This document shows, piece by piece, positions 1 through 64,000 of a DNA stretch of 64,000 nt. The stretch lies in contig NZ_CP020042.1 in NCBI RefSeq assembly GCF_002028425.1, positions 5,369,560 to 5,433,559 on the forward strand, given 5' to 3'. A program made the position numbers and the translations under genes. The stretch comes from Streptomyces katrae (GTDB lineage: Bacteria; Actinomycetota; Actinomycetes; Streptomycetales; Streptomycetaceae). How positions within the stretch are numbered: position 1 is the first letter of the stretch; every line of letters starts with the position of its first letter. The notes under the pieces were generated by a model. The model made no database searches and was not told the origin of the DNA. It saw only the letters and a list, made by a program, of their open reading frames with translations.

Positions 1-1091
1 ACGGCCTTCAGGAGGGCCTCGGGGTCCTCCGGCGGTACGAGGACGCCGGCGCCCGAACGCTCCACCTCCTGGGCGGTCCCGCCCTGCGCCGCGACGGAGG
101 CGACGACGGGCCGGCCGGCCTGGAAGTAGGAGGTGAGCTTGGACGGAACGCTCATGTCCAGCACGGCCGCGTGCTGCGTGACCGCGAGCACGTCCGCCGC
201 GGCGAGGATATCGGGGAACTCCCCGTCGGCGGCAGGGGGGATGATGTCCAGGTTGGGCACGTCGGCGGCGAGCTCGGCGAGGGCCGCGCGCCGGCTGCCG
301 TCGCCCATGAGGACGAAGCGGACGCGCGGGTCGAGCCGGGCGGCGCCGACGAGGACTTCCAGGCCCTGCTTGAGGCCCATGTTGCCGGAGTGCAGGACCA
401 CGGTCTGGTCCGGCGCCCAGCCCAGGTGGCGCCTGGTCTCCCCGCGGGGCTTGGTGGGCCCGGGCACGTGCGACCAGTTGGGCACCACGCGGATCCGCTT
501 CGGGTCCACTCCCATGCCCACGACCCGGTCCACGAATGTCTCGTGGATGACGCCGACCAGGGCGCCCCGCTTGAGGGCGTACGCCTCCGCCCGTCCGGCC
601 AGCGCGGCCGCCTTGTCCCCGCCGCTGATGCCGCTCTGCGCGGCGGCGGCCCCCATCAGGTCCTGGACCACCGGGACGAACGGGACCTTCCAGCGGGCGG
701 CGAGCCGCGCGGCCAGCACCCCGCCGGCCAGGCTGGGCATCTGGGCCATCACCGCGTGCGGCTTCGGCATCCGGGGCGGGGCCACCGCCCCGTGCAGCAG
801 AATCGATCCTTCGAACAGGGCCCGCTTCACGGCGGTCTGGTGGGCCGGGACGGTGTGCGCGCGCCGGTGCACGGTGACGCCCGCGCGCCGTTCGGTGCGC
901 CGCAGCGCTCCCTTGTACTCGGGCTCCAGGGACCAGGCCGGATAGTGCGGCATACCGGCCAGAACGTGGGTGTCATGGCCGGAACTCGCCCAGTGCTCCG
1001 CGATCTGGGTGGCGTACGGGCCTATACCCGCGTGCTCCGGGGCGTAGTTGGTGGAAACCAGCAACAGCCGCCGGTGGCCGGATGTGGACAC
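1..1091 (-). CDS. Glycosyltransferase, family 4 / WcaI-like (partial, 3' end off window)
   Basis: GT-B type glycosyltransferase that would move a sugar from an NDP donor onto a cell-surface glycan at the cytoplasmic membrane face. The reverse strand translates continuously from a GTG (VSTSGHRRLLLVSTNYAPEH), preceded by GGGGAGAAGGGG. The N-terminal half shows the NYAPEHAGIGPYA segment typical of WcaI-like enzymes. The C-terminal half shows VVLHSGNMGLKQGLE and VPSKLTSYFQAGRPV, the donor-binding half of the GT4 fold. The gene runs off the left edge with about 363 codons visible, so few residues should be missing. It is divergent from the cytidylyltransferase at 1219, and together they suggest surface-polymer synthesis. 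The acceptor cannot be told. Confidence 0.85.
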   Translation of the reverse strand, partial: MSTSGHRRLLLVSTNYAPEHAGIGPYATQIAEHWASSGHDTHVLAGMPHYPAWSLEPEYKGALRRTERRAGVTVHRRAHTVPAHQTAVKRALFEGSILLHGAVAPPRMPKPHAVMAQMPSLAGGVLAARLAARWKVPFVPVVQDLMGAAAAQSGISGGDKAAALAGRAEAYALKRGALVGVIHETFVDRVVGMGVDPKRIRVVPNWSHVPGPTKPRGETRRHLGWAPDQTVVLHSGNMGLKQGLEVLVGAARLDPRVRFVLMGDGSRRAALAELAADVPNLDIIPPAADGEFPDILAAADVLAVTQHAAVLDMSVPSKLTSYFQAGRPVVASVAAQGGTAQEVERSGAGVLVPPEDPEALLKA

Positions 1092-1218
1092 TGAACGTCC
1101 CCTTCTCCCCTGGATGATGCGCACGTCACCCTATGCGTTCACCGACAGGCTGTGGAACGTGCGCGCTATTGTCTGCTAATCCGCCGCGCCGGGGGGCGCG
1201 GCCTGTGGGGGGTAACTG

Positions 1219-1740
1219 ATGACGGAGCACCACATGTCCGATGCCGTGCCGTCCGCGCGCCGGCCGTACCGGGTGGGCTACGCGCCCGGTGCCTACGACC
1301 TGTTCCACATAGGCCACCTCAACATCCTCCGGCACGCCCGCAGCCAGTGCGACTACCTGGTGGCGGGCGTGGTCTCGGACGAGATGGCCGAACTGGCCAA
1401 GGGGCGCCGCCCGATGATCCCCCTGGTCGAGCGGCTGGAGATCGTCCGCAGCGTCAAGTACGTCGACGCCGCCTTCGTCGAGACGGTCCCGGACAAGGTG
1501 GAGACGTGGAAGCAGGTCCGCTTCGACGTCATCTTCAAGGGCGACGACTGGCGCGGCACGCCCAAGGGGGCCAAGCTGGAACGGGACTTCGCCGCCCACG
1601 GGGTCGACGTCGTCTACTTCCCCTACACGGTGCACACCTCCAGCACCCAGCTGCGCCGGGCCCTGGACGCCCTCGCCCAGCCGCAGCCCGTGCCCCTGCA
1701 CCAGCCGCTGGCCGAGCCCCTCACCGCCGAACGGCGCTGA
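1219..1740 (+). CDS. Adenylyltransferase/cytidylyltransferase family protein (TagD/glycerol-3-P cytidylyltransferase-like)
   Basis: Predicted 173-residue nucleotidyltransferase joining a phosphorylated alcohol to CTP (or ATP). The nucleotide-binding signature YAPGAYDLFHIGHLNIL (HxGH) lies near residues 18-35. The second conserved motif, HTSSTQLRRAL (SSTxxR type), lies near residues 138-148. Length fits single-domain cytidylyltransferases. The start is ATG at 1219 after a G-rich ribosome site; an in-frame ATG at 1234 is also possible. The last 20 bases overlap, tail to tail, the end of a CDP-alcohol phosphatidyltransferase, so the CDP-activated product could feed that neighbour. That link is inference, and the substrate is unknown. 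Confidence 0.87.
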   Translation: MTEHHMSDAVPSARRPYRVGYAPGAYDLFHIGHLNILRHARSQCDYLVAGVVSDEMAELAKGRRPMIPLVERLEIVRSVKYVDAAFVETVPDKVETWKQVRFDVIFKGDDWRGTPKGAKLERDFAAHGVDVVYFPYTVHTSSTQLRRALDALAQPQPVPLHQPLAEPLTAERR

Positions 1741-2443
1741 GCTCCCGGAACCACTTCGCCAGGAAGGCGAGCAGGAACAGCGCGGCGACCGCGCCCAGCC
1801 CCGCGTACGCCCAGCGGAACAGCGCCCCGCCGCCCAGCAGCAGGAACACCAGGCAGAACACCCCGTAGTCCACGGGCAGCAGCGCCACCGCGCGCAGCGT
1901 CGACGGCGCCGCCGCGGGGCTCCCCGGGGCGGCCTTGGGCTTGAGCTTCTCGGTGAGCAGCCCGCCGAAGAAGGTCACCACCGCGGCGAACTGGAAGCTC
2001 AGCGGCACCAGCAGCCAGCCGTGCGCACCCGTCCCGTACGCGTCGGGGAAACGGAAGAAGGCGATGAGCACGCAGGCGTGCAGCGCGGTCAGCTTGGCGG
2101 CGTCCACGACGTGGTCCAGCCATTCGCCCGCCGCGCTGCCGCCCCCGCGCAGCCGGGCCAGCTGCCCGTCGGCGGAGTCGAAGGCGAAGCCGACCGCGAG
2201 CGCGGCCCACACGGCGACCCCCAGCCCCCACGACGGCGCGGCCAGGGCCACCGCCGCGACGGCGGCGAAGCTGAACGCGGCGCTGACCAGCGTCACCTGG
2301 TTCGGGGTCAGCCCGAGCGCGTAGGAACCGGCGGCCAGGTACCGTCCGGCGGGCCGGTTGACGAACCGGGAGTAGAGCGACACGCCCTTCGCCGACTTCT
2401 GCGCCCCGCGCAGCTCCCGCAGCGCCGTCCCCACCCTCGACAT
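1721..2443 (-). CDS. CDP-alcohol phosphatidyltransferase family membrane protein
   Basis: Integral membrane enzyme of 240 residues that displaces CMP from a CDP-alcohol to build a phospholipid or phosphodiester-linked lipid. The family signature D-x2-DG-x2-AR-x8-G-x3-D-x3-D is complete (DSADGQLARLRGGG, then GEWLDHVVD, about residues 88-113), so the metal-binding aspartates are present. Several hydrophobic segments follow, for example LVPLSFQFAAVVTFFGG and ALFLLAFLA. It converges with the cytidylyltransferase gene with a 20-bp overlap. The exact lipid product cannot be assigned. Confidence 0.88.
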   Translation of the reverse strand: MSRVGTALRELRGAQKSAKGVSLYSRFVNRPAGRYLAAGSYALGLTPNQVTLVSAAFSFAAVAAVALAAPSWGLGVAVWAALAVGFAFDSADGQLARLRGGGSAAGEWLDHVVDAAKLTALHACVLIAFFRFPDAYGTGAHGWLLVPLSFQFAAVVTFFGGLLTEKLKPKAAPGSPAAAPSTLRAVALLPVDYGVFCLVFLLLGGGALFRWAYAGLGAVAALFLLAFLAKWFRELSAVRR

Positions 2444-2494
2444 GCGTACTCCCGTTCGTGTGCCCGTGTGTTCGTGTGTGCACGGAAGGGCACA

Positions 2495-3697
2495 TCATCG
2501 CAGGGCGGGCGAAGGCTTCCGCTCCGGATGCGCGCGCACGTCTGCGACCAGCAGGACGGACAGGTTCGCCGCCGCCACGAGCACAGCGGCCACCAGCAGC
2601 GGGGCCGTGGTCCCGGTGACCGCCGCGAGCGGGGCCGCCACCGCGAGCCCCAGGGGGCGGGCCGCGAAGGAGATCAGGGAGTCGAAGGAGCCGACCCGCC
2701 CCAGGGCCTCGGCCGGCACCCGCCGCTGGATCTCCGTCTCCCACAGCGGGCTCAGCAGGCCCACCCCGCCCATGCCGATCAGGTACGCGAACGCCGCCGC
2801 TGCCGCGGGCAGCCGCAGCGCGAACGCCGCCAGCGGGAGGGCGAACGCCGCCGAGGACACCGCGACCCACACCAGCGGCCGGCGCACCGGCAGCCGCCCG
2901 GCCGTCCATGCCCCGGCCAGCAGCCCGGCCGTACCCGCCTGGGCGACCACCACCCAGGTGCCCTCGCCGCCCAGGGACTCCACGGCGATCAGCGGTCCGA
3001 GGGTGAGGAGCAGTCCGGCGGTCAGGTGCCAGACGCCGTGCGCCATGACGTTGGCCAGGAACCACGGGTGCGCACGGGTCTGCGCCCACCCGGCGCGCAG
3101 CTCCGCCGCGAACCCCGGCCGGGCCCCGCCCGCGCCGGCCGGACCCGGGGTGCGCAGCCCGCCCAGCGTGAGGGCGGAAGCGGTGAACAGGGCCCCGGTC
3201 AGCAGCGAGGACCAGCCTGCCCCGACGGCCAGCATCAGGGCGCCCGCGGCGGCCGGACCCGCGACGCTCGCGAGCCCCTGGGCCACCATCAGCCGGGAGT
3301 TCACCCGCAGCCGCTCGGCCCCGTCGGTCACGGCGGCGACCAGGGTTCGGGCCGAGGGGCCGCCGAAGGCGACGGCCGCGCCGGTGACGGCCGACAGGGC
3401 CGCGAGCGCGGGGATCCGTACCGGCCCGGACAGCAGCAGCGCCGCGATGCCCAGCTGGGCGGCGGCCCGTACCAGATCCGCGGCGAGCACCACGCGGCGC
3501 GCCGGGAAGCGGTCGGCGGCCACGCCTGCGACGGGCAGCAGGAGCAGCATCGGCAGCAGCTCGGCGGCGAGCACCAGTCCGAGGTCCCCGGCGGAACCGG
3601 TGCGGACCACGGCGAGGGTGAGGGTGGTGGGGATCAGGGCGGTGGCGAAGGCGGCGAAGGTGCGGCCGGCGAGCAGCCGCCAGAGCGTGGGGGTCAT
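2495..3697 (-). CDS. MFS transporter (putative drug exporter)
   Basis: Major facilitator superfamily protein of about 400 residues with roughly 12 hydrophobic segments; the cytoplasmic loop after TM2 carries DRFPARRVVLAADLVRA, the usual MFS loop A pattern. Likely an exporter of small toxic molecules. I chose ATG 3697 (MTPTLWRLLAG) over the upstream ATG at 3727. On the reverse strand a TTGACG -35 (3729-3734) and a TACTGT -10 (3705-3710), spaced by 18 bp, would start transcription almost at 3697, giving a leaderless message. The 3727 start would sit inside the promoter and operator. It is divergent from a MarR regulator at 3776 that probably controls it. Confidence 0.88.
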   Translation of the reverse strand: MTPTLWRLLAGRTFAAFATALIPTTLTLAVVRTGSAGDLGLVLAAELLPMLLLLPVAGVAADRFPARRVVLAADLVRAAAQLGIAALLLSGPVRIPALAALSAVTGAAVAFGGPSARTLVAAVTDGAERLRVNSRLMVAQGLASVAGPAAAGALMLAVGAGWSSLLTGALFTASALTLGGLRTPGPAGAGGARPGFAAELRAGWAQTRAHPWFLANVMAHGVWHLTAGLLLTLGPLIAVESLGGEGTWVVVAQAGTAGLLAGAWTAGRLPVRRPLVWVAVSSAAFALPLAAFALRLPAAAAAFAYLIGMGGVGLLSPLWETEIQRRVPAEALGRVGSFDSLISFAARPLGLAVAAPLAAVTGTTAPLLVAAVLVAAANLSVLLVADVRAHPERKPSPALR

Positions 3698-3704
3698 GAT
3701 CGCG

Positions 3705-3746
3705 ACAGTATTTCGCCAGCGAATCATTCGTCAACGAAATACTTTG
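3705..3746. promoter_or_regulatory. Palindromic operator/promoter between MFS and marR-type genes
   Basis: An imperfect palindrome centred at 3725 has arms AGTATTTCGCCAGCGAAT and AGTATTTCGTTGACGAAT (second read on the reverse strand), identical over the outer 9 and inner 5 bases. It covers the -35 and -10 of the MFS promoter and lies about 30 bp upstream of the regulator's start. Size, symmetry and AT-rich content against a GC-rich background fit a MarR dimer site. Binding of the adjacent regulator is inferred. Confidence 0.75.
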
Positions 3747-3775
3747 TCATGGCCGGTGGACGGGATAATGCGCCC

Positions 3776-4321
3776 ATGGGCACAGAAGCGGTCACTCCAC
3801 CTGCGACGACGCCGGCACCGGCCGAGGACTCCGTTGACCGGCACATCGCCCGGTGGACCGGCAAGGTGCCCTTCGACGTGACCACCGAGGCCGTGATCAC
3901 CCGCATCCAGCTCCTCGCCAAGCACGTCGCGCACGGCAAGGAACGCGCCCTCGCCGAGACCGGCCTCCAGGCCTTCGAGTTCGAGACCATGCACCGCCTC
4001 GCCTCCCGGGGCGCGCCCTGGCGCGCCCCGTCCTCCCAGCTCGCCGCCGAACTGCTGCTCTCCCCGGCCGGGATGACCGGCCGCCTCGACACCCTGGAGC
4101 GCTCCGGCCTCGTCCGGCGCACCCGTGCCGCGGGGGACCGGCGCCGGGTCGACGTCGAGCTCACCGAGGAGGGCCACCGCCGCTGGAGCGAGGCCATGCG
4201 CTGGCGCGGGATCGCCGAGGCCGAGATGATCCACCCGCTCGACGACACCGACCGCCGGGCCCTGGCCGCCCTCCTCAAGCGGATGCTGCTCCAGGTCGAG
4301 ACCCGCGACGGGACCTCCTGA
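3776..4321 (+). CDS. MarR family transcriptional regulator
   Basis: A 181-residue winged-helix regulator. The centre carries SSQLAAELLLSPAGMTGRLDTLERSGLVRRTRAAGDRRRVDVELTEEG as recognition helix plus wing, with the MarR-typical DRR in the wing (about residues 83-131). Such proteins usually repress themselves and a divergent exporter, releasing DNA when a phenolic or drug ligand binds. A GATAAT hexamer ends 6 bp before this ATG (3764-3769), so the mRNA is probably leaderless. An in-frame ATG at 3749 is possible but would lie upstream of that -10. Divergent partner: the MFS exporter at 2495-3697. Confidence 0.9.
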   Translation: MGTEAVTPPATTPAPAEDSVDRHIARWTGKVPFDVTTEAVITRIQLLAKHVAHGKERALAETGLQAFEFETMHRLASRGAPWRAPSSQLAAELLLSPAGMTGRLDTLERSGLVRRTRAAGDRRRVDVELTEEGHRRWSEAMRWRGIAEAEMIHPLDDTDRRALAALLKRMLLQVETRDGTS

Positions 4322-4385
4322 CGCGCGACGGAGCCGCTGACCCGCGACCGGGCCCGCGACCGGACCCGCCGTCCCGCCGCGCCCC

Positions 4386-6671
4386 TCAGCCCGCCACCCG
4401 CAGCAGCAGCACCGACCGCGCCGGAACCGTCAGCGGCTGCCCGGCCCGGTACCGCGTCCCCGGCGCGTCCTCCTGCTCCTCCCGCGAGGTGTCCAGCACC
4501 AGCTCGTACTCCCCGGCCCAGGGCGGCCCCGGCAGCACCCACTCCACCGGCCGGTCCCCGGAGTGCAGCAGAGCCAGGAAGCTGTCGTCCGTCACCTGCC
4601 GGCCCCGCTCGTCCCGCCCCGGGATGTCCCGCCCCGACAGGTACAGCCCCAGCGCGGCCGACGGCGCGTACCAGTCCCGCTCCGTCATCTCCGCCCCCGC
4701 CGGGGTGAACCAGGCCAGGTCCCGCAGCCCGTCCGAGCCCTGCGCCCGTCCCGAGAAGAAGGCCCTGCGGCGCAGCACCGGGTGGGACCGGCGCAGCGCC
4801 ACCAGCCGCCGGACCAGCGCGAACAGCCCGCTCCACGCCGGATCGTCCAGCAGCGACCAGTCCACCCAGCCCGTCTCGTTGTCCTGGCAGTACGCGTTGT
4901 TGTTGCCGCCCTGGGTCCGCCCGAACTCGTCGCCGGCCACCAGCATCGGCACGCCCGTCGACAGCAGCAGCGTGGTCAGCAGGTTCCGCAGCTGCCGCCG
5001 TCGCAGCGCGGCGATCCGCGGGTCGTCGCTCTCGCCCTCGGCCCCGCAGTTCCACGACCGGTTGTCGTTGGTGCCGTCCCGGTTGCCCTCGCCGTTGTCC
5101 TCGTTGTGCTTGCGCTCGTACGAGACCAGGTCGCGCAGGGTGAAGCCGTCGTGCGCCGTCACGAAGTTCACCGAGGCGTACGGCCGCCGCCCGCCCCAGG
5201 CGTACAGGTCGCTCGACCCCGACAGCCGGTACCCCAGGTCCCGTACGTCGGGCAGCGCGCCCCGCCAGAAGTCCCGCACGGCGTCCCGGTAGCGGTCGTT
5301 CCACTCCGTCCACAGCGGCGGGAACGCCCCCACCTGGTAGCCGCCCGAGCCCACGTCCCACGGCTCCGCGATCAGCTTGACCCGCCGCAGCACGGGGTCC
5401 TGGGCGATCACCGCGAGGAACGGGGAGAGCATGTCCACGTCGTGCATGGAGCGGGCCAGCGCCGCCGCCAGGTCGAAGCGGAAGCCGTCCACCCCCATCT
5501 CCGTGACCCAGTACCGCAGCGAGTCGGTGATCAGGCGCAGCACGTGAGGCCGCCCGGCGTGCAGGGTGTTCCCGCAGCCCGTGTAGTCGGCGTAGCGGCG
5601 CTGGTCGGACTGGAGCCGGTAGTAGCCCCGGTTGTCGACCCCGCGCAGCGACAGGGTCGGGCCCAGCTCGCCGGCCTCCGCCGTGTGGTTGTAGACCACG
5701 TCGAGGATGACCTCGATCCCGGCCGCGTGCAGGGCGCGCACCATCCGCTTGAACTCGCCGACCTGCTGCCCGGCCGTCCCGCTGGCGGAGTACCCGGCGT
5801 GCGGGGCGAAGTAGCCGACCGAGTTGTAGCCCCAGTAGTTGCGCAGCCCCCGCCGCAGCAGGTGGTCCTCGTGCGCGAACTGGTGCACCGGCAGCAGCTC
5901 CACCGCCGTCACCCCCAGCCGCACCAGGTGCTCCACCGCCGCCGGGTGCGCCAGCCCCGCGTAGGTGCCGCGCAGCTCCTCGGGAACACCCGGATGGCGC
6001 ATGGTGAACCCGCGCACGTGCAGCTCGTAGATCACCGAATCGGCCCAGGGCGTCTTCGGCCGGACGTCGTCCGCCCAGTCGTCGTCATCGTGGACGACGA
6101 CCCCCTTCGGGACGAACGGCGCCGAGTCCCGGTCGTCGCGCACGGTGTCGGCGATGTACTGCTGCGGCCAGTCCCGGACGTGCCCGTACACCTCCGCCGG
6201 CAGGGAGAAGTCCCCGTCCACGGCCCGCGCGTACGGGTCCAGCAGCAGCTTCGCCGGGTTGTACCGGGCCCCCGTCCAGGGGTCCCAGCGCCCGTGCACC
6301 CGGAACCCGTACCGCTGCCCGGGCCGCACGCCGGGCACGAACCCGTGCCAGATCTCGTGCGTCAGCTCGCCCAGGGGGCAGCGGGTCTCCGTGCCCAGGG
6401 CGTCGAACAGGCACAGCTCCACCGCCTCCGCGCCCGGCGCCCACAGCGCGAAGTTCGTCCCCGCCACCCCGTCGGGGCCCACGTGGAAGCGGGCGCCCAG
6501 CGGGTGCGAGGATCCGGGCCACACCGGCGGTCCCGGGTGCGCGGCCGCCCGTAACACCCGCGCCTGGACCCGCTCCCGCACGGCCTCCATGTCGGGGCCG
6601 CCCCGCGGGGCGGCCCCGGTGGTATCGCTGGCGGCGGTATCCACCGCCTCTTGCTCGGCTGCGCTCGACAC
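4386..6671 (-). CDS. glgX: Glycogen debranching enzyme GlgX
   Basis: Cytosolic isoamylase-type enzyme (GH13) hydrolysing alpha-1,6 branches of glycogen limit dextrins. The protein has 761 residues. An N-terminal CBM48 region (GTNFALWAPGAEAVELCLFD, about 72-91) precedes the TIM barrel. Conserved GH13 regions are readable: DVVYNHTAE, GVDGFRFDLA (nucleophile Asp), KLIAEPWDVG (acid Glu) and FVTAHDGFTLRDLV (transition-state His-Asp). The GTG start at 6671 has GGAGG about 7 bases upstream, better than internal alternatives. It converges with the marR-type gene at 4321 and is divergent from the transpeptidase at 6838. Confidence 0.95.
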   Translation of the reverse strand: MSSAAEQEAVDTAASDTTGAAPRGGPDMEAVRERVQARVLRAAAHPGPPVWPGSSHPLGARFHVGPDGVAGTNFALWAPGAEAVELCLFDALGTETRCPLGELTHEIWHGFVPGVRPGQRYGFRVHGRWDPWTGARYNPAKLLLDPYARAVDGDFSLPAEVYGHVRDWPQQYIADTVRDDRDSAPFVPKGVVVHDDDDWADDVRPKTPWADSVIYELHVRGFTMRHPGVPEELRGTYAGLAHPAAVEHLVRLGVTAVELLPVHQFAHEDHLLRRGLRNYWGYNSVGYFAPHAGYSASGTAGQQVGEFKRMVRALHAAGIEVILDVVYNHTAEAGELGPTLSLRGVDNRGYYRLQSDQRRYADYTGCGNTLHAGRPHVLRLITDSLRYWVTEMGVDGFRFDLAAALARSMHDVDMLSPFLAVIAQDPVLRRVKLIAEPWDVGSGGYQVGAFPPLWTEWNDRYRDAVRDFWRGALPDVRDLGYRLSGSSDLYAWGGRRPYASVNFVTAHDGFTLRDLVSYERKHNEDNGEGNRDGTNDNRSWNCGAEGESDDPRIAALRRRQLRNLLTTLLLSTGVPMLVAGDEFGRTQGGNNNAYCQDNETGWVDWSLLDDPAWSGLFALVRRLVALRRSHPVLRRRAFFSGRAQGSDGLRDLAWFTPAGAEMTERDWYAPSAALGLYLSGRDIPGRDERGRQVTDDSFLALLHSGDRPVEWVLPGPPWAGEYELVLDTSREEQEDAPGTRYRAGQPLTVPARSVLLLRVAG

Positions 6672-6837
6672 TGCCCGCCTCCACGGCTCCTGGGTACCGG
6701 CGGGGGGAGTGCGGCCCGGCGTCCCGGCCAGGGCCCGCCCCCGTCTGGTCCTTCACACTGTTCTGCCCGGACAGCCGTACCCGGAACGTGTCCGGCCCCC
6801 ACGTTTCCCCCGGAGGGCCCCCGTCGTTGGACGGGGC

Positions 6838-8082
6838 GTGACACTTCTGACGAGGCGGGCAGGGGCGGGATGGGCCGCCGTGGCGGTGTGGGCGGTCCTG
6901 CTGGGCGGCCTCACCGGCTGCACCGGGGACGGCGGCTCCCCGGTCGAGGTGCAGCTGCCCGGCAAACCCCGCTCGCCCGACGAGGCCATCCGCATCACCC
7001 CCGACGACAACGCCAAGGGGGTCCCGGCCGACGGCCCGCTGCGGGTCAACGTCCCCGAGGGCCGGCTGGAGCGGGTCACGGTCACCAAGGTGGAGGACGC
7101 CCAGGAGGAGCAGGTCCCCGGCTCCATCGCGGCCGACGGGCTCAGCTGGAGCCCCGACCCGGAGGCGGGGCGGCTCGCGCTCGCCGCCAAGTACACCGTC
7201 GACGCCGTCGCCGTCGACGGGCACAACCGCCGCCAGGCCCGGCACACCACCTTCACCACCTACGTGCCCGAGGAGCGGTTCATCGGCTACTTCAAGCCCG
7301 AGAACCGCTCCACCGTCGGCACCGGCATGATCGTCTCCTTCAACTTCAGCCGGGCCGTCAAGAACCGCGCCGACGTCGAGCGCGCCGTCACCGTCACCTC
7401 CGAACCGGCCGTGCCCGTCGTCGGCCACTGGTTCGGCTCCGAGCGCCTGGACTTCCGGCCCAAGGAGTACTGGAAGCCCGGCACCCAGGTCACCGTGAAG
7501 ATCAAGCTCCGTGACGTCGAGGCCGCCCCGGGGGCCTACGGCATCCAGGACAAGACCGTGAAGTTCACCGTCGGCCGCTCCCAGGTCTCCACCGTCGACG
7601 CCGCCTCGCACACCATGGAGGTCCGGCGCGGCGGCGCGCTGCTGTCCACCATCCCCATCAGCGCCGGCGCGCCGAAGAACACCACCTACAACGGCAAGAT
7701 GGTGGTGATGGAGATGTTCGACGTCACCCGCATGAACGGCGCCACCGTCGGCTTCACCAGCGAGGACGGCAAGGGCGAGTACGACATCCCGGATGTCCCG
7801 CACGCCATCCGGCTCACCGCCTCCGGCACCTTCCTGCACGGCAACTACTGGGCCAGCCCCGACACCTTCGGCACCACCAACACCAGCCACGGCTGCGTGG
7901 GCCTGCGCGACGACAAGGGCGGCGGCTCCGACACCCCGGCGGGCTGGTTCTTCGACCGGACCCTGATCGGGGACGTGGTGGAGGTGGTGAACTCCCAGGA
8001 CAAGACCGTGGCCCCGAACAACGGCCTGGGCGGCTGGAACATGTCCTGGGCCGACTGGGTCGCGGGCTCCGCCATCAGCTGA
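6838..8082 (+). CDS. L,D-transpeptidase lipoprotein (Ig-like domains + YkuD)
   Basis: Exported peptidoglycan-crosslinking enzyme forming 3-3 crosslinks. The GTG start gives a 414-residue precursor with signal sequence and lipobox LTGC at residues 25-28. Two Ig-like domains follow (ITPDDNAKGVPADGPLRVNV, then GYFKPENRSTVGTGMIVSFN), then a YkuD catalytic domain with HGNYWASPDTFG and the nucleophile motif TSHGCVGL near the C-terminus. This is the domain order of mycobacterial Ldt enzymes. It is clearly paralogous to the gene at 10652, and the two flank a secreted SpaA-type protein. No good ribosome site precedes the GTG (GGAGG lies over 20 bases away). Confidence 0.93.
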   Translation: MTLLTRRAGAGWAAVAVWAVLLGGLTGCTGDGGSPVEVQLPGKPRSPDEAIRITPDDNAKGVPADGPLRVNVPEGRLERVTVTKVEDAQEEQVPGSIAADGLSWSPDPEAGRLALAAKYTVDAVAVDGHNRRQARHTTFTTYVPEERFIGYFKPENRSTVGTGMIVSFNFSRAVKNRADVERAVTVTSEPAVPVVGHWFGSERLDFRPKEYWKPGTQVTVKIKLRDVEAAPGAYGIQDKTVKFTVGRSQVSTVDAASHTMEVRRGGALLSTIPISAGAPKNTTYNGKMVVMEMFDVTRMNGATVGFTSEDGKGEYDIPDVPHAIRLTASGTFLHGNYWASPDTFGTTNTSHGCVGLRDDKGGGSDTPAGWFFDRTLIGDVVEVVNSQDKTVAPNNGLGGWNMSWADWVAGSAIS

Positions 8083-8242
8083 CCCGCCGCGGCCCGCCCC
8101 GCCGGCCCGCGCTGCAATCGAGTGATCGTCAGACCGGAATGACGTAGCCCGGGAGTGTCTTCGGTCCGCCACGCCGGGCCCCGCCCGCAGCCTGGCAGGG
8201 CCATCAGCGCAGGCGATGGCCGGATTTCGTGGACGGAGCGTC

Positions 8243-10474
8243 ATGTCAGCAAGGAACTGGACCCTCGGGCTGGCCGTGGGAGCCGTACTCGCGGCCGCCG
8301 CCGGGGCCCCCTCGGCCCTCGCGGCCGGCCCCGGCACCGCCCCGCCGCCGGCCCGCGCCCTGCGGGCCCCGCTGCCCGGCGGCCTCGGTCCGTGCGTCCC
8401 CGGCGGCACCGGCCCGGGCCAGGGCTGCCCGCCCGTATGGCCCGACCCCAACAACGGCGCCTTCACCGGCCGGGACAACGGCATCAACCTCTTCGTCGGA
8501 GGCGACATGCTGGTGCGCCGGGGAGCCGCCGAGGCCGAGGGCAAGGTCGTGGTCCTCGGCGACTTCGACATGAACAAGTCCGCCGGCGGCAACGTCTACA
8601 ACGTGGGCATCGCCGGCGTCGGCTCCCGGGTCCCCCCGGCGGACGGCTCGGACTTCCTGACCACCGGCGACGACATCACGGTCGCCTCCGGCCAGCGGCT
8701 CCTCGCCGACGGCGGCGTCGTCCGCTACGCGGGCACCCTCACCGGCACGGTGACCGGCACCCTCACCCACGACACGAACGCCGCCGCCCCCTATGCCGCG
8801 TTGCGCGGGCAGCTCGGCGCCGCGAGCGCCTGCTACGCCTACCCGCGGGGCGTCCCGCGCACCGCCACCGGGCGGGCCGTCTGGAGCGCGCAGGAGACCG
8901 TCTTCACCGGCGACGGCACCTCCATGCTCCAGGTCTTCAACGTGGACTTCGACCTCTCGGGCCCCGGCACCGCCCAGCAGTCCATCCGCTTCGCGGGCAT
9001 CCCGGCCGGCGCCACCGTCCTGGTCAACGTCACCGGCGAGGCCCGCGCGCTGCGCGTCAACAACGTCATGCTGCCGCCCGGACTGCGCGAGCGGCTGCTG
9101 TGGAACTTCCCCGACGCCCAGGCCGTCGGCCTCGCCGGCTCGGCCCAGCTCGGCGGCAGCGTGCTCATCGGCCAGGACGCCTCCGTCGCCACGGTCTCCG
9201 TCATCGGCGTCAACGGCCGCTTCTTCACCGCGGGCAACGTCACCCACACCAGCCCCACCGAGACCACGGGCCTCGGCGCCGAGTTCCACGCCTACCCCTT
9301 CGACGGCGACCTGCCCGAATGTGCCCCCAACCCGGCCGTCACCGGCCGGGTGTCCGTGCTGAAGACCGACGACGAGGGGCGTCCGCTGCCCGGCGCCCGC
9401 TTCGAGCTGTGGCGCGAGAGCAACGGAGTGGCGGGCCTGCAGACCGCGGGCGCCAACCCCGACACCCGCGTGAGCGACTGCACCACCCCCGCCGACGGCA
9501 CCTGCACCCGAGAGGAGGAGCTCGGCGGCTACTACTGGCGCGAGACGGCCGCGCCCGCCGGGTACGAGCTGCCGGCCGACCCGGTCTTCCCGCTCGTCCT
9601 GACCCGGGAGAACGCCGAGCGGGGAGTGCGCGTCACCGCCCAGAACCGCCGCACGACACCCCCCGAGCCCAGCGCCCGGGTGGTGCTGCGCAAGGTCGAC
9701 CTGGAGAGCGGCGAGCCCGTGCCCGGAGGCCGCTTCGAGCTGTGGCGCGAGACCAACGGCGTCCCCGACCTCCAGACGGGCGGTCAGGACCCGGACACCC
9801 GGCTCGGCGGCGCCTGCGTGACCGACACCCAGGGCAGCTGCACGGTGGAACTGCCCGTCGGTGAGCGCTACTACTGGCGTGAGGTCGGCGTCCCCTACGG
9901 CTACGAGCGCCCCGCCGACCCGGTCACCGCCTTCGACCTGGAGGACGGCGACATCGCCCAGGGGCTCGTCGTCACCATCCGCAACCAGCGCAGGGACGTG
10001 GAGCACCCCGGCTCCATCACGGTCGTCAAGAAGGACGCCAAGACCCGCAAGCCGCTGGCCGGCGGCGTGTTCCAGCTGTGGAAGGAGACCAACAACACCG
10101 AGGGCCTGCAGACCGGGGGCCAGTACCCCGACGAGCGCATCGGTGAGCCCTGCACCACCGGCGGCAACGGGGCCTGCGCGTTCGACCGGCTCGCCCCGGG
10201 CTCGTACTACGTCCTGGAGACCGCGGCCCCCGACGGCTACGCCCTGCCCGCCGACCGGGTCACGGGTCCGCTGAAGCTGGACGGCGCCGCCGGCCGGGAG
10301 ATCGTGGCCCTGGTCTTCAACAAGCGGGACAGGCACGGCAAGCCGGACCACCACGAGCCCGGCCACGACAAGCCGGGCCACGACGAGCCCGGTCACGACG
10401 AGCACGACGAGCACGACAGGCACGGCCTCCCAGGCCTCGGCGGCGGCTGGACCGCCACCCGCGGCCGGAGCTGA
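8243..10474 (+). CDS. Secreted choice-of-anchor A protein with three SpaA/Cna-B domains
   Basis: Surface or extracellular protein of 743 residues. A signal peptide (MSARNWTLGLAVGAVLAAAA) follows GGACGGAG; an ATG at 8216 lacks such a site. Residues about 70-355 form a choice-of-anchor A domain (GRDNGINLFVGGDML). Three SpaA-like domains follow at about 363-470, 476-590 and 589-695. Each has a strand-1 lysine (VLKTD, LRKVD, VVKKD), a glutamate (YYWRETAAP, YYWREVG, YYVLETAAP) and a terminal asparagine (TAQNR, IRNQR, VFNKR), the triad for intramolecular Lys-Asn isopeptide bonds. The tail is rich in His, Asp, Gly and Pro (PGHDKPGHDEPGHDE). I find no LPxTG motif or C-terminal membrane anchor, so attachment is unclear. 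Confidence 0.9.
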   Translation: MSARNWTLGLAVGAVLAAAAGAPSALAAGPGTAPPPARALRAPLPGGLGPCVPGGTGPGQGCPPVWPDPNNGAFTGRDNGINLFVGGDMLVRRGAAEAEGKVVVLGDFDMNKSAGGNVYNVGIAGVGSRVPPADGSDFLTTGDDITVASGQRLLADGGVVRYAGTLTGTVTGTLTHDTNAAAPYAALRGQLGAASACYAYPRGVPRTATGRAVWSAQETVFTGDGTSMLQVFNVDFDLSGPGTAQQSIRFAGIPAGATVLVNVTGEARALRVNNVMLPPGLRERLLWNFPDAQAVGLAGSAQLGGSVLIGQDASVATVSVIGVNGRFFTAGNVTHTSPTETTGLGAEFHAYPFDGDLPECAPNPAVTGRVSVLKTDDEGRPLPGARFELWRESNGVAGLQTAGANPDTRVSDCTTPADGTCTREEELGGYYWRETAAPAGYELPADPVFPLVLTRENAERGVRVTAQNRRTTPPEPSARVVLRKVDLESGEPVPGGRFELWRETNGVPDLQTGGQDPDTRLGGACVTDTQGSCTVELPVGERYYWREVGVPYGYERPADPVTAFDLEDGDIAQGLVVTIRNQRRDVEHPGSITVVKKDAKTRKPLAGGVFQLWKETNNTEGLQTGGQYPDERIGEPCTTGGNGACAFDRLAPGSYYVLETAAPDGYALPADRVTGPLKLDGAAGREIVALVFNKRDRHGKPDHHEPGHDKPGHDEPGHDEHDEHDRHGLPGLGGGWTATRGRS

Positions 10475-10480
10475 CGCACC

Positions 10481-10511
10481 GACGGCCGGTGCGCCCCGTG
10501 CACCGGCCGTC
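10481..10511 (+). terminator. Terminator hairpin after the SpaA-domain gene
   Basis: A perfect 12-bp stem (GACGGCCGGTGC with its complement) and a 7-base loop begin 6 bases after the stop codon. There is no U-tract, as is common in Streptomyces. Confidence 0.7.
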
Positions 10512-10651
10512 CGCAGGTCCGCCGGGTCCCCGGCGTGGCGGCGGTTGGGACGGAACGGTGACATGACCGTGCCTATTCGTAATCCCCCCATGTGATTTCC
10601 TGTCGGCAAGCGCGCGACTGTCCGTGCGCGGGGGACATGGGGAGAACACAA

Positions 10652-11884
10652 GTGAACGTGCAGCCGATACGCGGCCGCGTCCGCACCGGCCTGCCGGCCC
10701 TGCTGCTGGGCGCGGCCCTTCTGCTGACCACGGCGTGCAGCAACGGCGGTGACGCCGCGGGCGGCGGTGGCGACAACGGGAAGCCCGGCGGCGGCAACGC
10801 GGCCAAGGCCAACACCGAGGCCTCGAAGGCCGTGGTCAGCGTCAAGCCGGACGACGGCGCCAAGGAGGTCGCCACCAACGGCGTCCTGAAGATCTCCAGC
10901 ACCGGCGGCAAGCTGACGACGGTGACGGTCGCCGACACCAAGGGCAACGCGGTCGAGGGCAAGCTGACCCCCGACGGCTCCGGCTGGGAGCCCGCCCGCA
11001 ACCTGGCCTCCGCGACCGAGTACAAGGTGCACGCGGTCGCCAAGGACGAGGCCGGCCGGGAGTCCGCCAAGGACACCACCTTCACCACCCTCACCCCGCA
11101 GAACACCTTCGTCGGCCACTACACGCCCGAGGACGGCTCGACCGTCGGCGTGGGCATGCCGGTGTCGATCAACTTCACCCGCGGCATCACCAACACCGAG
11201 GCCGTCGAGAAGGCCATCACGGTCACGGCCGAGCCCTCCGTCCCGATCGAGGGCCACTGGTTCGGCAACGACCGCCTCGACTTCCGTCCGGAGAAGTACT
11301 GGGCCGCCGGCACCAAGGTCACCGTGAAGCTCGCCCTCGACGGCGTCGAGGGCCGCCCCGGGGTCTACGGCAAGCAGACCCGTACGGTCACCTTCACCGT
11401 CGGCCGCTCCCAGGTCTCCACGGTCGACGCGACGGCCAAGACGATGGAGGTCGTCCGCGACGGCCAGGTCATCAAGAACCTGCCCATCACCGCCGGCGCC
11501 CCCGCCACGACCACCTACAACGGTCAGATGGTCATCAGCGAGAAGTACAAGGTGACCCGGATGAACGGCGCCACCGTCGGCTTCGGCGGCGAGTACGACA
11601 TCTCGGACGTCCCGCACGCGATGCGCCTGTCGAACTCCGGCACCTTCGTCCACGGCAACTACTGGGCCGCCTCCAGCACGTTCGGCAAGGAGAACGTCAG
11701 CCACGGCTGCGTCGGCCTCGAGGACGAGCGCGGCGCCGGAGACCCCAACACCCCGGCCGCCTGGTTCTTCGACGAGTCCCTGATCGGCGACGTGGTCATC
11801 GTGAAGAACTCCAAGGACAAGCAGATCGCCCCGGACAACGGCCTCAACGGCTGGAACATGGACTGGGCGGAGTGGAAGAAGTAG
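10652..11884 (+). CDS. L,D-transpeptidase lipoprotein, second paralogue
   Basis: Same architecture as the gene at 6838: signal sequence ending in TTAC (Cys at about residue 29), a Ser/Gly/Asn linker, two Ig-like domains (VSVKPDDGAKEVATNGVLKI; GHYTPEDGSTVGVGMPVSIN) and a YkuD domain with HGNYWAASSTFG and the catalytic VSHGCVGL. The 410-residue product starts at GTG 10652, chosen because GGGGAG lies 7 bases upstream; the open frame extends to 10592 but without such a site. The enzyme would build meso-DAP-to-meso-DAP 3-3 crosslinks outside the membrane. Close likeness to its neighbour suggests an old local duplication. Confidence 0.94.
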   Translation: MNVQPIRGRVRTGLPALLLGAALLLTTACSNGGDAAGGGGDNGKPGGGNAAKANTEASKAVVSVKPDDGAKEVATNGVLKISSTGGKLTTVTVADTKGNAVEGKLTPDGSGWEPARNLASATEYKVHAVAKDEAGRESAKDTTFTTLTPQNTFVGHYTPEDGSTVGVGMPVSINFTRGITNTEAVEKAITVTAEPSVPIEGHWFGNDRLDFRPEKYWAAGTKVTVKLALDGVEGRPGVYGKQTRTVTFTVGRSQVSTVDATAKTMEVVRDGQVIKNLPITAGAPATTTYNGQMVISEKYKVTRMNGATVGFGGEYDISDVPHAMRLSNSGTFVHGNYWAASSTFGKENVSHGCVGLEDERGAGDPNTPAAWFFDESLIGDVVIVKNSKDKQIAPDNGLNGWNMDWAEWKK

Positions 11885-11905
11885 GAGGGTCGGCTCCCTG
11901 ACCCG

Positions 11906-11940
11906 GTGGCCCGGTGCTGTGACCCACAGCACCGGGCCAC
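11906..11940 (+). terminator. Strong intrinsic-type hairpin after the second L,D-transpeptidase
   Basis: A perfect 16-bp stem (GTGGCCCGGTGCTGTG and complement) with an ACC loop, followed by TTCTCGTT. It lies 21 bases after the stop codon and just before the enoyl-CoA hydratase promoter region. Confidence 0.85.
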
Positions 11941-11970
11941 TTCTCGTTAACCGCCGCTAACCTTCCCCGT

Positions 11971-12738
11971 ATGACCATCTCTCTCGAAGTCTCCGAAGGC
12001 GTCGGCACCATCCGGCTGGACCGCCCGCCCATGAACGCCCTGGACATCGCCACCCAGGACCGGCTGCGCGAGCTCGCCGTGGAGGCGACCGACCGCGCCG
12101 ACGTGCGCGCCGTCGTCATCTACGGCGGGGAGAAGGTGTTCGCGGCCGGCGCGGACATCAAGGAGATGCAGACCATGGACCACGCGGCGATGGTCGCCCG
12201 GTCCCGCGGACTGCAGGACGCCTTCACGGCCGTGGCCCGCATCCCCAAGCCGGTCGTCGCGGCCATCACCGGCTACGCGCTCGGCGGCGGCTGCGAGCTC
12301 GCGCTCTGCGCCGACTACCGGATCGCCGCCGACAACGCGAAGCTCGGCCAGCCCGAGATCCTGCTCGGCCTGATCCCCGGCGCGGGCGGCACCCAGCGGC
12401 TGTCCCGGCTGATCGGGCCCTCCAGGGCCAAGGACCTCATCTTCACGGGCCGCATGGTCAAGGCAGACGAGGCGCTCACCCTCGGACTGGTGGACCGGGT
12501 GGTGCCCGCCGCCGAGGTGTACGAGCAGGCGCACGCCTGGGCCGCGAAGCTCGCCCAGGGCCCGGCGATCGCCCTGCGCGCGGCGAAGGAGTGCGTGGAC
12601 GCGGGCCTGGAGGCCGACATCGACACCGGCCTGGCCATCGAACGCAACTGGTTCGCGGGGCTGTTCGCCACCGAGGACCGCGAGCGCGGCATGCGCAGCT
12701 TCGTCGAAGAGGGCCCGGGCAAGGCCAAGTTCGTATGA
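11971..12738 (+). CDS. Enoyl-CoA hydratase/isomerase family protein
   Basis: A 255-residue crotonase-fold enzyme, typical of hydratases that add water to trans-2-enoyl-CoA in fatty-acid beta-oxidation. Oxyanion-hole segments AAGADIKEM (about residues 65-73) and YALGGGCELAL (about 101-111) are intact. The acidic catalytic segment is GQPEILLGLIPGAGGTQRL. The absence of insertions fits a short-chain hydratase rather than a specialised isomerase, but substrate length cannot be judged. It stands alone between a strong terminator and a 259-bp gap. Confidence 0.9.
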   Translation: MTISLEVSEGVGTIRLDRPPMNALDIATQDRLRELAVEATDRADVRAVVIYGGEKVFAAGADIKEMQTMDHAAMVARSRGLQDAFTAVARIPKPVVAAITGYALGGGCELALCADYRIAADNAKLGQPEILLGLIPGAGGTQRLSRLIGPSRAKDLIFTGRMVKADEALTLGLVDRVVPAAEVYEQAHAWAAKLAQGPAIALRAAKECVDAGLEADIDTGLAIERNWFAGLFATEDRERGMRSFVEEGPGKAKFV

Positions 12739-12793
12739 GCGCAGCCGTATGAACACAGCCGCGTGAGTGAACCCCTGCGGGTGGTTTAGCGGG

Positions 12794-12814
12794 GCCTTAA
12801 GGCAGCCTTAAGGC
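12794..12814. repeat. Two adjacent CCTTAAGG palindromes
   Basis: GCCTTAAGGC occurs twice, separated by one A, 55 bases after the hydratase stop. Each copy is a perfect 10-bp palindrome, AT-rich at the centre. It could be an operator or part of a terminator; I see no further support. Confidence 0.4.
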
Positions 12815-12997
12815 GAAACGGTTGATCAACGCAGGGTGATCGGCCCCGTGCGCGCCGTCACCGCAGGTCAATGCGGGGCGCGGCGTGTCCGGTTGCCCCT
12901 CGCATATGCCCGTGCGCCCCCTCGGAAGCCTCGATTCCGCGGGGGCTATTCCCGTGGAACGGCCCGGGCGGGCGCGGTGGCCGTCCATGATGGGTGC

Positions 12998-13501
12998 ATG
13001 GCGGGCCTGGAGGGTGTGGAACAGCCGCGGCAGCGCGCGAGCGCTATGGCCGTACGGCTTGCGGTGGCGGTCGAGGACGAGCAGGGCCTCACGGCGCTGG
13101 AGTCGTACGGCAACCCGGCGGAGGCGGAGGTGACCCTGCCGTCCATGCCGGAGTCGGCGAGCACGGCCCGCCGGCTCACCCAGAGCGTGGTGGTGCGCTA
13201 CTGGGGCCTGTCGCCGCAGATCGCCGAGCACGCCGTCCTGCTGGTCTCCGAGCTCGTCGGCAACGCCGTGCGCCACACCGGGGCCCGTTCCTTCGGTTTA
13301 CGGATGCTGCGCCGTCGCGGCTGGATCCGCGTCGAGGTGCGCGACCCCTCGCGGGGGCTGCCCTGTCTGATGCCGGTGCACGAGCTGGACACCACCGGCC
13401 GGGGGCTCTTCCTCGTGGACAAGCTGTCCGACCGCTGGGGCGCCGACCTGCTGCCGCGCGGCAAGATCACCTGGTTCGAGATGCGGGTCGCGGACCGCTG
13501 A
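12998..13501 (+). CDS. ATP-binding protein, RsbW-like HATPase (anti-sigma factor/SpoIIAB family)
   Basis: A 167-residue GHKL-fold protein of the very large Streptomyces family of stand-alone HATPase_c_2 domains, which act as anti-sigma serine kinases or related switches. The N-box reads LVSELVGNAVRHTGA (about residues 87-101), followed by a G1-type VRDPSRG and a G2-type TTGRGLFLVDKLSDRWG. The start is uncertain: ATG 12998 is used here, ATG 13046 is an alternative, and the open frame extends upstream to 12836. No sigma or anti-anti-sigma gene is adjacent, so its partner is unknown. Confidence 0.85.
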   Translation: MAGLEGVEQPRQRASAMAVRLAVAVEDEQGLTALESYGNPAEAEVTLPSMPESASTARRLTQSVVVRYWGLSPQIAEHAVLLVSELVGNAVRHTGARSFGLRMLRRRGWIRVEVRDPSRGLPCLMPVHELDTTGRGLFLVDKLSDRWGADLLPRGKITWFEMRVADR

Positions 13502-13879
13502 CCCCCGGAACGCCGGAAACCCCCTGTCGCCGAGGTGGGGCGCTGCGGGGGTTTCGTGGGCGCCGAGGACCGGTGGGGTGTGTGGCCCTCGGCGGGTGGG
13601 CTTCGCTCGGGTCAATGGGAAGCCGTGATTCCGACTATGGCAGACGTGGGCCCAAACGCCAAAAGTCCCGACTCGGACATAAGTGTGCATATCCTAAGAG
13701 TTTTCATCTAAATCTTAGGTGAGGTGGGCCACTCGCCTCGTAATCCATGAATGAATATCCACCCCTCCGCGTAATTCATTGATCGCAGAGTGAACGCCCC
13801 ACCCTCGGGACGCCACTTCCGAAGGTCCCAAACTGGGTCAATCAATACCTTCGGGGGCGTTCGCCACTTAAATGGGCAG
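13502..13879. other. Intergenic region with hairpin and AT-rich inverted repeat
   Basis: No convincing gene. The first part holds a terminator-like hairpin (separate entry). From about 13680 the sequence becomes markedly AT-rich. It contains CCTAAGA (13693-13699) and TCTTAGG (13713-13719) as a 7-bp inverted repeat, then AATGAAT and ATTCATT sites near 13750-13782. This looks like a regulated promoter region for the deacetylase-like/beta-propeller operon. Confidence 0.55.
13516..13555 (+). terminator. Hairpin after the HATPase gene
   Basis: GAAACCCCC and GGGGGTTTC form a 9-bp stem around a 22-base loop, 15 bases after the stop codon. Confidence 0.5.
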
Positions 13880-14671
13880 GTGCTCTGTTACCCAGACCGC
13901 CGGACCGCCCTGCGCGCCACTGCGGCGGTCGCCGCCGGTGCCCTCACCGCGGCCTGCGGCACGGGCGGCGCCCCCCCGGCTCCCCGGCCCGTCCAGGACG
14001 CTCCCGCCCGGCCCGAGGCCGCCAAGCCCGCTCCGGCGCCGGCCCCCGCCCCCCGCCGGTTCCCCGGGCAGCCCGTGGAGATCGTGCACGGCCCGCGCGA
14101 GCGGCCGGAGGTCGCGCTCACCTTCCACGGCAACGGGGACCCCGCCATCGCCCGCGCCGTGCTCGCCGAAGCCGAGAAGGCGGGCGCGCACGTCACCGTC
14201 CTGGCCATCGGCACCTGGCTCGACGACCACCCCGACATGGCCCGCCGGATCCTCGACGGCGGCCACGAGCTCGGCAACCACACCCACCACCACCTCGCGA
14301 TCAACTCCCTGCCCGAGGCGGAGGCCTACGCCGAGATCACCGGCTGCGCCCAGCGCCTCAAGCGCCTCACCGGCTCCATCGGCACCTGGTTCCGTCCCTC
14401 GCAGACCCAGAACGCCAGCCCCCTCGTCCAGAAACTGGCCCAGCGGGCCGGCTATCCGCACGTCCTCTCCTACGACGTGGACTCCCTCGACTTCACCTCG
14501 CCCGGCGCCGCGACCGTCGTCAGCAACGTCACCGGGACGATCCACGGCGGATCGGTGGTGAGCCTGCACTTCGGCTACGCGGACACGGTCGACGCGATGC
14601 CGCCCCTCCTCGAAGAACTCGCGCGCCGCAAGCTGCGCGCGGTGACCACCACGGAGCTGCTGACCCCATGA
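13880..14671 (+). CDS. Atypical NodB-fold polysaccharide-deacetylase-family Tat lipoprotein
   Basis: Exported NodB-homology protein of about 263 residues. GTG 13880 gives VLCYPDRRTALR, a twin-arginine n-region, then a hydrophobic stretch and lipobox LTAAC; a GTG at 13790 would add a poor leader. Motif 2 (LGNHTHHH) keeps the two metal histidines. Motif 3 reads FRPSQT, motif 4 SYDVDSLDF and motif 5 VVSLHFGY with its histidine. Motif 1, normally TFDDGP, reads TFHGNGD, so the catalytic base and one metal ligand are replaced. It may be a divergent metalloenzyme or a binding protein. The stop overlaps the next gene's start. Confidence 0.85.
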   Translation: MLCYPDRRTALRATAAVAAGALTAACGTGGAPPAPRPVQDAPARPEAAKPAPAPAPAPRRFPGQPVEIVHGPRERPEVALTFHGNGDPAIARAVLAEAEKAGAHVTVLAIGTWLDDHPDMARRILDGGHELGNHTHHHLAINSLPEAEAYAEITGCAQRLKRLTGSIGTWFRPSQTQNASPLVQKLAQRAGYPHVLSYDVDSLDFTSPGAATVVSNVTGTIHGGSVVSLHFGYADTVDAMPPLLEELARRKLRAVTTTELLTP

Positions 14672-15855
14672 CGACCACCCGCCTTCCCCGGAAGGCCACC
14701 GTGCTGCTGGCCGGTCTGGTCCTCGCCGCCCTGGCCGGCTGCGGATCGGCCGACAAGGCGCCCGCCGAGGCACTCGGCTCCAAGGGGCCGGCCAACCCCG
14801 TCAAAGCCGTGCCCGCCGTACCGCCGGGGCTGGCCGGGATGCCCCCGGTGCTCGACCCGGCCGACGTGTACGCGGCGGACCGGCCGAACAAGCTCTCCCC
14901 GGTGGTCAAGGGCTTCCCGTCGCGCGTCTACGTGCCGAACACCAACTCCAACACGGTGTCCGTCATCGACCCGGCCACCTACAAGGTCGTCGACACCATC
15001 CCGGTCGGCGTCCAGCCCCAGCACGTGGTGCCCTCGTGGGACATGAAGACCCTCTGGGTCAACAACAACCGCGGCCACACCCTCACCCCCATCAACCCGG
15101 CCACCGGCGAGGCGGGCGAGCCGGTCGAGGTCCACGACCCGTACAACCTCTACTTCACCCCCAACGGCAAGTACGCCATCGTGATGGCCTCCATGGACCG
15201 CGAGCTGGTCTTCCGCGACCCGCACACCATGAACCGGGTCAAGACCGTCCCCGTGACCTGCTTCGGCGTCAACCACGCGGACTTCTCCCTCGACGGCCGC
15301 TATTTCATCGTCAGCTGCGAGTTCTCCGGCGAACTGCTCAAGGTCGACACCGAGAAGATGGAGGTCATCGGGCAGCAGAAGCTCCCGTTCGAGGGCGCGA
15401 TGCCCCAGGACGTGAAGATCTCGCCCGACGGGAAGACCTTCTACGTCGCCGACATGATGGCGCACGGCATGTGGGTGCTCAGCGGCGACAAGTTCGACGT
15501 CCCCAAGCTGCTCCCCACCGGCAAGGGCTGCCACGGCCTCTACGTCAGCCGCGACTCCCGCGAGATGTACGTCTCCAACCGTGGCGAGGGCAGCATCTCC
15601 GTCTTCGACTTCAAGAAGAACCAGCTCACCAAGAAGTGGGAGCTGCCCGACGGCGGCAGCCCCGACATGGGCGGGGTCTCGGCCGACGGCAAGGTGCTGT
15701 GGCTGTCCGGCCGCTACAACTCCGAGGTCTACGCGATCGACACCACCACCGGCAAGGAGCTGGCGAAGATCCCCGTCGGCAGCGGCCCGCACGGCCTGGC
15801 CGTCTACCCGCAGCCCGGCCGCTACTCGCTCGGCCACACCGGCATCTTCCGCTAG
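14668..15855 (+). CDS. YncE/YVTN-family beta-propeller lipoprotein
   Basis: A 395-residue secreted lipoprotein (signal sequence with lipobox LAGC, Cys near residue 26). The mature part is made of repeats of about 40-45 residues typical of seven-bladed propellers, such as YVPNTNSNTVSVIDPATYKV, YVSNRGEGSISVFD and VYAIDTTTGKELAKIPVG. Its ATG overlaps the stop of the NodB-fold gene by 4 bp (ATGA), so the two are translationally coupled and probably act together at the cell surface. No catalytic residues or heme-binding motif are evident. Function is unknown beyond protein or ligand binding by analogy. Confidence 0.88.
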   Translation: MTTTRLPRKATVLLAGLVLAALAGCGSADKAPAEALGSKGPANPVKAVPAVPPGLAGMPPVLDPADVYAADRPNKLSPVVKGFPSRVYVPNTNSNTVSVIDPATYKVVDTIPVGVQPQHVVPSWDMKTLWVNNNRGHTLTPINPATGEAGEPVEVHDPYNLYFTPNGKYAIVMASMDRELVFRDPHTMNRVKTVPVTCFGVNHADFSLDGRYFIVSCEFSGELLKVDTEKMEVIGQQKLPFEGAMPQDVKISPDGKTFYVADMMAHGMWVLSGDKFDVPKLLPTGKGCHGLYVSRDSREMYVSNRGEGSISVFDFKKNQLTKKWELPDGGSPDMGGVSADGKVLWLSGRYNSEVYAIDTTTGKELAKIPVGSGPHGLAVYPQPGRYSLGHTGIFR

Positions 15856-15895
15856 GCCCGCCCGCCCGGACGGGAACGCGACGGCGTCCTGGGAG

Positions 15896-15927
15896 CCCGC
15901 CCACGGCTCCGGGGACCCGTGGGCGGG
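15896..15927 (+). terminator. Terminator hairpin of the deacetylase-like/propeller operon
   Basis: CCCGCCCACGG pairs perfectly with CCGTGGGCGGG (11 bp) around a 10-base loop, 40 bases after the propeller stop. Confidence 0.65.
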
Positions 15928-15986
15928 GACGGCCCCCGGTCCGGCTACCCTGAGCCGGTCAACAAGCACCAGGAAGGGGTGGCCCA

Positions 15987-16199
15987 GTGGCGGACATCGA
16001 CAAGGCACGTGAGACGTTCGACCGGTTCGACGCGAACGGCGACGGCGTCATCACGGCCGACGAGTACAGCGCGGCCATGAAGGCGATGGGGGACGCGTTC
16101 GTCACCCCCGCGGTCGCCGACGCGATCATCGCGGCGAAGGACCTCAACGGCGACAAGCTGCTGAGCTTCGACGAGTTCTGGGCCGACCTGAACAAGTAA
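15987..16199 (+). CDS. Small EF-hand calcium-binding protein
   Basis: A 70-residue protein made of one EF-hand pair. Loop 1 is DANGDGVITADE and loop 2 is DLNGDKLLSFDE; both keep the 12-residue pattern with acidic positions 1, 3, 5 and 12, so both should bind calcium. The GTG start at 15987 has AGGAAGGGG upstream. No signal peptide, so cytoplasmic. Small calmodulin-like proteins of this kind are common in Streptomyces, but their targets are mostly unknown. Confidence 0.92.
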   Translation: MADIDKARETFDRFDANGDGVITADEYSAAMKAMGDAFVTPAVADAIIAAKDLNGDKLLSFDEFWADLNK

Positions 16200-16226
16200 G
16201 GCCCCGCCGAACGGGCGCCGCGCCCG

Positions 16227-16253
16227 CCTCCGTCCCGCCCGCCGGGACGGGGG
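16227..16253. terminator. Bidirectional hairpin between EF-hand and PadR genes
   Basis: CGTCCCG and CGGGACG form a stem extended by flanking C-G and one G-U pair, with a CCCGC loop. It lies between two convergent genes. Confidence 0.5.
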
Positions 16254-16257
16254 CGCG

Positions 16258-16809
16258 TCAGGCCCCGCTCGGACCCGTCATGTCCTCGACCTCTGCGAGG
16301 GCCTCCTCCAGCCAGCCGAGCCAGAAGCCCTCCAGGGCGATCCCCCCGTGCAGCACGAGCCGGCGCAGCCGGTCCGGGTCGGCGTTGCGCTCCGCCGGGA
16401 AGTCCTTCGCCTCGATGGCCTCGTACTCCGCCAGCTGTGCCCGGTGCAGCTCCAGGTGCCGCCGCAGCTCCGCCCCGAGCCCCTGCGGCCCCACCACGGC
16501 CGCCGCCCGGATCCGCAGCAGCAGCGCGTCCCGCATCGGCTTGGGATCCTGCCGCTCGTCCACCCACCGCGCCAGCTCCGCGCGGCCGTCGGGCAGCACC
16601 TCGTACTCCTTCTTCTGCCCCCGCACGGGCGCCTCGCTGGGCAGCGCCCGGATCAGCCCGGCCTCCTCCAGCCGCCCCAGCTCCCGGTAGATCTGCTGGT
16701 GCGTCGCGGACCAGAAGTAGCCGATCGACTTGTCGAACCGCCGCGTCAGCTCCAGCCCCGACGAGGGCTTCTCCAACAACGCGGTGAGAATGGCATGCGG
16801 CAACGACAT
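16258..16809 (-). CDS. PadR family transcriptional regulator
   Basis: A 183-residue regulator. The N-terminal winged helix reads SLPHAILTALLEKPSSGLEL, followed by FWSATHQQIYRELGRLEEAG and the wing EVLPDGRAELARWV. A C-terminal helical Vir_C-like dimerisation region follows (about residues 90-175). PadR proteins repress nearby exporters or stress genes and respond to hydrophobic ligands. No obvious partner is adjacent: the EF-hand gene converges and the cobalt transporter lies upstream across repeats. Confidence 0.9.
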   Translation of the reverse strand: MSLPHAILTALLEKPSSGLELTRRFDKSIGYFWSATHQQIYRELGRLEEAGLIRALPSEAPVRGQKKEYEVLPDGRAELARWVDERQDPKPMRDALLLRIRAAAVVGPQGLGAELRRHLELHRAQLAEYEAIEAKDFPAERNADPDRLRRLVLHGGIALEGFWLGWLEEALAEVEDMTGPSGA

Positions 16810-16848
16810 GCGGCCATCCTAGGTGTGGGCAATCGTCCCGCAGGGGCG

Positions 16849-16897
16849 ATGGGGGTCCCCCCTGCTCGAGCGAAGCCGAGAGCTTGGGGGAGGGTGG
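16849..16897. repeat. Dispersed GC-rich inverted repeat (CCCCCC...GGGGGAGG type)
   Basis: A run of CCCCCC, then GCTCGAGCGAAGCCGAGAGC, then GGGGGAGG forms an imperfect stem-loop. I recall this repeat type as common between Streptomyces genes; only one copy is seen here. Confidence 0.5.
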
Positions 16898-16925
16898 GCA
16901 CACCGGGACACCCCGCCGGGAGGCC

Positions 16926-16975
16926 CGACCCCGCCCCGCCCCCGACCCCGCCCCGCCCCCGGCCCCGCCCGGCCC
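16926..16975. repeat. Short C-rich tandem repeat downstream of cbiO
   Basis: A unit of about 17 bp (CCCCGCCCCGCCCCCGA) is repeated nearly three times immediately after the cbiO stop codon. It may help terminate the cbi operon or be replication slippage. Confidence 0.55.
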
Positions 16976-16979
16976 CCGC

Positions 16980-17801
16980 TCAGCCCAGCGCGCCCAGCTC
17001 CTCCGGCGTCCGCGGCCCCGGAACCCCGTCCGCCAGCATCCCCCTGCCCCGCAGGAACGCCCCCACCACCGGCGCCCAGGCAGCCCGCAGCCCCGCGGAC
17101 GCCAACAGCTCCGGATCCGACAGCAGATCCCCCGCAGGCCCCACCCGCACCCCGGAGGGCGTCAGCACAGCGGCGTCGTCCGCCCACCGGACCGCCAGGT
17201 CCACGTCGTGGGTGGCCATCACCACCGTGGTCCCCGCCGCCCGCAGCCCGGCCAGGACGTCCAGCAGCCGTTCCTGCCCGTCCGGGTCGAGCCCGGCCGT
17301 CGGCTCGTCCAGGATCAGCACCCGCGGCGCCATCGCCACCGCACCCGCGATCGCCGCCCGCTTGCGCTGCCCGTACGACAGCAGGTGCGTCGGCCGGTCG
17401 CGCAGCGCGGTGATGTCGAGGGCGGCCAGCGCGGAGTCCACCCGCTCGCGGACCTCGGCCTGCGCCAGCCCGAGGTTCATCGGGCCGAAGGACACGTCCT
17501 GCTCCACCGAGGCCGCGAACAGCTGGTCGTCGGGGTCCTGCACCACCAGCTGGACGGTGGTGCGTAGCCGCGTCAGCCCCCGCCGGTCGTAGGACACCGG
17601 CGTACCCTCCAGCCGCAGCGCCCCCGACGCGGGCCGCAGGCCCCCGCTCAGCAGCCGCATCAGCGTGGTCTTGCCGCTGCCGTTGCGGCCCAGCAGCACC
17701 AGCGCCCGCCCCTCGGCGATCGCGAAGTCCACGCCCGACAGCACGGCCGGGCCGTCCTCGTACGCGTATCCCGCGCCGGCCAGTTCCACCAACGGGGTCA
17801 C
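16980..17801 (-). CDS. cbiO: Cobalt ECF transporter ATP-binding protein CbiO
   Basis: A 273-residue ABC ATPase of the cobalt energy-coupling factor importer. Walker A is GRNGSGKTT, the Q-loop follows in VVQDPDDQLF, the signature is LSYGQRKR (Tyr in place of the usual Gly), Walker B is LILDEPTAGLDP and the switch His is in ATHDVD. The GTG start at 17801 overlaps the cbiQ stop (GTGA). It is the last gene of the cbiM-cbiN-cbiQ-cbiO operon, supplying Co2+ for cobalamin synthesis. Confidence 0.93.
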   Translation of the reverse strand: MTPLVELAGAGYAYEDGPAVLSGVDFAIAEGRALVLLGRNGSGKTTLMRLLSGGLRPASGALRLEGTPVSYDRRGLTRLRTTVQLVVQDPDDQLFAASVEQDVSFGPMNLGLAQAEVRERVDSALAALDITALRDRPTHLLSYGQRKRAAIAGAVAMAPRVLILDEPTAGLDPDGQERLLDVLAGLRAAGTTVVMATHDVDLAVRWADDAAVLTPSGVRVGPAGDLLSDPELLASAGLRAAWAPVVGAFLRGRGMLADGVPGPRTPEELGALG

Positions 17802-18547
17802 AGCCCCAGCTCCTTCAGTACGAGGGTCCCCGCGACCAGGGCGGCCAGGAGGGCGGCGGCGGCCGCCAGGAACCGCCGGGACAGCCGCGCCGGCGGGACC
17901 AGCACCCGCAGCGCGCCGTCGTAACCCCGCCCCGCGAGCCCCTCCTGGAGCCGGGCGGCGCGGTCGAAGGCCCGGACGAACGAGGTCGCCGCGAGCCCGG
18001 CCACCGAACGCCAGGCGGCGGCCCGCCCGGCCTGCCCGAGCCGGGCCGCCTGGGCCCGGCGGACCTGGGCGAGGGAGTCCAGCAGCAGGAAGCCGATCCG
18101 GTACATGACCAGGGCCACGTCCACCACCGGCGCGGGCACCCCGGCCCGCACCAGCCGCGGCAGCACGTCCGAGACGGGCGTGGTGAAGGCGAACAGCAGC
18201 ACTCCCAGCGAGGCGGCCGAGGTGCGCAGCAGCAGGTCCAGCGCGTGCCGGGGCCCGTCCGGGGCCGGCGCGAGGAGCCCGTCGGGACCGCCCACCGACA
18301 CAAGCAGCGGCAGCGCGCCGGTGACGCAGAACCCCAGCGGGACCCGGAAGGCCCGCCACAGCCGGCGCCCGGACACCCCGGCGGGCCCCAGCAGCACTGC
18401 CAGGGTCGCCGCGGCCACCAGCGGCCCGCCGGGCCACGGGGGCAGGCACACCGCGGTGACGGTCAGCCCGAACCCGAGCAGGGCCTTCTCCAGCGGATGG
18501 CGGCCCCGCCAGCGGCTGGAGTGCGCCGCGACGTCGATCGGCAGCAC
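17798..18547 (-). CDS. cbiQ: Cobalt ECF transporter T component CbiQ
   Basis: A 249-residue membrane protein with about five to six hydrophobic segments. The cytoplasmic coupling region QVRRAQAARLGQAGRAAAWR and the second helix SFVRAFDRAARLQEGLAGRG contain the Ala-Arg-Gly style motifs through which T components grip the ATPase. It directly follows cbiN (3-base gap) and overlaps cbiO, so the operon is tightly coupled. Confidence 0.92.
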   Translation of the reverse strand: MLPIDVAAHSSRWRGRHPLEKALLGFGLTVTAVCLPPWPGGPLVAAATLAVLLGPAGVSGRRLWRAFRVPLGFCVTGALPLLVSVGGPDGLLAPAPDGPRHALDLLLRTSAASLGVLLFAFTTPVSDVLPRLVRAGVPAPVVDVALVMYRIGFLLLDSLAQVRRAQAARLGQAGRAAAWRSVAGLAATSFVRAFDRAARLQEGLAGRGYDGALRVLVPPARLSRRFLAAAAALLAALVAGTLVLKELGL

Positions 18548-18550
18548 CGG

Positions 18551-18916
18551 CTACGGCTCCCGCGCGGGCTCGGCGGGGGCCTGCGCCCCGGCTCCGGCCG
18601 CCGTCTGCGCCAGGGCCTGGGCCGCGCCCTGCCGGCGGCCCCTGCGGACCCCGAAGTAGTACGCGAGCACGCCCGCGCCCAGGGCCGCCTGGAGGGCGAA
18701 CAGGGCGGACTCCACCTCGCCCGACGGAGGCTCGTACAGCGGGGAGAACCAGGGCTCGTAGTCCGGCTCCAGCTCGGTGATGGCCGACTCCGCCTGGGCG
18801 TCGGCGCCCGCGAAGGGCTCCTCCTTGCCCTCGCCGAGCCCCAGCGCGAGCGGCAGCACGGCCAGTGCGGCCACCAGGAGCAGCAGCAGGGTGTTGATCT
18901 TGGCGTTCCGGCTCAT
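18551..18916 (-). CDS. cbiN: Cobalt transport protein CbiN
   Basis: A 121-residue small subunit. TM1 lies in INTLLLLLVAALAVLPLALG. It is followed by the extracellular loop FAGADAQAESAITELEPDYE, then PWFSPLYEPPSGEVES, which is diagnostic of CbiN, and TM2 in ALFALQAALGAGVLAYYFGV. The C-terminal tail is Ala/Gln-rich and longer than in the classical protein. CbiN helps CbiM capture Co2+. Its ATG overlaps the cbiM stop by one base (TGATG). Confidence 0.94.
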   Translation of the reverse strand: MSRNAKINTLLLLLVAALAVLPLALGLGEGKEEPFAGADAQAESAITELEPDYEPWFSPLYEPPSGEVESALFALQAALGAGVLAYYFGVRRGRRQGAAQALAQTAAGAGAQAPAEPAREP

Positions 18917-19611
18917 CAGGCTGCCGCCCCCTCGGTCCGCTTGGCTCCGGTCAGCTTGGCGACCCCGAGCCGGACCAGGTCCGACTTGCTCGACTGCATC
19001 AGCAGCCGCATCACGAGCACCGTCAGCAGCCCCTCGCTGACCGCGAGCGGGATCTGGGTGAGGGCGAAGATGCCCGCGAACTTCTCCAGGGAGCCCGGGA
19101 ATCCGCTCGACGGGTCCGGGAAGGCGAGGGCCAGCTGGACCGAGGTCACGCAGTAGGTGACCAGGTCGGCGAAGAAGGCGCCGAAGAAGACGGTGACCAT
19201 CAGCGGGGCGCCGGACCTGCGCAGCAGCTTGTAGACCGCGTACCCGGCCCAGGGCCCGGCGATGGCCATCGAGAAGACGTTGGCGCCGAGGGTGGTGAGC
19301 CCGCCGTGCGCCAGCAGCAGGGCCTGGAACAGCAGGGTGATCGTGCCGAGCACCGCCATGATGGGCGGCCGGAAGAGGACGGCGCCGAGCCCGGTCCCCG
19401 TGGGGTGCGAGCAACTGCCCGTCACCGAGGGGATCTTCAGGGCGGACAGGACGAAAGTGAATGCACCGGACGCGCCGAGGAGCAGTGTGCTCTCGGGGTG
19501 GGACTTGACCTCGCGGGTCAGCGCGCGGACCCCGTGGACGACGAACGGGGCGGACGCGGCGCCCCAGGCGGCCGCGTGCAGCGGGGGCAGGAACCCCTCG
19601 GCTATGTGCAT
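18916..19611 (-). CDS. cbiM: Cobalt ECF transporter S component CbiM
   Basis: A 231-residue substrate-binding membrane protein. The start at 19611 gives [10 protein letters not shown], the invariant CbiM N-terminus in which Met1, His2 and a later His form the Co2+ site; the second His is in [16 protein letters not shown]. The open frame runs upstream through the riboswitch, so longer starts are false. First gene of cbiMNQO, with expression controlled by the adjoining cobalamin riboswitch. Confidence 0.95.
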
Positions 19612-19654
19612 GAGTCGGGAGACCTCTCCAGCACCTCGTGGATGGACGTACGCG

Positions 19655-19825
19655 CCCCGGCCGGTCTCCTGGCTGACGGGTACTGCCGCCCCGGCTCCGC
19701 CTTCCCGGGTCCCTGCGGTCTCCCGCACGGTCCCAGTGGCTCCCGCGAGGGGTGGAGCTGGACTTCCCGATCACAGTGGCGAGGGCCGCACCGGTTTTCC
19801 ACCGGTTTCCCGAACACCAAGGCCA
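19655..19825 (-). ncRNA. Cobalamin (B12) riboswitch upstream of cbiMNQO
   Basis: On the reverse strand the conserved blocks appear in order: GGTGTTCGGGAAACCGGTGG, CGCCACTGTGATCGGGAAGT, GAGCCACTGG, GGGAAGGCGG and GTCAGCCAGGAGACCGGCC (19659-19677). These match the cobalamin aptamer core. It ends about 45 bases before cbiM. High B12 should shut down cobalt import. A GGTCTCC segment overlapping the cbiM ribosome site (19618-19624) is complementary to GGAGACC in the aptamer (19662-19668), suggesting translational control. Confidence 0.93.
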
Positions 19826-19959
19826 GCTGACCCTAGTCGCCCGCACGGACCGGTATCAACCCGGACCGATCCGGCCGATCGGATGGCTCAATTCCGCTTC
19901 GCCCCCCGGAAGGGTGCCGAACGCTGGCGCGGGCGGCGGCGGCCCCGCAGGGTGGGGGC

Positions 19960-20670
19960 GTGGCCGCCTACGACTACTCCGACCTGTCCGCCGTCTACCT
20001 CAACTGCACCCTCAAGCGCTCGCCCGAGACCAGCAACACCGAGGGGCTGATCTCGCGGAGCCGCGCCGTCATGGAGTCGGCCGGCGCGCGGACCTCGCTG
20101 ATCCGCGCCGTCGACCACGACATCGCCACCGGCGTCTGGCCGGACATGACCGACCACGGCTGGGAGAGCGACCAGTGGCCGGTGCTCTACAGCCAGATCA
20201 TGGACGCCGACATCCTCGTCCTCTGCGGCCCCATCTGGCTCGGCGACAACAGCTCGGTCATGAAGCAGGTCATCGAGCGGCTCTACGCCTGCTCCTCGCT
20301 GCTGAACGACCGGGGCCAGTACGCCTACTACGGGCGGGTCGGCGGCGCGCTGATCACCGGCAACGAGGACGGCGTCAAACACTGCGCCATGAACGTCCTC
20401 TACAGCCTCCAGCACCTGGGCTACGCCATCCCGCCGCAGGCGGACGCGGGCTGGATCGGCGAGGCCGGCCCCGGCCCCTCGTACCTCGACCCGGGCTCCG
20501 GCGGCCCCGAGAACGACTTCACCAACCGCAACACGACGTTCATGTCCTGGAACCTGATGCACCTCGCGGCGCTCCTCAAGCGCGCCGGGGGCGTCCCCGC
20601 CCACGGCAACCAGCGCTCCGAGTGGGACGCCGGCTGCCGTTTCGACTTCCCGAACCCCGAACACCGCTGA
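19960..20670 (+). CDS. Flavodoxin-like NAD(P)H-dependent oxidoreductase
   Basis: A 236-residue flavodoxin-fold protein (FMN_red/flavodoxin_2 type). The N-terminal phosphate-binding loop reads YLNCTLKRSPETSNTEGL. The flavin-contact loop reads CGPIWLGDNSSVMKQVIERL (about residues 88-107). GGALITGNEDGVKHC resembles the third flavin loop. It likely reduces a quinone, chromate or nitro substrate with FMN, but the substrate is unknown. The GTG start at 19960 follows GGGTGGGGG. It is divergent from cbiM across the riboswitch. Confidence 0.85.
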   Translation: MAAYDYSDLSAVYLNCTLKRSPETSNTEGLISRSRAVMESAGARTSLIRAVDHDIATGVWPDMTDHGWESDQWPVLYSQIMDADILVLCGPIWLGDNSSVMKQVIERLYACSSLLNDRGQYAYYGRVGGALITGNEDGVKHCAMNVLYSLQHLGYAIPPQADAGWIGEAGPGPSYLDPGSGGPENDFTNRNTTFMSWNLMHLAALLKRAGGVPAHGNQRSEWDAGCRFDFPNPEHR

Positions 20671-20689
20671 GGGTGTCCGGCGTCCGGCG

Positions 20690-21205
20690 TCAGCAGGTGT
20701 TCGGATGGGCGACGTCCACCACGAGCCGCTCGGGCGCGTGCAGGACGGAGGTGCTGTAGGCGGGCGGGGTGTCGAAGGCGGCCCCGAAGGTCACGTACCC
20801 CTCGAAGTCACCGGTCAGGGCCAGGCCCTTGAGCTTGCTGAGGCTGATCTGCTGGAGCTTGGGGCCCTGGTAGACGTTGTTGCCCGCGTCGTCGTGGCCG
20901 GCGGCCGGGTGCAGGCGGATCTCCAGGAAGTACTTCCCCGGCAGCGGGACCGGCTTGCCGGAGCCGTCGTAGACCAGCTGGGAGACGGGCGTGACGGTGA
21001 AGGAGGGCACGGAGCCCTGGAGGTCGATCACGATCCGGTCGTACGTGCAGTGACCGCCCCAGCGGGCGTTGACGACGAGCGGGGTCGTGGAGCGGACGGC
21101 GGCCGGTGCAGCCGCCGAGGCCGGTGCGGCGAGCGCGAGCCCTGCGGTCAGCAGGGCACCTGTGGCCAGGGCCACGAACCGGCGGCGGTGCGGGTGGTGA
21201 CGCAT
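20690..21205 (-). CDS. Secreted AMIN-like domain protein
   Basis: A 171-residue exported protein. The signal peptide has MRHHPHRRR as n-region, FVALATGALLTAGLALA as core and cleavage after ASA. The mature part shows the actinobacterial AMIN-like pattern: GGHCTYDRIVIDLQG, YFLEIRLHPA and RLVVDVAHPNTC, with two cysteines that could form a disulfide. AMIN domains bind cell-wall glycan in other systems; a wall role here is inference. It ends 20 bp from the convergent flavoprotein gene. Confidence 0.8.
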   Translation of the reverse strand: MRHHPHRRRFVALATGALLTAGLALAAPASAAAPAAVRSTTPLVVNARWGGHCTYDRIVIDLQGSVPSFTVTPVSQLVYDGSGKPVPLPGKYFLEIRLHPAAGHDDAGNNVYQGPKLQQISLSKLKGLALTGDFEGYVTFGAAFDTPPAYSTSVLHAPERLVVDVAHPNTC

Positions 21206-21296
21206 GGCGTCCCCCCGATCCTCTGAGACGGGGAATGACTGTCATCCGGTATGACATTCCCGGGGGCCCCGTGGTTGCACGGGGCGGCCCGCCGGC

Positions 21297-21704
21297 TCAG
21301 AAGGTCAGCAGTGCGCTCAGCTCGGCGTCCAGGTCGTAGTGGCGCTGCTCCTGCCCCCGTGGGACCAGCTCGGTCATCCGCCGGCACAGCCCGCGCAGGT
21401 CCTTGGCCCGCACGGAGACCACGCAGCCCCGCTCGCCGTTGCTCAGGGCCAGCAGGACGCGGGGCTCGGTGCCCGTCCACCGCGGCCACACCTGTATGTC
21501 GCCCTCCCCGGTGGCGCAGGTCTGCCCGTCGATCAGCAGCTCCCGCGAGAACACCCAGCGGGCGATCCGGACGCCGGCGCCCCGGAACTCCACAGCGACC
21601 TCGTAGGGCCGGTCCGTGCGGTAGACGAAGACGCCCTCCAGGGGGACCGGCAGCGGTGCGGCCTCCAGCCGCAGCGGCAGGACACGGTGTTCGGTGATGG
21701 CCAT
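21297..21704 (-). CDS. SsgA-like sporulation/cell-division regulator (SALP)
   Basis: A 135-residue cytosolic protein of the SsgA/SsgB family, unique to morphologically complex actinomycetes. Family landmarks are RPYEVAVEFR, WVFSRELLIDG, ATGEGDIQVWP and a C-terminal half that reads ALSNGERGCVVSVRAKDLRGLCRRMTELVP in two pieces. SsgB recruits FtsZ to sporulation septa and SsgA localises SsgB; other SALPs act in septal peptidoglycan control and autolysis. Which paralogue this is cannot be decided. It supports a Streptomyces origin. Confidence 0.9.
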   Translation of the reverse strand: MAITEHRVLPLRLEAAPLPVPLEGVFVYRTDRPYEVAVEFRGAGVRIARWVFSRELLIDGQTCATGEGDIQVWPRWTGTEPRVLLALSNGERGCVVSVRAKDLRGLCRRMTELVPRGQEQRHYDLDAELSALLTF

Positions 21705-21833
21705 GGCGGCTGCCTCTCTTCGCGGGGTAACAGCGCCCCCCGAAGCACGCTAGTGCACGTACCGCCCGCCGCCCGGGGGCCGAAGGTCCCGACCCGGGCG
21801 GGCCGTGGGACCCCTCTTCCCAGGACGCGCGCA

Positions 21834-21861
21834 GGGGCCCGGCGCACCCGCGCCGGGCCCC
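21834..21861 (-). terminator. Terminator of sdaA
   Basis: A perfect 12-bp stem (GGGGCCCGGCGC and complement) with a 4-base loop, 30 bases beyond the sdaA stop on the reverse strand. Confidence 0.8.
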
Positions 21862-21890
21862 TGCTCACCTCGTCACGCTGCGCCGTGCGG

Positions 21891-23273
21891 TCAGCACTCG
21901 ATGACGTTGACCGCGAGACCGCCGCGCGCGGTCTCCTTGTACTTGACCTTCATGTCGGCGCCGGTCTCCTTCATGGTCTTGATGACCTTGTCGAGGGAGA
22001 CCTTGTGGCTGCCGTCGCCGCGCATCGCCATCCGGGCCGCCGTGACGGCCTTGACCGCCGCCATGCCGTTGCGCTCGATGCACGGGATCTGCACCAGGCC
22101 GCCGACCGGGTCGCAGGTCAGGCCCAGGTTGTGCTCCATGCCGATCTCGGCGGCGTTCTCCACCTGCTCCGGGGAGCCGCCCAGCACCTCGGCCAGGGCG
22201 CCCGCCGCCATGGAGCAGGCGGAGCCGACCTCGCCCTGGCAGCCGACCTCGGCGCCGGAGATCGAGGCGTTCTCCTTGAAGAGCATGCCGATCGCGCCCG
22301 CGGCCAGCAGGAAGCGCACCACGCCGTCCTCGTCCGCGCCGGGCACGAAGTTCACGTAGTAGTGCAGGACGGCCGGCAGGACGCCCGCGGCGCCGTTGGT
22401 GGGCGCGGTGACGACGCGGCCGCCCGCCGCGTTCTCCTCGTTCACGGCCATCGCGTAGATCGTCGTCCACTCGCTGCGGTGCAGCAGCGGGTCGCCCTCG
22501 GTGCGCAGCTGGCGCGCCGTGGCGGCGGCCCGGCGCTTGACGCGCAGCCCGCCCGGGAGGATGCCCTCGCGGGACATGCCGCGCGAGACGCAGGACTGCA
22601 TGACCCGCCAGATCTCCAGGAGGCCCTCGCGGATCTCCTCCTCCGTCCGCCAGGCCTTCTCGTTCTCCATCATCAGGGAGGAGATCGACAGGCCGGTCTC
22701 GTTCGCGAGACGGAGCATCTCGTCACCGGAGCGGAAGGGGTACTTCAGCACGGTGTCGTCGAGCTTGATCCGGTCCTCGCCGACCGCGTCCTCGTCCACG
22801 ACGAAGCCGCCGCCGACCGAGTAGTAGGTCTTCTCCAGCAGCGGGGCGCCGGAGGCGTCGTAGGCGAAGAGGGTCATGCCGTTCGCGTGGTACGGCAGCG
22901 AGCGGCGGCGGTGGAGGATCAGCTGGCTGGGCTCGTCGAAGTCGATCTCGTGGACGCTCCCTATCTCGGTCCCGAGCAGGCGCAGCTTCCCGGTCCGGCG
23001 GATCCGCTCCACCTCGTCGTCGGCGCTCTCCACGTCCACCGTGCGCGGGGAGTGGCCCTCCAGGCCGAGCAGGACCGCCTTGGGGGTGCCGTGGCCGTGG
23101 CCGGTGGCGCCGAGGGAGCCGAAGAGCTCCGCCCGGACGGAGGCGGTCTGGGCGAGGAGGCCGTCCTTCTTCAGCCGCGACACGAACATGCGCGCGGCGC
23201 GCATCGGGCCGACCGTGTGGGAGGAGGAGGGGCCGATACCGATGGAGAAGAGATCGAAGACGGAGATGGCCAC
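21891..23273 (-). CDS. sdaA: L-serine ammonia-lyase (serine dehydratase)
   Basis: A 460-residue single-chain iron-sulfur L-serine dehydratase converting L-serine to pyruvate and ammonia. The N-terminal beta domain starts [20 protein letters not shown]. The C-terminal alpha domain carries cluster cysteines in [15 protein letters not shown] and [14 protein letters not shown], with the final Cys at the extreme C-terminus (VIEC). That terminal cysteine also acts as an auto-ligand in related enzymes. It has its own terminator on each side, so it is separate from the glyA operon, though clustered with serine/glycine genes. Confidence 0.95.
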
Positions 23274-23481
23274 TGGCGGACTCCCTTGTCGGCTCGTGGG
23301 GTGGGGAGGGGGGCAGGGGTGTGGTGGAGCGGGGTGGTGCGCGGGGGATCTGCGGATTTTGTCCGGCAGACGAGCGTAACGCGTGGAGATGAACGTTTCG
23401 CCTCGTGGAAGGGTCCGCGGGACGTGAGTCAGCTCGCGTTCCGGTGTCCCGCCGGGGAAAGGGGCCGGGAAGAAGACAGGA

Positions 23482-23518
23482 AGGGGCCCGGCCCTGTGCG
23501 GAACAAGGCCGGGCCCCT
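23482..23518 (-). terminator. Terminator of the gcvT-gcvH-glyA operon
   Basis: AGGGGCCCGGCC and GGCCGGGCCCCT form a perfect 12-bp stem around a 13-base loop, 12 bases beyond the glyA stop. Confidence 0.8.
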
Positions 23519-23530
23519 CCTGGCCCGTGA

Positions 23531-24787
23531 CTACAGCGACGGGTAGAGCGGGAACTTCGCGGCGAGCGCGGAGACGCGCGCCTTGAGGTCGTCCGCGTCG
23601 AACGCCGGCTTCAGGGCCTGCGCGATGATCTCGGCGACCTCGCGGAAGTCCTCGGCGCCGAAGCCGCGGGTGGCCAGCGCCGGCGTGCCGATGCGCAGGC
23701 CCGAGGTGACCATCGGCGGGCGCGGGTCGTTCGGGATGGCGTTCCGGTTGACCGTGATGCCGATCTCGTGGAGCCGGTCCTCGGCCTGCTGGCCGTCCAG
23801 CTCGGAGTTGCGCAGGTCGACCAGGACCAGGTGCACGTCGGTGCCGCCGGAGAGGACGGACACGCCCACCTCGGTGACGTCCGGCTGGACCAGGCGCTCG
23901 GCGATGATCTTGGCGCCCTCCAGGGTGCGCTCCTGGCGCTCCTTGAACTCGGGCGAGGCCGCGACCTTGAAGGAGACGGCCTTGGCCGCGATCACGTGCT
24001 CCAGGGGACCGCCCTGCTGACCGGGGAAGACCGCGGAGTTGATCTTCTTGGCCAGCTCCTGCGTCGACAGGATGACGCCGCCGCGCGGACCGCCGAGGGT
24101 CTTGTGCGTGGTGGTGGTGACCACGTGGGCGTGCGGCACCGGGTTCGGGTGCAGGCCCGCGGCGACCAGGCCCGCGAAGTGGGCCATGTCGACCATCAGG
24201 TACGCGCCGACCTCGTCCGCGATCCGGCGGAAGGCGGCGAAGTCCAGCTGGCGCGGGTAGGCGGACCAGCCGGCGACGATCAGCTGCGGCTTGGACTCCT
24301 TGGCCAGGCGCTCGACCTCGGCCATGTCGACCTGGCCGGACTCGTCGACGTGGTACGGGACCACGTTGTAGAGCTTGCCGGAGAAGTTGATCTTCATGCC
24401 GTGGGTCAGGTGACCGCCGTGGGCCAGGTTCAGGCCCATGATCGTGTCGCCCGGCTTCAGCAGCGCGAACATCGCGGCGGCGTTGGCCTGCGCACCGGAG
24501 TGCGGCTGGACGTTCGCGGCCTCGGCGCCGAACAGCGCCTTGATGCGGTCGATCGCGATCTGCTCGACCACGTCGACGTGCTCGCAGCCGCCGTAGTAGC
24601 GGCGGCCGGGGTAGCCCTCGGCGTACTTGTTGGTCAGGACCGAGCCCTGGGCCTCCATGACGGCGACCGGAGCGAAGTTCTCCGACGCGATCATTTCCAG
24701 GGTCGACTGCTGGCGTACGAGCTCGGCGTCGACGGCGGCGGCGACGTCGGGGTCGAGCTCGTGGAGGGGGGTGTTCAGTACGGACAT
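23531..24787 (-). CDS. glyA: Serine hydroxymethyltransferase
   Basis: A 418-residue PLP enzyme interconverting serine plus tetrahydrofolate with glycine plus 5,10-methylene-THF. The PLP lysine lies in [15 protein letters not shown]. Substrate and cofactor segments such as [31 protein letters not shown] and [20 protein letters not shown] are intact. It sits last in gcvT-gcvH-glyA, 17 bp downstream of gcvH, so the glycine riboswitch before gcvT should control it too. Confidence 0.97.
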
Positions 24788-24804
24788 CAGGATCCCCTGG
24801 GGTG

Positions 24805-25185
24805 TCAGTTACCGGTGGTGAGGGCGGTGTACTCGTCGAAGGAGAGCGCGTCCTTGGGCTCCTCCGACAGCTTCACCTTGAACAGCCAGCCACCCTCGAA
24901 CGGGGCGGAGTTCACGAGGGCCGGGTCGTCCACGACGTCCTGGTTGAACTCGACGATCTCACCGGAGACGGGGGAGTACAGGTCGCTGACCGACTTGGTC
25001 GACTCCAGCTCGCCACAGGTCTCGCCCTCGGTGACGGTGTCGCCGACCTCGGGGAGCTGGGCGTAGACGACGTCACCGAGTGCGTCGGCGGCGAAGGCCG
25101 TGATGCCGACCGTCGCGACGCCGTCGACGGCGTCCGACAGCCACTCGTGCTCCTTGGTGTAACGCAGCTGCTGGGGGTTGCTCAT
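24805..25185 (-). CDS. gcvH: Glycine cleavage system H protein
   Basis: A 126-residue lipoyl carrier that shuttles the aminomethyl group of glycine between P, T and L proteins. The lipoylation lysine is in [20 protein letters not shown] (about residue 63). The start [16 protein letters not shown] is set by AGGAG upstream on the reverse strand; the longer frame to 25329 is not used. It lies in the middle of the gcvT-gcvH-glyA operon. Confidence 0.97.
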
Positions 25186-25279
25186 GACCTGATTCTCCTG
25201 GATGCGGTGCGGTGGATACGAACGGTGGTCTTGCGGGCCGGAGGGTGGCCGGCGGGGCGGGGTCCCGGGGACCCGGGGG

Positions 25280-26395
25280 TCACTTCTGCCGCTTGTAGAA
25301 CGGCAGGGCCACGACCTCGTACGGCTCATGCGTACCGCGAATGTCCACGCCGACCCCGGAGGTTCCGGGCGCGGCGTGCTCCGCGTCCACGTATGCCATG
25401 GCGATCGGCTTGCCCAGCGTCGGCGACGGGGCGCCGGAGGTGACCTCGCCGATCACCTTGCCGCCGGCGACCACGGAGAACCCGGCGCGCGGGACGCGGC
25501 GGCCCTCGGCGATCAGACCGACCAGCTTGCGCGGGGCCCGGCCGGCGGCGCGCTCGGCGGCGGCCTCCAGGGCGGCGCGGCCGACGAAGTCGCCCTCCTT
25601 CTCGAACTTCACGACCCGGCCCAGCCCGGCGTCGAAGGGCGTGAGGGACGTGGTCAGCTCGTGCCCGTACAGCGGCATGCCCGCCTCCAGGCGCAGGGTG
25701 TCGCGGCAGGACAGGCCCGCCGGGACCAGGCCGACGCCCTCGCCCGCCTTGGTCAGCGCCTGCCACAGCTCCACGGCGTGCTCGGGGGAGACGAACAGCT
25801 CGAAGCCGTCCTCACCGGTGTAGCCGGTACGGGCGATCAGCGCGGGCACGCCCGCGACGGTGCCCGGCAGGCCGGCGTAGTACTTCAGCCCGTCCAGGTC
25901 GGCGTCGGTCAGCGAGGCGAGGATGCCGGGGGACTCCGGGCCCTGGACGGCGATCAGCGCGTACGCGTCGCGGTCGTCACGGACCTCGGTGTCGAAGCCG
26001 GCGGCGCGCTCGGTGAGCGCGTCCAGCACCACCTGGGCGTTGGAGGCGTTGGCGACGACCATGTACTCGGTCTCGCCGAGGCGGTAGACGATCAGGTCGT
26101 CGAGGATCCCGCCGTCCTCCTGGCAGATGTGCGTGTAGCGGGCGCGGCCGACGCCGACGGTGGAGATGTTGCCCACGAGCGCGTAGTCCAGCGCCTTCAC
26201 GGCCTCCGGGCCGGTCAGGGTGATCTCGCCCATGTGGGAGAGGTCGAACAGACCGGCCTTGGTGCGCACGGCGTTGTGCTCGTCGCGCTCACTGGCGTAG
26301 CGCAGCGGCATGTCCCAGCCCGCGAAGTCGGTCATGGTCGCACCGAGCGAACGGTGCAGCGCGTCGAGCGCGGTCAGGCGGGGGGCAGTGCTCAT
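25280..26395 (-). CDS. gcvT: Glycine cleavage system T protein (aminomethyltransferase)
   Basis: A 371-residue THF-dependent aminomethyltransferase that releases ammonia from the H-protein-bound intermediate, forming 5,10-methylene-THF. The N-terminus reads [20 protein letters not shown] and [11 protein letters not shown], with the conserved folate-binding Asp further on in [23 protein letters not shown] 26395 ([14 protein letters not shown]) is chosen; the open frame to 26455 reaches into the riboswitch. Gene gcvP for the decarboxylase is not in this window. First gene of the operon under a tandem glycine riboswitch. Confidence 0.96.
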
Positions 26396-26429
26396 GGGTG
26401 TGGCTCCCGGGTCCCAGGGCATGACATGA

Positions 26430-26645
26430 CGAGGACGATCCTCCCCATCTGTCATCGGAACCTGAGAGGTTCGCCGGGAGTTCCCACGGGGGAACGCCGA
26501 CTTGCACCTTGGGTGGAGCTGGCGGACAGCTCGCTTTTCAGATCTGCCTCATCCACGCGGTACGGGGCCTGAGAGATTCAAGGGAGGTACTTGCTCCTTC
26601 GGCGCCCGGGCACGGCCTCGCGGCCAGCCGGGACTCTCCCGCGCG
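26430..26645 (-). ncRNA. Tandem glycine riboswitch upstream of gcvT
   Basis: Two complete glycine aptamers are readable on the reverse strand. Aptamer I (about 26535-26643) has CCGAAGGAGCAAG (26590-26602) and AATCTCTCAGG (26568-26578). Aptamer II (about 26436-26520) has CCAAGGTGCAAG (26501-26512) and AACCTCTCAGG (26461-26471). The short linker and order match glycine-activated gcv leaders. Glycine should turn on gcvT-gcvH-glyA. A GAGGA/TCCTC hairpin follows aptamer II and may belong to the expression platform. Confidence 0.95.
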
Positions 26646-26876
26646 GATTCAAGCGGCCGGTATGCAGTTGGTGTCCAGATGGCGCACATCATTGCACGGG
26701 TCGGGCGGAAGCGGGCAGCGGGGCCCGGAAGAAGGTACGGAACGCCCGTGCCCCCTGCGCTCCCGGGGTCCCGGGTGCTGGACGCCGGGCCCGGAACCGA
26801 CCGGCGCGGATTACCGTCTCTTTACATTCAGCGGGCATGGGGCCCTCGCGGTCCGACTCGGGGGGAGACGATCACG
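26646..26876. other. Divergent promoter region between the gcvT leader and the P-loop protein gene
   Basis: The stretch of 231 bp holds no gene I can support. The gcvT promoter must lie here on the reverse strand, upstream of aptamer I, and the promoter of the downstream P-loop gene on the forward strand; TTTACATTC near 26821 is an AT-rich candidate element. I could not settle exact hexamers. Confidence 0.45.
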
Positions 26877-27536
26877 GTGCGGAGATTCGGAGTGGCGACC
26901 AGTACGGGAACGGTGGACGAGCCCCGGGCGCGGCCCCTCGCGTCCCGCACGGCCCCGGCCGCCGGCACGGTCCGCGACCTGCGCGGACGCGTGGCCCGGG
27001 GCCCCCGGCGGCTGAGCTTCCCCGCCGGGGACATCGTGGTGGTGTCCGGTCTGCCGGGCGGCGGGAAGAGCACCCTGATCAAGCGGGCCGTGCCGGGCGG
27101 GGGCATCGACTCCCAGGACGTCCGCGAGCGCTGGGAGGGCCGGATGCCGCGGGCGCTGCCGTACGGGGTGTACCGGCCGCTGGTCCGCGCGTCCCATTAC
27201 CGGACGCTCTGGCGCGAGCTGCGCTCCGGCACCTCTCTGGTCGTCCACGACTGCGGCACCCAGACCTGGGTCCGGGCCCTCCTGGCGGCCTCCGCCCGGC
27301 GGCGGGGCCGCCGGCTCCACCTCCTCCTGCTGGACGCCTCCCCGGAGGAGGCCCTCGCGGGCCAGGCCTCGCGCGGCCGGGGCGTCTCGGCGTACGCCTT
27401 CGCCCGCCACCGCGCGGCGGTCGCCCGGCTGCTGTCGGCGGCCGAGGCGGGCCGCTCCCCGAGGGGCTGCGCCTCCACCACCCTCCTGGACCGCCGCTCG
27501 GCCGCCGCCCTGACGGGCATCACCTTCGACGCCTGA
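26877..27536 (+). CDS. P-loop AAA-type ATP-binding protein (kinase-like)
   Basis: A 219-residue cytosolic P-loop NTPase. Walker A is VVSGLPGGGKSTLIKRA (about residues 57-73), and a kinase-like segment SLVVHDCGTQTWVRALLAAS may hold the second acidic site. The C-terminal part RRLHLLLLDASPEEALAGQA resembles nucleotide- or gluconate-kinase lids. The GTG start at 26877 follows GGGGGAGA with an 8-base spacer. The family is annotated only as AAA ATPase in actinomycetes; substrate unknown. The following intergenic region carries a dispersed palindromic repeat that may terminate transcription. Confidence 0.8.
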   Translation: MRRFGVATSTGTVDEPRARPLASRTAPAAGTVRDLRGRVARGPRRLSFPAGDIVVVSGLPGGGKSTLIKRAVPGGGIDSQDVRERWEGRMPRALPYGVYRPLVRASHYRTLWRELRSGTSLVVHDCGTQTWVRALLAASARRRGRRLHLLLLDASPEEALAGQASRGRGVSAYAFARHRAAVARLLSAAEAGRSPRGCASTTLLDRRSAAALTGITFDA

Positions 27537-27555
27537 CCCGCCCCGGGTGCGCCGC

Positions 27556-27646
27556 CGCGCGGGGTCTGGGGCGGAGCCCCAGTGAGCGGGGGAGGGGCGG
27601 GTAGGGGACCGGCCCCGCGCAGCGGCTCCCGCCCCCGGCGGAGCCG
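27556..27646. repeat. Dispersed intergenic palindromic repeat, copy A
   Basis: Carries GGGGTCTGGGGCGGAGCCCC, whose TGGGGC-GGA-GCCCCA part is a perfect hairpin. It is followed about 25 bp later by GGGGACCGGCCCCGCGCAGCGG. Related blocks occur at 36042-36110 and 50160-50260. It likely acts as a terminator after the P-loop gene. Confidence 0.7.
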
Positions 27647-27703
27647 CCCGGTAGCCTCGGGGCGGTAATTCGCCATGGAAACCCCAACGGAGAGCAGGCG
27701 CAC

Positions 27704-28438
27704 ATGCACGGCAACGGCTGGCCGGCGAACGAGTTGGAGCAGGTACTCGGAACGGCCCTCGGGCAGCCGGACGCGGGCCCCCGCATCCTGGAGGCCCTCG
27801 GCCGCAGCCAGGTCTGGGTCCCGCTCCCGCAGGGCGGCGGCCCCGACAGCCCCTCCCTCGACCTCCCCACCATGCTGATCGCCGGCGAGGCGTACGTCCC
27901 CGTCTACAGCTCCGAGGCCCAGTTCCGCTTCGCAGCCGGCCCCGCCATGGACTTCGCGATAGCCCCCGCGGTGGAGTTCGCCCGCGGCCTGCCCCCGCAG
28001 CTCGGCATCGCCGTGAACCCCGAGGGCGCCGTCGGCGTCCCCCTGCCCCCCGCCGCCGTCGCCCAGCTCTGCCGGGCCGGCCGCACCGAGCTCGACGGCC
28101 CCGCCAGCGGCGCCCGCGTCCGCCTCTTCGAGCCCGACTGGCAGGACGACCCCGTCGACTTCCTCTCCGCCGCCGCCGAGGAGTTCCGCGCCACCGGCGT
28201 CGTCCGCGCCGCGCACCGCTGCCTCGCCAGCGTCGAGGGCAAGGACCCCGAGCTCTACATCGGCGTCCAGCTGGTGGGATTCGACTCCGGCAGCCGGACC
28301 GCCCCGCTGGAGGCGCTCGGCCGCGCGCTGGCGCGCGTACCGGCGCCGTGGCCCGTGCAGTTGATCCTGCTCGACGCCGCCGAGGACCCGGTCACGGACT
28401 GGATTCGTGAGCGCGTGCGCCCCTTCTACCTCCCGTAG
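27704..28438 (+). CDS. SseB-family protein (enhanced serine sensitivity), N-terminal-domain type
   Basis: A 244-residue cytosolic protein with an SseB domain: LEQVLGTALGQPDAGPRILE, then VWVPLPQ and a strand LPTMLIAGEAYVPVYSSEAQ, followed by PPQLGIAVNPEGAVGVPLPP. The C-terminal half (PVDFLSAAAEEFRATGVVRA to RVRPFYLP) matches the SseB C-terminal domain. SseB was named for serine sensitivity in E. coli, but the mechanism is unknown. It is followed 63 bp later by a second protein of the same type, next to the serine/glycine block. Confidence 0.85.
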   Translation: MHGNGWPANELEQVLGTALGQPDAGPRILEALGRSQVWVPLPQGGGPDSPSLDLPTMLIAGEAYVPVYSSEAQFRFAAGPAMDFAIAPAVEFARGLPPQLGIAVNPEGAVGVPLPPAAVAQLCRAGRTELDGPASGARVRLFEPDWQDDPVDFLSAAAEEFRATGVVRAAHRCLASVEGKDPELYIGVQLVGFDSGSRTAPLEALGRALARVPAPWPVQLILLDAAEDPVTDWIRERVRPFYLP

Positions 28439-28501
28439 CGCCGCTTAAGCTGTTCGGGACGTGGAGACGACGGGCGGACGAAGACGAAGAGGGGTAGCCG
28501 G

Positions 28502-29242
28502 GTGAGTGCGTCAGGCACGGCCGCGGCCGGGCAGGTCGAGCACATGCTGCGCCAGGTGACTCCCGGGCGCTATGAGAACTACGAGTCATTCCTGCACGCC
28601 CTCGCCGAGGGCCGGCTGTGGATGCTGCTCTGGCAGGGGCAGCCGGGCTCACCGGACGCCCAGTACGGCGGCATGGAGGTCGAGGGCCTGGGATACGCGC
28701 CCTGCGTGACCTCCCCGCAGGAGCTGGCCGCCAGCGGCTGGAACCGTGGCTACGAGGTGGTCACCGGCCGGGACATCGCCCGCGCCCTCTACCCCGACCG
28801 CTGGGGCCTGTGGGTCAACCCGCACGCCCAGGGCGGCGGCCTCGGCATCCCCTGGGCCGACCTGCGCCGGGTCGCCACCGGCCTGGACCGGATGCCGGCC
28901 GGACCGCTGCGGCTGTCCGAGCCCGCCCTGGAGCTCCCGCAGTTCTACGGGCTGCTGACCCAGCACGCCCACCGCACCCCCGCCGTCCGCTCGCTGCGCC
29001 GCGCCTGGGTGCAGCCCGCGCTGGGGTCGGCGTACCTCGCCGTCGGGCTCGACCTGTACGACGCCTCCGCGCCCGCGCTGGAGTCCGTACGGGAGATGAT
29101 GCGCCAGTCGGTCGGCGCGGTGCCCGAGGGCGTTCCGGTGTGCACGGTCGCGCTGGCGGACGAGCACGATCCGGTGGCCATGTGGCTGCGCGCGCAGACC
29201 CGCCCGTTCTACGACCGGGAGGGCCAGGCGGCCGCCTACTGA
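28502..29242 (+). CDS. SseB C-terminal-domain-family protein
   Basis: A 246-residue protein similar in layout to its upstream neighbour. It has a variable N-terminal half (ESFLHALAEGRLWMLLWQGQ, then WGLWVNPHAQGGGLGIPWAD) and the SseB_C ending AVRSLRRAWVQPALGSAYLA and MWLRAQTRPFYDREG, comparable to DWIRERVRPFYLP in the neighbour. GTG start at 28502 after GAAGAGGGG. Probably in one transcript with the preceding gene. Role unknown; the pairing suggests a heteromeric or regulatory function. Confidence 0.83.
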   Translation: MSASGTAAAGQVEHMLRQVTPGRYENYESFLHALAEGRLWMLLWQGQPGSPDAQYGGMEVEGLGYAPCVTSPQELAASGWNRGYEVVTGRDIARALYPDRWGLWVNPHAQGGGLGIPWADLRRVATGLDRMPAGPLRLSEPALELPQFYGLLTQHAHRTPAVRSLRRAWVQPALGSAYLAVGLDLYDASAPALESVREMMRQSVGAVPEGVPVCTVALADEHDPVAMWLRAQTRPFYDREGQAAAY

Positions 29243-29882
29243 GCCGCCGGGCCTGTTACAGGGACATTTCAGGGTATGCCCGCACTGTGAGACGGGCCGT
29301 CCAGGGCGAACCTCGGGCCGTCGGGAAACACCGTTCCCGGCGGCCTTCGCCTTGTCCGGATTTCACCCCCGATGGGCGTCCAATTGGCGCAGCCGACCGC
29401 CGAGTTGGGCGCCATGTCCGTTTGGATACCGAACGGACGGTGTTGCTCCGCTGAGCCGAGAGCCGAGTCCGGATAACGGGAACTCAAGCCTCAGATCACG
29501 GTTGCGCATCCTTTCATCTGCGGGTCTGGCGGCTGGTCGAGCGCCCGATGAAGACTCCCCACCCAAGAGCCGGTCAGTCCTCCAGGACCCGGCTCGGCAC
29601 GTGCCATCCGCGTGTCGCTCCGCACAGCTCTTCCCGCACTTCCGCACGTCAGCAGTCTTCGCATTCCTCGCGCACCGCCCTGCACTTCCCGCAGTTCCGC
29701 ACCGCCCGCACCTCCCGCAGTTCCTGCACCTCCCGCAGTTCTCGCAGTACTCACGCACCTCCCGACGCGGCCCGGCCGTGTCCCACCGCGTCCCGAGCAC
29801 TCCGAGCGCCACTCCGCACCAACGCCGCCACAGCGGCGGGCATGGGCCGACCACCCGTCGGCCGAGAGGGGTCCCCACCACG
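29243..29882. other. 640-bp gene-free leader upstream of the peptide ABC operon
   Basis: I see no supportable gene. One forward frame stays open into the downstream permease, but its translation (rich in His, Pro, Ser, Arg) does not resemble a protein family. The region carries a C-rich direct-repeat array at 29682-29767 (separate entry). The promoter and any long 5' leader of the ABC operon should lie here. Confidence 0.6.
29682..29767. repeat. Direct repeats of GCACCTCCCGCAGTTC
   Basis: Copies at 29682-29698 (GCACTTCCCGCAGTTCC), 29708-29724 (GCACCTCCCGCAGTTCC), 29726-29742 (GCACCTCCCGCAGTTCT) and a partial copy at 29755-29767. Spacing varies from 1 to 12 bases. The array sits 115 bp before the permease start and could be a regulatory-protein array or slippage. 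Confidence 0.75.
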
Positions 29883-30875
29883 ATGACGGCACCACTGCAC
29901 GACACGAGCGCGGAAACGCCCGCACCCGTGTCCGTAGCCGACGTCCCTGCCAAGGCCATCGAAGGCCGCTCGCCCGGACGCATCGCCTGGATGCGGCTCA
30001 AGCGCGACAAGGTCGCGCTGACCGGCGGCGTGGTCGTGATCCTGCTGATCCTGGTGGCGATCTTCGCGCCGCTGATCGTGAAGCTGCTGGGCCACGACCC
30101 CAACGAGTTCCACGAGGACCTGATCGACCCCGACCTGGGCACACCGCTCGGCTCCTTGGGCGGCATCAGCTCCGACTACCTGCTGGGCGTCGAACCGACC
30201 AACGGCCGCGACGTCTTCAGCCGGATCGTCTACGGCGCCCGCATCTCCCTGATCGTCGCCTTCCTGGCCGCCTTCGTCTCGGTGGTCCTCGGCAGCTTCC
30301 TCGGCGCTCTCGCCGGCTTCATCGGCGGCTGGGTCGACGGCCTCATCAGCCGCGTCATGGACCTGCTCCTGGCCTTCCCGCAGCTGCTGTTCACCATCGC
30401 CCTGGTCTCCGTCGTGCCCAACTCCGTCTGGGGCTTCGAGGGTTCGGGCGTGCGGATGGGCGTGCTCATCCTCGTCATCGGCTTCTTCGGCTGGCCGTAC
30501 ATCGGACGCATCGTCCGCGGCCAGACGATCTCCCTGCGGGAACGCGAGTACGTCGAGGCGGCGCGCAGCCTCGGCGCCGGCCGCGGCTACATCCTCGTCA
30601 AGGAGCTGATGCCGAACCTGGTCGCGCCGATCCTCGTCTACACCACGCTGATCATCCCGACCAACATCCTGACGGAAGCGGCCCTCAGCTTCCTGGGCGC
30701 CGGCGTCAAGCCCCCCACCTCTTCCTGGGGAAAGATGCTCTCCGACGCCGTCCCCATCTACCAGGACGACCCCATGTACATGGTGGTCCCCGGTATGACG
30801 ATCTTCATCACCGTCCTGGCGTTCAACCTCTTCGGGGACGGGCTGCGTGACGCACTCGACCCCAAGGGCAGCTGA
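29883..30875 (+). CDS. Peptide/dipeptide ABC transporter permease (DppC/OppC type)
   Basis: A 330-residue inner-membrane permease. TM1 lies in VALTGGVVVILLILVAIFAP, the hallmark of the C-type N-terminal domain (OppC_N). The BPD_transp_1 domain carries the EAA coupling loop YVEAARSLGAGRGYILVKEL. ATG 29883 follows GAGAGGGG; upstream coding potential is absent. The operon order is permease C, binding protein, permease B, ATPase D, ATPase F, which is unusual because the binding protein normally comes first. Confidence 0.93.
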   Translation: MTAPLHDTSAETPAPVSVADVPAKAIEGRSPGRIAWMRLKRDKVALTGGVVVILLILVAIFAPLIVKLLGHDPNEFHEDLIDPDLGTPLGSLGGISSDYLLGVEPTNGRDVFSRIVYGARISLIVAFLAAFVSVVLGSFLGALAGFIGGWVDGLISRVMDLLLAFPQLLFTIALVSVVPNSVWGFEGSGVRMGVLILVIGFFGWPYIGRIVRGQTISLREREYVEAARSLGAGRGYILVKELMPNLVAPILVYTTLIIPTNILTEAALSFLGAGVKPPTSSWGKMLSDAVPIYQDDPMYMVVPGMTIFITVLAFNLFGDGLRDALDPKGS

Positions 30876-30915
30876 ACCGCTTCTTCGCTTCACCACCTAT
30901 GGAGGTTGGACAACC

Positions 30916-32679
30916 GTGATCCGCAGAAAGCAGGCTCTCGCGATCGCCGCCGTGATCGCCGCCCTGTCGATGACCGCCGCGTGCGGTGGCAACGGGGACA
31001 AGAAGGACGACAAGGCGGACGCCGCCGAGAGCGCCAAGGGCTACAGCGGTGCCGCCGAGGGCGTCATCAACGCCTCCGACGCCAAGGGCGGCGAGCTCAA
31101 GCTCTGGTCCCCCCAGGACGTCGACTACCTCGACCCGCAGCGCGCCTACTACGGCTTCGTCTGGGACATCCAGCGCCTGTACGTCCGCAGCCTGCTCGCC
31201 TACGACTCGAAGCCGGGCAAGGACGGCACCAAGGCGGTCCCGGACCTCGCCGAGGCCCTGCCGGTGGTGACCAACGACGGCAAGACGTACACCCTGAAGC
31301 TCAAGGACGGGGTGAAGTTCGAGGACGGCACGCCGATCACCTCGAAGGACGTCAAGTACGGCATCGAGCGCGTCTTCGCGCAGGACGTGCTCTCCGGCGG
31401 CCCGACCTACCTGATCGACATCCTCGACCAGGGCCAGAAGTACCCCGGCCCGTACAAGGACACCGACCCGGACAAGATGGGCCTGAAGTCCGTCCAGACG
31501 CCGGACGACAAGACCATCGTCTTCAACCTGGCGAGCGCCAACGCCGACTTCAGCTACCTCCTGGCGATGCCGACCTCCTCGCCCGTCCAGGCGGGCAAGG
31601 ACACGGGCGCCACCTACACCAACAAGCCGGCCTCGACCGGTCCTTACAAGGTGGAGAGCTTCACCGCCGGCAAGGGCGCGACCTTCGTCCGCAACGAGAA
31701 CTGGGACCCGAAGACGGACCCGATCCGCAAGGGCCTGCCGGACAAGGTCTCCTTCACGGTGACCACCAACCCGGACGACATGGACCAGCGCCTGCTCTCC
31801 GGCGACATCGACCTCGCCATCGACGGCACCGGTGTGCAGCAGGCCGCCAAGAACAAGATCCTCAAGGACGGGAACCTCAAGAAGAACGCGGACAACCCGT
31901 TCACGGGCTACATCCGCTACTTCGCCTTCCCGACGACGGTCGCGCCGTTCGACAACATCGAGTGCCGCAAGGCCGTCATCTACGCGGCCGACCCCAAGTC
32001 CCTGCAGACCGCCCGCGGCGGCCCGACCAGCGGTGACCTCGGCGCGAACATGCTGCCGCCCGGCGTCCCCGGCTCGGACAAGGCCTACGACCCGTTCGGT
32101 CTGACGAAGGGCAAGCCGCAGGAGGCCAAGGCCAAGGAGGCCCTCAAGGCCTGTGGCAAGCCTGACGGCTTCGAGACCACCATCGCCGTGCGCAACAACA
32201 AGGCGCCCGAGGTGAAGACGGCCGAGTCCCTCCAGGCCTCGCTCGCCAAGGTCGGCATCAAGGCGACGATCGACCAGTACGACGGCAAGCTCAACTCCTC
32301 CGTGATCGGTTCGCCCGAGAACGTGAAGAAGAAGGGCTACGGCATCATCGTCATGGGCTGGGGCGCCGACTACAACTCCGGCTCGGGCTTCCTCCAGCCG
32401 CTGGTCGACGGCTCGTTCATCCTGCCGAACGGCAACAACAACTACACGATGATCAACGACCCGGAGATCAACGGCCTCTTCAAGACGGCCGCCACCAAGT
32501 CTCCGGAAGAGGCCGCGCCCTTCTACACGCAGATCAACCAGAAGGTCATGGAGAAGGCGCTCTACCTCCCGATCAACTTCGACAAGGCGCTCGTCTACCA
32601 CAACCCGCGCCTGACGAACGTCTACTTCAACGAGTCCTTCGGCAAGATCGACCTCGCCACCGTGGGCATCAAGCAGTAA
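30916..32679 (+). CDS. Peptide ABC transporter substrate-binding lipoprotein
   Basis: A 587-residue SBP_bac_5 family solute receptor. The GTG start at 30916 has GGAGG 10 bases upstream and begins VIRRKQALAIAAVIAALS, with a lipobox-like TAAC at residues 20-23. Typical cluster-C features include KLWSPQDVDYLDPQRAYYGF, YTLKLKDGVKFEDGTPITSK and the C-terminal KALYLPINFDKALVYHN. It captures peptides outside the membrane and delivers them to the two permeases. Longer than DppA, within the range of actinobacterial family members. Cargo unknown. Confidence 0.94.
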   Translation: MIRRKQALAIAAVIAALSMTAACGGNGDKKDDKADAAESAKGYSGAAEGVINASDAKGGELKLWSPQDVDYLDPQRAYYGFVWDIQRLYVRSLLAYDSKPGKDGTKAVPDLAEALPVVTNDGKTYTLKLKDGVKFEDGTPITSKDVKYGIERVFAQDVLSGGPTYLIDILDQGQKYPGPYKDTDPDKMGLKSVQTPDDKTIVFNLASANADFSYLLAMPTSSPVQAGKDTGATYTNKPASTGPYKVESFTAGKGATFVRNENWDPKTDPIRKGLPDKVSFTVTTNPDDMDQRLLSGDIDLAIDGTGVQQAAKNKILKDGNLKKNADNPFTGYIRYFAFPTTVAPFDNIECRKAVIYAADPKSLQTARGGPTSGDLGANMLPPGVPGSDKAYDPFGLTKGKPQEAKAKEALKACGKPDGFETTIAVRNNKAPEVKTAESLQASLAKVGIKATIDQYDGKLNSSVIGSPENVKKKGYGIIVMGWGADYNSGSGFLQPLVDGSFILPNGNNNYTMINDPEINGLFKTAATKSPEEAAPFYTQINQKVMEKALYLPINFDKALVYHNPRLTNVYFNESFGKIDLATVGIKQ

Positions 32680-32843
32680 CAGCACCGGCCGGCCCCCGGC
32701 CCGAGTCGTCACGTACCACGTAACACCACAGGCAAGTGCCTTCACCGCACATGCGCTAGTCCGAAGGGCAGGTGAAGGCCGCAGGCGGTGGCCGCCGACC
32801 CCCACGAGGGGCGGCGGCCACCCGCGCCGGGCGGCCGACTGCA

Positions 32844-33845
32844 GTGCTCGTCTACCTCATACGGCGGCTGTTCAACGTCGCCGCCACGCTGCTGGTGGTC
32901 TCCGTGGTCACCTTCGGCATCTTCTTCGCGGTCCCGAAGCTGACCGGCAGCGATCCCGCGCTCATGTACGCCGGACGCGAGACCAACGAGACCGCCCTGG
33001 CGGGCATCCGCGTGAAGATGGGCTTCGACAAGCCGATCTCCGAGCAGTACCTGCTCTTCGTCAAGGGAATCTTCGCCGGCCGCGACTACGACGGCGGCAC
33101 GGGCGTCACGCACTGCGCGGCTCCGTGCTTCGGCTACTCCTTCAAGACCGAGGCGCCCGTCTGGGACACCATGATGGACCGCATCCCGGTCACCCTCTCG
33201 CTCGCCCTCGGCGCGGCGGTCATCTGGGTGATCGCGGGCGTTGCCACCGGCGTCGTCTCGGCACTCAAACGCAGGACCGCCATCGACCGGACCGTGATGG
33301 TCGGCGCCCTCGCCGGCGTCTCCCTGCCGATCTTCTTCACCGGCATGGTCGCCCCCGCGATCTTCGTCTACAGCCTCGGCTGGCTGGACGTCTCCAACTA
33401 CAAACCCCTGACCGAGGATCCACTGGCCTGGCTCAACAGCCTGATCCTGCCCTGGGTCACCCTCGCCTTCCTCTTCGCCGCGACCTACGCCCGCATCACC
33501 CGGGCGACCATGCTGGAGGTCCTGGGCGAGGACTACATCCGCACCGCCCGGGCCAAGGGCCTCAAGGAGGGCGTGGTCATCCGCAAGCACGCCCTGCGCT
33601 CCACCCTCACCCCGATCGTCACCATGTTCGGCCTGGACCTCGGCGGTCTGCTCGGCGGTGCGGTGCTCACCGAGACCACGTTCAACTTCCAGGGCCTGGG
33701 GACGGCGGCCGTCGCCGCCATCAGCCAGGGCGACCTGCCCGTGATCATGGGCGTCACCCTGCTCGCCGCGCTGTTCGTGGTGCTGGCCAACCTGATCGTG
33801 GACCTGCTGTACGCCGTCATCGACCCGCGCGTGAGGCTGACGTGA
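32844..33845 (+). CDS. Peptide/dipeptide ABC transporter permease (DppB/OppB type)
   Basis: A 333-residue permease starting VLVYLIRRLFNVAATLLVVS, the usual B-type N-terminus with TM1. A periplasmic insert follows (about residues 40-105), then five more TM segments. The EAA loop reads YIRTARAKGLKEGVVIRKHA. A start at 32772 would add a low-complexity leader rich in Gly, Arg and Pro and is less likely, although neither start has a clear ribosome site. The stop overlaps the next gene (GTGA). Confidence 0.9.
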   Translation: MLVYLIRRLFNVAATLLVVSVVTFGIFFAVPKLTGSDPALMYAGRETNETALAGIRVKMGFDKPISEQYLLFVKGIFAGRDYDGGTGVTHCAAPCFGYSFKTEAPVWDTMMDRIPVTLSLALGAAVIWVIAGVATGVVSALKRRTAIDRTVMVGALAGVSLPIFFTGMVAPAIFVYSLGWLDVSNYKPLTEDPLAWLNSLILPWVTLAFLFAATYARITRATMLEVLGEDYIRTARAKGLKEGVVIRKHALRSTLTPIVTMFGLDLGGLLGGAVLTETTFNFQGLGTAAVAAISQGDLPVIMGVTLLAALFVVLANLIVDLLYAVIDPRVRLT

Positions 33846-34939
33846 CCGAGAACCAGAACAACGGCGCGCCCGCCTTCGTGCCCGAGCAGGCAGGCCCCGG
33901 CGACGGGGCGCCCTTCCTGTCCGTGCGCGACCTGAAGGTGCACTTCCCCACCGACGACGGCCTCGTGAAGTCCGTCGACGGCCTCTCCTTCGACCTCGAA
34001 CGCGGCAAGACCCTCGGCATCGTGGGCGAGTCCGGCTCCGGCAAGTCCGTCACCTCGCTCGCCATCATGGGCCTGCACCGCACCGGGAACGCCCGCAGCC
34101 GCCCGCACATCTCGGGCGAGGTCGTCCTCGACGGCGAGGAACTCGTCGGCGCCGACGCCGACCACGTCCGCCGGCTGCGCGGCCGCAAGATGGCGATGGT
34201 CTTCCAGGACCCGCTCTCCGCCATGCACCCGTACTACTCGGTGGGCAAGCAGATCATCGAGGCCTACCGGACCCACCACGACGTCGACAAGAAGACAGCC
34301 CGCACCCGGGCCGTCGAGATGCTCGACCGCGTCGGCATCCCCGAGCCCCACCGGCGCGTGGACGCCTACCCCCACGAGTTCTCCGGCGGCATGCGCCAGC
34401 GCGCCATGATCGCCATGGCCCTGGTCAACAACCCCGAACTGCTCATCGCGGACGAGCCGACCACCGCCCTCGACGTCACCGTCCAGGCGCAGATCCTCGA
34501 CCTGATCCGCGACCTGCAGAAGGAGTTCGGCTCCGCGGTCATCATGATCACGCACGACCTCGGCGTGGTCGCCGAGATGGCCGACGACCTCCTCGTGATG
34601 TACGGCGGCCGCTGCGTCGAGCGGGGCTCCGCCGAGAAGGTCTTCTACGAGCCCCGCCACCCCTACACCTGGGGCCTGCTCGGCTCCATGCCGCGCATCG
34701 ACCGCGACCAGACCGACCGGCTCATCCCGGTCAAGGGCTCGCCGCCCAGCCTCATCAACATCCCGAGCGGCTGCGCCTTCAACCCCCGGTGCCCCTACGC
34801 CGACGTGCCCAAGGGCGGCATCACCCGCACCCAGCGCCCCGAGCTGACCGAGGACGGCAGCCGGCACTGGTCCGCCTGCCACATGTCGCAGGAGGAGCGG
34901 ACCCGGATCTGGACCGAAGAGATTGCGCCGAAGCTGTGA
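33842..34939 (+). CDS. Peptide ABC transporter ATP-binding protein (DppD/OppD type)
   Basis: A 365-residue ATPase. Walker A is GESGSGKS, signature [15 protein letters not shown], Walker [15 protein letters not shown] and switch His in MITHDLGVV. The C-terminal oligopeptide-transporter extension ends in [12 protein letters not shown] plus a later Cys, the pattern that ligates an iron-sulfur cluster in some DppD proteins. The start overlaps the permease stop by 4 bp, and the stop overlaps the next ATPase start by 4 bp, so subunit synthesis is coupled. Confidence 0.95.
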
Positions 34940-36039
34940 CCGATGCGACCGACATGAACAAGGACTCCGCCAAGGACTCCGCCAAGGACTCCGCGCAGGC
35001 CGCCGAGGCCGACGCGCTCCTGAAGGTGACCGGACTGGTCAAGCACTTCCCACTCAACAAGGGGCTGCTGCGCCGGGAGAGCGGGGCGGTCAAGGCCGTC
35101 GACGGGATCGACTTCGAGGTCCGGCGCGGCGAGACCCTCGGCGTCGTCGGCGAGTCCGGCTGCGGCAAGTCGACGATGGGCCGCCTCATCACCCGCCTGC
35201 TGGAGCCGACCGGCGGCCGCATCGAGTTCGAGGGCCGGGACATCACCCACCTCGGCGTCTCCCAGATGCGCCCGCTGCGCCGCGACGTGCAGATGATCTT
35301 CCAGGACCCCTACGGCTCCCTGAACCCGCGCCACACGGTCGGCGCGATCGTCTCGGCCCCCTTCAACCTCCAGGGGGTCACTCCGGAAGGCGGGGTCAAG
35401 GCGGAGGTCCAGCGCCTCCTGTCCCTGGTCGGCCTGAACCCGGAGCACTACAACCGCTACCCGCACGAGTTCTCCGGCGGCCAGCGCCAGCGCATCGGCA
35501 TCGCCCGCGCCCTGGCCCTCAAGCCGAAGCTCGTCGTCGCGGACGAGCCGGTCTCGGCACTGGACGTCTCGATCCAGGCCCAGGTGGTCAACCTGCTGGA
35601 CGACCTCCAGCAGGAGCTCGGCCTCACGTACGTGATCATCGCGCACGACCTCTCGGTCATCCGGCACGTCTCGGACCGCATCGCGGTGATGTACCTCGGC
35701 AAGATCGTGGAGCTGGCCGACCGCAAGTCCCTGTACGAGTCCCCGATGCACCCGTACACGAACGCCCTGCTCTCCGCCGTCCCGGTCCCGGACCCCAGGC
35801 GCCGCGGGGTCAAGAGCGGCCGCATCCTCCTCAAGGGCGACGTCCCCTCCCCGATCTCCCCGCCGCCCGGCTGCCGTTTCCACACGCGCTGCTGGAAGGC
35901 CACGGAGGTCTGCAAGACCCAGGACCCGCCGCTGGTCGCCCTCAAGACGGGCCACCAGGTGGCCTGCCACCACCCGGAGAACGCCCCGGCGACGGCGGAA
36001 TCCAGCCCCGCCGACGCCCCCAGCCCCGCCGGCGTCTGA
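34936..36039 (+). CDS. Peptide ABC transporter ATP-binding protein (DppF/OppF type)
   Basis: A 367-residue ATPase. Walker A is [11 protein letters not shown], signature [15 protein letters not shown], Walker [15 protein letters not shown]. The C-terminal segment [18 protein letters not shown] matches the OppF extension. The N-terminus is odd: [18 protein letters not shown], from a 12-bp tandem repeat, precedes the ABC domain and is probably a flexible leader. GTG 34936 overlaps the previous stop. It ends the five-gene importer operon. Confidence 0.95.
34959..34994 (+). repeat. In-frame 12-bp tandem repeat (three units)
   Basis: CAAGGACTCCGC repeats three times, encoding Lys-Asp-Ser-Ala units near the N-terminus of the second ATPase. 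The unit length keeps the frame, so copy number may vary between strains. Confidence 0.75.
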
Positions 36040-36041
36040 AG

Positions 36042-36110
36042 CGGAAACGGTGAAAGGGCGGGTCGGGGACCGCTCCGCGCAGCGGCCCCCGACCCGACCC
36101 GCCCCACCCA
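36042..36110. repeat. Dispersed intergenic palindromic repeat, copy B
   Basis: GGTGAAAGGGCGGGTCGGGG, then ACCGCTCCGCGCAGCGGCCC; an imperfect inverted repeat shares the GCTCCGCGCAGCGG core with copies at 27556 and 50160. It lies directly after the ABC operon and is a likely terminator. Confidence 0.65.
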
Positions 36111-36160
36111 CCGGCGGAGCCCCTGGCAGGCGCGCCCCGCCCGCCGGGCGACAATGAGAC

Positions 36161-36817
36161 GTGCTCCACGATCTCTTCCCGCCCGGCATCCAGCACGCTC
36201 TGGACCTCGCGGGCATCTTCGTCTTCGCCCTGGCCGGCGCCCTCCTCGCCGTCCGCAAGAACTTCGACGTCTTCGGCATCGCCGTGCTCGCCCTCGTCAC
36301 CGCCCTCGGCGGCGGTCTCTTCCGCGACCTGTGCATCGGCGCCGTCCCGCCCGCCGCCTTCAGCGAGCTCAGCTTCTTCGTGACGCCGCTGCTCGCCGCC
36401 GCGCTGGTCTTCTTCCTCCACCCCGAGGTCCAGCGCATCAACCGGGCCATCAACGTCTGTGACGCAGCCGGCCTCGGCCTGTTCTGCGTGTCCGGCACCA
36501 CCAAGGCCTACGAGTACGGCCTCGGCCTGACCTCCTCCGCCGCCCTGGGCGTGGCCACCGCCGTCGGCGGCGGCGTCCTGCGCGACGTCATCGCCAACGA
36601 GGTGCCCTCGCTGCTGCGCGACCGCGAGATGTACGCCGTCCCCGCCGTGGTCGGCGCCTCGATGGTGGCCCTCTTCATCAGCTTCGACGTGCTGAACCCC
36701 CTGACGAGCGCCCTGGCGACCGTCACCACCTTCGTTCTGCGCATCCTGGCGATGCAGTTCCACTGGCGGGCCCCGCTGGCCTGGAACCGCCGCTCCTCGG
36801 TGGCCGAAGAACCCTAG
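36161..36817 (+). CDS. TRIC-type cation channel family membrane protein (UPF0126/YadS-like)
   Basis: A 218-residue membrane protein with about seven hydrophobic helices and an internal repeat. The twin glycine motifs ALGGGLFRDLCIG (about residues 48-60) and AVGGGVLRDVIAN (about 133-145) correspond to the two TRIC repeats. Prokaryotic TRIC homologues form trimeric potassium/monovalent cation channels. GTG start at 36161. No functional partner is adjacent. Confidence 0.88.
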   Translation: MLHDLFPPGIQHALDLAGIFVFALAGALLAVRKNFDVFGIAVLALVTALGGGLFRDLCIGAVPPAAFSELSFFVTPLLAAALVFFLHPEVQRINRAINVCDAAGLGLFCVSGTTKAYEYGLGLTSSAALGVATAVGGGVLRDVIANEVPSLLRDREMYAVPAVVGASMVALFISFDVLNPLTSALATVTTFVLRILAMQFHWRAPLAWNRRSSVAEEP

Positions 36818-36877
36818 GTCCTCCACCCCCAAAACAAAAGCTACCGCTTAGTAGCTTCCGCGTGTACCGTCGTTTTC

Positions 36878-37729
36878 ATGTCACATGCAGCGGCCAAGGC
36901 ATCCATCGGCGACAGCGAATTCGACCGCGACACCACCATCACGCCCCGCGCGGGCGAGCCCGGGGTGTACGACGCGGAACTCTCCGCCGGCTGGACGATC
37001 ATCACCGCCGTCAACGGCGGCTACCTGCTGGCCCTGGTCGGCCGGGCCCTGTCGGCGGCCCTGCCGCACCCGGACCCCTTCACGGTCTCGGCCCACTACC
37101 TGACCTCCTCCGTGCCCGGCCCCGCCGTGATCCGCACCGAGGTCGTCAGGGTCGGCCGCACCCTCTCCACCGGCCAGGCCTCCCTCTTCCAGTACGACGA
37201 GAACGGCGCCGAGGTCGAGCGCATCCGCGTCCTCGCCTCGTACGGCGACCTCGCGACGCTCCCCGACAGCGTCCACACCGTGGCCCGGCCGCCCGTCATG
37301 CCCGCCTACGAGGACTGCCTCGGCGCCGAGGCCGGGCCGGCCCCGATCCCGGGCAGCAGCGCCATCGTGGACCGGCTCCGGCTGAGGCTGGACCCGGCGA
37401 CGGCGGGCTGGGCCGTCGGGGCGCCCTCGGGCAAGGGCGAGATGCGGGCCTGGTTCGAGCTGGCCGACGGCCGCGACGCGGACCCCCTGTCCCTGCTCCT
37501 CGCGGTGGACGCCCTTCCCCCGACCGCCTTCGACCTCGGCCTCCTGGGCTGGGCCCCGACAGTCGAACTCACCACCCACATCCGCCACCGCCCCGCCCCC
37601 GGACCCCTGCGCATCGGCATCGTCACCCGCAACCTCGCGGGAGGCTTCCTGGAGGAGGACGCGGAGGTCTGGGACGCGGAGGACCGCCTGGTGGCCCAGT
37701 CCCGCCAGCTGGCCCGCGCACCGCGGTAG
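36878..37729 (+). CDS. Thioesterase family protein (TesB-like double hot-dog)
   Basis: A 283-residue acyl-CoA thioesterase-like protein. The first hot-dog half shows AGWTIITAVNGGYLLALVGR and FTVSAHYLTSSVPGPAVIRT. The second holds GEMRAWFELADGRDADPLSL, LLAVDALPPTAFDLG and LTTHIRHRPAPGPLRI, ending VAQSRQLARAP, the TesB-like close. It likely hydrolyses medium- or long-chain acyl-CoA; substrate uncertain. It begins 60 bp after the TRIC gene and could be a separate transcription unit. Confidence 0.85.
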   Translation: MSHAAAKASIGDSEFDRDTTITPRAGEPGVYDAELSAGWTIITAVNGGYLLALVGRALSAALPHPDPFTVSAHYLTSSVPGPAVIRTEVVRVGRTLSTGQASLFQYDENGAEVERIRVLASYGDLATLPDSVHTVARPPVMPAYEDCLGAEAGPAPIPGSSAIVDRLRLRLDPATAGWAVGAPSGKGEMRAWFELADGRDADPLSLLLAVDALPPTAFDLGLLGWAPTVELTTHIRHRPAPGPLRIGIVTRNLAGGFLEEDAEVWDAEDRLVAQSRQLARAPR

Positions 37730-37823
37730 GGGCCCGCGCGCCCGCCCCGCCCCGCCCCGTGGCCGGACCAACCCGACCCGGGCGGGGCCCGGCGGGCCGG
37801 GCGGCTCGTAGAATCAAAAAACC

Positions 37824-38987
37824 ATGGCCTACCTCGACCACGCCGCGACCACACCGATGCTCCCGGAAGCCGCCGCGGCGATGACCGCGCAGTTCGCCGC
37901 CACCGGTAACGCCTCCTCCCTGCACGCCGCAGGCCGCCGCGCCCGCCGCACCGTCGAGGAGGCCCGCGAAGCCCTCGCCGAAGCGCTCGGCGGCCGCCCC
38001 AGCGAGGTGGTCTTCACCGCCGGCGGCACCGAGGCCGACAACCTCGCCGTCAAGGGGCTCTACTGGGCCCGCCACGACGCCGACCCGGCCCGCACCCGTG
38101 TCCTCGCCAGCCCCGTCGAGCACCACGCCGTCCTCGACGCCGTCCACTGGCTCGCCGAGCACGAAGGGGCCGACGTCGAATACCTGCCCGTCGACTCCTA
38201 CGGCCGCGTCCGCCCCGAGGCCTTCCGCGAGGCCGTCGAGCGCGGCCCCGACGACATCGCCCTGGCCACCGTGATGTGGGCCAACAACGAGATCGGCACC
38301 GTCATGCCGGTCCGCGAGCTGGCCGCCATCGCCCGGGAGCACGGCGTCCCGCTGCACTCGGACGCCGTCCAGGCCGTCGGACAGCTCGACGTCCGCTTCG
38401 GCGACAGCGGCCTCGCCGCGATGACCGTCAGCGGCCACAAGATCGGCGGCCCCTACGGCATCGGCGCGCTGCTCCTCGGCCGCGACCAGAGCCCGGTCCC
38501 CGTCCTGCACGGCGGCGGCCAGGAGCGGCACGTCCGCTCCGGGACCCTCGACGTGCCCGCCATCGCCGCCTTCGCGGTGGCCGCCGTACTCGCCGCCGAG
38601 CGGCGCGAGCGGTTCGCCGCCGAGATCGGCGCGCTCCGCGACGAGCTGGTCCGCGCCGTCCTGGCGGCCGTCCCCGACGCCGTCCTCGGCGGCGACCCCG
38701 AGGACCGGCTCCCGGCCAACGCCCATTTCAGCTTCCCCGGCTGCGAGGGGGACTCCCTGCTGCTGCTCCTGGACGCGCAGGGCATCGAGTGCTCGACCGG
38801 CTCCGCCTGCACCGCGGGCGTCGCCCAGCCCAGCCACGTCCTGCTCGCCACCGGCACCGACCCCCAGCTGGCCCGCGGCACCCTCCGCTTCTCGCTGGGG
38901 CACACCTCCACCAAGGAGGACGTGGCCGCCGTCGCGGCGGCCATCGGCCCGGCGGTGGCCCGCGCCCGCACGGCCGGCCTGAGCTAG
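37824..38987 (+). CDS. Cysteine desulfurase (NifS/IscS family)
   Basis: A 387-residue PLP enzyme that takes sulfur from L-cysteine as a persulfide. The N-terminus is [20 protein letters not shown], the PLP histidine region is [11 protein letters not shown], the Schiff-base lysine is in [15 protein letters not shown] and the catalytic cysteine loop is [19 protein letters not shown]. With mnmA 956 bp downstream, it is the likely sulfur donor for tRNA 2-thiolation. Its TAG stop lies inside the CTAG end of the MITE-like element that follows. Confidence 0.94.
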
Positions 38988-39148
38988 TGCTGTGGCCGGA
39001 AAGGTTTGCCGGTTCGCGGTGTCCGGTGCGGTGCATCGCAAGGCGGAGGGCCGCGGCTCGTACTGGACGTACTTGCGCGGTCCGACAACGCAGCGAGGTG
39101 CCGTGCCGGGCGCCGTGAGGCGGTGAACCTTTCCGGTCACAGCACTAG
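38984..39148. mobile_element. MITE-like 165-bp element with 23-bp terminal inverted repeats
   Basis: The left end is CTAGTGCTGTGGCCGGAAAG followed by GTT. The right end, read on the reverse strand, is CTAGTGCTGTGACCGGAAAG followed by GTT, giving 23 bases with one mismatch. The interior is also imperfectly self-complementary (GGTGTCCGGTGCGGTGC against GGCGCCCGGCACGGCAC), so the whole element could fold into one hairpin. It codes for nothing convincing. The CTAG at each end could be target duplication or part of the repeat. The left CTAG supplies the stop codon of the cysteine desulfurase. Confidence 0.85.
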
Positions 39149-39205
39149 GCCGGGCCGGGCAGGGCCGGCCCCAGGTCGGCCATCCCGGCCCGGCCGCCGT
39201 AGGCC

Positions 39206-39883
39206 CTAGCCGGACTTGGGGGGACCGGTCCGGGCCAGTTCCTCCCGGACCATGCGCAGGTAGCGGTCCCAGTCCCAGTGCGGTCCCGGGTCGGTGTGGT
39301 CGGCGCCCGGGACCTCCGAGTGCCCCAGGAGGTGCTTGCGGTCCACCGGTATGCCGTACCTCCGGCAGACGTCCGCCGCCAGCCGCGCCGACGCCGCGTA
39401 CAGCGCGTCCGTGAAGTCCTGCGGGCGGTCGATGAAGCCCTCGTGCTCGATGCCGATGCTGCGCTCGTTCATGGACCGGTTCCCGGCATGGAAGGCGACG
39501 TCCAGCTCGCGGACCATCTGCTCCACATGCCCGTCCTGGCGGACTATGTAGTGCGCCGACGCCTTGTGGAACGGATTCTGGAAAGCGCCCACCGACGAGG
39601 CGAAGTCCCCCTGCGTGACATGCACGACGATCCGGTCCACCCGGTAGTCGTCGGGCCGGTCCGCCAGCCTCCAGTTCGCCGGCGAGGCCGCCGTCCAGCC
39701 CACCCCCGGGAAGTCCACCGCCCCCTCGACGCGCGGCTTGCTCACCCCCGGCAGTAGCCACCAGGCCCGCCTGATCTCGTCCTGCGCCGCCAGGGCCCCC
39801 ACCGCGAGCGCCCCGAGCCCGCCGAACAGCACCGCCCGCCGGGTCCGGCCCCCGCCCTTCCCCTTCTCGGCCATGTGATCCAC
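39206..39883 (-). CDS. N-acetylmuramoyl-L-alanine amidase (Amidase_2), Tat-exported
   Basis: A 225-residue peptidoglycan amidase cleaving the MurNAc-L-Ala bond. The N-terminus RTRRAVLFGGLGALAVGALA is a twin-arginine signal. The Amidase_2 domain has the first zinc His in RIVVHVTQG, then ASAHYIVRQDGHVEQMV, ERSIGIEHEGF, and LLGHSEVPGADHTDPGPHWD with the remaining ligands. ATG 39883 or 39874 may start translation. It is divergent from mnmA; cell-wall turnover is the likely role. Confidence 0.92.
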   Translation of the reverse strand: MDHMAEKGKGGGRTRRAVLFGGLGALAVGALAAQDEIRRAWWLLPGVSKPRVEGAVDFPGVGWTAASPANWRLADRPDDYRVDRIVVHVTQGDFASSVGAFQNPFHKASAHYIVRQDGHVEQMVRELDVAFHAGNRSMNERSIGIEHEGFIDRPQDFTDALYAASARLAADVCRRYGIPVDRKHLLGHSEVPGADHTDPGPHWDWDRYLRMVREELARTGPPKSG

Positions 39884-39942
39884 CCCCCACCGCCGATAAC
39901 GCGCTGTGACCCCGCGCGGTTCCCCGTACCCTGGAAGGCGCT

Positions 39943-41088
39943 ATGACTGAGAACCTGCCGCGCACAGCCCGCCCCCTCCGCGTCCTCGCCGCCATGTCCG
40001 GCGGCGTGGACTCCGCCGTCGCCGCCGCGCGCGCGGTCGAGGCCGGGCACGACGTCACGGGCGTCCACCTGGCGCTCTCCGCGAACCCGCAGTCCTTCCG
40101 GACCGGCGCCCGCGGCTGCTGCACCATCGAGGACTCGCGCGACGCCCGCCGCGCCGCCGACGTCATCGGCATCCCCTTCTACTGCTGGGACCTCGCCGAG
40201 CGCTTCCGCGAGGACGTCGTCGAGGACTTCGTCGCCGAGTACGAGGCCGGGCGCACCCCGAACCCGTGCCTGCGCTGCAACGAGAAGATCAAGTTCGCGG
40301 CCCTCCTCGACAAGGCCCTCGCCCTCGGCTTCGACGCCGTGTGCACCGGCCACTACGCGACCATCGTGGAGAAGGAGGACGGCACGCGCGAGATGCACCG
40401 TGCCTCCGACCTTGCCAAGGACCAGTCCTACGTCCTCGGCGTCCTCGACGAGAAGCAGCTGGCCCACGCCCTCTTCCCGCTCGGCGACACCGTCACCACC
40501 AAGGACGAGATCCGTGCCGAGGCCGAGCGCCGCGGCCTGGCCGTGGCGAAGAAGCCCGACAGCCACGACATCTGCTTCATCGCCGACGGAGACACCCAGG
40601 GCTTCCTCGCCAAGCGCCTCGGCAAGGCCGAGGGGGACATCGTCGACGAGGCGACCGGCCAGAAGGTCGGCACCCACGACGGGGCCTACGGCTTCACCAT
40701 CGGCCAGCGCAAGGGCCTGCGCATCGGCCACCCGGCCCCCGACGGCAAGCCCCGCTACGTCCTCGACATCTCCCCGGTGAACAACACCGTCACCGTCGGC
40801 CCCGCCGAGGCCCTCGACGTCACCGCGCTCACCGCGATCCGCCCCCGCTGGTGCGGCGCCACCGAGGCCGCCGCGGGCACCTACACCGCCCAGCTGCGCG
40901 CCCACGGCGGCGAGACCGAGGTCTTCGCCGAGGTCGTGGACGGCGAGCTGCGCGTCCGCTTCACCGAGCCGGTCCGCGGCGTGGCCCCCGGCCAGGCGAT
41001 CGTGCTCTACGACGGCACCCGCGTGGTCGGCTCCGCCACCATCGCCACCACCACCCGGGCCACGACCGCAGCCTCCGCCTCCGCCTGA
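39943..41088 (+). CDS. mnmA: tRNA 2-thiouridine(34) synthase MnmA
   Basis: A 381-residue tRNA thiolase making s2U34 in Lys, Glu and Gln tRNAs. The PP-loop is [20 protein letters not shown], the first catalytic Cys is in [12 protein letters not shown] and the second in [18 protein letters not shown]. The C-terminal beta domain includes GQRKGLRIG and RPRWCGATE. It takes sulfur from the cysteine desulfurase family gene upstream, the usual pairing in actinomycetes. Confidence 0.96.
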
Positions 41089-41096
41089 GGCTCGGG

Positions 41097-42020
41097 TCAG
41101 ACCACCGTCAGGACGATCTTGCCGGTGGTCCGGCCCCGCTCGCCGAGCTCGTGGGCGCGGGCGGCCTCCTCCAGCGGGAGGACCGTGTCGATGACGGGCC
41201 GCAGCTTCCCCTCCTCGACCAGTGCGGCGATCTGGACCAGGCCCCGGTAGTCGGGCTCCACCAGCGTCCAGCCGGTGTGGACGCCCTGCGCGTCCGCAGG
41301 GACGTCGTCGGGCGAGGGCAGGGTGACCAGGTGCCCGCCGGGCTTGAGGACCTTCAGCGAGCGGTGCCCGTAGTCCCCGCCGATCGAGTCGATCACCACG
41401 TCCACGTCCGACACCGCCTCGGTGAAGTCCGTGGTCCGGTAGTCGATCAGCTCGTCGGCGCCCAGCTCGCGCAGCAGCCCGTGCTTGCCCGCGCTCGCGG
41501 TGCCGATCACGTACGCCCCGCGCGCCTTGGCGATCTGCACGGCCAGGTGCCCGACCCCGCCGGCCGCGGCGTGCACCAGCACCCGCTGTCCGGCCCCGAC
41601 GCGGGCGGTGTCCACCAGCGCCTGCCAGGCCGTCAGCGCCGCGAGCGGCAGGGCGGCCGCGCCGACGTGGTTGATGCCCTTCGGCTTCCAGACGAACTGC
41701 CGGGCCGGGGCGGTCACGTACTCGGCGTACGCGCCCGCCTGGTGGGGGAAGCGGGGCATGCCGAAGACCTCGTCGCCCGGGCGGAAGAGGGTGACCCCGC
41801 CGCCCACCGCCTCGACGGTCCCGGACACGTCCCAGCCCACCGCCGGGACGGGGCCCCAGGTGATGAGCCCGCCGCTCTCGCGGGTCTTCCAGTCCACCGG
41901 GTTGACCCCGGCCGCGTGGACCCGCACCAGGATCTCGCCCGGCTGGGGTTCCGGCCGGTCGGTCTCGGTCGCGGTGAGCACCTCGGGTCCGCCCCACCGG
42001 CTGACGACGACGGCACGCAT
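41097..42020 (-). CDS. NADP-dependent oxidoreductase, quinone-oxidoreductase-like (zinc-independent MDR)
   Basis: A 307-residue medium-chain dehydrogenase/reductase. The N-terminal GroES-like fold has VRVHAAGVNPVDWKTRESG, and the Rossmann part has VLVHAAAGGVGHLAVQIAKA. Zinc-binding cysteines are absent, as in quinone reductases. The start MRAVVVSRWGGPEVL (42020) has GAGGAGAC upstream; the longer frame to 42119 runs through the divergent promoter. Likely reduces enones or quinones; possibly controlled by the divergent GlxA-type regulator. Confidence 0.9.
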   Translation of the reverse strand: MRAVVVSRWGGPEVLTATETDRPEPQPGEILVRVHAAGVNPVDWKTRESGGLITWGPVPAVGWDVSGTVEAVGGGVTLFRPGDEVFGMPRFPHQAGAYAEYVTAPARQFVWKPKGINHVGAAALPLAALTAWQALVDTARVGAGQRVLVHAAAGGVGHLAVQIAKARGAYVIGTASAGKHGLLRELGADELIDYRTTDFTEAVSDVDVVIDSIGGDYGHRSLKVLKPGGHLVTLPSPDDVPADAQGVHTGWTLVEPDYRGLVQIAALVEEGKLRPVIDTVLPLEEAARAHELGERGRTTGKIVLTVV

Positions 42021-42075
42021 GGATGTCTCCTCTGGTCGTACTGCGGCCCCGTACTGCTGGTACCGGGCCGTCGTG

Positions 42076-42112
42076 CATGGTTTCGCATGGTTTCGCCCGG
42101 GTTCTCCGGGCG
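42076..42112. promoter_or_regulatory. Tandem 10-bp repeat and inverted repeat in the divergent promoter
   Basis: CATGGTTTCG occurs twice back to back (42076-42095), in phase with one DNA turn, followed by CGCCCGG-GTTCT-CCGGGCG (42094-42112). Both lie between an oxidoreductase gene and a regulator gene that diverge, a usual place for an operator. Confidence 0.5.
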
Positions 42113-42184
42113 ACGACACCAGACTGGCGGGCGGAGGAGGCGTATGGTGGTGGCCAGACAGCCACTATGCGACAGGATCTGGCC

Positions 42185-43186
42185 ATGGAGAGCAGCACGC
42201 CCGCACGGCACCGGATCGCGGTCCTCGCCCTGGAGGGCGTCCCGCCCTTCGAGCTCGGCATCCCCTCACGGGTCTTCGGCAACGCCTTCGACAACGCCGG
42301 GCAGCCGCTCTACGAGATCACCGTCTGCACCGCCGACGGGCAGCCCGTCGCCAGCGACGCGGGCTTCACCGTGGGCGTCGCGGCCGGCCCGGAAGCCCTC
42401 GCCGCCGCCGACACCGTGATCATCCCGCCCACCCACGCCATGGACGAGCTCGCGCACGGCGCCCCGCTCCCGCAGGCCCTGGTGGACGCCCTCGCCGCCA
42501 TCCGGCCCGGCACCCGCCTGGTGTCCATCTGCACGGGCTCCTACGTCCTCGCCGCCGCCGGACTCCTCGACGGCCGCCCCGCCACCACCCACTGGCTGCA
42601 CGCCCCCGAGTTCCAGCGGGCCTTCCCGCGCGTCCGGCTGGACGACGAAGTGCTCTTCGTCGACGACGGCGACGTCCTCACCTCCGCCGGAGTCGCCGCG
42701 GGCGTGGACCTCTGCCTCTACCTGGTCCGCCAGGACCACGGCACCGCCGTCGCCAACCGCGCCGCCCGGCTGTGCGTCGTACCGCCCTGGCGCGACGGCG
42801 GGCAGGCCCAGTACATCGACCGCCCCGTCCCCGCCCCCACGGTCGCCACCACCACCGCCACCCGCGCCTGGGCCCTGGAACGGCTCGCCGAGCCGGTCAC
42901 CCTCGCCGAGCTCGCCGCCCACGCCCGGATGAGCCTGCGCACCTTCACCCGGCGCTTCCGCGACGAGGTCGGCATGACCCCCGTCCAGTGGCTCACCGGC
43001 CAGCGCCTGGAGGTCGCCCGCCAGCTGCTGGAGTCCAGCGACCTGCCCGTCGACCTGGTCGCGCACCGGGCGGGCTTCGGCACCGCCAACTCCCTGCGCC
43101 AGCACATGCGCACGGCCCTCGGCGTCTCTCCTGTCGCCTACCGCAGGACCTTCCGGCCCGCCGCCCCGGCCGGCCGGCCCGGATGA
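42185..43186 (+). CDS. GlxA family transcriptional regulator (DJ-1/PfpI + AraC HTH)
   Basis: A 333-residue regulator. The N-terminal DJ-1/PfpI domain (about residues 5-190) includes RIAVLALEGVPPFELGIPSR, the nucleophile-elbow-like VSICTGSYVLAAAGLLDG and DVLTSAGVAAGVDL. The C-terminal AraC HTH pair includes LAAHARMSLRTFTRRFRDEV and VAHRAGFGTANSLRQHMRTA. ATG 42185 is preferred; ATG 42167 is in frame. It probably controls the divergent oxidoreductase; effector unknown. Confidence 0.92.
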   Translation: MESSTPARHRIAVLALEGVPPFELGIPSRVFGNAFDNAGQPLYEITVCTADGQPVASDAGFTVGVAAGPEALAAADTVIIPPTHAMDELAHGAPLPQALVDALAAIRPGTRLVSICTGSYVLAAAGLLDGRPATTHWLHAPEFQRAFPRVRLDDEVLFVDDGDVLTSAGVAAGVDLCLYLVRQDHGTAVANRAARLCVVPPWRDGGQAQYIDRPVPAPTVATTTATRAWALERLAEPVTLAELAAHARMSLRTFTRRFRDEVGMTPVQWLTGQRLEVARQLLESSDLPVDLVAHRAGFGTANSLRQHMRTALGVSPVAYRRTFRPAAPAGRPG

Positions 43187-43279
43187 CCCGCCATGACCCC
43201 GGGGGTAATCGACCGGCCCGCCCCGCCCTGCCAGGATGAGATCAACAAGCCGTCCGGACAAGGGAATCGGGAGCCAGAC

Positions 43280-43624
43280 ATGACTGCCTACGCCATCGGC
43301 CACATACGTCCCGAGACGATGAACGAGGAGATCCTCCGCTACATCGAGACCATCCAGGCCACGATGGACCCCTTCGAGGGCCGCTTCCTCGTCCACGGCA
43401 ACCCGGTCGAGGTCCTGGAGGGCTCCTTCCCCGGCGACCTCGTGATCATCGCCTTCCCGGACATCGAGCGCGCCCGCGCCTGGTACGCGTCCCCCGCCTA
43501 CCAGGAGATCCTGCCCCTGCGCACCCGCCACATCAGCGCCGACATCCTCCTGGTCGAGGGCGTCCCGGCGGGCTACGACGCCACGAAGACGGCCGCGGCC
43601 CTCCGCGAGTCCGCCGGGCTCTGA
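43280..43624 (+). CDS. DUF1330 domain-containing protein
   Basis: A 114-residue ferredoxin-like-fold (dimeric alpha-beta barrel) protein. Family landmarks are YAIGHIRPE, a middle strand GRFLVHGNPVEVLEG, VIIAFPDIERARAWYASPAY and the final strand ADILLVEG. The start at 43280 follows GGGAGCC; a GTG/ATG-type start upstream at 43193 is not supported. The biochemical role of DUF1330 is unknown; it follows the GlxA-type regulator in the same direction. Confidence 0.88.
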   Translation: MTAYAIGHIRPETMNEEILRYIETIQATMDPFEGRFLVHGNPVEVLEGSFPGDLVIIAFPDIERARAWYASPAYQEILPLRTRHISADILLVEGVPAGYDATKTAAALRESAGL

Positions 43625-43691
43625 CGCCGCCCGCGCCGGCCGGCCCCGGGTGGCGGGGCCGGCGGCGGGCGCGGGGTGCGAGCATGGCCGT

Positions 43692-44377
43692 ATGCCTACT
43701 CACCTGATCACCGGCGCCGGCTCCGGCATCGGCGCCGCAGTCGCCGCCCGCCTGCACGCCCGCGGCGACGACCTCGTCCTGCTCGCCCGTGACGCCGGCC
43801 GCGCCCGGCAGCTCGTCGAGCGCTACCCCGGCGCGCGGACCCTCGTCGGCGACCTCGCGGACCCCGACCGGCTGTCGTGGGCCTTCTCCAAGCAGCCGAT
43901 GCCCGAGCGGATCGACTCCCTCCTGCACATCGCCGGGATCGTCGACCTCGGCCCCGTCGGCGAGCTGCGCCCCAAGACCTGGCACCAGCAGCTCAACGTC
44001 AACCTGATCGCCCCCGCCGAGGTCACCCGCCTGCTGCTGCCCACCCTGCGGGCCTCCAAGGCGACCGTCGTCTTCGTCAACTCCGGCGCCGGCCTGACCG
44101 CCCACGCCGACTGGAGCGCCTACGCGGCCTCCAAGCACGGCCTCAAGGCCCTCGCCGACTCCCTGCGCGGCGAGGAGAAGGCCAACGGCATCCGCGTCAC
44201 CTCCGTCTACCCCGGCCGCACCGCCAGCCCCATGCAGGCCAAGGTCCACTCGCAGGAGGGCAAGGAGTACGACCCCGCCGACTGGATCGACCCCGAGTCG
44301 GTGGCCACCACCATCGTCATGGCCGTCGACCTGCCGCGCGACGCCGAGGTCAACGACCTGAGCGTCAGGCCCGGCCG

Positions 44378-44381
<4 letters not shown>
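43692..44381 (+). CDS. SDR family NAD(P)-dependent oxidoreductase
   Basis: A 229-residue short-chain dehydrogenase. The cofactor motif is LITGAGSGIGAAVAARL, the structural motif is LLHIAGIVDLG, and the catalytic Ser and Tyr-x3-Lys are in FVNSGAGLTAHADWSAYAAS followed by KHG. ATG 43692 is chosen; there is no ribosome site, which suggests a short or absent leader. The stop overlaps the start of the methionine synthase-like gene (ATGA). Confidence 0.9.
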
Positions 44382-47594
<3,213 letters not shown>

Positions 47595-47951
47595 ACACCG
47601 CGAACGGATGCGCGGCGGGCGGCCGTACGGGCGGGCGCACGCCCGGCGCGGCGCCCGGTGGTAAACGGCCGGTACACGGCTGGTCGAAGGCCGGTGAGCT
47701 GTCGGATCATCGGAGGGGTGACGGGGGGGTCCTGGTCCAAACTCACCCGTTCGGCGGATACCGTACTGATGAGGATGGCTGGGTCGCATTCGGGCAACCA
47801 CCGCCGACTGCTGCCCCTGGGAGCCTCTCCCGTCCTACTGTTGTGGGGTGCGCCTGTCGTGCGCGGCTGCCTGAGGTGCCTTCCAGCCGTGAGGGCATGA
47901 CATCGGGGCCATCGCGCGACATCGGCATCGCCGGCTGTGAGAGGGACGGGC
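47595..47951. other. 357-bp gap between ligA and the GGDEF-EAL gene
   Basis: No supportable gene. A forward frame encodes an 80-residue Arg/Leu/Gly-rich peptide (47658-47900), but nothing in it resembles a family and I do not call it. The region should contain the promoter of the c-di-GMP gene; GGCCGG occurs repeatedly near 47668-47692. Confidence 0.5.
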
Positions 47952-50132
47952 ATGAAACCCACCGAAAGCGCCGACCCGTCACCTGAATTCGGCGGGGAAC
48001 ACCCGTCCTTGCGGGCGGCCCGGCTCGGTGTCCTGGGTGCCAGGACACCGCAGACCCGTCCCCTGGACAGCGGAGCGGGGCAGCAGCGGCGCACCGTGCT
48101 GCCCGCGGCCGTCGTGGGCGTCGCCGCCGTGGTGCTCGCGGGCGGGATCGCCGCCGCGCTGACCGCCCGTCAGGCGCTGTTCCCGGGCGGCCCGGTCGGC
48201 TGGGCGCTGGCCCTGCTCACCGGCATCATCGTCGGCCACCTCGTCGCCCTCGGCCGGGACCGCTGGTGGGGCGGTACGGGCTCGGGCGCCGCCCTCACCC
48301 TCGGCGTGCTCATCCTCTACGGCTGGGTCCCCGCCGGACTGGTCTCGCTGGCGGTGGTCTCCCTCGTCGGGGCCGCGCGCCGGCACCGCTGGCGGCAAGG
48401 GCTGCTGCACGGCTGCGTCGACATCCTCGGCATCGGCGCCGGCGCCCTCGTCCTGGCGGCCTTCGGGGACGCGCCCAGCGTGGAGTCGCCGTGGCTGCCC
48501 ACCACCTGGGACCTGGCCGCCGCGCCCGAGGTGGCCCTGGTGGCCGTCGCCTACCTCCTCGTCACCCGGGTCCTGCTGTGGTTCGCGCTCACCCCGCCCG
48601 GCGGCGGTCTGCCCACGGTGGCCCGCACCGCCCTCCTGCGCCAGGCCCTGGTGGCGGCCGCCCTGCTCGGCATCGCCCCGCTGATCTGCGTGGTCGCCAG
48701 CACCCAGCCCGTGCTGCTGCCGCTGTTCGCCGTACCGCTCATCGCCCTCGACTCCACGCTGTGGATCGCCCGGGCCCGCGCCGAGGAGCAGCTGCGCGAC
48801 CCGCTGACCGGGCTGCCGAACCGGCAGTGGCTGCTGGAGCGGACCTGGACCGCGCTGGACGAGGCTGAACGTTTGGGCACCCGGTCAGCTCTTGTGCTGA
48901 TCGACCTGGACCGCTTCCGCGCCGTCAACGACACCCTCGGCCACCTCGCCGGCGACCGGCTCCTCCTCCAGATCGCCGCCCGCCTGCGCCAGGCCCTCCC
49001 GCAGGATGCGGAGGCGGCCCGACTCGGCGGCGACGAGTTCGCGGTCCTCCTGCCCACCACCGACTCCACCACCAGCGCCCAGCGGGTCGCCCGCCACCTG
49101 GTCGCCGAGCTCAGCTCCCCGCTGGACCTGGACGGGCTGACCCTCGTCCTGGAGGCCAGCGCGGGCCTCGCCGTCTTCCCCGAGCACGCCCTGGACGCGG
49201 AAGGCCTGCTGCGCCGGGCCGACGTCGCCATGTACCAGGCCAAGCGGGACCGCACGGGCGTGGAGGTCTACGAGTCCAAACGCGACAGCAACACGCCCGA
49301 CCGCCTCGGGCTCCTGGGCGACCTGCGCCGCGCCCTGGACGCGGGCGAGGTGGAACTCCACTACCAGCCCAAGGTCCGCTTCGACGGCCAGGTGGCCGGC
49401 CTCGAAGCCCTGGTCCGCTGGGTCCACCCGGAACGCGGCCGGGTCCCTCCCGACGAGTTCATCGCCATCGCCGAGACCTCCGGCCTGATGCCGCACCTGA
49501 CCGAGTACGTCCTGGAGACCGCCCTGGCCCAGGTCGCCCGCTGGCGCGCCCAGGGCCTGAAGGTCCCGGTCGCGGTCAACGTCTCCCCGCGCGACGTCCA
49601 CACCCCCGGCTTCGCGGGCGCCGTGGCGGCCCGCCTGGCCCGCCACGGGGTGCCGGCGAGCGGCCTCCAGCTGGAGATAACGGAACACGTCCTGCTGGAG
49701 GACCCGCAGCGCGCGGCCGACACCATGGCGGGCCTCACGGGCCACGGCGTCAAGATGTCGCTGGACGACTTCGGCACGGGCTACTCCTCCCTCGTCCACC
49801 TGCGCCGCCTCCCGGTGAGCGAGCTGAAGATCGACCGCTCGTTCGTGGCCCGGCTGGCGGTCGACGCCCAGGACGCGGAGATCGTCCGCTGCACGGTCGA
49901 CCTGGCCCACTCCCTGGGCCTCCTGGTCGTCGCGGAGGGCGTCGAGGACGACGAGACGTGGGAACGCCTGCGGGACCTGGGCTGCGACGCGGTCCAGGGC
50001 TGGCTGGTGGCCGCCGCGATGCCGCCCCAGGAGGCCACGGCCTGGCTCCTGGCCCGGGGCGAACGCGGCTGGCGCCGCCCGGCGGACATCACGGCGGAAC
50101 TCGCCGCCGCAGCCGACACCCCGGCCCCGTGA
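47952..50132 (+). CDS. Membrane GGDEF-EAL bifunctional c-di-GMP enzyme
   Basis: A 726-residue protein. About six to eight TM helices (residues about 50-265, e.g. VLPAAVVGVAAVVLAGGIAA) precede a GGDEF domain with RLGGDEFAVLL near residue 357 and an EAL domain with LEALVRWVHPERG, DDFGTGYSSLVHLRR and LKIDRSFVARL. Both active-site motifs are intact, so it could make and degrade c-di-GMP, the second messenger that locks Streptomyces in vegetative growth through BldD. The RxxD inhibitory site expected just before GGDEF is missing (PQDAEAARL). ATG 47952 follows GAGAGGGACG. Confidence 0.93.
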   Translation: MKPTESADPSPEFGGEHPSLRAARLGVLGARTPQTRPLDSGAGQQRRTVLPAAVVGVAAVVLAGGIAAALTARQALFPGGPVGWALALLTGIIVGHLVALGRDRWWGGTGSGAALTLGVLILYGWVPAGLVSLAVVSLVGAARRHRWRQGLLHGCVDILGIGAGALVLAAFGDAPSVESPWLPTTWDLAAAPEVALVAVAYLLVTRVLLWFALTPPGGGLPTVARTALLRQALVAAALLGIAPLICVVASTQPVLLPLFAVPLIALDSTLWIARARAEEQLRDPLTGLPNRQWLLERTWTALDEAERLGTRSALVLIDLDRFRAVNDTLGHLAGDRLLLQIAARLRQALPQDAEAARLGGDEFAVLLPTTDSTTSAQRVARHLVAELSSPLDLDGLTLVLEASAGLAVFPEHALDAEGLLRRADVAMYQAKRDRTGVEVYESKRDSNTPDRLGLLGDLRRALDAGEVELHYQPKVRFDGQVAGLEALVRWVHPERGRVPPDEFIAIAETSGLMPHLTEYVLETALAQVARWRAQGLKVPVAVNVSPRDVHTPGFAGAVAARLARHGVPASGLQLEITEHVLLEDPQRAADTMAGLTGHGVKMSLDDFGTGYSSLVHLRRLPVSELKIDRSFVARLAVDAQDAEIVRCTVDLAHSLGLLVVAEGVEDDETWERLRDLGCDAVQGWLVAAAMPPQEATAWLLARGERGWRRPADITAELAAAADTPAP

Positions 50133-50159
50133 CGTCGCCGCTGCGCGGGGCTGTCTATA

Positions 50160-50260
50160 GCCTCGCCGGCGTTTGAGGCGCGGGGTCTGGGGCGGAGCCC
50201 CAGGAAACGGAGAAAGGGCCGGGCGGGGAGACGGCTCCGCGCAGCGGCACGCCCCCCGTG
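50160..50260. repeat. Dispersed intergenic palindromic repeat, copy C
   Basis: Contains GTTTGAGGCGCGGGGTCTGG, GGCGGAGCCCCAGG, then GAAAGGGCCGGGCGGGGAG and GGCTCCGCGCAGCGG. The first half matches copy A nearly base for base and the second matches copy B. It follows the GGDEF-EAL gene and probably terminates it. Confidence 0.7.
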
Positions 50261-50356
50261 CCCCGGCCCACCGGCAAACCGTTTACCAGGTCCAGGGCCG
50301 GGCCCCATAGGATTGGGTCCGAAACCACACACTCACCACCCCCAGAGGATCGCTGC

Positions 50357-50653
50357 ATGCCTGGCATCACGCGCGAGGAGGTCGCCCACCTCGCTCGGCT
50401 GGCGCGTCTGGAGCTGAAGAGCGAAGAGCTCGACCACTTCGCCGGACAGCTCGACGACATCATCGGCGCGGTCGCCCGCGTTTCCGAGGTCGCCGACCAA
50501 GACGTCCCGCCGACCTCCCACCCGCTCCCGCTGACGAACGTCATGCGTGCGGACGAGGTCCGTCCCTCGCTCACCCCCGAGCAGGCGCTTTCCGGCGCTC
50601 CCGCCCAGGAGCAGCAGCGTTTCAAGGTGCCGCAGATCCTGGGGGAGGACTAA
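50357..50653 (+). CDS. gatC: Asp-tRNA(Asn)/Glu-tRNA(Gln) amidotransferase subunit C
   Basis: A 98-residue subunit stabilising the GatA-GatB complex. The N-terminal helix reads [20 protein letters not shown]; the end [13 protein letters not shown] is represented here as [19 protein letters not shown] 50357. It sits 5 bp before gatA, and gatCAB is transcribed together. The complex makes Gln-tRNA(Gln), and possibly Asn-tRNA(Asn), by transamidation. Confidence 0.96.
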
Positions 50654-50658
50654 TCACC

Positions 50659-52158
50659 ATGGCTGACACCCACATCATCAAGCTGACGGCCGCCGAGACC
50701 GCCGAGAAGATCGCCTCCGGCGAGCTGACGGCCGTCGAGGTCACCGAGGCCCACCTCGCCCGTATCGACGCGACCGACGAGAAGGTCCACGCCTTCCTCC
50801 ACGTCGACCGCGAGGGCGCCCTCGCGCAGGCCCGTGCCGTGGACGCCAAGCGCGCCGCGGGCGAGAAGCTCGGCCCGCTGGCCGGCGTCCCGCTCGCCCT
50901 CAAGGACATCTTCACCACGGTCGGCGTCCCGACCACCGTCGGTTCGAAGATCCTCGAAGGCTGGATCCCGCCCTACGACGCCACCCTGACGCGCAAGCTC
51001 AAGGAAGCCGACGTCGTCATCCTCGGCAAGACCAACATGGACGAGTTCGCCATGGGGTCCTCCACCGAGAACAGCGCGTACGGCCCGACCGGCAACCCGT
51101 GGGACCTCACCAAGATCCCCGGCGGCTCCGGCGGCGGCTCCGCGGCCGCCCTGGCCGCCTTCCAGGCCCCACTCGCCATCGGCACGGACACCGGCGGCTC
51201 CATCCGCCAGCCCGCCGCCGTCACCGGCACCGTCGGCGTGAAGCCCACCTACGGCGGCGTCTCCCGCTACGGCATGGTGGCCTTCTCCTCCTCCCTGGAC
51301 CAGGGCGGCCCGTGCGCCCGTACGGTCCTGGACGCGGCCCTCCTCCACGAGGTCATCGCCGGCCACGACCCGCTCGACTCCACCTCCATCGACGCCCCGG
51401 TCCCGCCGGTCGTCGAGGCCGCCCGCAACGGCTCCGTCGCCGGCATGCGCGTCGGCGTGGTCAAGCAGTTCCGCGGCGAGGGCTACCAGGCCGGCGTCGT
51501 GCAGCGCTTCGACGAGTCGGTCGAGCTCCTCAAGGAGCTCGGCGCCGAGATCGTCGAGCTGGACTGCCCGTCCTTCGACCTCGCCATGGCCGCGTACTAC
51601 CTGATCGCGCCGTCCGAGTGCTCCTCCAACCTGGCCCGCTTCGACGCCATGCGCTACGGCCTGCGCGTCGGCGACGACGGTACGAGGTCCGCCGAGGACG
51701 TCACCGCCCTGACCCGCGAAGCCGGCTTCGGCGACGAGGTCAAGCGCCGCATCATCCTCGGCACGTACGCGCTCAGCTCCGGCTACTACGACGCGTACTA
51801 CGGCTCCGCCCAGAAGGTCCGCACGCTCATCTCGAAGGACTTCGAGAAGTCCTTCGAGCAGGTCGACGTGATCGTCTCCCCGACGACCCCGACCACCGCC
51901 TTCGCCATCGGTGAGCGCACCGACGACCCGCTGGCGATGTACCTCGCGGACCTGTGCACCATCCCGACCAACCTGGCCGGCAACTCCGCCATGTCGCTGC
52001 CCTGCGGCCTGGCACCGGAGGACGGCCTGCCGGTGGGTCTGCAGATCATCGCCCCGGCGATGAAGGACGACCGTCTCTACAAGGTCGGCGCGGCCGTCGA
52101 GGCCGCCTTCGTCGAGCGCTGGGGCCACCCGCTGCTTGAGGAGGCTCCGTCGCTGTGA
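50659..52158 (+). CDS. gatA: Asp-tRNA(Asn)/Glu-tRNA(Gln) amidotransferase subunit A
   Basis: A 499-residue amidase-signature enzyme that frees ammonia from glutamine. The catalytic Lys lies in [10 protein letters not shown], and the cis-Ser and nucleophile Ser lie in [20 protein letters not shown] and [16 protein letters not shown]. Length is normal for GatA. Its stop overlaps the start of a small membrane protein gene (GTGA). Confidence 0.97.
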
Positions 52159-52400
52159 GTTCCAGTGCACTGTCCAAGGCCAAGGGCTTCAAGAAGTCGA
52201 AGGCCGGGACCTACCTGTCGATGGGCACCACCGCCTTCGGTGCCTTCAGCGTGATCAAGCAGGCCCGCAAGGCCCGCACCGAGCACGACACGCTGCAGCT
52301 CGTCGACGCCGTCGTGTCCGCCGCCGCCATCGTCACCGGCCTCGCGATCCTGTACCGCGAGCTGAAGCGCCTGGGCGACGACGACGTCCTGCTGGGCTGA
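52155..52400 (+). CDS. Small conserved-looking membrane protein between gatA and gatB
   Basis: An 81-residue protein of unknown function. The N-terminus is basic ([14 protein letters not shown]), followed by a weak hydrophobic stretch ([14 protein letters not shown]), a charged middle and one clear membrane segment ([20 protein letters not shown]), ending [16 protein letters not shown] 52155 overlaps the gatA stop, so it is translated from the gat message. I do not recognise a domain. Its place inside the gat operon may only mean co-transcription. Confidence 0.75.
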
Positions 52401-52416
52401 GAGGGAAAGTTTCACC

Positions 52417-53928
52417 GTGACCACCTTCACCGAACTGCTGTCGTACGAGGACGCCCTCGCGTCGTACGACCCCGTCATGGGCCTTGAGGTCCATGTCGAG
52501 CTCGGCACCAAGACCAAGATGTTCTGCGGCTGCTCCACCGAGCTGGGCGCCGAGCCCAACTCGCAGACCTGCCCCACCTGCCTCGGTCTCCCCGGCTCGC
52601 TCCCGGTCGTCAACGCGATCGGCGTCGAGTCCGCCGTCAAGATCGGTCTCGCGCTGAACTGCGAGATCGCCGAGTGGTGCCGCTTCGCCCGGAAGAACTA
52701 CTTCTATCCGGACATGCCGAAGAACTTCCAGACCTCCCAGTACGACGAGCCGATCGCCTTCAACGGCTACCTGGACGTCCAGCTGGAGGACGGCGAGGTC
52801 TTCCGCGTGGAGATCGAGCGCGCCCACATGGAGGAGGACACCGGCAAGTCGCTGCACGTCGGCGGCGCCACCGGCCGTATCCACGGCGCGTCCCACTCCC
52901 TGCTGGACTACAACCGCGCCGGCATCCCCCTCATCGAGATCGTCACCAAGCCGATCGAGGGCGCCGGCGAGCGGGCCCCCGAGGTCGCCAAGGCGTACGT
53001 GGCGGAGCTCCGCGAGGTCATCAAGGCGCTCGGCGTCTCCGAGGCCCGCATGGACAAGGGCCAGATGCGCTGCGACGTCAACCTGTCGCTGCGCCCGAAC
53101 GGGACGAAGGAATTCGGCACCCGTTCGGAGACGAAGAACGTCAACTCGCTGCGCTCCGTCGAGCGCGCGGCCCGCTTCGAGATCCAGCGCCACGCGGCGG
53201 TGCTCTCGTCGGGCGGCTCCATCGTGCAGGAGACCCGGCACTTCCACGAGGAGGACGGCTCCACCACGGCCGGCCGCATCAAGGACAACGCCGAGGACTA
53301 CCGGTACTTCCCGGAGCCCGACCTGGTCCCCGTCGCCCCGGCCCGCGCCTGGGTCGAGGAGCTGCGCGCCGCCCTCCCGGAGATGCCGCGCGTGCGCCGC
53401 AACCGCCTCCGCGAGGAGTGGGGCGTGAGCGAGCACGACATGCAGTCCATCCTCAACGCGGGCGCGGTGGACTCCATCGTCGCCACGATCGAGGAGGGCG
53501 CCGACTCGGCCGCCGCCCGCAAGTGGTGGATGGGCGAGCTGGCCCGCAACGCCAACGAGCAGGGCGTCTCGGTCGACGAGCTGCCGATCACCCCGGCCCA
53601 GGTGGCCCGTGTCGCGGCCCTGGTCGCGGCCGGCGACCTGAACGACAAGCTGGCCCGCCAGGTCATCGAGGGCGTCCTCGCCGGCGAGGGCACCCCGGAC
53701 GAGGTCGTCGAGAAGCGCGGCCTGAAGGTCGTCTCGGACGAGGGCGCGCTGGGCGCGGCCGTGGACGAGGCCATCGCGGGCAACGCGGCCATCGCCGACA
53801 AGATCCGCGGCGGCAAGATCGCCGCCGTCGGCGCCCTGGTCGGCGCGGTCATGAAGACCACCCGCGGCCAGGCCGACGCGGCCCGAGTCAAGGAGCTCAT
53901 CCTGGAGAAGCTCGGCGTCTCCGAGTAG
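52417..53928 (+). CDS. gatB: Asp-tRNA(Asn)/Glu-tRNA(Gln) amidotransferase subunit B
   Basis: A 503-residue subunit that phosphorylates the mischarged aminoacyl-tRNA and transfers ammonia. Landmarks are [20 protein letters not shown], zinc cysteines including [45 protein letters not shown] and the C-terminal YqeY-like domain ([18 protein letters not shown] on). It starts 16 bp after the small membrane gene. Confidence 0.97.
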
Positions 53929-53947
53929 TTCAGGACGACTGTGAGGC

Positions 53948-53986
53948 GGCGGCCCGTACCGATCGACCCGATCGGCACGGGCCGCC
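53948..53986 (+). terminator. Terminator of the gat operon
   Basis: GGCGGCCCGTACCGATCG pairs with CGATCGGCACGGGCCGCC around an ACC loop, with one A-C mismatch in 18 positions, 19 bases after gatB. Confidence 0.8.
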
Positions 53987-54005
53987 CCCGTTTGCGCGGA
54001 GGGGG

Positions 54006-54533
54006 ATGCGGGTGGAGATCGGGGCGATGGTCATCGCCGTCGTGGGCGTGGCGGGGACGCTGGGCGGGGCGCTGCTCACGCAGCGGGGAGCCGAGCGGGC
54101 GAAGCGGCGGGAGATAGAACTCGTGCGGGCGCACGAGGAGGTACGGGAGAACCTGGCGCTGCGGCGCGCCTGCTACACGGCCCTCAACCGGGACTCCCGG
54201 CAGTTCACCACCGCGCTCAACCGCCACCTGCACGCGATGCGGGAGCGCGGCATCGAGGACGCGGACCGGGAGGCGCTCGACGCGGCGAAGGCCGCGCACC
54301 GGGACACGTACTCGGAGGCGCAGATGATCGCCCCGGACTCCGTCCTCGGCCCCGCTACCGCCGTCAACCACGCCCTGAACCTGGTCTACGGGCAGGTCAA
54401 ACGCCTGGAGCGGGACGCCCCCGAGGAGGGCGAGACCATGGAGACGGTCTCCCGGGCCCAGCAGGCGATCTGGGACCTGCTCCGGGAGATGCGCGCGGCC
54501 ATGCGCGCGGACCTCGGGGTGTCGTCCGGCTGA
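54006..54533 (+). CDS. Unknown protein with N-terminal membrane anchor and helical domain
   Basis: I do not recognise this 175-residue protein. One membrane helix (IGAMVIAVVGVAGTLGGALL) is followed at once by a basic stretch (AERAKRREIELVRAHEEV) and a long helical, charged domain rich in Arg, Glu and Ala with no cysteine-pair or catalytic motif. ATG 54006 follows GCGGAGGGGG. Similar anchored helical proteins are frequent in Streptomyces; the topology suggests a cytosolic domain tethered to the membrane. It converges with the DUF397 gene. Confidence 0.75.
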   Translation: MRVEIGAMVIAVVGVAGTLGGALLTQRGAERAKRREIELVRAHEEVRENLALRRACYTALNRDSRQFTTALNRHLHAMRERGIEDADREALDAAKAAHRDTYSEAQMIAPDSVLGPATAVNHALNLVYGQVKRLERDAPEEGETMETVSRAQQAIWDLLREMRAAMRADLGVSSG

Positions 54534-54543
54534 GCGGGCGGGC

Positions 54544-54783
54544 TCAGCGGGTGGCGCTGCCGACGAAGGCCGCCCAGGTGGTGGGCGCCACCGTCAGGAC
54601 GGGGCCGTCGGTGACCTTGGAGTCACGGATGTGCACGGCGGCGGGGTGGGCGGCCACCTCGACGCATGCGCCGCCCGCATCGCCGCTGTAGCTCGACTTC
54701 CGCCAATGGCAGGCGACTTCGACGCATGCGCCCCCCGCGTCACTGCTGTAGCTCGACTTGAACCAGACCAGTTGGTGCGTCAT
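54544..54783 (-). CDS. DUF397 protein with internally duplicated motif
   Basis: A 79-residue protein. DUF397 proteins usually carry one WxKSSYSxxxGxCVEVA motif. Here it appears twice, FKSSYSSDAGGACVEVACHW and RKSSYSGDAGGACVEVAAHP, from an exact 60-bp tandem duplication, followed by the normal ending VHIRDSKVTDGPVLTVAPTT. The start overlaps the stop of the XRE regulator (ATGA), the standard arrangement of these pairs, which have been compared to toxin-antitoxin modules and to the whiJ developmental system. Confidence 0.9.
   Translation of the reverse strand: MTHQLVWFKSSYSSDAGGACVEVACHWRKSSYSGDAGGACVEVAAHPAAVHIRDSKVTDGPVLTVAPTTWAAFVGSATR
54656..54760 (-). repeat. 60-bp tandem duplication within the DUF397 gene
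   Basis: GACGCATGCGCC recurs at 54661 and 54721 and GCTGTAGCTCGACTT recurs 60 bp apart, with a few substitutions between units. Twenty codons are duplicated in frame. Confidence 0.85.
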
Positions 54784-55604
54784 GACTCTCCTAGCAGATC
54801 GTCCAGCAGGCTCTTGCTCTGCTCGATGGAGAGCGCCTGCGAACGCAGCATCCCATACTTGAGATGGAGGAGATGGACCTCGTCCGGGTCGTCCTGGAGG
54901 AAGCTGACGTGCTGCCCTTCCAGGTAGCCGAGTTGGTCGTGGTCGGGGGTCTCCAGGAGGATCATGGGGCCGTTGAGGCCCGCGTGGGTCTCGCGGTCGG
55001 TGCGCATGATCTGGATGGTCACGAAGGGGAGTTCGGCCATCTCGCGCAGGTGGCGCAGCTGTCCGCGCAGGACCTCCCGGCCGCCGATCGGCCGCTCCAG
55101 CACGGACTGTTCGATGATGAAGTGCATGACCGGCGGCTGTGGTGTGCGGTGGAAGAGGCTCTGCCGGGCGATCCGGTCTTCGGTCGACTGGGCGATCTGG
55201 TCGGCGGGCATGGGCGGATAGAAGTTCGAGAAGACCGCCTCCGCGTATTGTGGAGTCTGGAGCAGGCCGGGGACGGCCGCGTTCTCGTACCAGAGCAGAC
55301 TCAGCGCCTCCGCCTCGTGTTCCATGTACTCCCGTGCGAACGCCGGATATCGCTCCCGGCGCGGGATCGCCGCCGCTGACTTGAACAGGGCCCCGTTCGC
55401 GTCGAGGTGGGTCTCCAGGACCTGGGCCATCTTCACGGACAGGGGTCGACGGCCCTGTTCCACCGAGGCGATGGATTCGACGTCGCAGTGGGCCTGTTCG
55501 GCCAGTGCGGCCTGGGTCAGTCCGGCGAGCTTGCGCTGATGGGCCAGCAGGACGCCGACGACCTTCCAAGAGCCGTTGCGCTGGGGCCTGTTGCGTTGGG
55601 GCAT
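54780..55604 (-). CDS. XRE family regulator with DUF5753 (Scr1/whiJ-like)
   Basis: About 274 residues. The N-terminal HTH_31-type helix-turn-helix reads LAGLTQAALAEQAHCDVESI, then ASVEQGRRPLSVKMAQVLE. The C-terminal DUF5753 domain contains YMEHEAEALSLLWYENAAVP, GLLQTPQYAEAVFSNFYPP and RGQLRHLREMAELPFVTIQI. ATG 55604 is chosen; a GTG at 55613 sits too close to its GAGGGG. It forms a coupled pair with DUF397 and probably binds inverted repeats in the divergent region upstream. Confidence 0.92.
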   Translation of the reverse strand: MPQRNRPQRNGSWKVVGVLLAHQRKLAGLTQAALAEQAHCDVESIASVEQGRRPLSVKMAQVLETHLDANGALFKSAAAIPRRERYPAFAREYMEHEAEALSLLWYENAAVPGLLQTPQYAEAVFSNFYPPMPADQIAQSTEDRIARQSLFHRTPQPPVMHFIIEQSVLERPIGGREVLRGQLRHLREMAELPFVTIQIMRTDRETHAGLNGPMILLETPDHDQLGYLEGQHVSFLQDDPDEVHLLHLKYGMLRSQALSIEQSKSLLDDLLGES

Positions 55605-55658
55605 GCCGGACACTTTCCCCTCTTGCGGTGCCTCTGACTCGCGAACCGCACGTACACC

Positions 55659-55746
55659 ACCCGTACAGAATCCTTGTACGGGTTATTTCTGTAGCGATCG
55701 ATAGGGAATCTGTGTATCGTTCAATCTGCAACGACCGCTACAGAAA
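55659..55746. promoter_or_regulatory. Clustered inverted repeats between XRE and hydrolase genes
   Basis: ACCCGTAC (55659-55666) pairs with GTACGGGT (55676-55683) around 9 bases. TTTCTGTAGCG (55686-55696) pairs with CGCTACAGAAA (55736-55746), 11 perfect bases around 39. The shared core TACAGAA/TTCTGTA recurs at least three times. The cluster lies in a locally AT-rich divergent promoter and ends 15 bp before the hydrolase ATG. Confidence 0.7.
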
Positions 55747-55761
55747 TGCAGAGGATCCGCC

Positions 55762-56559
55762 ATGTCCGTCATCACCACCGCCCCCTACGCCCGCACCGTC
55801 CGCAAGGAGAGCGGCGGTCCCGGTCTGCTGCTGGCCCACGGTGGGGGCGGCGCCGTCGAGAGCAACTTCGGGGCGATCCTCGACGAGCTCGCCGCCGGGC
55901 ACAGCGTCGTCGCCGTCGACTACCCCGGCGCCGGGAACACCCCGGTGGCCGAGGGGCCGCTCCGGCTGGACGAGCTCGCCGACCAGTTGGTCGCCGCCGC
56001 CGACGCCGAGGGGCTGGAGACCTTCGCGGTGCTCGGGTACTCCCTCGGGGGGAACGTGGCGCTCAGGGTCGCCGCCCGCTACCCCGAGCGGGTCACGGCG
56101 CTGGTGCTCACCGCCAGCTTCGTCCGCGCGGGGAACCGGCTGAAGCAGGTCGCCGACCTGTGGTCGGGGCTGGCCGCGCGGGGTGAGAACGAGATGCTGG
56201 CCCGGCTGATGGTGCCGCTGGCGCTCAACCCGGCGGTGTTTGAGGGGCTGAGCCCGGAGGAGGCCGAGGAGGTGGTGCGGGCGACCGCCGCTTCCGTGCC
56301 GGCCGGCACGGTGGGGCAGGTCGACCTGGTCAAGGGGGCCGATCTGCGGGCGGAGGCCGCGGGGGTCTCCGTGCCGGCCCTGGTGATCGCGACCACCGAG
56401 GACCGGCTCGTACCCCTGGAGCTCCAGCGCGAGCTGGCCGAGGCCGTGCCGGGCGCCCGGTACGCGGAACTGCCCACCGGGCACCTCCCCTTCGCCGAGC
56501 GCCCGGCGGAATGGGCCGCGCTGATCACGGAGTTCCTCAGTGAGCTGCGGGCCGGCTGA
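55762..56559 (+). CDS. Alpha/beta hydrolase
   Basis: A 265-residue cytosolic alpha/beta-fold hydrolase. The oxyanion segment is LLAHGGGGAVESNFG, the nucleophile elbow VLGYSLGGNVALRVAA (Ser about residue 96), the acid is in IATTEDRLVPLELQ and the His in PTGHLPFAERP. Substrate unknown; similar proteins are esterases or epoxide/haloperoxidase-like enzymes. GAGGATC precedes the ATG. Divergent from the XRE gene across strong inverted repeats, so it may be its target. Confidence 0.9.
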   Translation: MSVITTAPYARTVRKESGGPGLLLAHGGGGAVESNFGAILDELAAGHSVVAVDYPGAGNTPVAEGPLRLDELADQLVAAADAEGLETFAVLGYSLGGNVALRVAARYPERVTALVLTASFVRAGNRLKQVADLWSGLAARGENEMLARLMVPLALNPAVFEGLSPEEAEEVVRATAASVPAGTVGQVDLVKGADLRAEAAGVSVPALVIATTEDRLVPLELQRELAEAVPGARYAELPTGHLPFAERPAEWAALITEFLSELRAG

Positions 56560-57121
56560 GGAAGGCCAGGCGGGCGGGCTTGGCCGGGAGGTAGACCTCG
56601 GGGAGGTCGATCTCCGGGAGTTCCACCTCCGGGCCGAGCTCGAAGCCCGTGCGTTCCAGCAGGGCGATGGCCTTCGCGTTGCGGGCGTCGGGTTCGCCGA
56701 CGATCCGCAGCGCGCCGCCGTCCGTGAACAGGTAGGTGAGGAAGGCCTCCATGAGGGCCCCCGTGAAGCCGCGCCGGGCCGATCCCCGGGTGGGGGCGAG
56801 CAGCAGGTGCACGCCGACGTCCCCCGGGCGGACCTCGTAGCACTCGCCGACCCGGTCCTCGGCGCAGTCGTACGTCTGGAAGAGGGCGACCGGCTCCCCG
56901 TCGAGGGCGACCATGAACGCGTGGTGGGTGGTGCGGCGGTCCACGTCCTCGTAGATCTCCTGCACCAGCTCGCGGCTCGCTTCGCCCATGCCCCAGAAGC
57001 GTGCGCGCTCCTCGGTGACCCAGCTGTGGATCAGCGCGGCGTCGGCGGCGGGGTCGACCGGGGCGAAGGAGACCGTGCCGAAGCCCTCGACGCGGTGGGT
57101 GTAGACCGGGGTGCGGGTCAT
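56537..57121 (-). CDS. GNAT acetyltransferase, siderophore-biosynthesis (IucB/MbtK/Acetyltransf_8) type
   Basis: A 194-residue N-acyltransferase. The C-terminal half carries DVGVHLLLAPTRGSARRGFT, then LRIVGEPDARNAKAIALLER and the ending LPAKPARLAFLSR. The EPDxRN block is the hallmark of the branch that acylates N-hydroxy-lysine or -cadaverine in siderophore pathways. Its ATG overlaps the stop of the penicillin-acylase gene (ATGA), so both come from one iron-boxed promoter. No NIS synthetase, monooxygenase or NRPS lies in the window, so it may modify an imported or remotely made compound. The end overlaps the convergent hydrolase by 23 bp. Confidence 0.85.
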   Translation of the reverse strand: MTRTPVYTHRVEGFGTVSFAPVDPAADAALIHSWVTEERARFWGMGEASRELVQEIYEDVDRRTTHHAFMVALDGEPVALFQTYDCAEDRVGECYEVRPGDVGVHLLLAPTRGSARRGFTGALMEAFLTYLFTDGGALRIVGEPDARNAKAIALLERTGFELGPEVELPEIDLPEVYLPAKPARLAFLSRPAAH

Positions 57122-59175
57122 GAGGGTTCCTTGGTGAGGCGGGTCCAGTCGGTGACGACCGGGACGAGTTCGCAGCGCGCCCAGAGCGGGAGCTGGTCGC
57201 GGTGGTGGGGGGAGCCGGTGACGCCGTCGGCCCCGAGCGGGACGGCCCAGAGGCTGTTCTCCCGGTCGGCCAGGTCCCAGACGTAGCGGGCCGCCGAGGC
57301 GCGGGCCACGGTGTCGGTGACGCCGGGGACGGAGGAGGTGGCGTTCACGCAGTCGTGGTCCCCGCCCAGGCCGGGCCATTCGGCCTCCGGGTCCGGTACG
57401 GCCTGCCAGGGGGTCAGGCGGTGGGCGACCGACCAGGGGGCCTCGGGCGCGTCGGCCGCCGCCGTCTCCTCCAGGGCGGCGCGGACGTGCGCCGCGCGGT
57501 CCAGGCCGGGCAGGAGGGGCGTGGTGAGGAGGCCCTCCAGGGCGTAGCCGACCCGGGGGAGCAGGTACAGCCAGGGGTGGAACACCTCGGGGCCCGTGGG
57601 GGCGCCCGCCAGGGCCGCGAAGGCCGGGTCGGCCGCGAGACGGCGTACGACGGCCGTGCGGAAGGCCGCGAAGACGGCGGCGTCGGTGCTGTCGGCCTCC
57701 ATGTGCCGGTCCCAGGCCAGCAGCCGGTCACGGAGTCCGGCCGCGGCGGGGGAGAGGGTGCCGAGGCCCGGCAGCAGGGCGAGCAGCGGTTCGGCGGAGG
57801 CCAGGTAGGTGTCGCGGTGGACCTCGGCCATGGCCTGGGGGGACCAGTTGGCGGACCCGCCGAGCAGGGCCCGGATCCGGTCGGCGCGGTGCGGGGGAGC
57901 GAACTCCACGCCGAGGGGGGAGGCGATCCCGCGCGCGTTCGCCATCACCGCGAAGCCCTGCACCGGCTCGGCGGGGGTCTCGGCCCAGCCCCGCCAGGCG
58001 TGCCGGGCCTCCCAGGCGGGCACCGGGCGCAGGCGGTTGGCGGCCTCGCGCAGCGGGACGGCGCCCGCGACCCGGTGCAGCAGGCCGCCCTGGGTGTCGG
58101 CGGCGTGCACCACGTTGACGGGCTCGGCCCAGCCGTCGAGGGCGCGGTCCACGTCGGCGACGGTGCGGGCGCGCAGCAGGGCGGGCAGGGCGGCGAAGCC
58201 GAGGTCGGCGCGGACGCGGGGCGGGTAGCGCAGGGAGAGGGTGGCGGAGTCGTCGTTGACGATCACCGGGCCGCGGGCGGTCTCCAGGACCTCCACCTCG
58301 ACGTCCTCGGCGCCGGCCACCGTGATGGTCTCGGTGTGGCGGGCGACGGGCTCCCACTCGCCGCCGGGGCCCAGCGCCTCGACGCCGTAGGCCGCCGGGC
58401 GCAGCCGCTCGGTGTAGAGGTCCTGGTAGTCGGCCATGGCGTTGGTGATGGCCCAGGCGACGGAACCGGCATGGCCGAAGTGGGCCAGGCCCGGGACGCC
58501 GGGGACGGCCAGGCCGAGGACGTCGTACTCCGGGCAGGCGAGGCGGATCTGCTGGTAGACGCCCGGGTCCTCGATGAACCGGTGCGGGTCGCCCGCGATG
58601 ATCGCGGCGCCGGTGGCGGTGCGGTCGCCCGGGACCAGCCAGCCGTTGCTCCCGGCGGTGCCCGGGCCGTCGGTGGCGAAGAGGGTGGCGGCCCCGTCGC
58701 CCAGGGCGCGGGCGACGCGGTCGCGCCAGAGCTTGGTGGCGAAGCCCGCGAACAGGATGTGGGTGCCGATCCAGACCGAGAGCGGGACCCACGGCTCCCA
58801 GGGGGCCGGGGTGTGGCCGGCGGCGGCGAAGCGGTCGTCGCGGGCCGCGCCCTCGGCCAGGCCCGCGTTGACCCCGTCGACGTAGGCGGCGACCCAGGCG
58901 GCGGTGTCCGGGTCCAGGGACTCGAAGCACCGGCGGGCCGTGTCGTCGAGGCGGGCCTGGCGGGCGAAGCGGTCCCAGGGCACGCAGTCGGCCCCGAGGA
59001 ACGAGGCGCTGGAGCCCTGCGCGCGGTGCCGCTCCACCTCCAGCTGCCAGGCCCGGTCGCGGGCGGTGATCCGGCCCTGGGCGTAGGAGAGGCGGAGCGG
59101 GTCGGACGCGAGCAGGTGCGGGACGCCCCAGCTGTCGCGGTAGACCTCGTAGGCCTCGGTGGTCACGGCGCTCAC
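57118..59175 (-). CDS. Penicillin acylase family N-terminal-nucleophile hydrolase
   Basis: A 685-residue member of the penicillin-amidase Ntn family, which splits itself into alpha and beta chains. The beta chain would begin at Ser in GTAGSNGWLVPGDRTATGAA (about residue 172), matching GSNxW. IIAGDPHRFIEDPGVYQQIR follows as expected, and an oxyanion-type Asn lies further on. There is no clear signal peptide (MSAVTTEAYEVYRDSWGVPH), unlike most secreted acylases, so it may act in the cytosol. GTG 59175 has GGGGGAAGAG upstream. It is under a strong iron box and coupled to a siderophore-type acetyltransferase. Confidence 0.9.
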   Translation of the reverse strand: MSAVTTEAYEVYRDSWGVPHLLASDPLRLSYAQGRITARDRAWQLEVERHRAQGSSASFLGADCVPWDRFARQARLDDTARRCFESLDPDTAAWVAAYVDGVNAGLAEGAARDDRFAAAGHTPAPWEPWVPLSVWIGTHILFAGFATKLWRDRVARALGDGAATLFATDGPGTAGSNGWLVPGDRTATGAAIIAGDPHRFIEDPGVYQQIRLACPEYDVLGLAVPGVPGLAHFGHAGSVAWAITNAMADYQDLYTERLRPAAYGVEALGPGGEWEPVARHTETITVAGAEDVEVEVLETARGPVIVNDDSATLSLRYPPRVRADLGFAALPALLRARTVADVDRALDGWAEPVNVVHAADTQGGLLHRVAGAVPLREAANRLRPVPAWEARHAWRGWAETPAEPVQGFAVMANARGIASPLGVEFAPPHRADRIRALLGGSANWSPQAMAEVHRDTYLASAEPLLALLPGLGTLSPAAAGLRDRLLAWDRHMEADSTDAAVFAAFRTAVVRRLAADPAFAALAGAPTGPEVFHPWLYLLPRVGYALEGLLTTPLLPGLDRAAHVRAALEETAAADAPEAPWSVAHRLTPWQAVPDPEAEWPGLGGDHDCVNATSSVPGVTDTVARASAARYVWDLADRENSLWAVPLGADGVTGSPHHRDQLPLWARCELVPVVTDWTRLTKEPS

Positions 59176-59192
59176 GCTCTTCCCCCAGTGTC

Positions 59193-59216
59193 TTAGGTTA
59201 GGCTGGCCTAACTATA
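59193..59216 (-). promoter_or_regulatory. Iron box (DmdR/IdeR-type) and -10 of the acylase/GNAT operon
   Basis: TTAGGTTAGGCTGGCCTAA (59193-59211) fits the 19-bp DmdR1/IdeR consensus except for two central-right positions. On the reverse strand TATAGT (complement of 59211-59216) is a good -10 next to it, so repressor-Fe2+ binding would block transcription start. It lies 17 bp upstream of the acylase GTG. Confidence 0.9.
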
Positions 59217-59251
59217 AGGGGGTCCGGGGGAGGAGCGGCCGCCAGGTCCGG

Positions 59252-59764
59252 TCAGGCGCCGACGGTGCCGTCGATCGCCTCCCGGAGGAAGTCGGCGTGA
59301 CCGTTGTGGCGGGCGTATTCGTGGATCATGTGCAGCATCACCAGGCGCAGCGAGGCCTCCTCCTCCCACTTCGGCACGTACGCCGTCACGTCCAGCGAGT
59401 CGGCGGCCGCCTCCACCGCGCGCGCGTGCGCCACCTCCGCCTCCCAGGCGGCGAAGGCCTCGGCGCGGGTCGCGCCGGAGGCGTCGTAGGCGGCCTGGAA
59501 GTCACGGCTGTCCGACCACAGGTGGGGGACCTCCGTGTCACCGCCGATCGTGCGGCGGAACCACTGGCGCTCCACCTCCGCCATGTGCCGGACCAGGCCC
59601 AGCAGGGAGAGGGAGGAGGGAGGGGAGGCCTGGCGCCGCAGCTCCTCGTCGGTGAGTCCGTCGCACTTCCAGGCGAGGGTGGCGCGGTGGTAGTCGAGGA
59701 AGGCGCGGAGGGTCTCGCGTTCGTCCCCGGTCAGGGGCGGGCCGATGCGTTCCGTGATGTCCAT
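59252..59764 (-). CDS. DinB family protein (DUF664)
   Basis: A 170-residue four-helix DinB/YfiT-fold protein. The three conserved metal histidines are in LDYHRATLAWKCDG, SLLGLVRHMAEVERQWF and MLHMIHEYARHNGHADFLRE. Many actinobacterial members are metal-dependent thiol transferases using mycothiol or bacillithiol. ATG 59764 (MDITERIGPP); the open frame runs further upstream without support. Substrate unknown. Confidence 0.92.
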   Translation of the reverse strand: MDITERIGPPLTGDERETLRAFLDYHRATLAWKCDGLTDEELRRQASPPSSLSLLGLVRHMAEVERQWFRRTIGGDTEVPHLWSDSRDFQAAYDASGATRAEAFAAWEAEVAHARAVEAAADSLDVTAYVPKWEEEASLRLVMLHMIHEYARHNGHADFLREAIDGTVGA

Positions 59765-59870
59765 GGGCGCGATCTTGCCGTGTCCGCGGCCGCCCGGGAA
59801 GCGGATTCGCGGCCGGGGGGCGGCGGGCCGCCGGCGAACCCCTCCGCTCCGGCGGCCGCCGTACGCCTCC

Positions 59871-60662
59871 TCAGCCCTGCCAGATGTAGGGCACGGTGAC
59901 GCCCAGCACCCCGAAGCCCAGCCGCTCCAGGATCGGCCGGCTGTCGTCCATGGCATCGACCTGGAGGTACGGGATCCCCCGCTCGGCCGCGATCCGGGCG
60001 CGGTGCGCCACGAGCAGGCGGTAGATGCCCCGGCCCCGCCACTCGGGGTCCGTGCCGCCGCCCCACAGGCCGGCGAAGGCACTGCCCGCCCGGAACTCCA
60101 TCCGGGCCGAACTGACGGGGACCTCCCCGGCCATCGCCACCACGACCTCGATCGAGCCCGGGTCCTCGCGCAGCTGGGCGAGCACGCCCTCCCTGAGCCG
60201 GGGCCGCTCGACCCCGAAGGCCCGGTCGTGCGCCTGCGCCATCAGGTCCACGCCCGCCTCGTCCGTCACCCGCAGCAGGCTGATCCCCTCCGGCGGCTCC
60301 ACCGGCAGGCCGGCCAGGTCGGCCGTCCGGCCCACCATCAGCGTCTCCGGCGGCTCCGGGACGAAGCCCGCCGCGCGCAGCCGGTCGCCCAGGTCGGCCG
60401 GGCGGTCGTGCGTGTACAGCTTCCACTCGAACCCCGGCCCGCCCTGCTCCGGCCCGCGCGCGCCGAAGTGCGCCACCTGCGCCGCGATCTCCGCGTCCGC
60501 CGTGTCCTCGTCGAGGTCCGACCACAGCACCCCGCTCCAGCCGGGGACGCTGGCGCGCACGACCCGGCCCACCCGCTCCACGCCCGGGTCCTGCGCGCCG
60601 CGCCGCACCTCGGCGTCGTACTGGTCGCGCACCTTGAGGAGTTCATCAAGATCCATCGTCAT
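59871..60662 (-). CDS. GNAT family N-acetyltransferase
   Basis: A 263-residue acetyltransferase of two GNAT-like halves. The acetyl-CoA loop in the C-terminal half is GLWGGGTDPEWRGRGIYRLL, followed by YLQVDAMDDSRPILERLGF. The N-terminal half (about residues 1-125) resembles a degenerate acetyltransferase domain. ATG 60662 or 60656 could start. Divergent from the cupin gene, with a perfect 14-bp palindrome between them. Acceptor unknown. Confidence 0.87.
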   Translation of the reverse strand: MTMDLDELLKVRDQYDAEVRRGAQDPGVERVGRVVRASVPGWSGVLWSDLDEDTADAEIAAQVAHFGARGPEQGGPGFEWKLYTHDRPADLGDRLRAAGFVPEPPETLMVGRTADLAGLPVEPPEGISLLRVTDEAGVDLMAQAHDRAFGVERPRLREGVLAQLREDPGSIEVVVAMAGEVPVSSARMEFRAGSAFAGLWGGGTDPEWRGRGIYRLLVAHRARIAAERGIPYLQVDAMDDSRPILERLGFGVLGVTVPYIWQG

Positions 60663-60667
60663 GCGGG

Positions 60668-60681
60668 CAGCTGATCAGCTG
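60668..60681. promoter_or_regulatory. Perfect 14-bp palindrome between divergent GNAT and cupin genes
   Basis: CAGCTGATCAGCTG lies in the 54-bp divergent region, 6 bp from the GNAT ATG. It is fully symmetrical and could be a shared operator. Confidence 0.45.
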
Positions 60682-60716
60682 GTCCTCCGCCCCCGCAAGT
60701 GCAATAACCTCGCCTG

Positions 60717-61169
60717 GTGCACGACGACCACACCATCTACACCGGCAAGGCCACCCCCGACGCCGCCGCCGACCGGGGCTGGCTCCTGGGCCACTTCAAA
60801 GCGCCGGGCGACCCCCGCCACAGCGAGGACGTCGAGATCAAATGGGGCGTCCACCCCAAGGGCGAGTCGCGCGAACGCTGGGTCACCGGCGAGCGGCGCA
60901 CCGCCCTCCAGGTACTCATCAGCGGCCGCTTCCGGCTGGAGTTCCCCGGCCGCACCGTCGTCCTCGCCGAACAGGGCGACTACGTGGTCTGGGGCCGCGG
61001 CGTCGACCACTCCTGGTACGCGGAGGAGGACACCGTCGTCCTGACCGTCCGCTGGCCTTCCGTCCCGGGCTACCGGGCCGACGCGCCCACCGACGGCCAG
61101 GCCTGTGACGATGCACACGAAAACGGCCAACGATCACGAAACGCTGCGATCGTGTCGAACGAGGTGTAA
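60717..61169 (+). CDS. Cupin-like signalling/stress protein
   Basis: A 150-residue cupin-fold protein. A double-stranded beta-helix is suggested by HSEDVEIKWGVHPKGESRER, LQVLISGRFRLEFPG, LAEQGDYVVWGRGVDHSWYA and DTVVLTVRWPS, with His at canonical metal positions. The C-terminal tail after PGYRADAPTDGQ is unstructured. GTG 60717 has no ribosome site, so a leaderless message is likely (AATAAC about 10 bases upstream). Function unknown; nearest idea is a small-molecule binding cupin. Confidence 0.78.
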   Translation: MHDDHTIYTGKATPDAAADRGWLLGHFKAPGDPRHSEDVEIKWGVHPKGESRERWVTGERRTALQVLISGRFRLEFPGRTVVLAEQGDYVVWGRGVDHSWYAEEDTVVLTVRWPSVPGYRADAPTDGQACDDAHENGQRSRNAAIVSNEV

Positions 61170-61308
61170 ACCCACACACCCTGGCCGCCCACGGCGGCCG
61201 CACCTTTCACAAGTTCACGACTCACCAGTCCATGACTTCACGAGTTCAAGCGTTCTTTGCGTCGGGCCGACTCCCGCTGAAGATCCGAACCACCAGGGAG
61301 CACGTCCG

Positions 61309-63540
61309 TTGGCAGCAATCGCACGGTGGTGCATGCGGCACCGGCTGGTCACCGTCCTGATCTGGCTGCTCGCCCTCGGCGGGACCGCCGCCGCGGCAAC
61401 GGCCACCGGAACGGCGTTCTCCAACGACTACGAGGTCCCCGGCACGGAGTCGGACAAGGCCAACGCCCTCCTGCGCGACGGCTTCCACGGCCAGGGCGGC
61501 GACACCGACACCATCGTCTGGCGGACCCCGGACCACCAGACGGCACGGACCCCCGACGTCGAACGGCGGATGACCCGGGCCCTGGACACCATCGCCGCCC
61601 TCCCCGGCATCGGCTCCGTCGCCAGCCCCTATGGAACGGGCCCCGCCGGCGCCGCCCAGATCAGCCCCGACGGCCGCACCGCCTACGCCGTGGTCACCTT
61701 CGACCAGCAGGCCGACTCCGTGCCCAAGGCCCAGGCCAGGGCCGTGGCCGACGCGGCGAAGAACCCCGCCACCGAGGCCGGCGGCCTCCAGGTCGAACTC
61801 GGCGGCCGCGCCATCGGCCTGACCGAAGCCCCCAGCCCCCACCTCGCCGAGGTCGTCGGCGTGGCCATCGCCGCCCTCGTCCTTTTCCTCGCCTTCGGCT
61901 CCCTCGCCGCCAGCCTGCTGCCCATCGCCACCGCCCTGGTCAGCGTCGGCAGCGCCTATTTCGGCATCACCCTCCTCGGGCACGCCATGGCCGTCGCCGA
62001 CTTCGCCCCGATGCTCGGCACCCTCGTCGGCCTCGGGGTCGGCATCGACTACGCCCTCTTCATCGTCACCCGGCACCGCAAGGGCCTGGCCCGCGGCCTC
62101 GACGTCGGCGAAGCCGCCGAGAACGCCGTCGCCACCACCGGCCGGGCCGTCGTCTTCGCCGGAGCCACCGTCTGCATCGCCCTGCTCGGCATGCTGGTGC
62201 TGCGCCTGGGCTTCCTCAACGGCGTCGCGATCGCCGCCTGCCTCACGGTGGTCCTCACCGTGGCGGCCTCCGTCACCCTGCTCCCCGCCCTCCTGTCGTA
62301 CATCGGCATGCGGGCCCTGTCCCGCCGCGAACGCCGCAGGCTCGCCGCCGAAGGCCCCCGGCCCGAGGCCCCCACCGGCTTCGCGGCCCGCTGGTCGGCC
62401 TTCGTCGAACGCCACCCCAAACTCCTCGGCCTGGTCGCCGCCCTCGTCATGGCGGTCCTCGCCCTGCCCACCCTCTCCCTCCACCTCGGCACCTCCGACC
62501 AGGGCAACAACCCGGCCTCCTCCACCACCCGCAAGGCCTACGACCTGCTGGCCGAAGGCTTCGGCCCCGGCGTGAACGGCCCGCTCGCGGTCGTCGCCCG
62601 GCTCGACGGCGCCGGCGACCGCGTCGCCGTCCAGCGGCTCGCCGACGCCCTGCGCACCACCCACGGCGTGGCCTCCACGGGCCCGGCCGTCTTCAACCGC
62701 AGCGGGGACACCGCCGTCCTGACCGTCGTCCCCGACTCCGCCCCGCAGTCCCGGGCCACGAGCACACTGGTCGACCGGCTCCGCGAGGACGTCATCCCGC
62801 GCGCCGCACACGGCAGCTCCATGAAGGCCCACGTCGGCGGGGTCACCGCCGGCTACGACGACTTCGCCGAAGTGATCGTCGGCAAGCTGCCGCTCTTCGT
62901 CGGCGTGGTCATCGCCCTCGGCTGCCTGCTCCTGCTGCTGGCCTTCCGCTCCCTCGGCATCCCGCTCAAGGCGGCCGCCATGAACGTCGCCGCCGTGGCC
63001 TCCTCCTTCGGCGTCGTCGTCGTGGTCTTCCAGTGGGGCTGGGGGAGCGAGCTGCTGGGCCTGGGGAGCGCCGGTCCCATCGAGCCCTTCCTGCCGGTGA
63101 TCATGGTGTCGGTGCTCTTCGGGCTCTCCATGGACTACCAGGTCTTCCTCGTCAGCCGGATGTACGAGGAGTGGCTGGAGACCGGCGACAACCGCAGGGC
63201 CGTCCGCGTGGGCCTCGCCGAGACCAGCCGCGTGATCAACTCGGCGGCCGTCATCATGATCTCCGTGTTCCTGGCCTTCGTGCTCAGCGGGGACCGGATC
63301 ATCGCCATGTTCGGCATCGCGCTCGCCGCCGCCGTCGCCCTCGACGCCTTCGTCCTGCGCACCCTGCTCGTCCCCGCGCTCATGCACATGCTCGGCGGGG
63401 CGAACTGGTGGCTCCCCGCCTGGCTGGAGCGCCGGCTGCCCAGGATCAGCATCGAACCCCCGGAGTGCGGCCCCCGTGCGACACTTCCGGCGCAGCGGCC
63501 GGACGCGGACCACGCGACCACGGCCGGACTCACCCGCTGA
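61309..63540 (+). CDS. MMPL/RND-family transporter
   Basis: A 743-residue membrane transporter with two repeats of one TM, a large extracellular loop and five TM segments. TM1 is LVTVLIWLLALGGTAAAATA, the first block includes LVGLGVGIDYALFIVTRHRK and the second block FGLSMDYQVFLVSRMYEEWL, the two DY-containing motifs of proton-coupled MMPL proteins. TTG 61309 is chosen because AGGGAG lies 8 bases upstream and it yields a normal N-terminus; longer frames lack sense. It may export lipids or drugs. The last 35 residues form a polar tail. Confidence 0.92.
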   Translation: MAAIARWCMRHRLVTVLIWLLALGGTAAAATATGTAFSNDYEVPGTESDKANALLRDGFHGQGGDTDTIVWRTPDHQTARTPDVERRMTRALDTIAALPGIGSVASPYGTGPAGAAQISPDGRTAYAVVTFDQQADSVPKAQARAVADAAKNPATEAGGLQVELGGRAIGLTEAPSPHLAEVVGVAIAALVLFLAFGSLAASLLPIATALVSVGSAYFGITLLGHAMAVADFAPMLGTLVGLGVGIDYALFIVTRHRKGLARGLDVGEAAENAVATTGRAVVFAGATVCIALLGMLVLRLGFLNGVAIAACLTVVLTVAASVTLLPALLSYIGMRALSRRERRRLAAEGPRPEAPTGFAARWSAFVERHPKLLGLVAALVMAVLALPTLSLHLGTSDQGNNPASSTTRKAYDLLAEGFGPGVNGPLAVVARLDGAGDRVAVQRLADALRTTHGVASTGPAVFNRSGDTAVLTVVPDSAPQSRATSTLVDRLREDVIPRAAHGSSMKAHVGGVTAGYDDFAEVIVGKLPLFVGVVIALGCLLLLLAFRSLGIPLKAAAMNVAAVASSFGVVVVVFQWGWGSELLGLGSAGPIEPFLPVIMVSVLFGLSMDYQVFLVSRMYEEWLETGDNRRAVRVGLAETSRVINSAAVIMISVFLAFVLSGDRIIAMFGIALAAAVALDAFVLRTLLVPALMHMLGGANWWLPAWLERRLPRISIEPPECGPRATLPAQRPDADHATTAGLTR

Positions 63541-63567
63541 CCCCTCACGACCCACAAGGAAGCACGC

Positions 63568-64000
63568 ATGTTCGCCATAGACCTGGCCGACGACGCCCAG
63601 CTCTTCCCGCTGGAGGTCTGGCACGCGGAGGAATTCCTCGCGCACATCGACCGCGGCCGGGAGTTCATCGGCCAGTTCATCGGCTTCCCCGACCGCGCCA
63701 CCGACCTGGAGTCGGCCCGGCAGCTGCTGCGCACCAACGCCGAGAAGTCCGCCGCCGACGGCGCCCGCCTCTACGGCATCCGCGTCGCCGGCACCCTCGT
63801 CGGCGGGGTCCTCTTCCCCCACTTCGACGCCGCGGCCGGCAACTGCGAGGTCGGCTGCTGGATGGAGCCCGCCGGCACCGGCCGGGGCCTGGTCACCCTG
63901 GCCTGCCGGGTGCTCGTCGACTGGGCCTTCGACGTGCGCGGCATGCACCGCATCGAATGGCACGTGGCCAGCGGCAACGAGAAGAGCATCGCCGTCGCCG
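63568..64000 (+). CDS. GNAT acetyltransferase, RimJ/RimL-like (partial, 3' end off window)
   Basis: The first 144 residues of a ribosomal-protein-serine-type acetyltransferase. It starts MFAIDLADDAQLFPLEVWHA after AAGGAAG. Core motifs are LYGIRVAGTLVGGVLF, EVGCWMEPAGTGRGLVTLAC (acetyl-CoA loop, with GTGRGL for the usual GxGxGT) and RIEWHVASGNEKSIAVA, at which the window ends. Usual length near 180 residues, so the C-terminal fifth is missing. Confidence 0.88.
   Translation, partial: MFAIDLADDAQLFPLEVWHAEEFLAHIDRGREFIGQFIGFPDRATDLESARQLLRTNAEKSAADGARLYGIRVAGTLVGGVLFPHFDAAAGNCEVGCWMEPAGTGRGLVTLACRVLVDWAFDVRGMHRIEWHVASGNEKSIAVA

What the first reader, a model, noticed from the sequence alone, without database searches (positions are those of the whole stretch)
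56537..59216. Iron-boxed operon pairing a cytosolic-looking penicillin acylase with a siderophore-type GNAT
Seen: a 19-bp near-consensus iron box abutting a TATAGT -10, then a penicillin-amidase-family Ntn hydrolase with intact GSNxW and no signal peptide, then (ATGA overlap) a GNAT with the EPDxRN block of IucB/MbtK-like N-acyltransferases. Known: PvdQ, from the same Ntn family, deacylates pyoverdine precursors, and IdeR/DmdR boxes mark iron-starvation genes. Inference: one unit may acylate and deacylate hydroxamate or lipopeptide siderophore intermediates, or recycle foreign siderophores, without a local biosynthetic cluster. I know of no characterised example of this two-gene unit.
Basis: partly seen in the sequence, partly recalled or inferred. 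Interest (0 to 1): 0.8.

Follow-up and report, generated by a model that had tools for sequence, protein, structure and literature searches.

The report
Iron-controlled desferrioxamine B tailoring gene pair
This is the Streptomyces desG-desH gene pair, which sits behind an iron-control site and is already known from a related species to help the cell make the iron-scavenging molecule desferrioxamine B, so the finding is real but ordinary.

Summary
The window holds a near-perfect iron box, a PF01804 acylase without a signal peptide, and an ATGA-coupled PF13523 acyltransferase: the desGH architecture characterised in S. coelicolor (SCO4049-4050, PMC12161575). There, loss of desG or desH cut desferrioxamine B about 1000-fold and 16-fold; the proposal is that DesG removes succinate from N-hydroxy-N-succinylcadaverine and DesH puts acetate on. 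The des cluster lies about 2.5 Mb away in the same chromosome. Support found here: in 199 genomes of the genus DesG is in 113 of 155 with DesD but 1 of 44 without, and that one is a broken remnant. In a class sample outside the genus it is in 21 of 41 against 3 of 227. Of 80 relatives, 79 have DesH downstream and 72 their own box; 7 of the other 8 sit beside des genes. The DesG model matches D-succinylase best, then glutaryl acylases, ahead of penicillin G acylase and PvdQ. Against: three genomes keep a whole DesG without DesD, DesH or box. I saw no in vitro proof of desuccinylation in the passages read.

The parts
59193..59211 (.). iron box (DmdR1/IdeR-type operator), TTAGGTTAGGCTGGCCTAA
   Evidence: 0 in 100 shuffles; near-palindrome; a box of at least 15/19 within 250 bp upstream of DesG in 72 of 80 relatives
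59211..59216 (-). TATAGT, putative -10 element sharing its last base with the box
   Evidence: read directly in the sequence; also next to the box in 4 of the 5 relatives printed (L005, L008, L010, L014; not L006)
57118..59175 (-). desG: Ntn-hydrolase (penicillin-amidase family), 685 aa, probably cytosolic, probable N-hydroxy-N-succinylcadaverine desuccinylase
   Evidence: PF01804 506 bits; Ser176 invariant in 29 of 29 aligned; best fold match D-succinylase
56537..57121 (-). desH: GNAT N-acyltransferase, 194 aa, probable N-hydroxycadaverine acetyltransferase
   Evidence: PF13523 165 bits; best solved relative by sequence is DfoC; 36% identical to this genome's own DesC; DesH and DesC form two separate groups in the tree
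57118..57121 (-). ATGA overlap: desG stop / desH start, translational coupling (inferred)
   Evidence: read directly; the two genes lie in one open frame in 6 of 80 relatives

Best explanation
The unit is desGH. Under iron starvation the DmdR1-type repressor leaves the box at 59193-59211, and the two genes are transcribed as one message. DesG (Ntn hydrolase, self-cleaving at Gly175/Ser176) removes succinate in the cytosol from N-hydroxy-N-succinylcadaverine made by DesC; DesH acetylates the freed N-hydroxycadaverine; DesD then joins acetyl-capped and succinyl monomers into desferrioxamine B instead of cyclising three succinyl monomers into desferrioxamine E. Shown here: box, genes, overlap, the des cluster elsewhere in the genome, and co-occurrence. 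Shown by others in S. coelicolor: the need for both genes in desferrioxamine B production. Inferred: the substrates and reactions, self-cleavage, DmdR1 binding at this box, and that this strain makes desferrioxamine B.
For: Same two Pfam families, within the spacing used by the published desGH rule (PF01804 + PF13523 within 1 kb, methods passage; here). Full des cluster with two boxes in the same genome, and this is the only one of 3 PF01804 genes lying next to a PF13523 match. DesG in 113 of 155 DesD+ and 1 of 44 DesD- genomes of the genus (recount; Fisher p 1.2e-18); outside the genus 21 of 41 against 3 of 227 (p 5e-17). DesH adjacent in 79 of 80, own box in 72 of 80. Fold nearest to D-succinylase and glutaryl acylases (sequence); DesH nearest to DfoC among solved proteins. 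Published knock-outs, complementation and metabolite profiles in S. coelicolor.
Against: No direct sequence comparison with SCO4049/4050 was possible: no S. coelicolor record was among the fetched named loci. The lengths deduced from the paper's truncations (about 781 and 205 aa) differ from 685 and 194 here. The adjacent desJ of S. coelicolor and of many relatives is missing here. Three genomes (G258, G316, G407; L115-L117) keep a whole DesG frame about 50% identical without DesD, DesH or box, two of them at the same place as intact DesGH pairs of related genomes, so DesG may have a use without the pathway. The structure model is of moderate confidence (mean pLDDT 71.6; residues 585-673 below 50).
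Confidence: 0.88

Rival explanations
1. DesG installs or exchanges aryl (phenylacetyl) caps on desferrioxamines, the role first proposed for desG.
For: Family resemblance to penicillin G acylase; the earlier hypothesis is reported in PMC12161575.
Against: Penicillin G acylase chains score below glutaryl acylase and D-succinylase chains by sequence (best 101 bits against 244 and 138) and rank lower by fold (first at rank 14). PMC12161575 states that no arylated desferrioxamines have been identified in S. coelicolor although it has desG.
Confidence: 0.07
2. The pair serves the genome's second NIS siderophore locus (two IucA/IucC-type synthetases and a PF13523 gene near C1:5.73 Mb) rather than desferrioxamine.
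For: Such a locus exists and carries its own PF13523 gene.
Against: 37 of 199 genomes of the genus have only a weaker DesD-like match (E about 1e-77 to 1e-97), as this locus gives, and no DesD; DesG is absent from 37 of 37. That the weak match is the same locus in each was not checked. The fetched 15 kb around the second locus shows no box at 14/19 or better.
Confidence: 0.03
3. The pair recycles foreign acylated siderophores or signals (PvdQ-like scavenging or quorum quenching), or DesG has a second, non-biosynthetic use.
For: Ntn fold shared with PvdQ and AHL acylases; three genomes keep a whole DesG frame without DesD or DesH.
Against: No signal peptide is possible with ATG/GTG/TTG starts; PvdQ model cut-off missed by far; strong association with the cell's own DesD; desG is broken in the one genome of the genus sample that has a DesG match but no DesD.
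Confidence: 0.04

Closest known systems
desJGH operon of Streptomyces coelicolor (SCO4048-4050), Augustijn et al. 2025, PMC12161575
   Same: PF01804 gene with a PF13523 gene, reported as DmdR1-controlled, unlinked to the des cluster but in a des-containing genome
   Different: desJ (paralogue of the ferrioxamine reductase gene desF) is absent here; the locus sits beside gatAB; shorter reading frames
D-succinylase of Cupriavidus (7eby, 7ea4) and class III cephalosporin / glutaryl-7-ACA acylases (4hsr, 4hst)
   Same: closest folds of the DesG model and among the best sequence matches; named for removing dicarboxylic acyl groups
   Different: 25-34% identity in the Foldseek alignments; their names give other substrates (D-succinyl compounds, cephalosporins)
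PvdQ (pyoverdine precursor and AHL acylase)
   Same: Ntn hydrolase linked to siderophores
   Different: periplasmic and long-chain (recalled); 36.9 bits against a cut-off of 950
DesC / DfoC N-acyltransferases
   Same: same PF13523 family; DfoC is the best solved match of DesH
   Different: DesH is a separate group, 36% identical to this genome's DesC

Membership tests
desGH (desferrioxamine B tailoring pair) | PF01804 and PF13523 genes within 1 kb | tested here: met
   published rule seen
desGH (desferrioxamine B tailoring pair) | DmdR1-type iron box upstream, or location in the des cluster | tested here: met
   box present by sequence; binding not tested
desGH (desferrioxamine B tailoring pair) | desABCD in the same genome | tested here: met
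desGH (desferrioxamine B tailoring pair) | Direct orthology to SCO4049/SCO4050 sequences | tested here: inconclusive
   S. coelicolor sequence not fetched; indirect fingerprint only: from some start codon a Trp at position 61 of DesG occurs in most of the 80 relatives (but, of the window's nearest group L005-L016, only in L007), and Trp55 with Gln68 in a DesJ frame of 240-247 aa in L015, L016, L037, L061, L063, L076
desGH (desferrioxamine B tailoring pair) | Loss abolishes or reduces desferrioxamine B | not testable with these tools
   shown in S. coelicolor only
desGH (desferrioxamine B tailoring pair) | desJ next to desGH (S. coelicolor arrangement) | tested here: not met
   only 76 bp lie between the DesG start and the next gene; a SIP-family gene is there in relatives L005 and L008. 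I do not count it as defining: 60 of 80 relatives show none by the filter, which undercounts (it missed L008)
PvdQ | NCBIfam NF051460 cut-off 950 bits | tested here: not met
   36.9 bits
PvdQ | signal peptide / periplasmic location (recalled) | tested here: not met
   first possible start gives a non-hydrophobic N terminus, judged by eye
AAC(6') aminoglycoside acetyltransferase (for the GNAT) | NCBIfam cut-offs 260-415 bits | tested here: not met
   best 37.2 bits

The most novel reading that the evidence does not exclude
DesG acts as an acyl-editing enzyme not only on the free monomer but on DesD-bound or finished desferrioxamine chains, trimming succinyl ends so that DesH can cap them; DesGH would then be a general end-editing module that sets the mix of caps (acetyl, acyl, aryl) in each species. 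The whole DesG frames that persist in genomes without DesD would fit such an enzyme working on hydroxamates made by others.
Probability: 0.1. Interest if true: 0.5.

Novelty: already known. Interest (0 to 1): 0.18.

Why it matters
Desferrioxamine B is an iron-overload drug, and desGH is what the published work links to making B rather than E. The value here is confirmation on a broader genome sample: the pair tracks DesD across the genus and the class, nearly always carries its own iron box when it lies away from the des cluster, and its acylase resembles desuccinylases, which supports the published mechanism.

Tried and rejected
PvdQ-like or AHL-acylase role: disfavoured on family cut-off, lack of signal peptide and co-occurrence. 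Phenylacetyl-cap role: not excluded, but less favoured on sequence and fold ranking. Second NIS locus as partner: disfavoured by 37 of 37 genomes that have only the weaker synthetase match and lack DesG. Aminoglycoside acetyltransferase for the GNAT: cut-offs not met.

Results against my reading: whole DesG frames about 50% identical in G258, G316 and G407 have no DesD at E 1e-60, and no DesH and no box in the 18 kb fetched. In G344, G390 and G335, the 3 of 21 non-genus genomes where DesG is far from DesD, DesH does lie next to DesG; a box of 15/19 is found near DesG in G344 only. L073 has only a 13/19 box although it is away from des genes. 42 of 155 DesD+ genomes of the genus lack DesG, which fits producers of desferrioxamine E only but was not tested. 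The cut between DesD and its paralogues (E 1e-220 in the genus, 1e-139 in the class) was chosen by me after seeing the gap in E-values. The counts were made by hand from the printed tables and recounted by script from typed handle lists. The class sample (296) contains 28 genomes of the genus, some of them also in the genus sample; the non-genus figures are independent of it. The tool gives no genus name; that the genus is Streptomyces is inferred from the named nearest relatives. Cruz-Morales et al. 2017, where I recall desG being proposed first, is not held; I know it only from memory and from what PMC12161575 says.
Full report
Observation. All stated features are present. The 19-bp box at 59193-59211 has 17 of 19 positions of the (recalled) consensus and none was seen in 100 shuffles of the window. 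Genome-wide, with up to 2 mismatches to TTAGGTTAGGCTNNCCTAA, it is one of four places, against none for the reversed control. TATAGT ends on the first base of the box on the minus strand, and 17 bases lie between the box and the GTG start of the acylase. The acylase frame (685 aa) has no upstream ATG/GTG/TTG, so a cytosolic product is expected. The GNAT start overlaps the acylase stop (ATGA). Pfam: PF01804 at 506 bits and PF13523 at 165 bits.

What it is. PMC12161575 (abstract and outline, passages, and sections 13 and 14 read) describes desJGH of S. coelicolor: a locus reported as DmdR1-controlled, outside the des cluster, with a penicillin-amidase-family gene (SCO4049, desG) and a DesC-like acyltransferase gene (SCO4050, desH). 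The desG and desH mutants made about 1000-fold and 16-fold less desferrioxamine B and more E; complemented strains recovered B production; the desJ mutant made more B. The authors propose HSC -> N-hydroxycadaverine (DesG) -> HAC (DesH). A second paper, PMC13011467 (one passage seen), reports desG and desH going down with des and cch under salt. So the two-gene unit is characterised; the searches each list this primary report. No in vitro activity of DesG is stated in the passages I read.

The rest of the pathway in this genome. A des cluster lies at about C1:2.8907-2.8980 Mb: Peripla_BP_2 (desE), SIP/FAD reductase (desF), Pyridoxal_deC (desA), Lys_Orn_oxgnase (desB), PF13523 (desC) and IucA_IucC-FhuF (desD), with a 15/19 box before desE and a 19/19 box before desA. 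The window begins at C1:5369560, so the pair is about 2.5 Mb away. Of three PF01804 genes in the genome only the window's is next to a PF13523 match.

Relatives. DesH lies directly downstream in 79 of 80; in the remaining one (L041) the contig ends 119 bases after the DesG match. Loci fall into 13 beside gat/MST genes as in the window, 10 with at least two des biosynthetic genes in the same stretch, and 57 elsewhere. A box of at least 15/19 lies within 250 bp upstream of DesG in 72 of 80; equal-sized control stretches inside DesG gave at most 11 and at the end of DesG at most 12 (80 loci each). No further box of 15/19 was found outside the stretches around DesG and des-family genes (loci 1.36 Mb in all, those stretches included). 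Seven of the eight without a box are among the 10 loci beside des genes (L018, L029, L033, L039, L049, L053, L057); the other three of those 10 (L019, L043, L047) have one. In L033 and L039 the des genes run away from DesG and the nearest box is about 3 kb upstream. The eighth, L073, has 13/19. So the pair has its own box in 69 of 70 loci away from des genes. desG and desH lie in one open frame in 6 of 80 (L027, L028, L040, L058, L063, L078); the paper reports fusions in S. atratus and two Micrococcus strains. A divergent reductase gene (desJ) lies next to DesG in at least 20 of 80 by my filter, an undercount since L008's was missed; the window lacks it, as only 76 bp separate DesG from the next gene.

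Co-occurrence. In 199 genomes of the genus DesG (E <= 1e-60) is in 114. DesD proper (E <= 1e-220) is in 155, only a weaker match (about 1e-77 to 1e-97) in 37, neither in 7. DesG is in 113 of 155 DesD+ and 1 of 44 DesD- genomes (recount; Fisher p 1.2e-18). The one exception, G012, keeps only pieces of desG at the same gat-side place, and tblastn finds no DesH in the 17 kb fetched: probably decay after loss of desferrioxamine synthesis. The 37 genomes with only the weaker match lack DesG in 37 of 37, which speaks against the second NIS pathway as the partner. In a class-wide sample of 296 genomes (28 of them of the genus), DesG is in 40 of 65 DesD+ (E <= 1e-139) and 3 of 231 DesD- genomes. Outside the genus the figures are 21 of 41 against 3 of 227 (p 5e-17), and in 18 of the 21 DesG lies within about 10.3 kb, start to start, of DesD on the same contig. 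In the other three (G335, G344, G390) DesG is elsewhere but DesH is next to it. The three exceptions without DesD (G258, G316, G407), of the same genus-level group as those, keep a whole DesG frame about 50% identical without DesH or box; in two of them it stands beside the same MarR/GNAT-domain gene as the DesGH pairs of G344 and G335. They look like the same gene after loss of DesH and DesD. That DesG stays whole there counts against a strict dependence on the pathway.

Mechanism. By sequence DesG is nearest, among solved proteins, to an unspecified 'penicillin acylase family protein' (35sz, 370 bits), then to class III cephalosporin (glutaryl) acylases (244 bits) and D-succinylase (138 bits), ahead of penicillin G acylases (at most 101 bits) and PvdQ (28 bits) (several entries are split into chains that were scored apart). 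By fold of an AlphaFold2 model (mean pLDDT 71.6, pTM 0.79) the first four matches are D-succinylase and the next eight cephalosporin or glutaryl-7-ACA acylases; penicillin acylase is first at rank 14 and PvdQ at rank 38 (50 of 181 matches were shown; 35sz is not among them). This supports removal of a succinyl group over a phenylacetyl or long-chain one, without proving it. DesH is best matched by DfoC (91 bits), is 36% identical to this genome's DesC, and falls into a group separate from DesC (34 of 80 DesH rows and 9 of 9 DesC rows used; support 100/100), as expected for a paralogue with another acyl donor.

Verdict. Interest is low as a discovery and moderate as support for a published model whose key reaction I saw no direct proof of.

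Noticed in passing
window 19642-19836 (-): Cobalamin riboswitch, 77.4 bits.
   Followed up: no
window 26548-26651 (-): Glycine riboswitch, 64.8 bits.
   Followed up: no
L118:7757-8812 (G012): Broken desG remnant, no DesH found by tblastn in the 17 kb, at the same gat-side place, in a genome of the genus with no DesD match at E 1e-60.
   Followed up: partly
L115, L116, L117 (G258, G316, G407): Whole DesG frame about 50% identical, without DesH, box or DesD; in L115 and L116 beside the same MarR/GNAT-domain gene as the DesGH pairs of L119 and L121. An orphan DesG that may have another use.
   Followed up: partly
G000:C1:5.730-5.737 Mb (L104): Second NIS siderophore locus (two IucA/IucC-type synthetases and a PF13523 gene), no box of 14/19 in the 15 kb fetched; weaker DesD-like matches of this kind are common in the genus.
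   Followed up: no
L084: The desG frame of S. regalis is interrupted by one stop codon at about codon 312 of the match; assembly error or decayed gene.
   Followed up: partly
G000:C1:5898655-5898673 (L003, L106) and 1568058-1568076 (L004, L107): Two further iron-box-like sites in the genome, 1 and 2 mismatches to the pattern; the genes they control were not identified.
   Followed up: no
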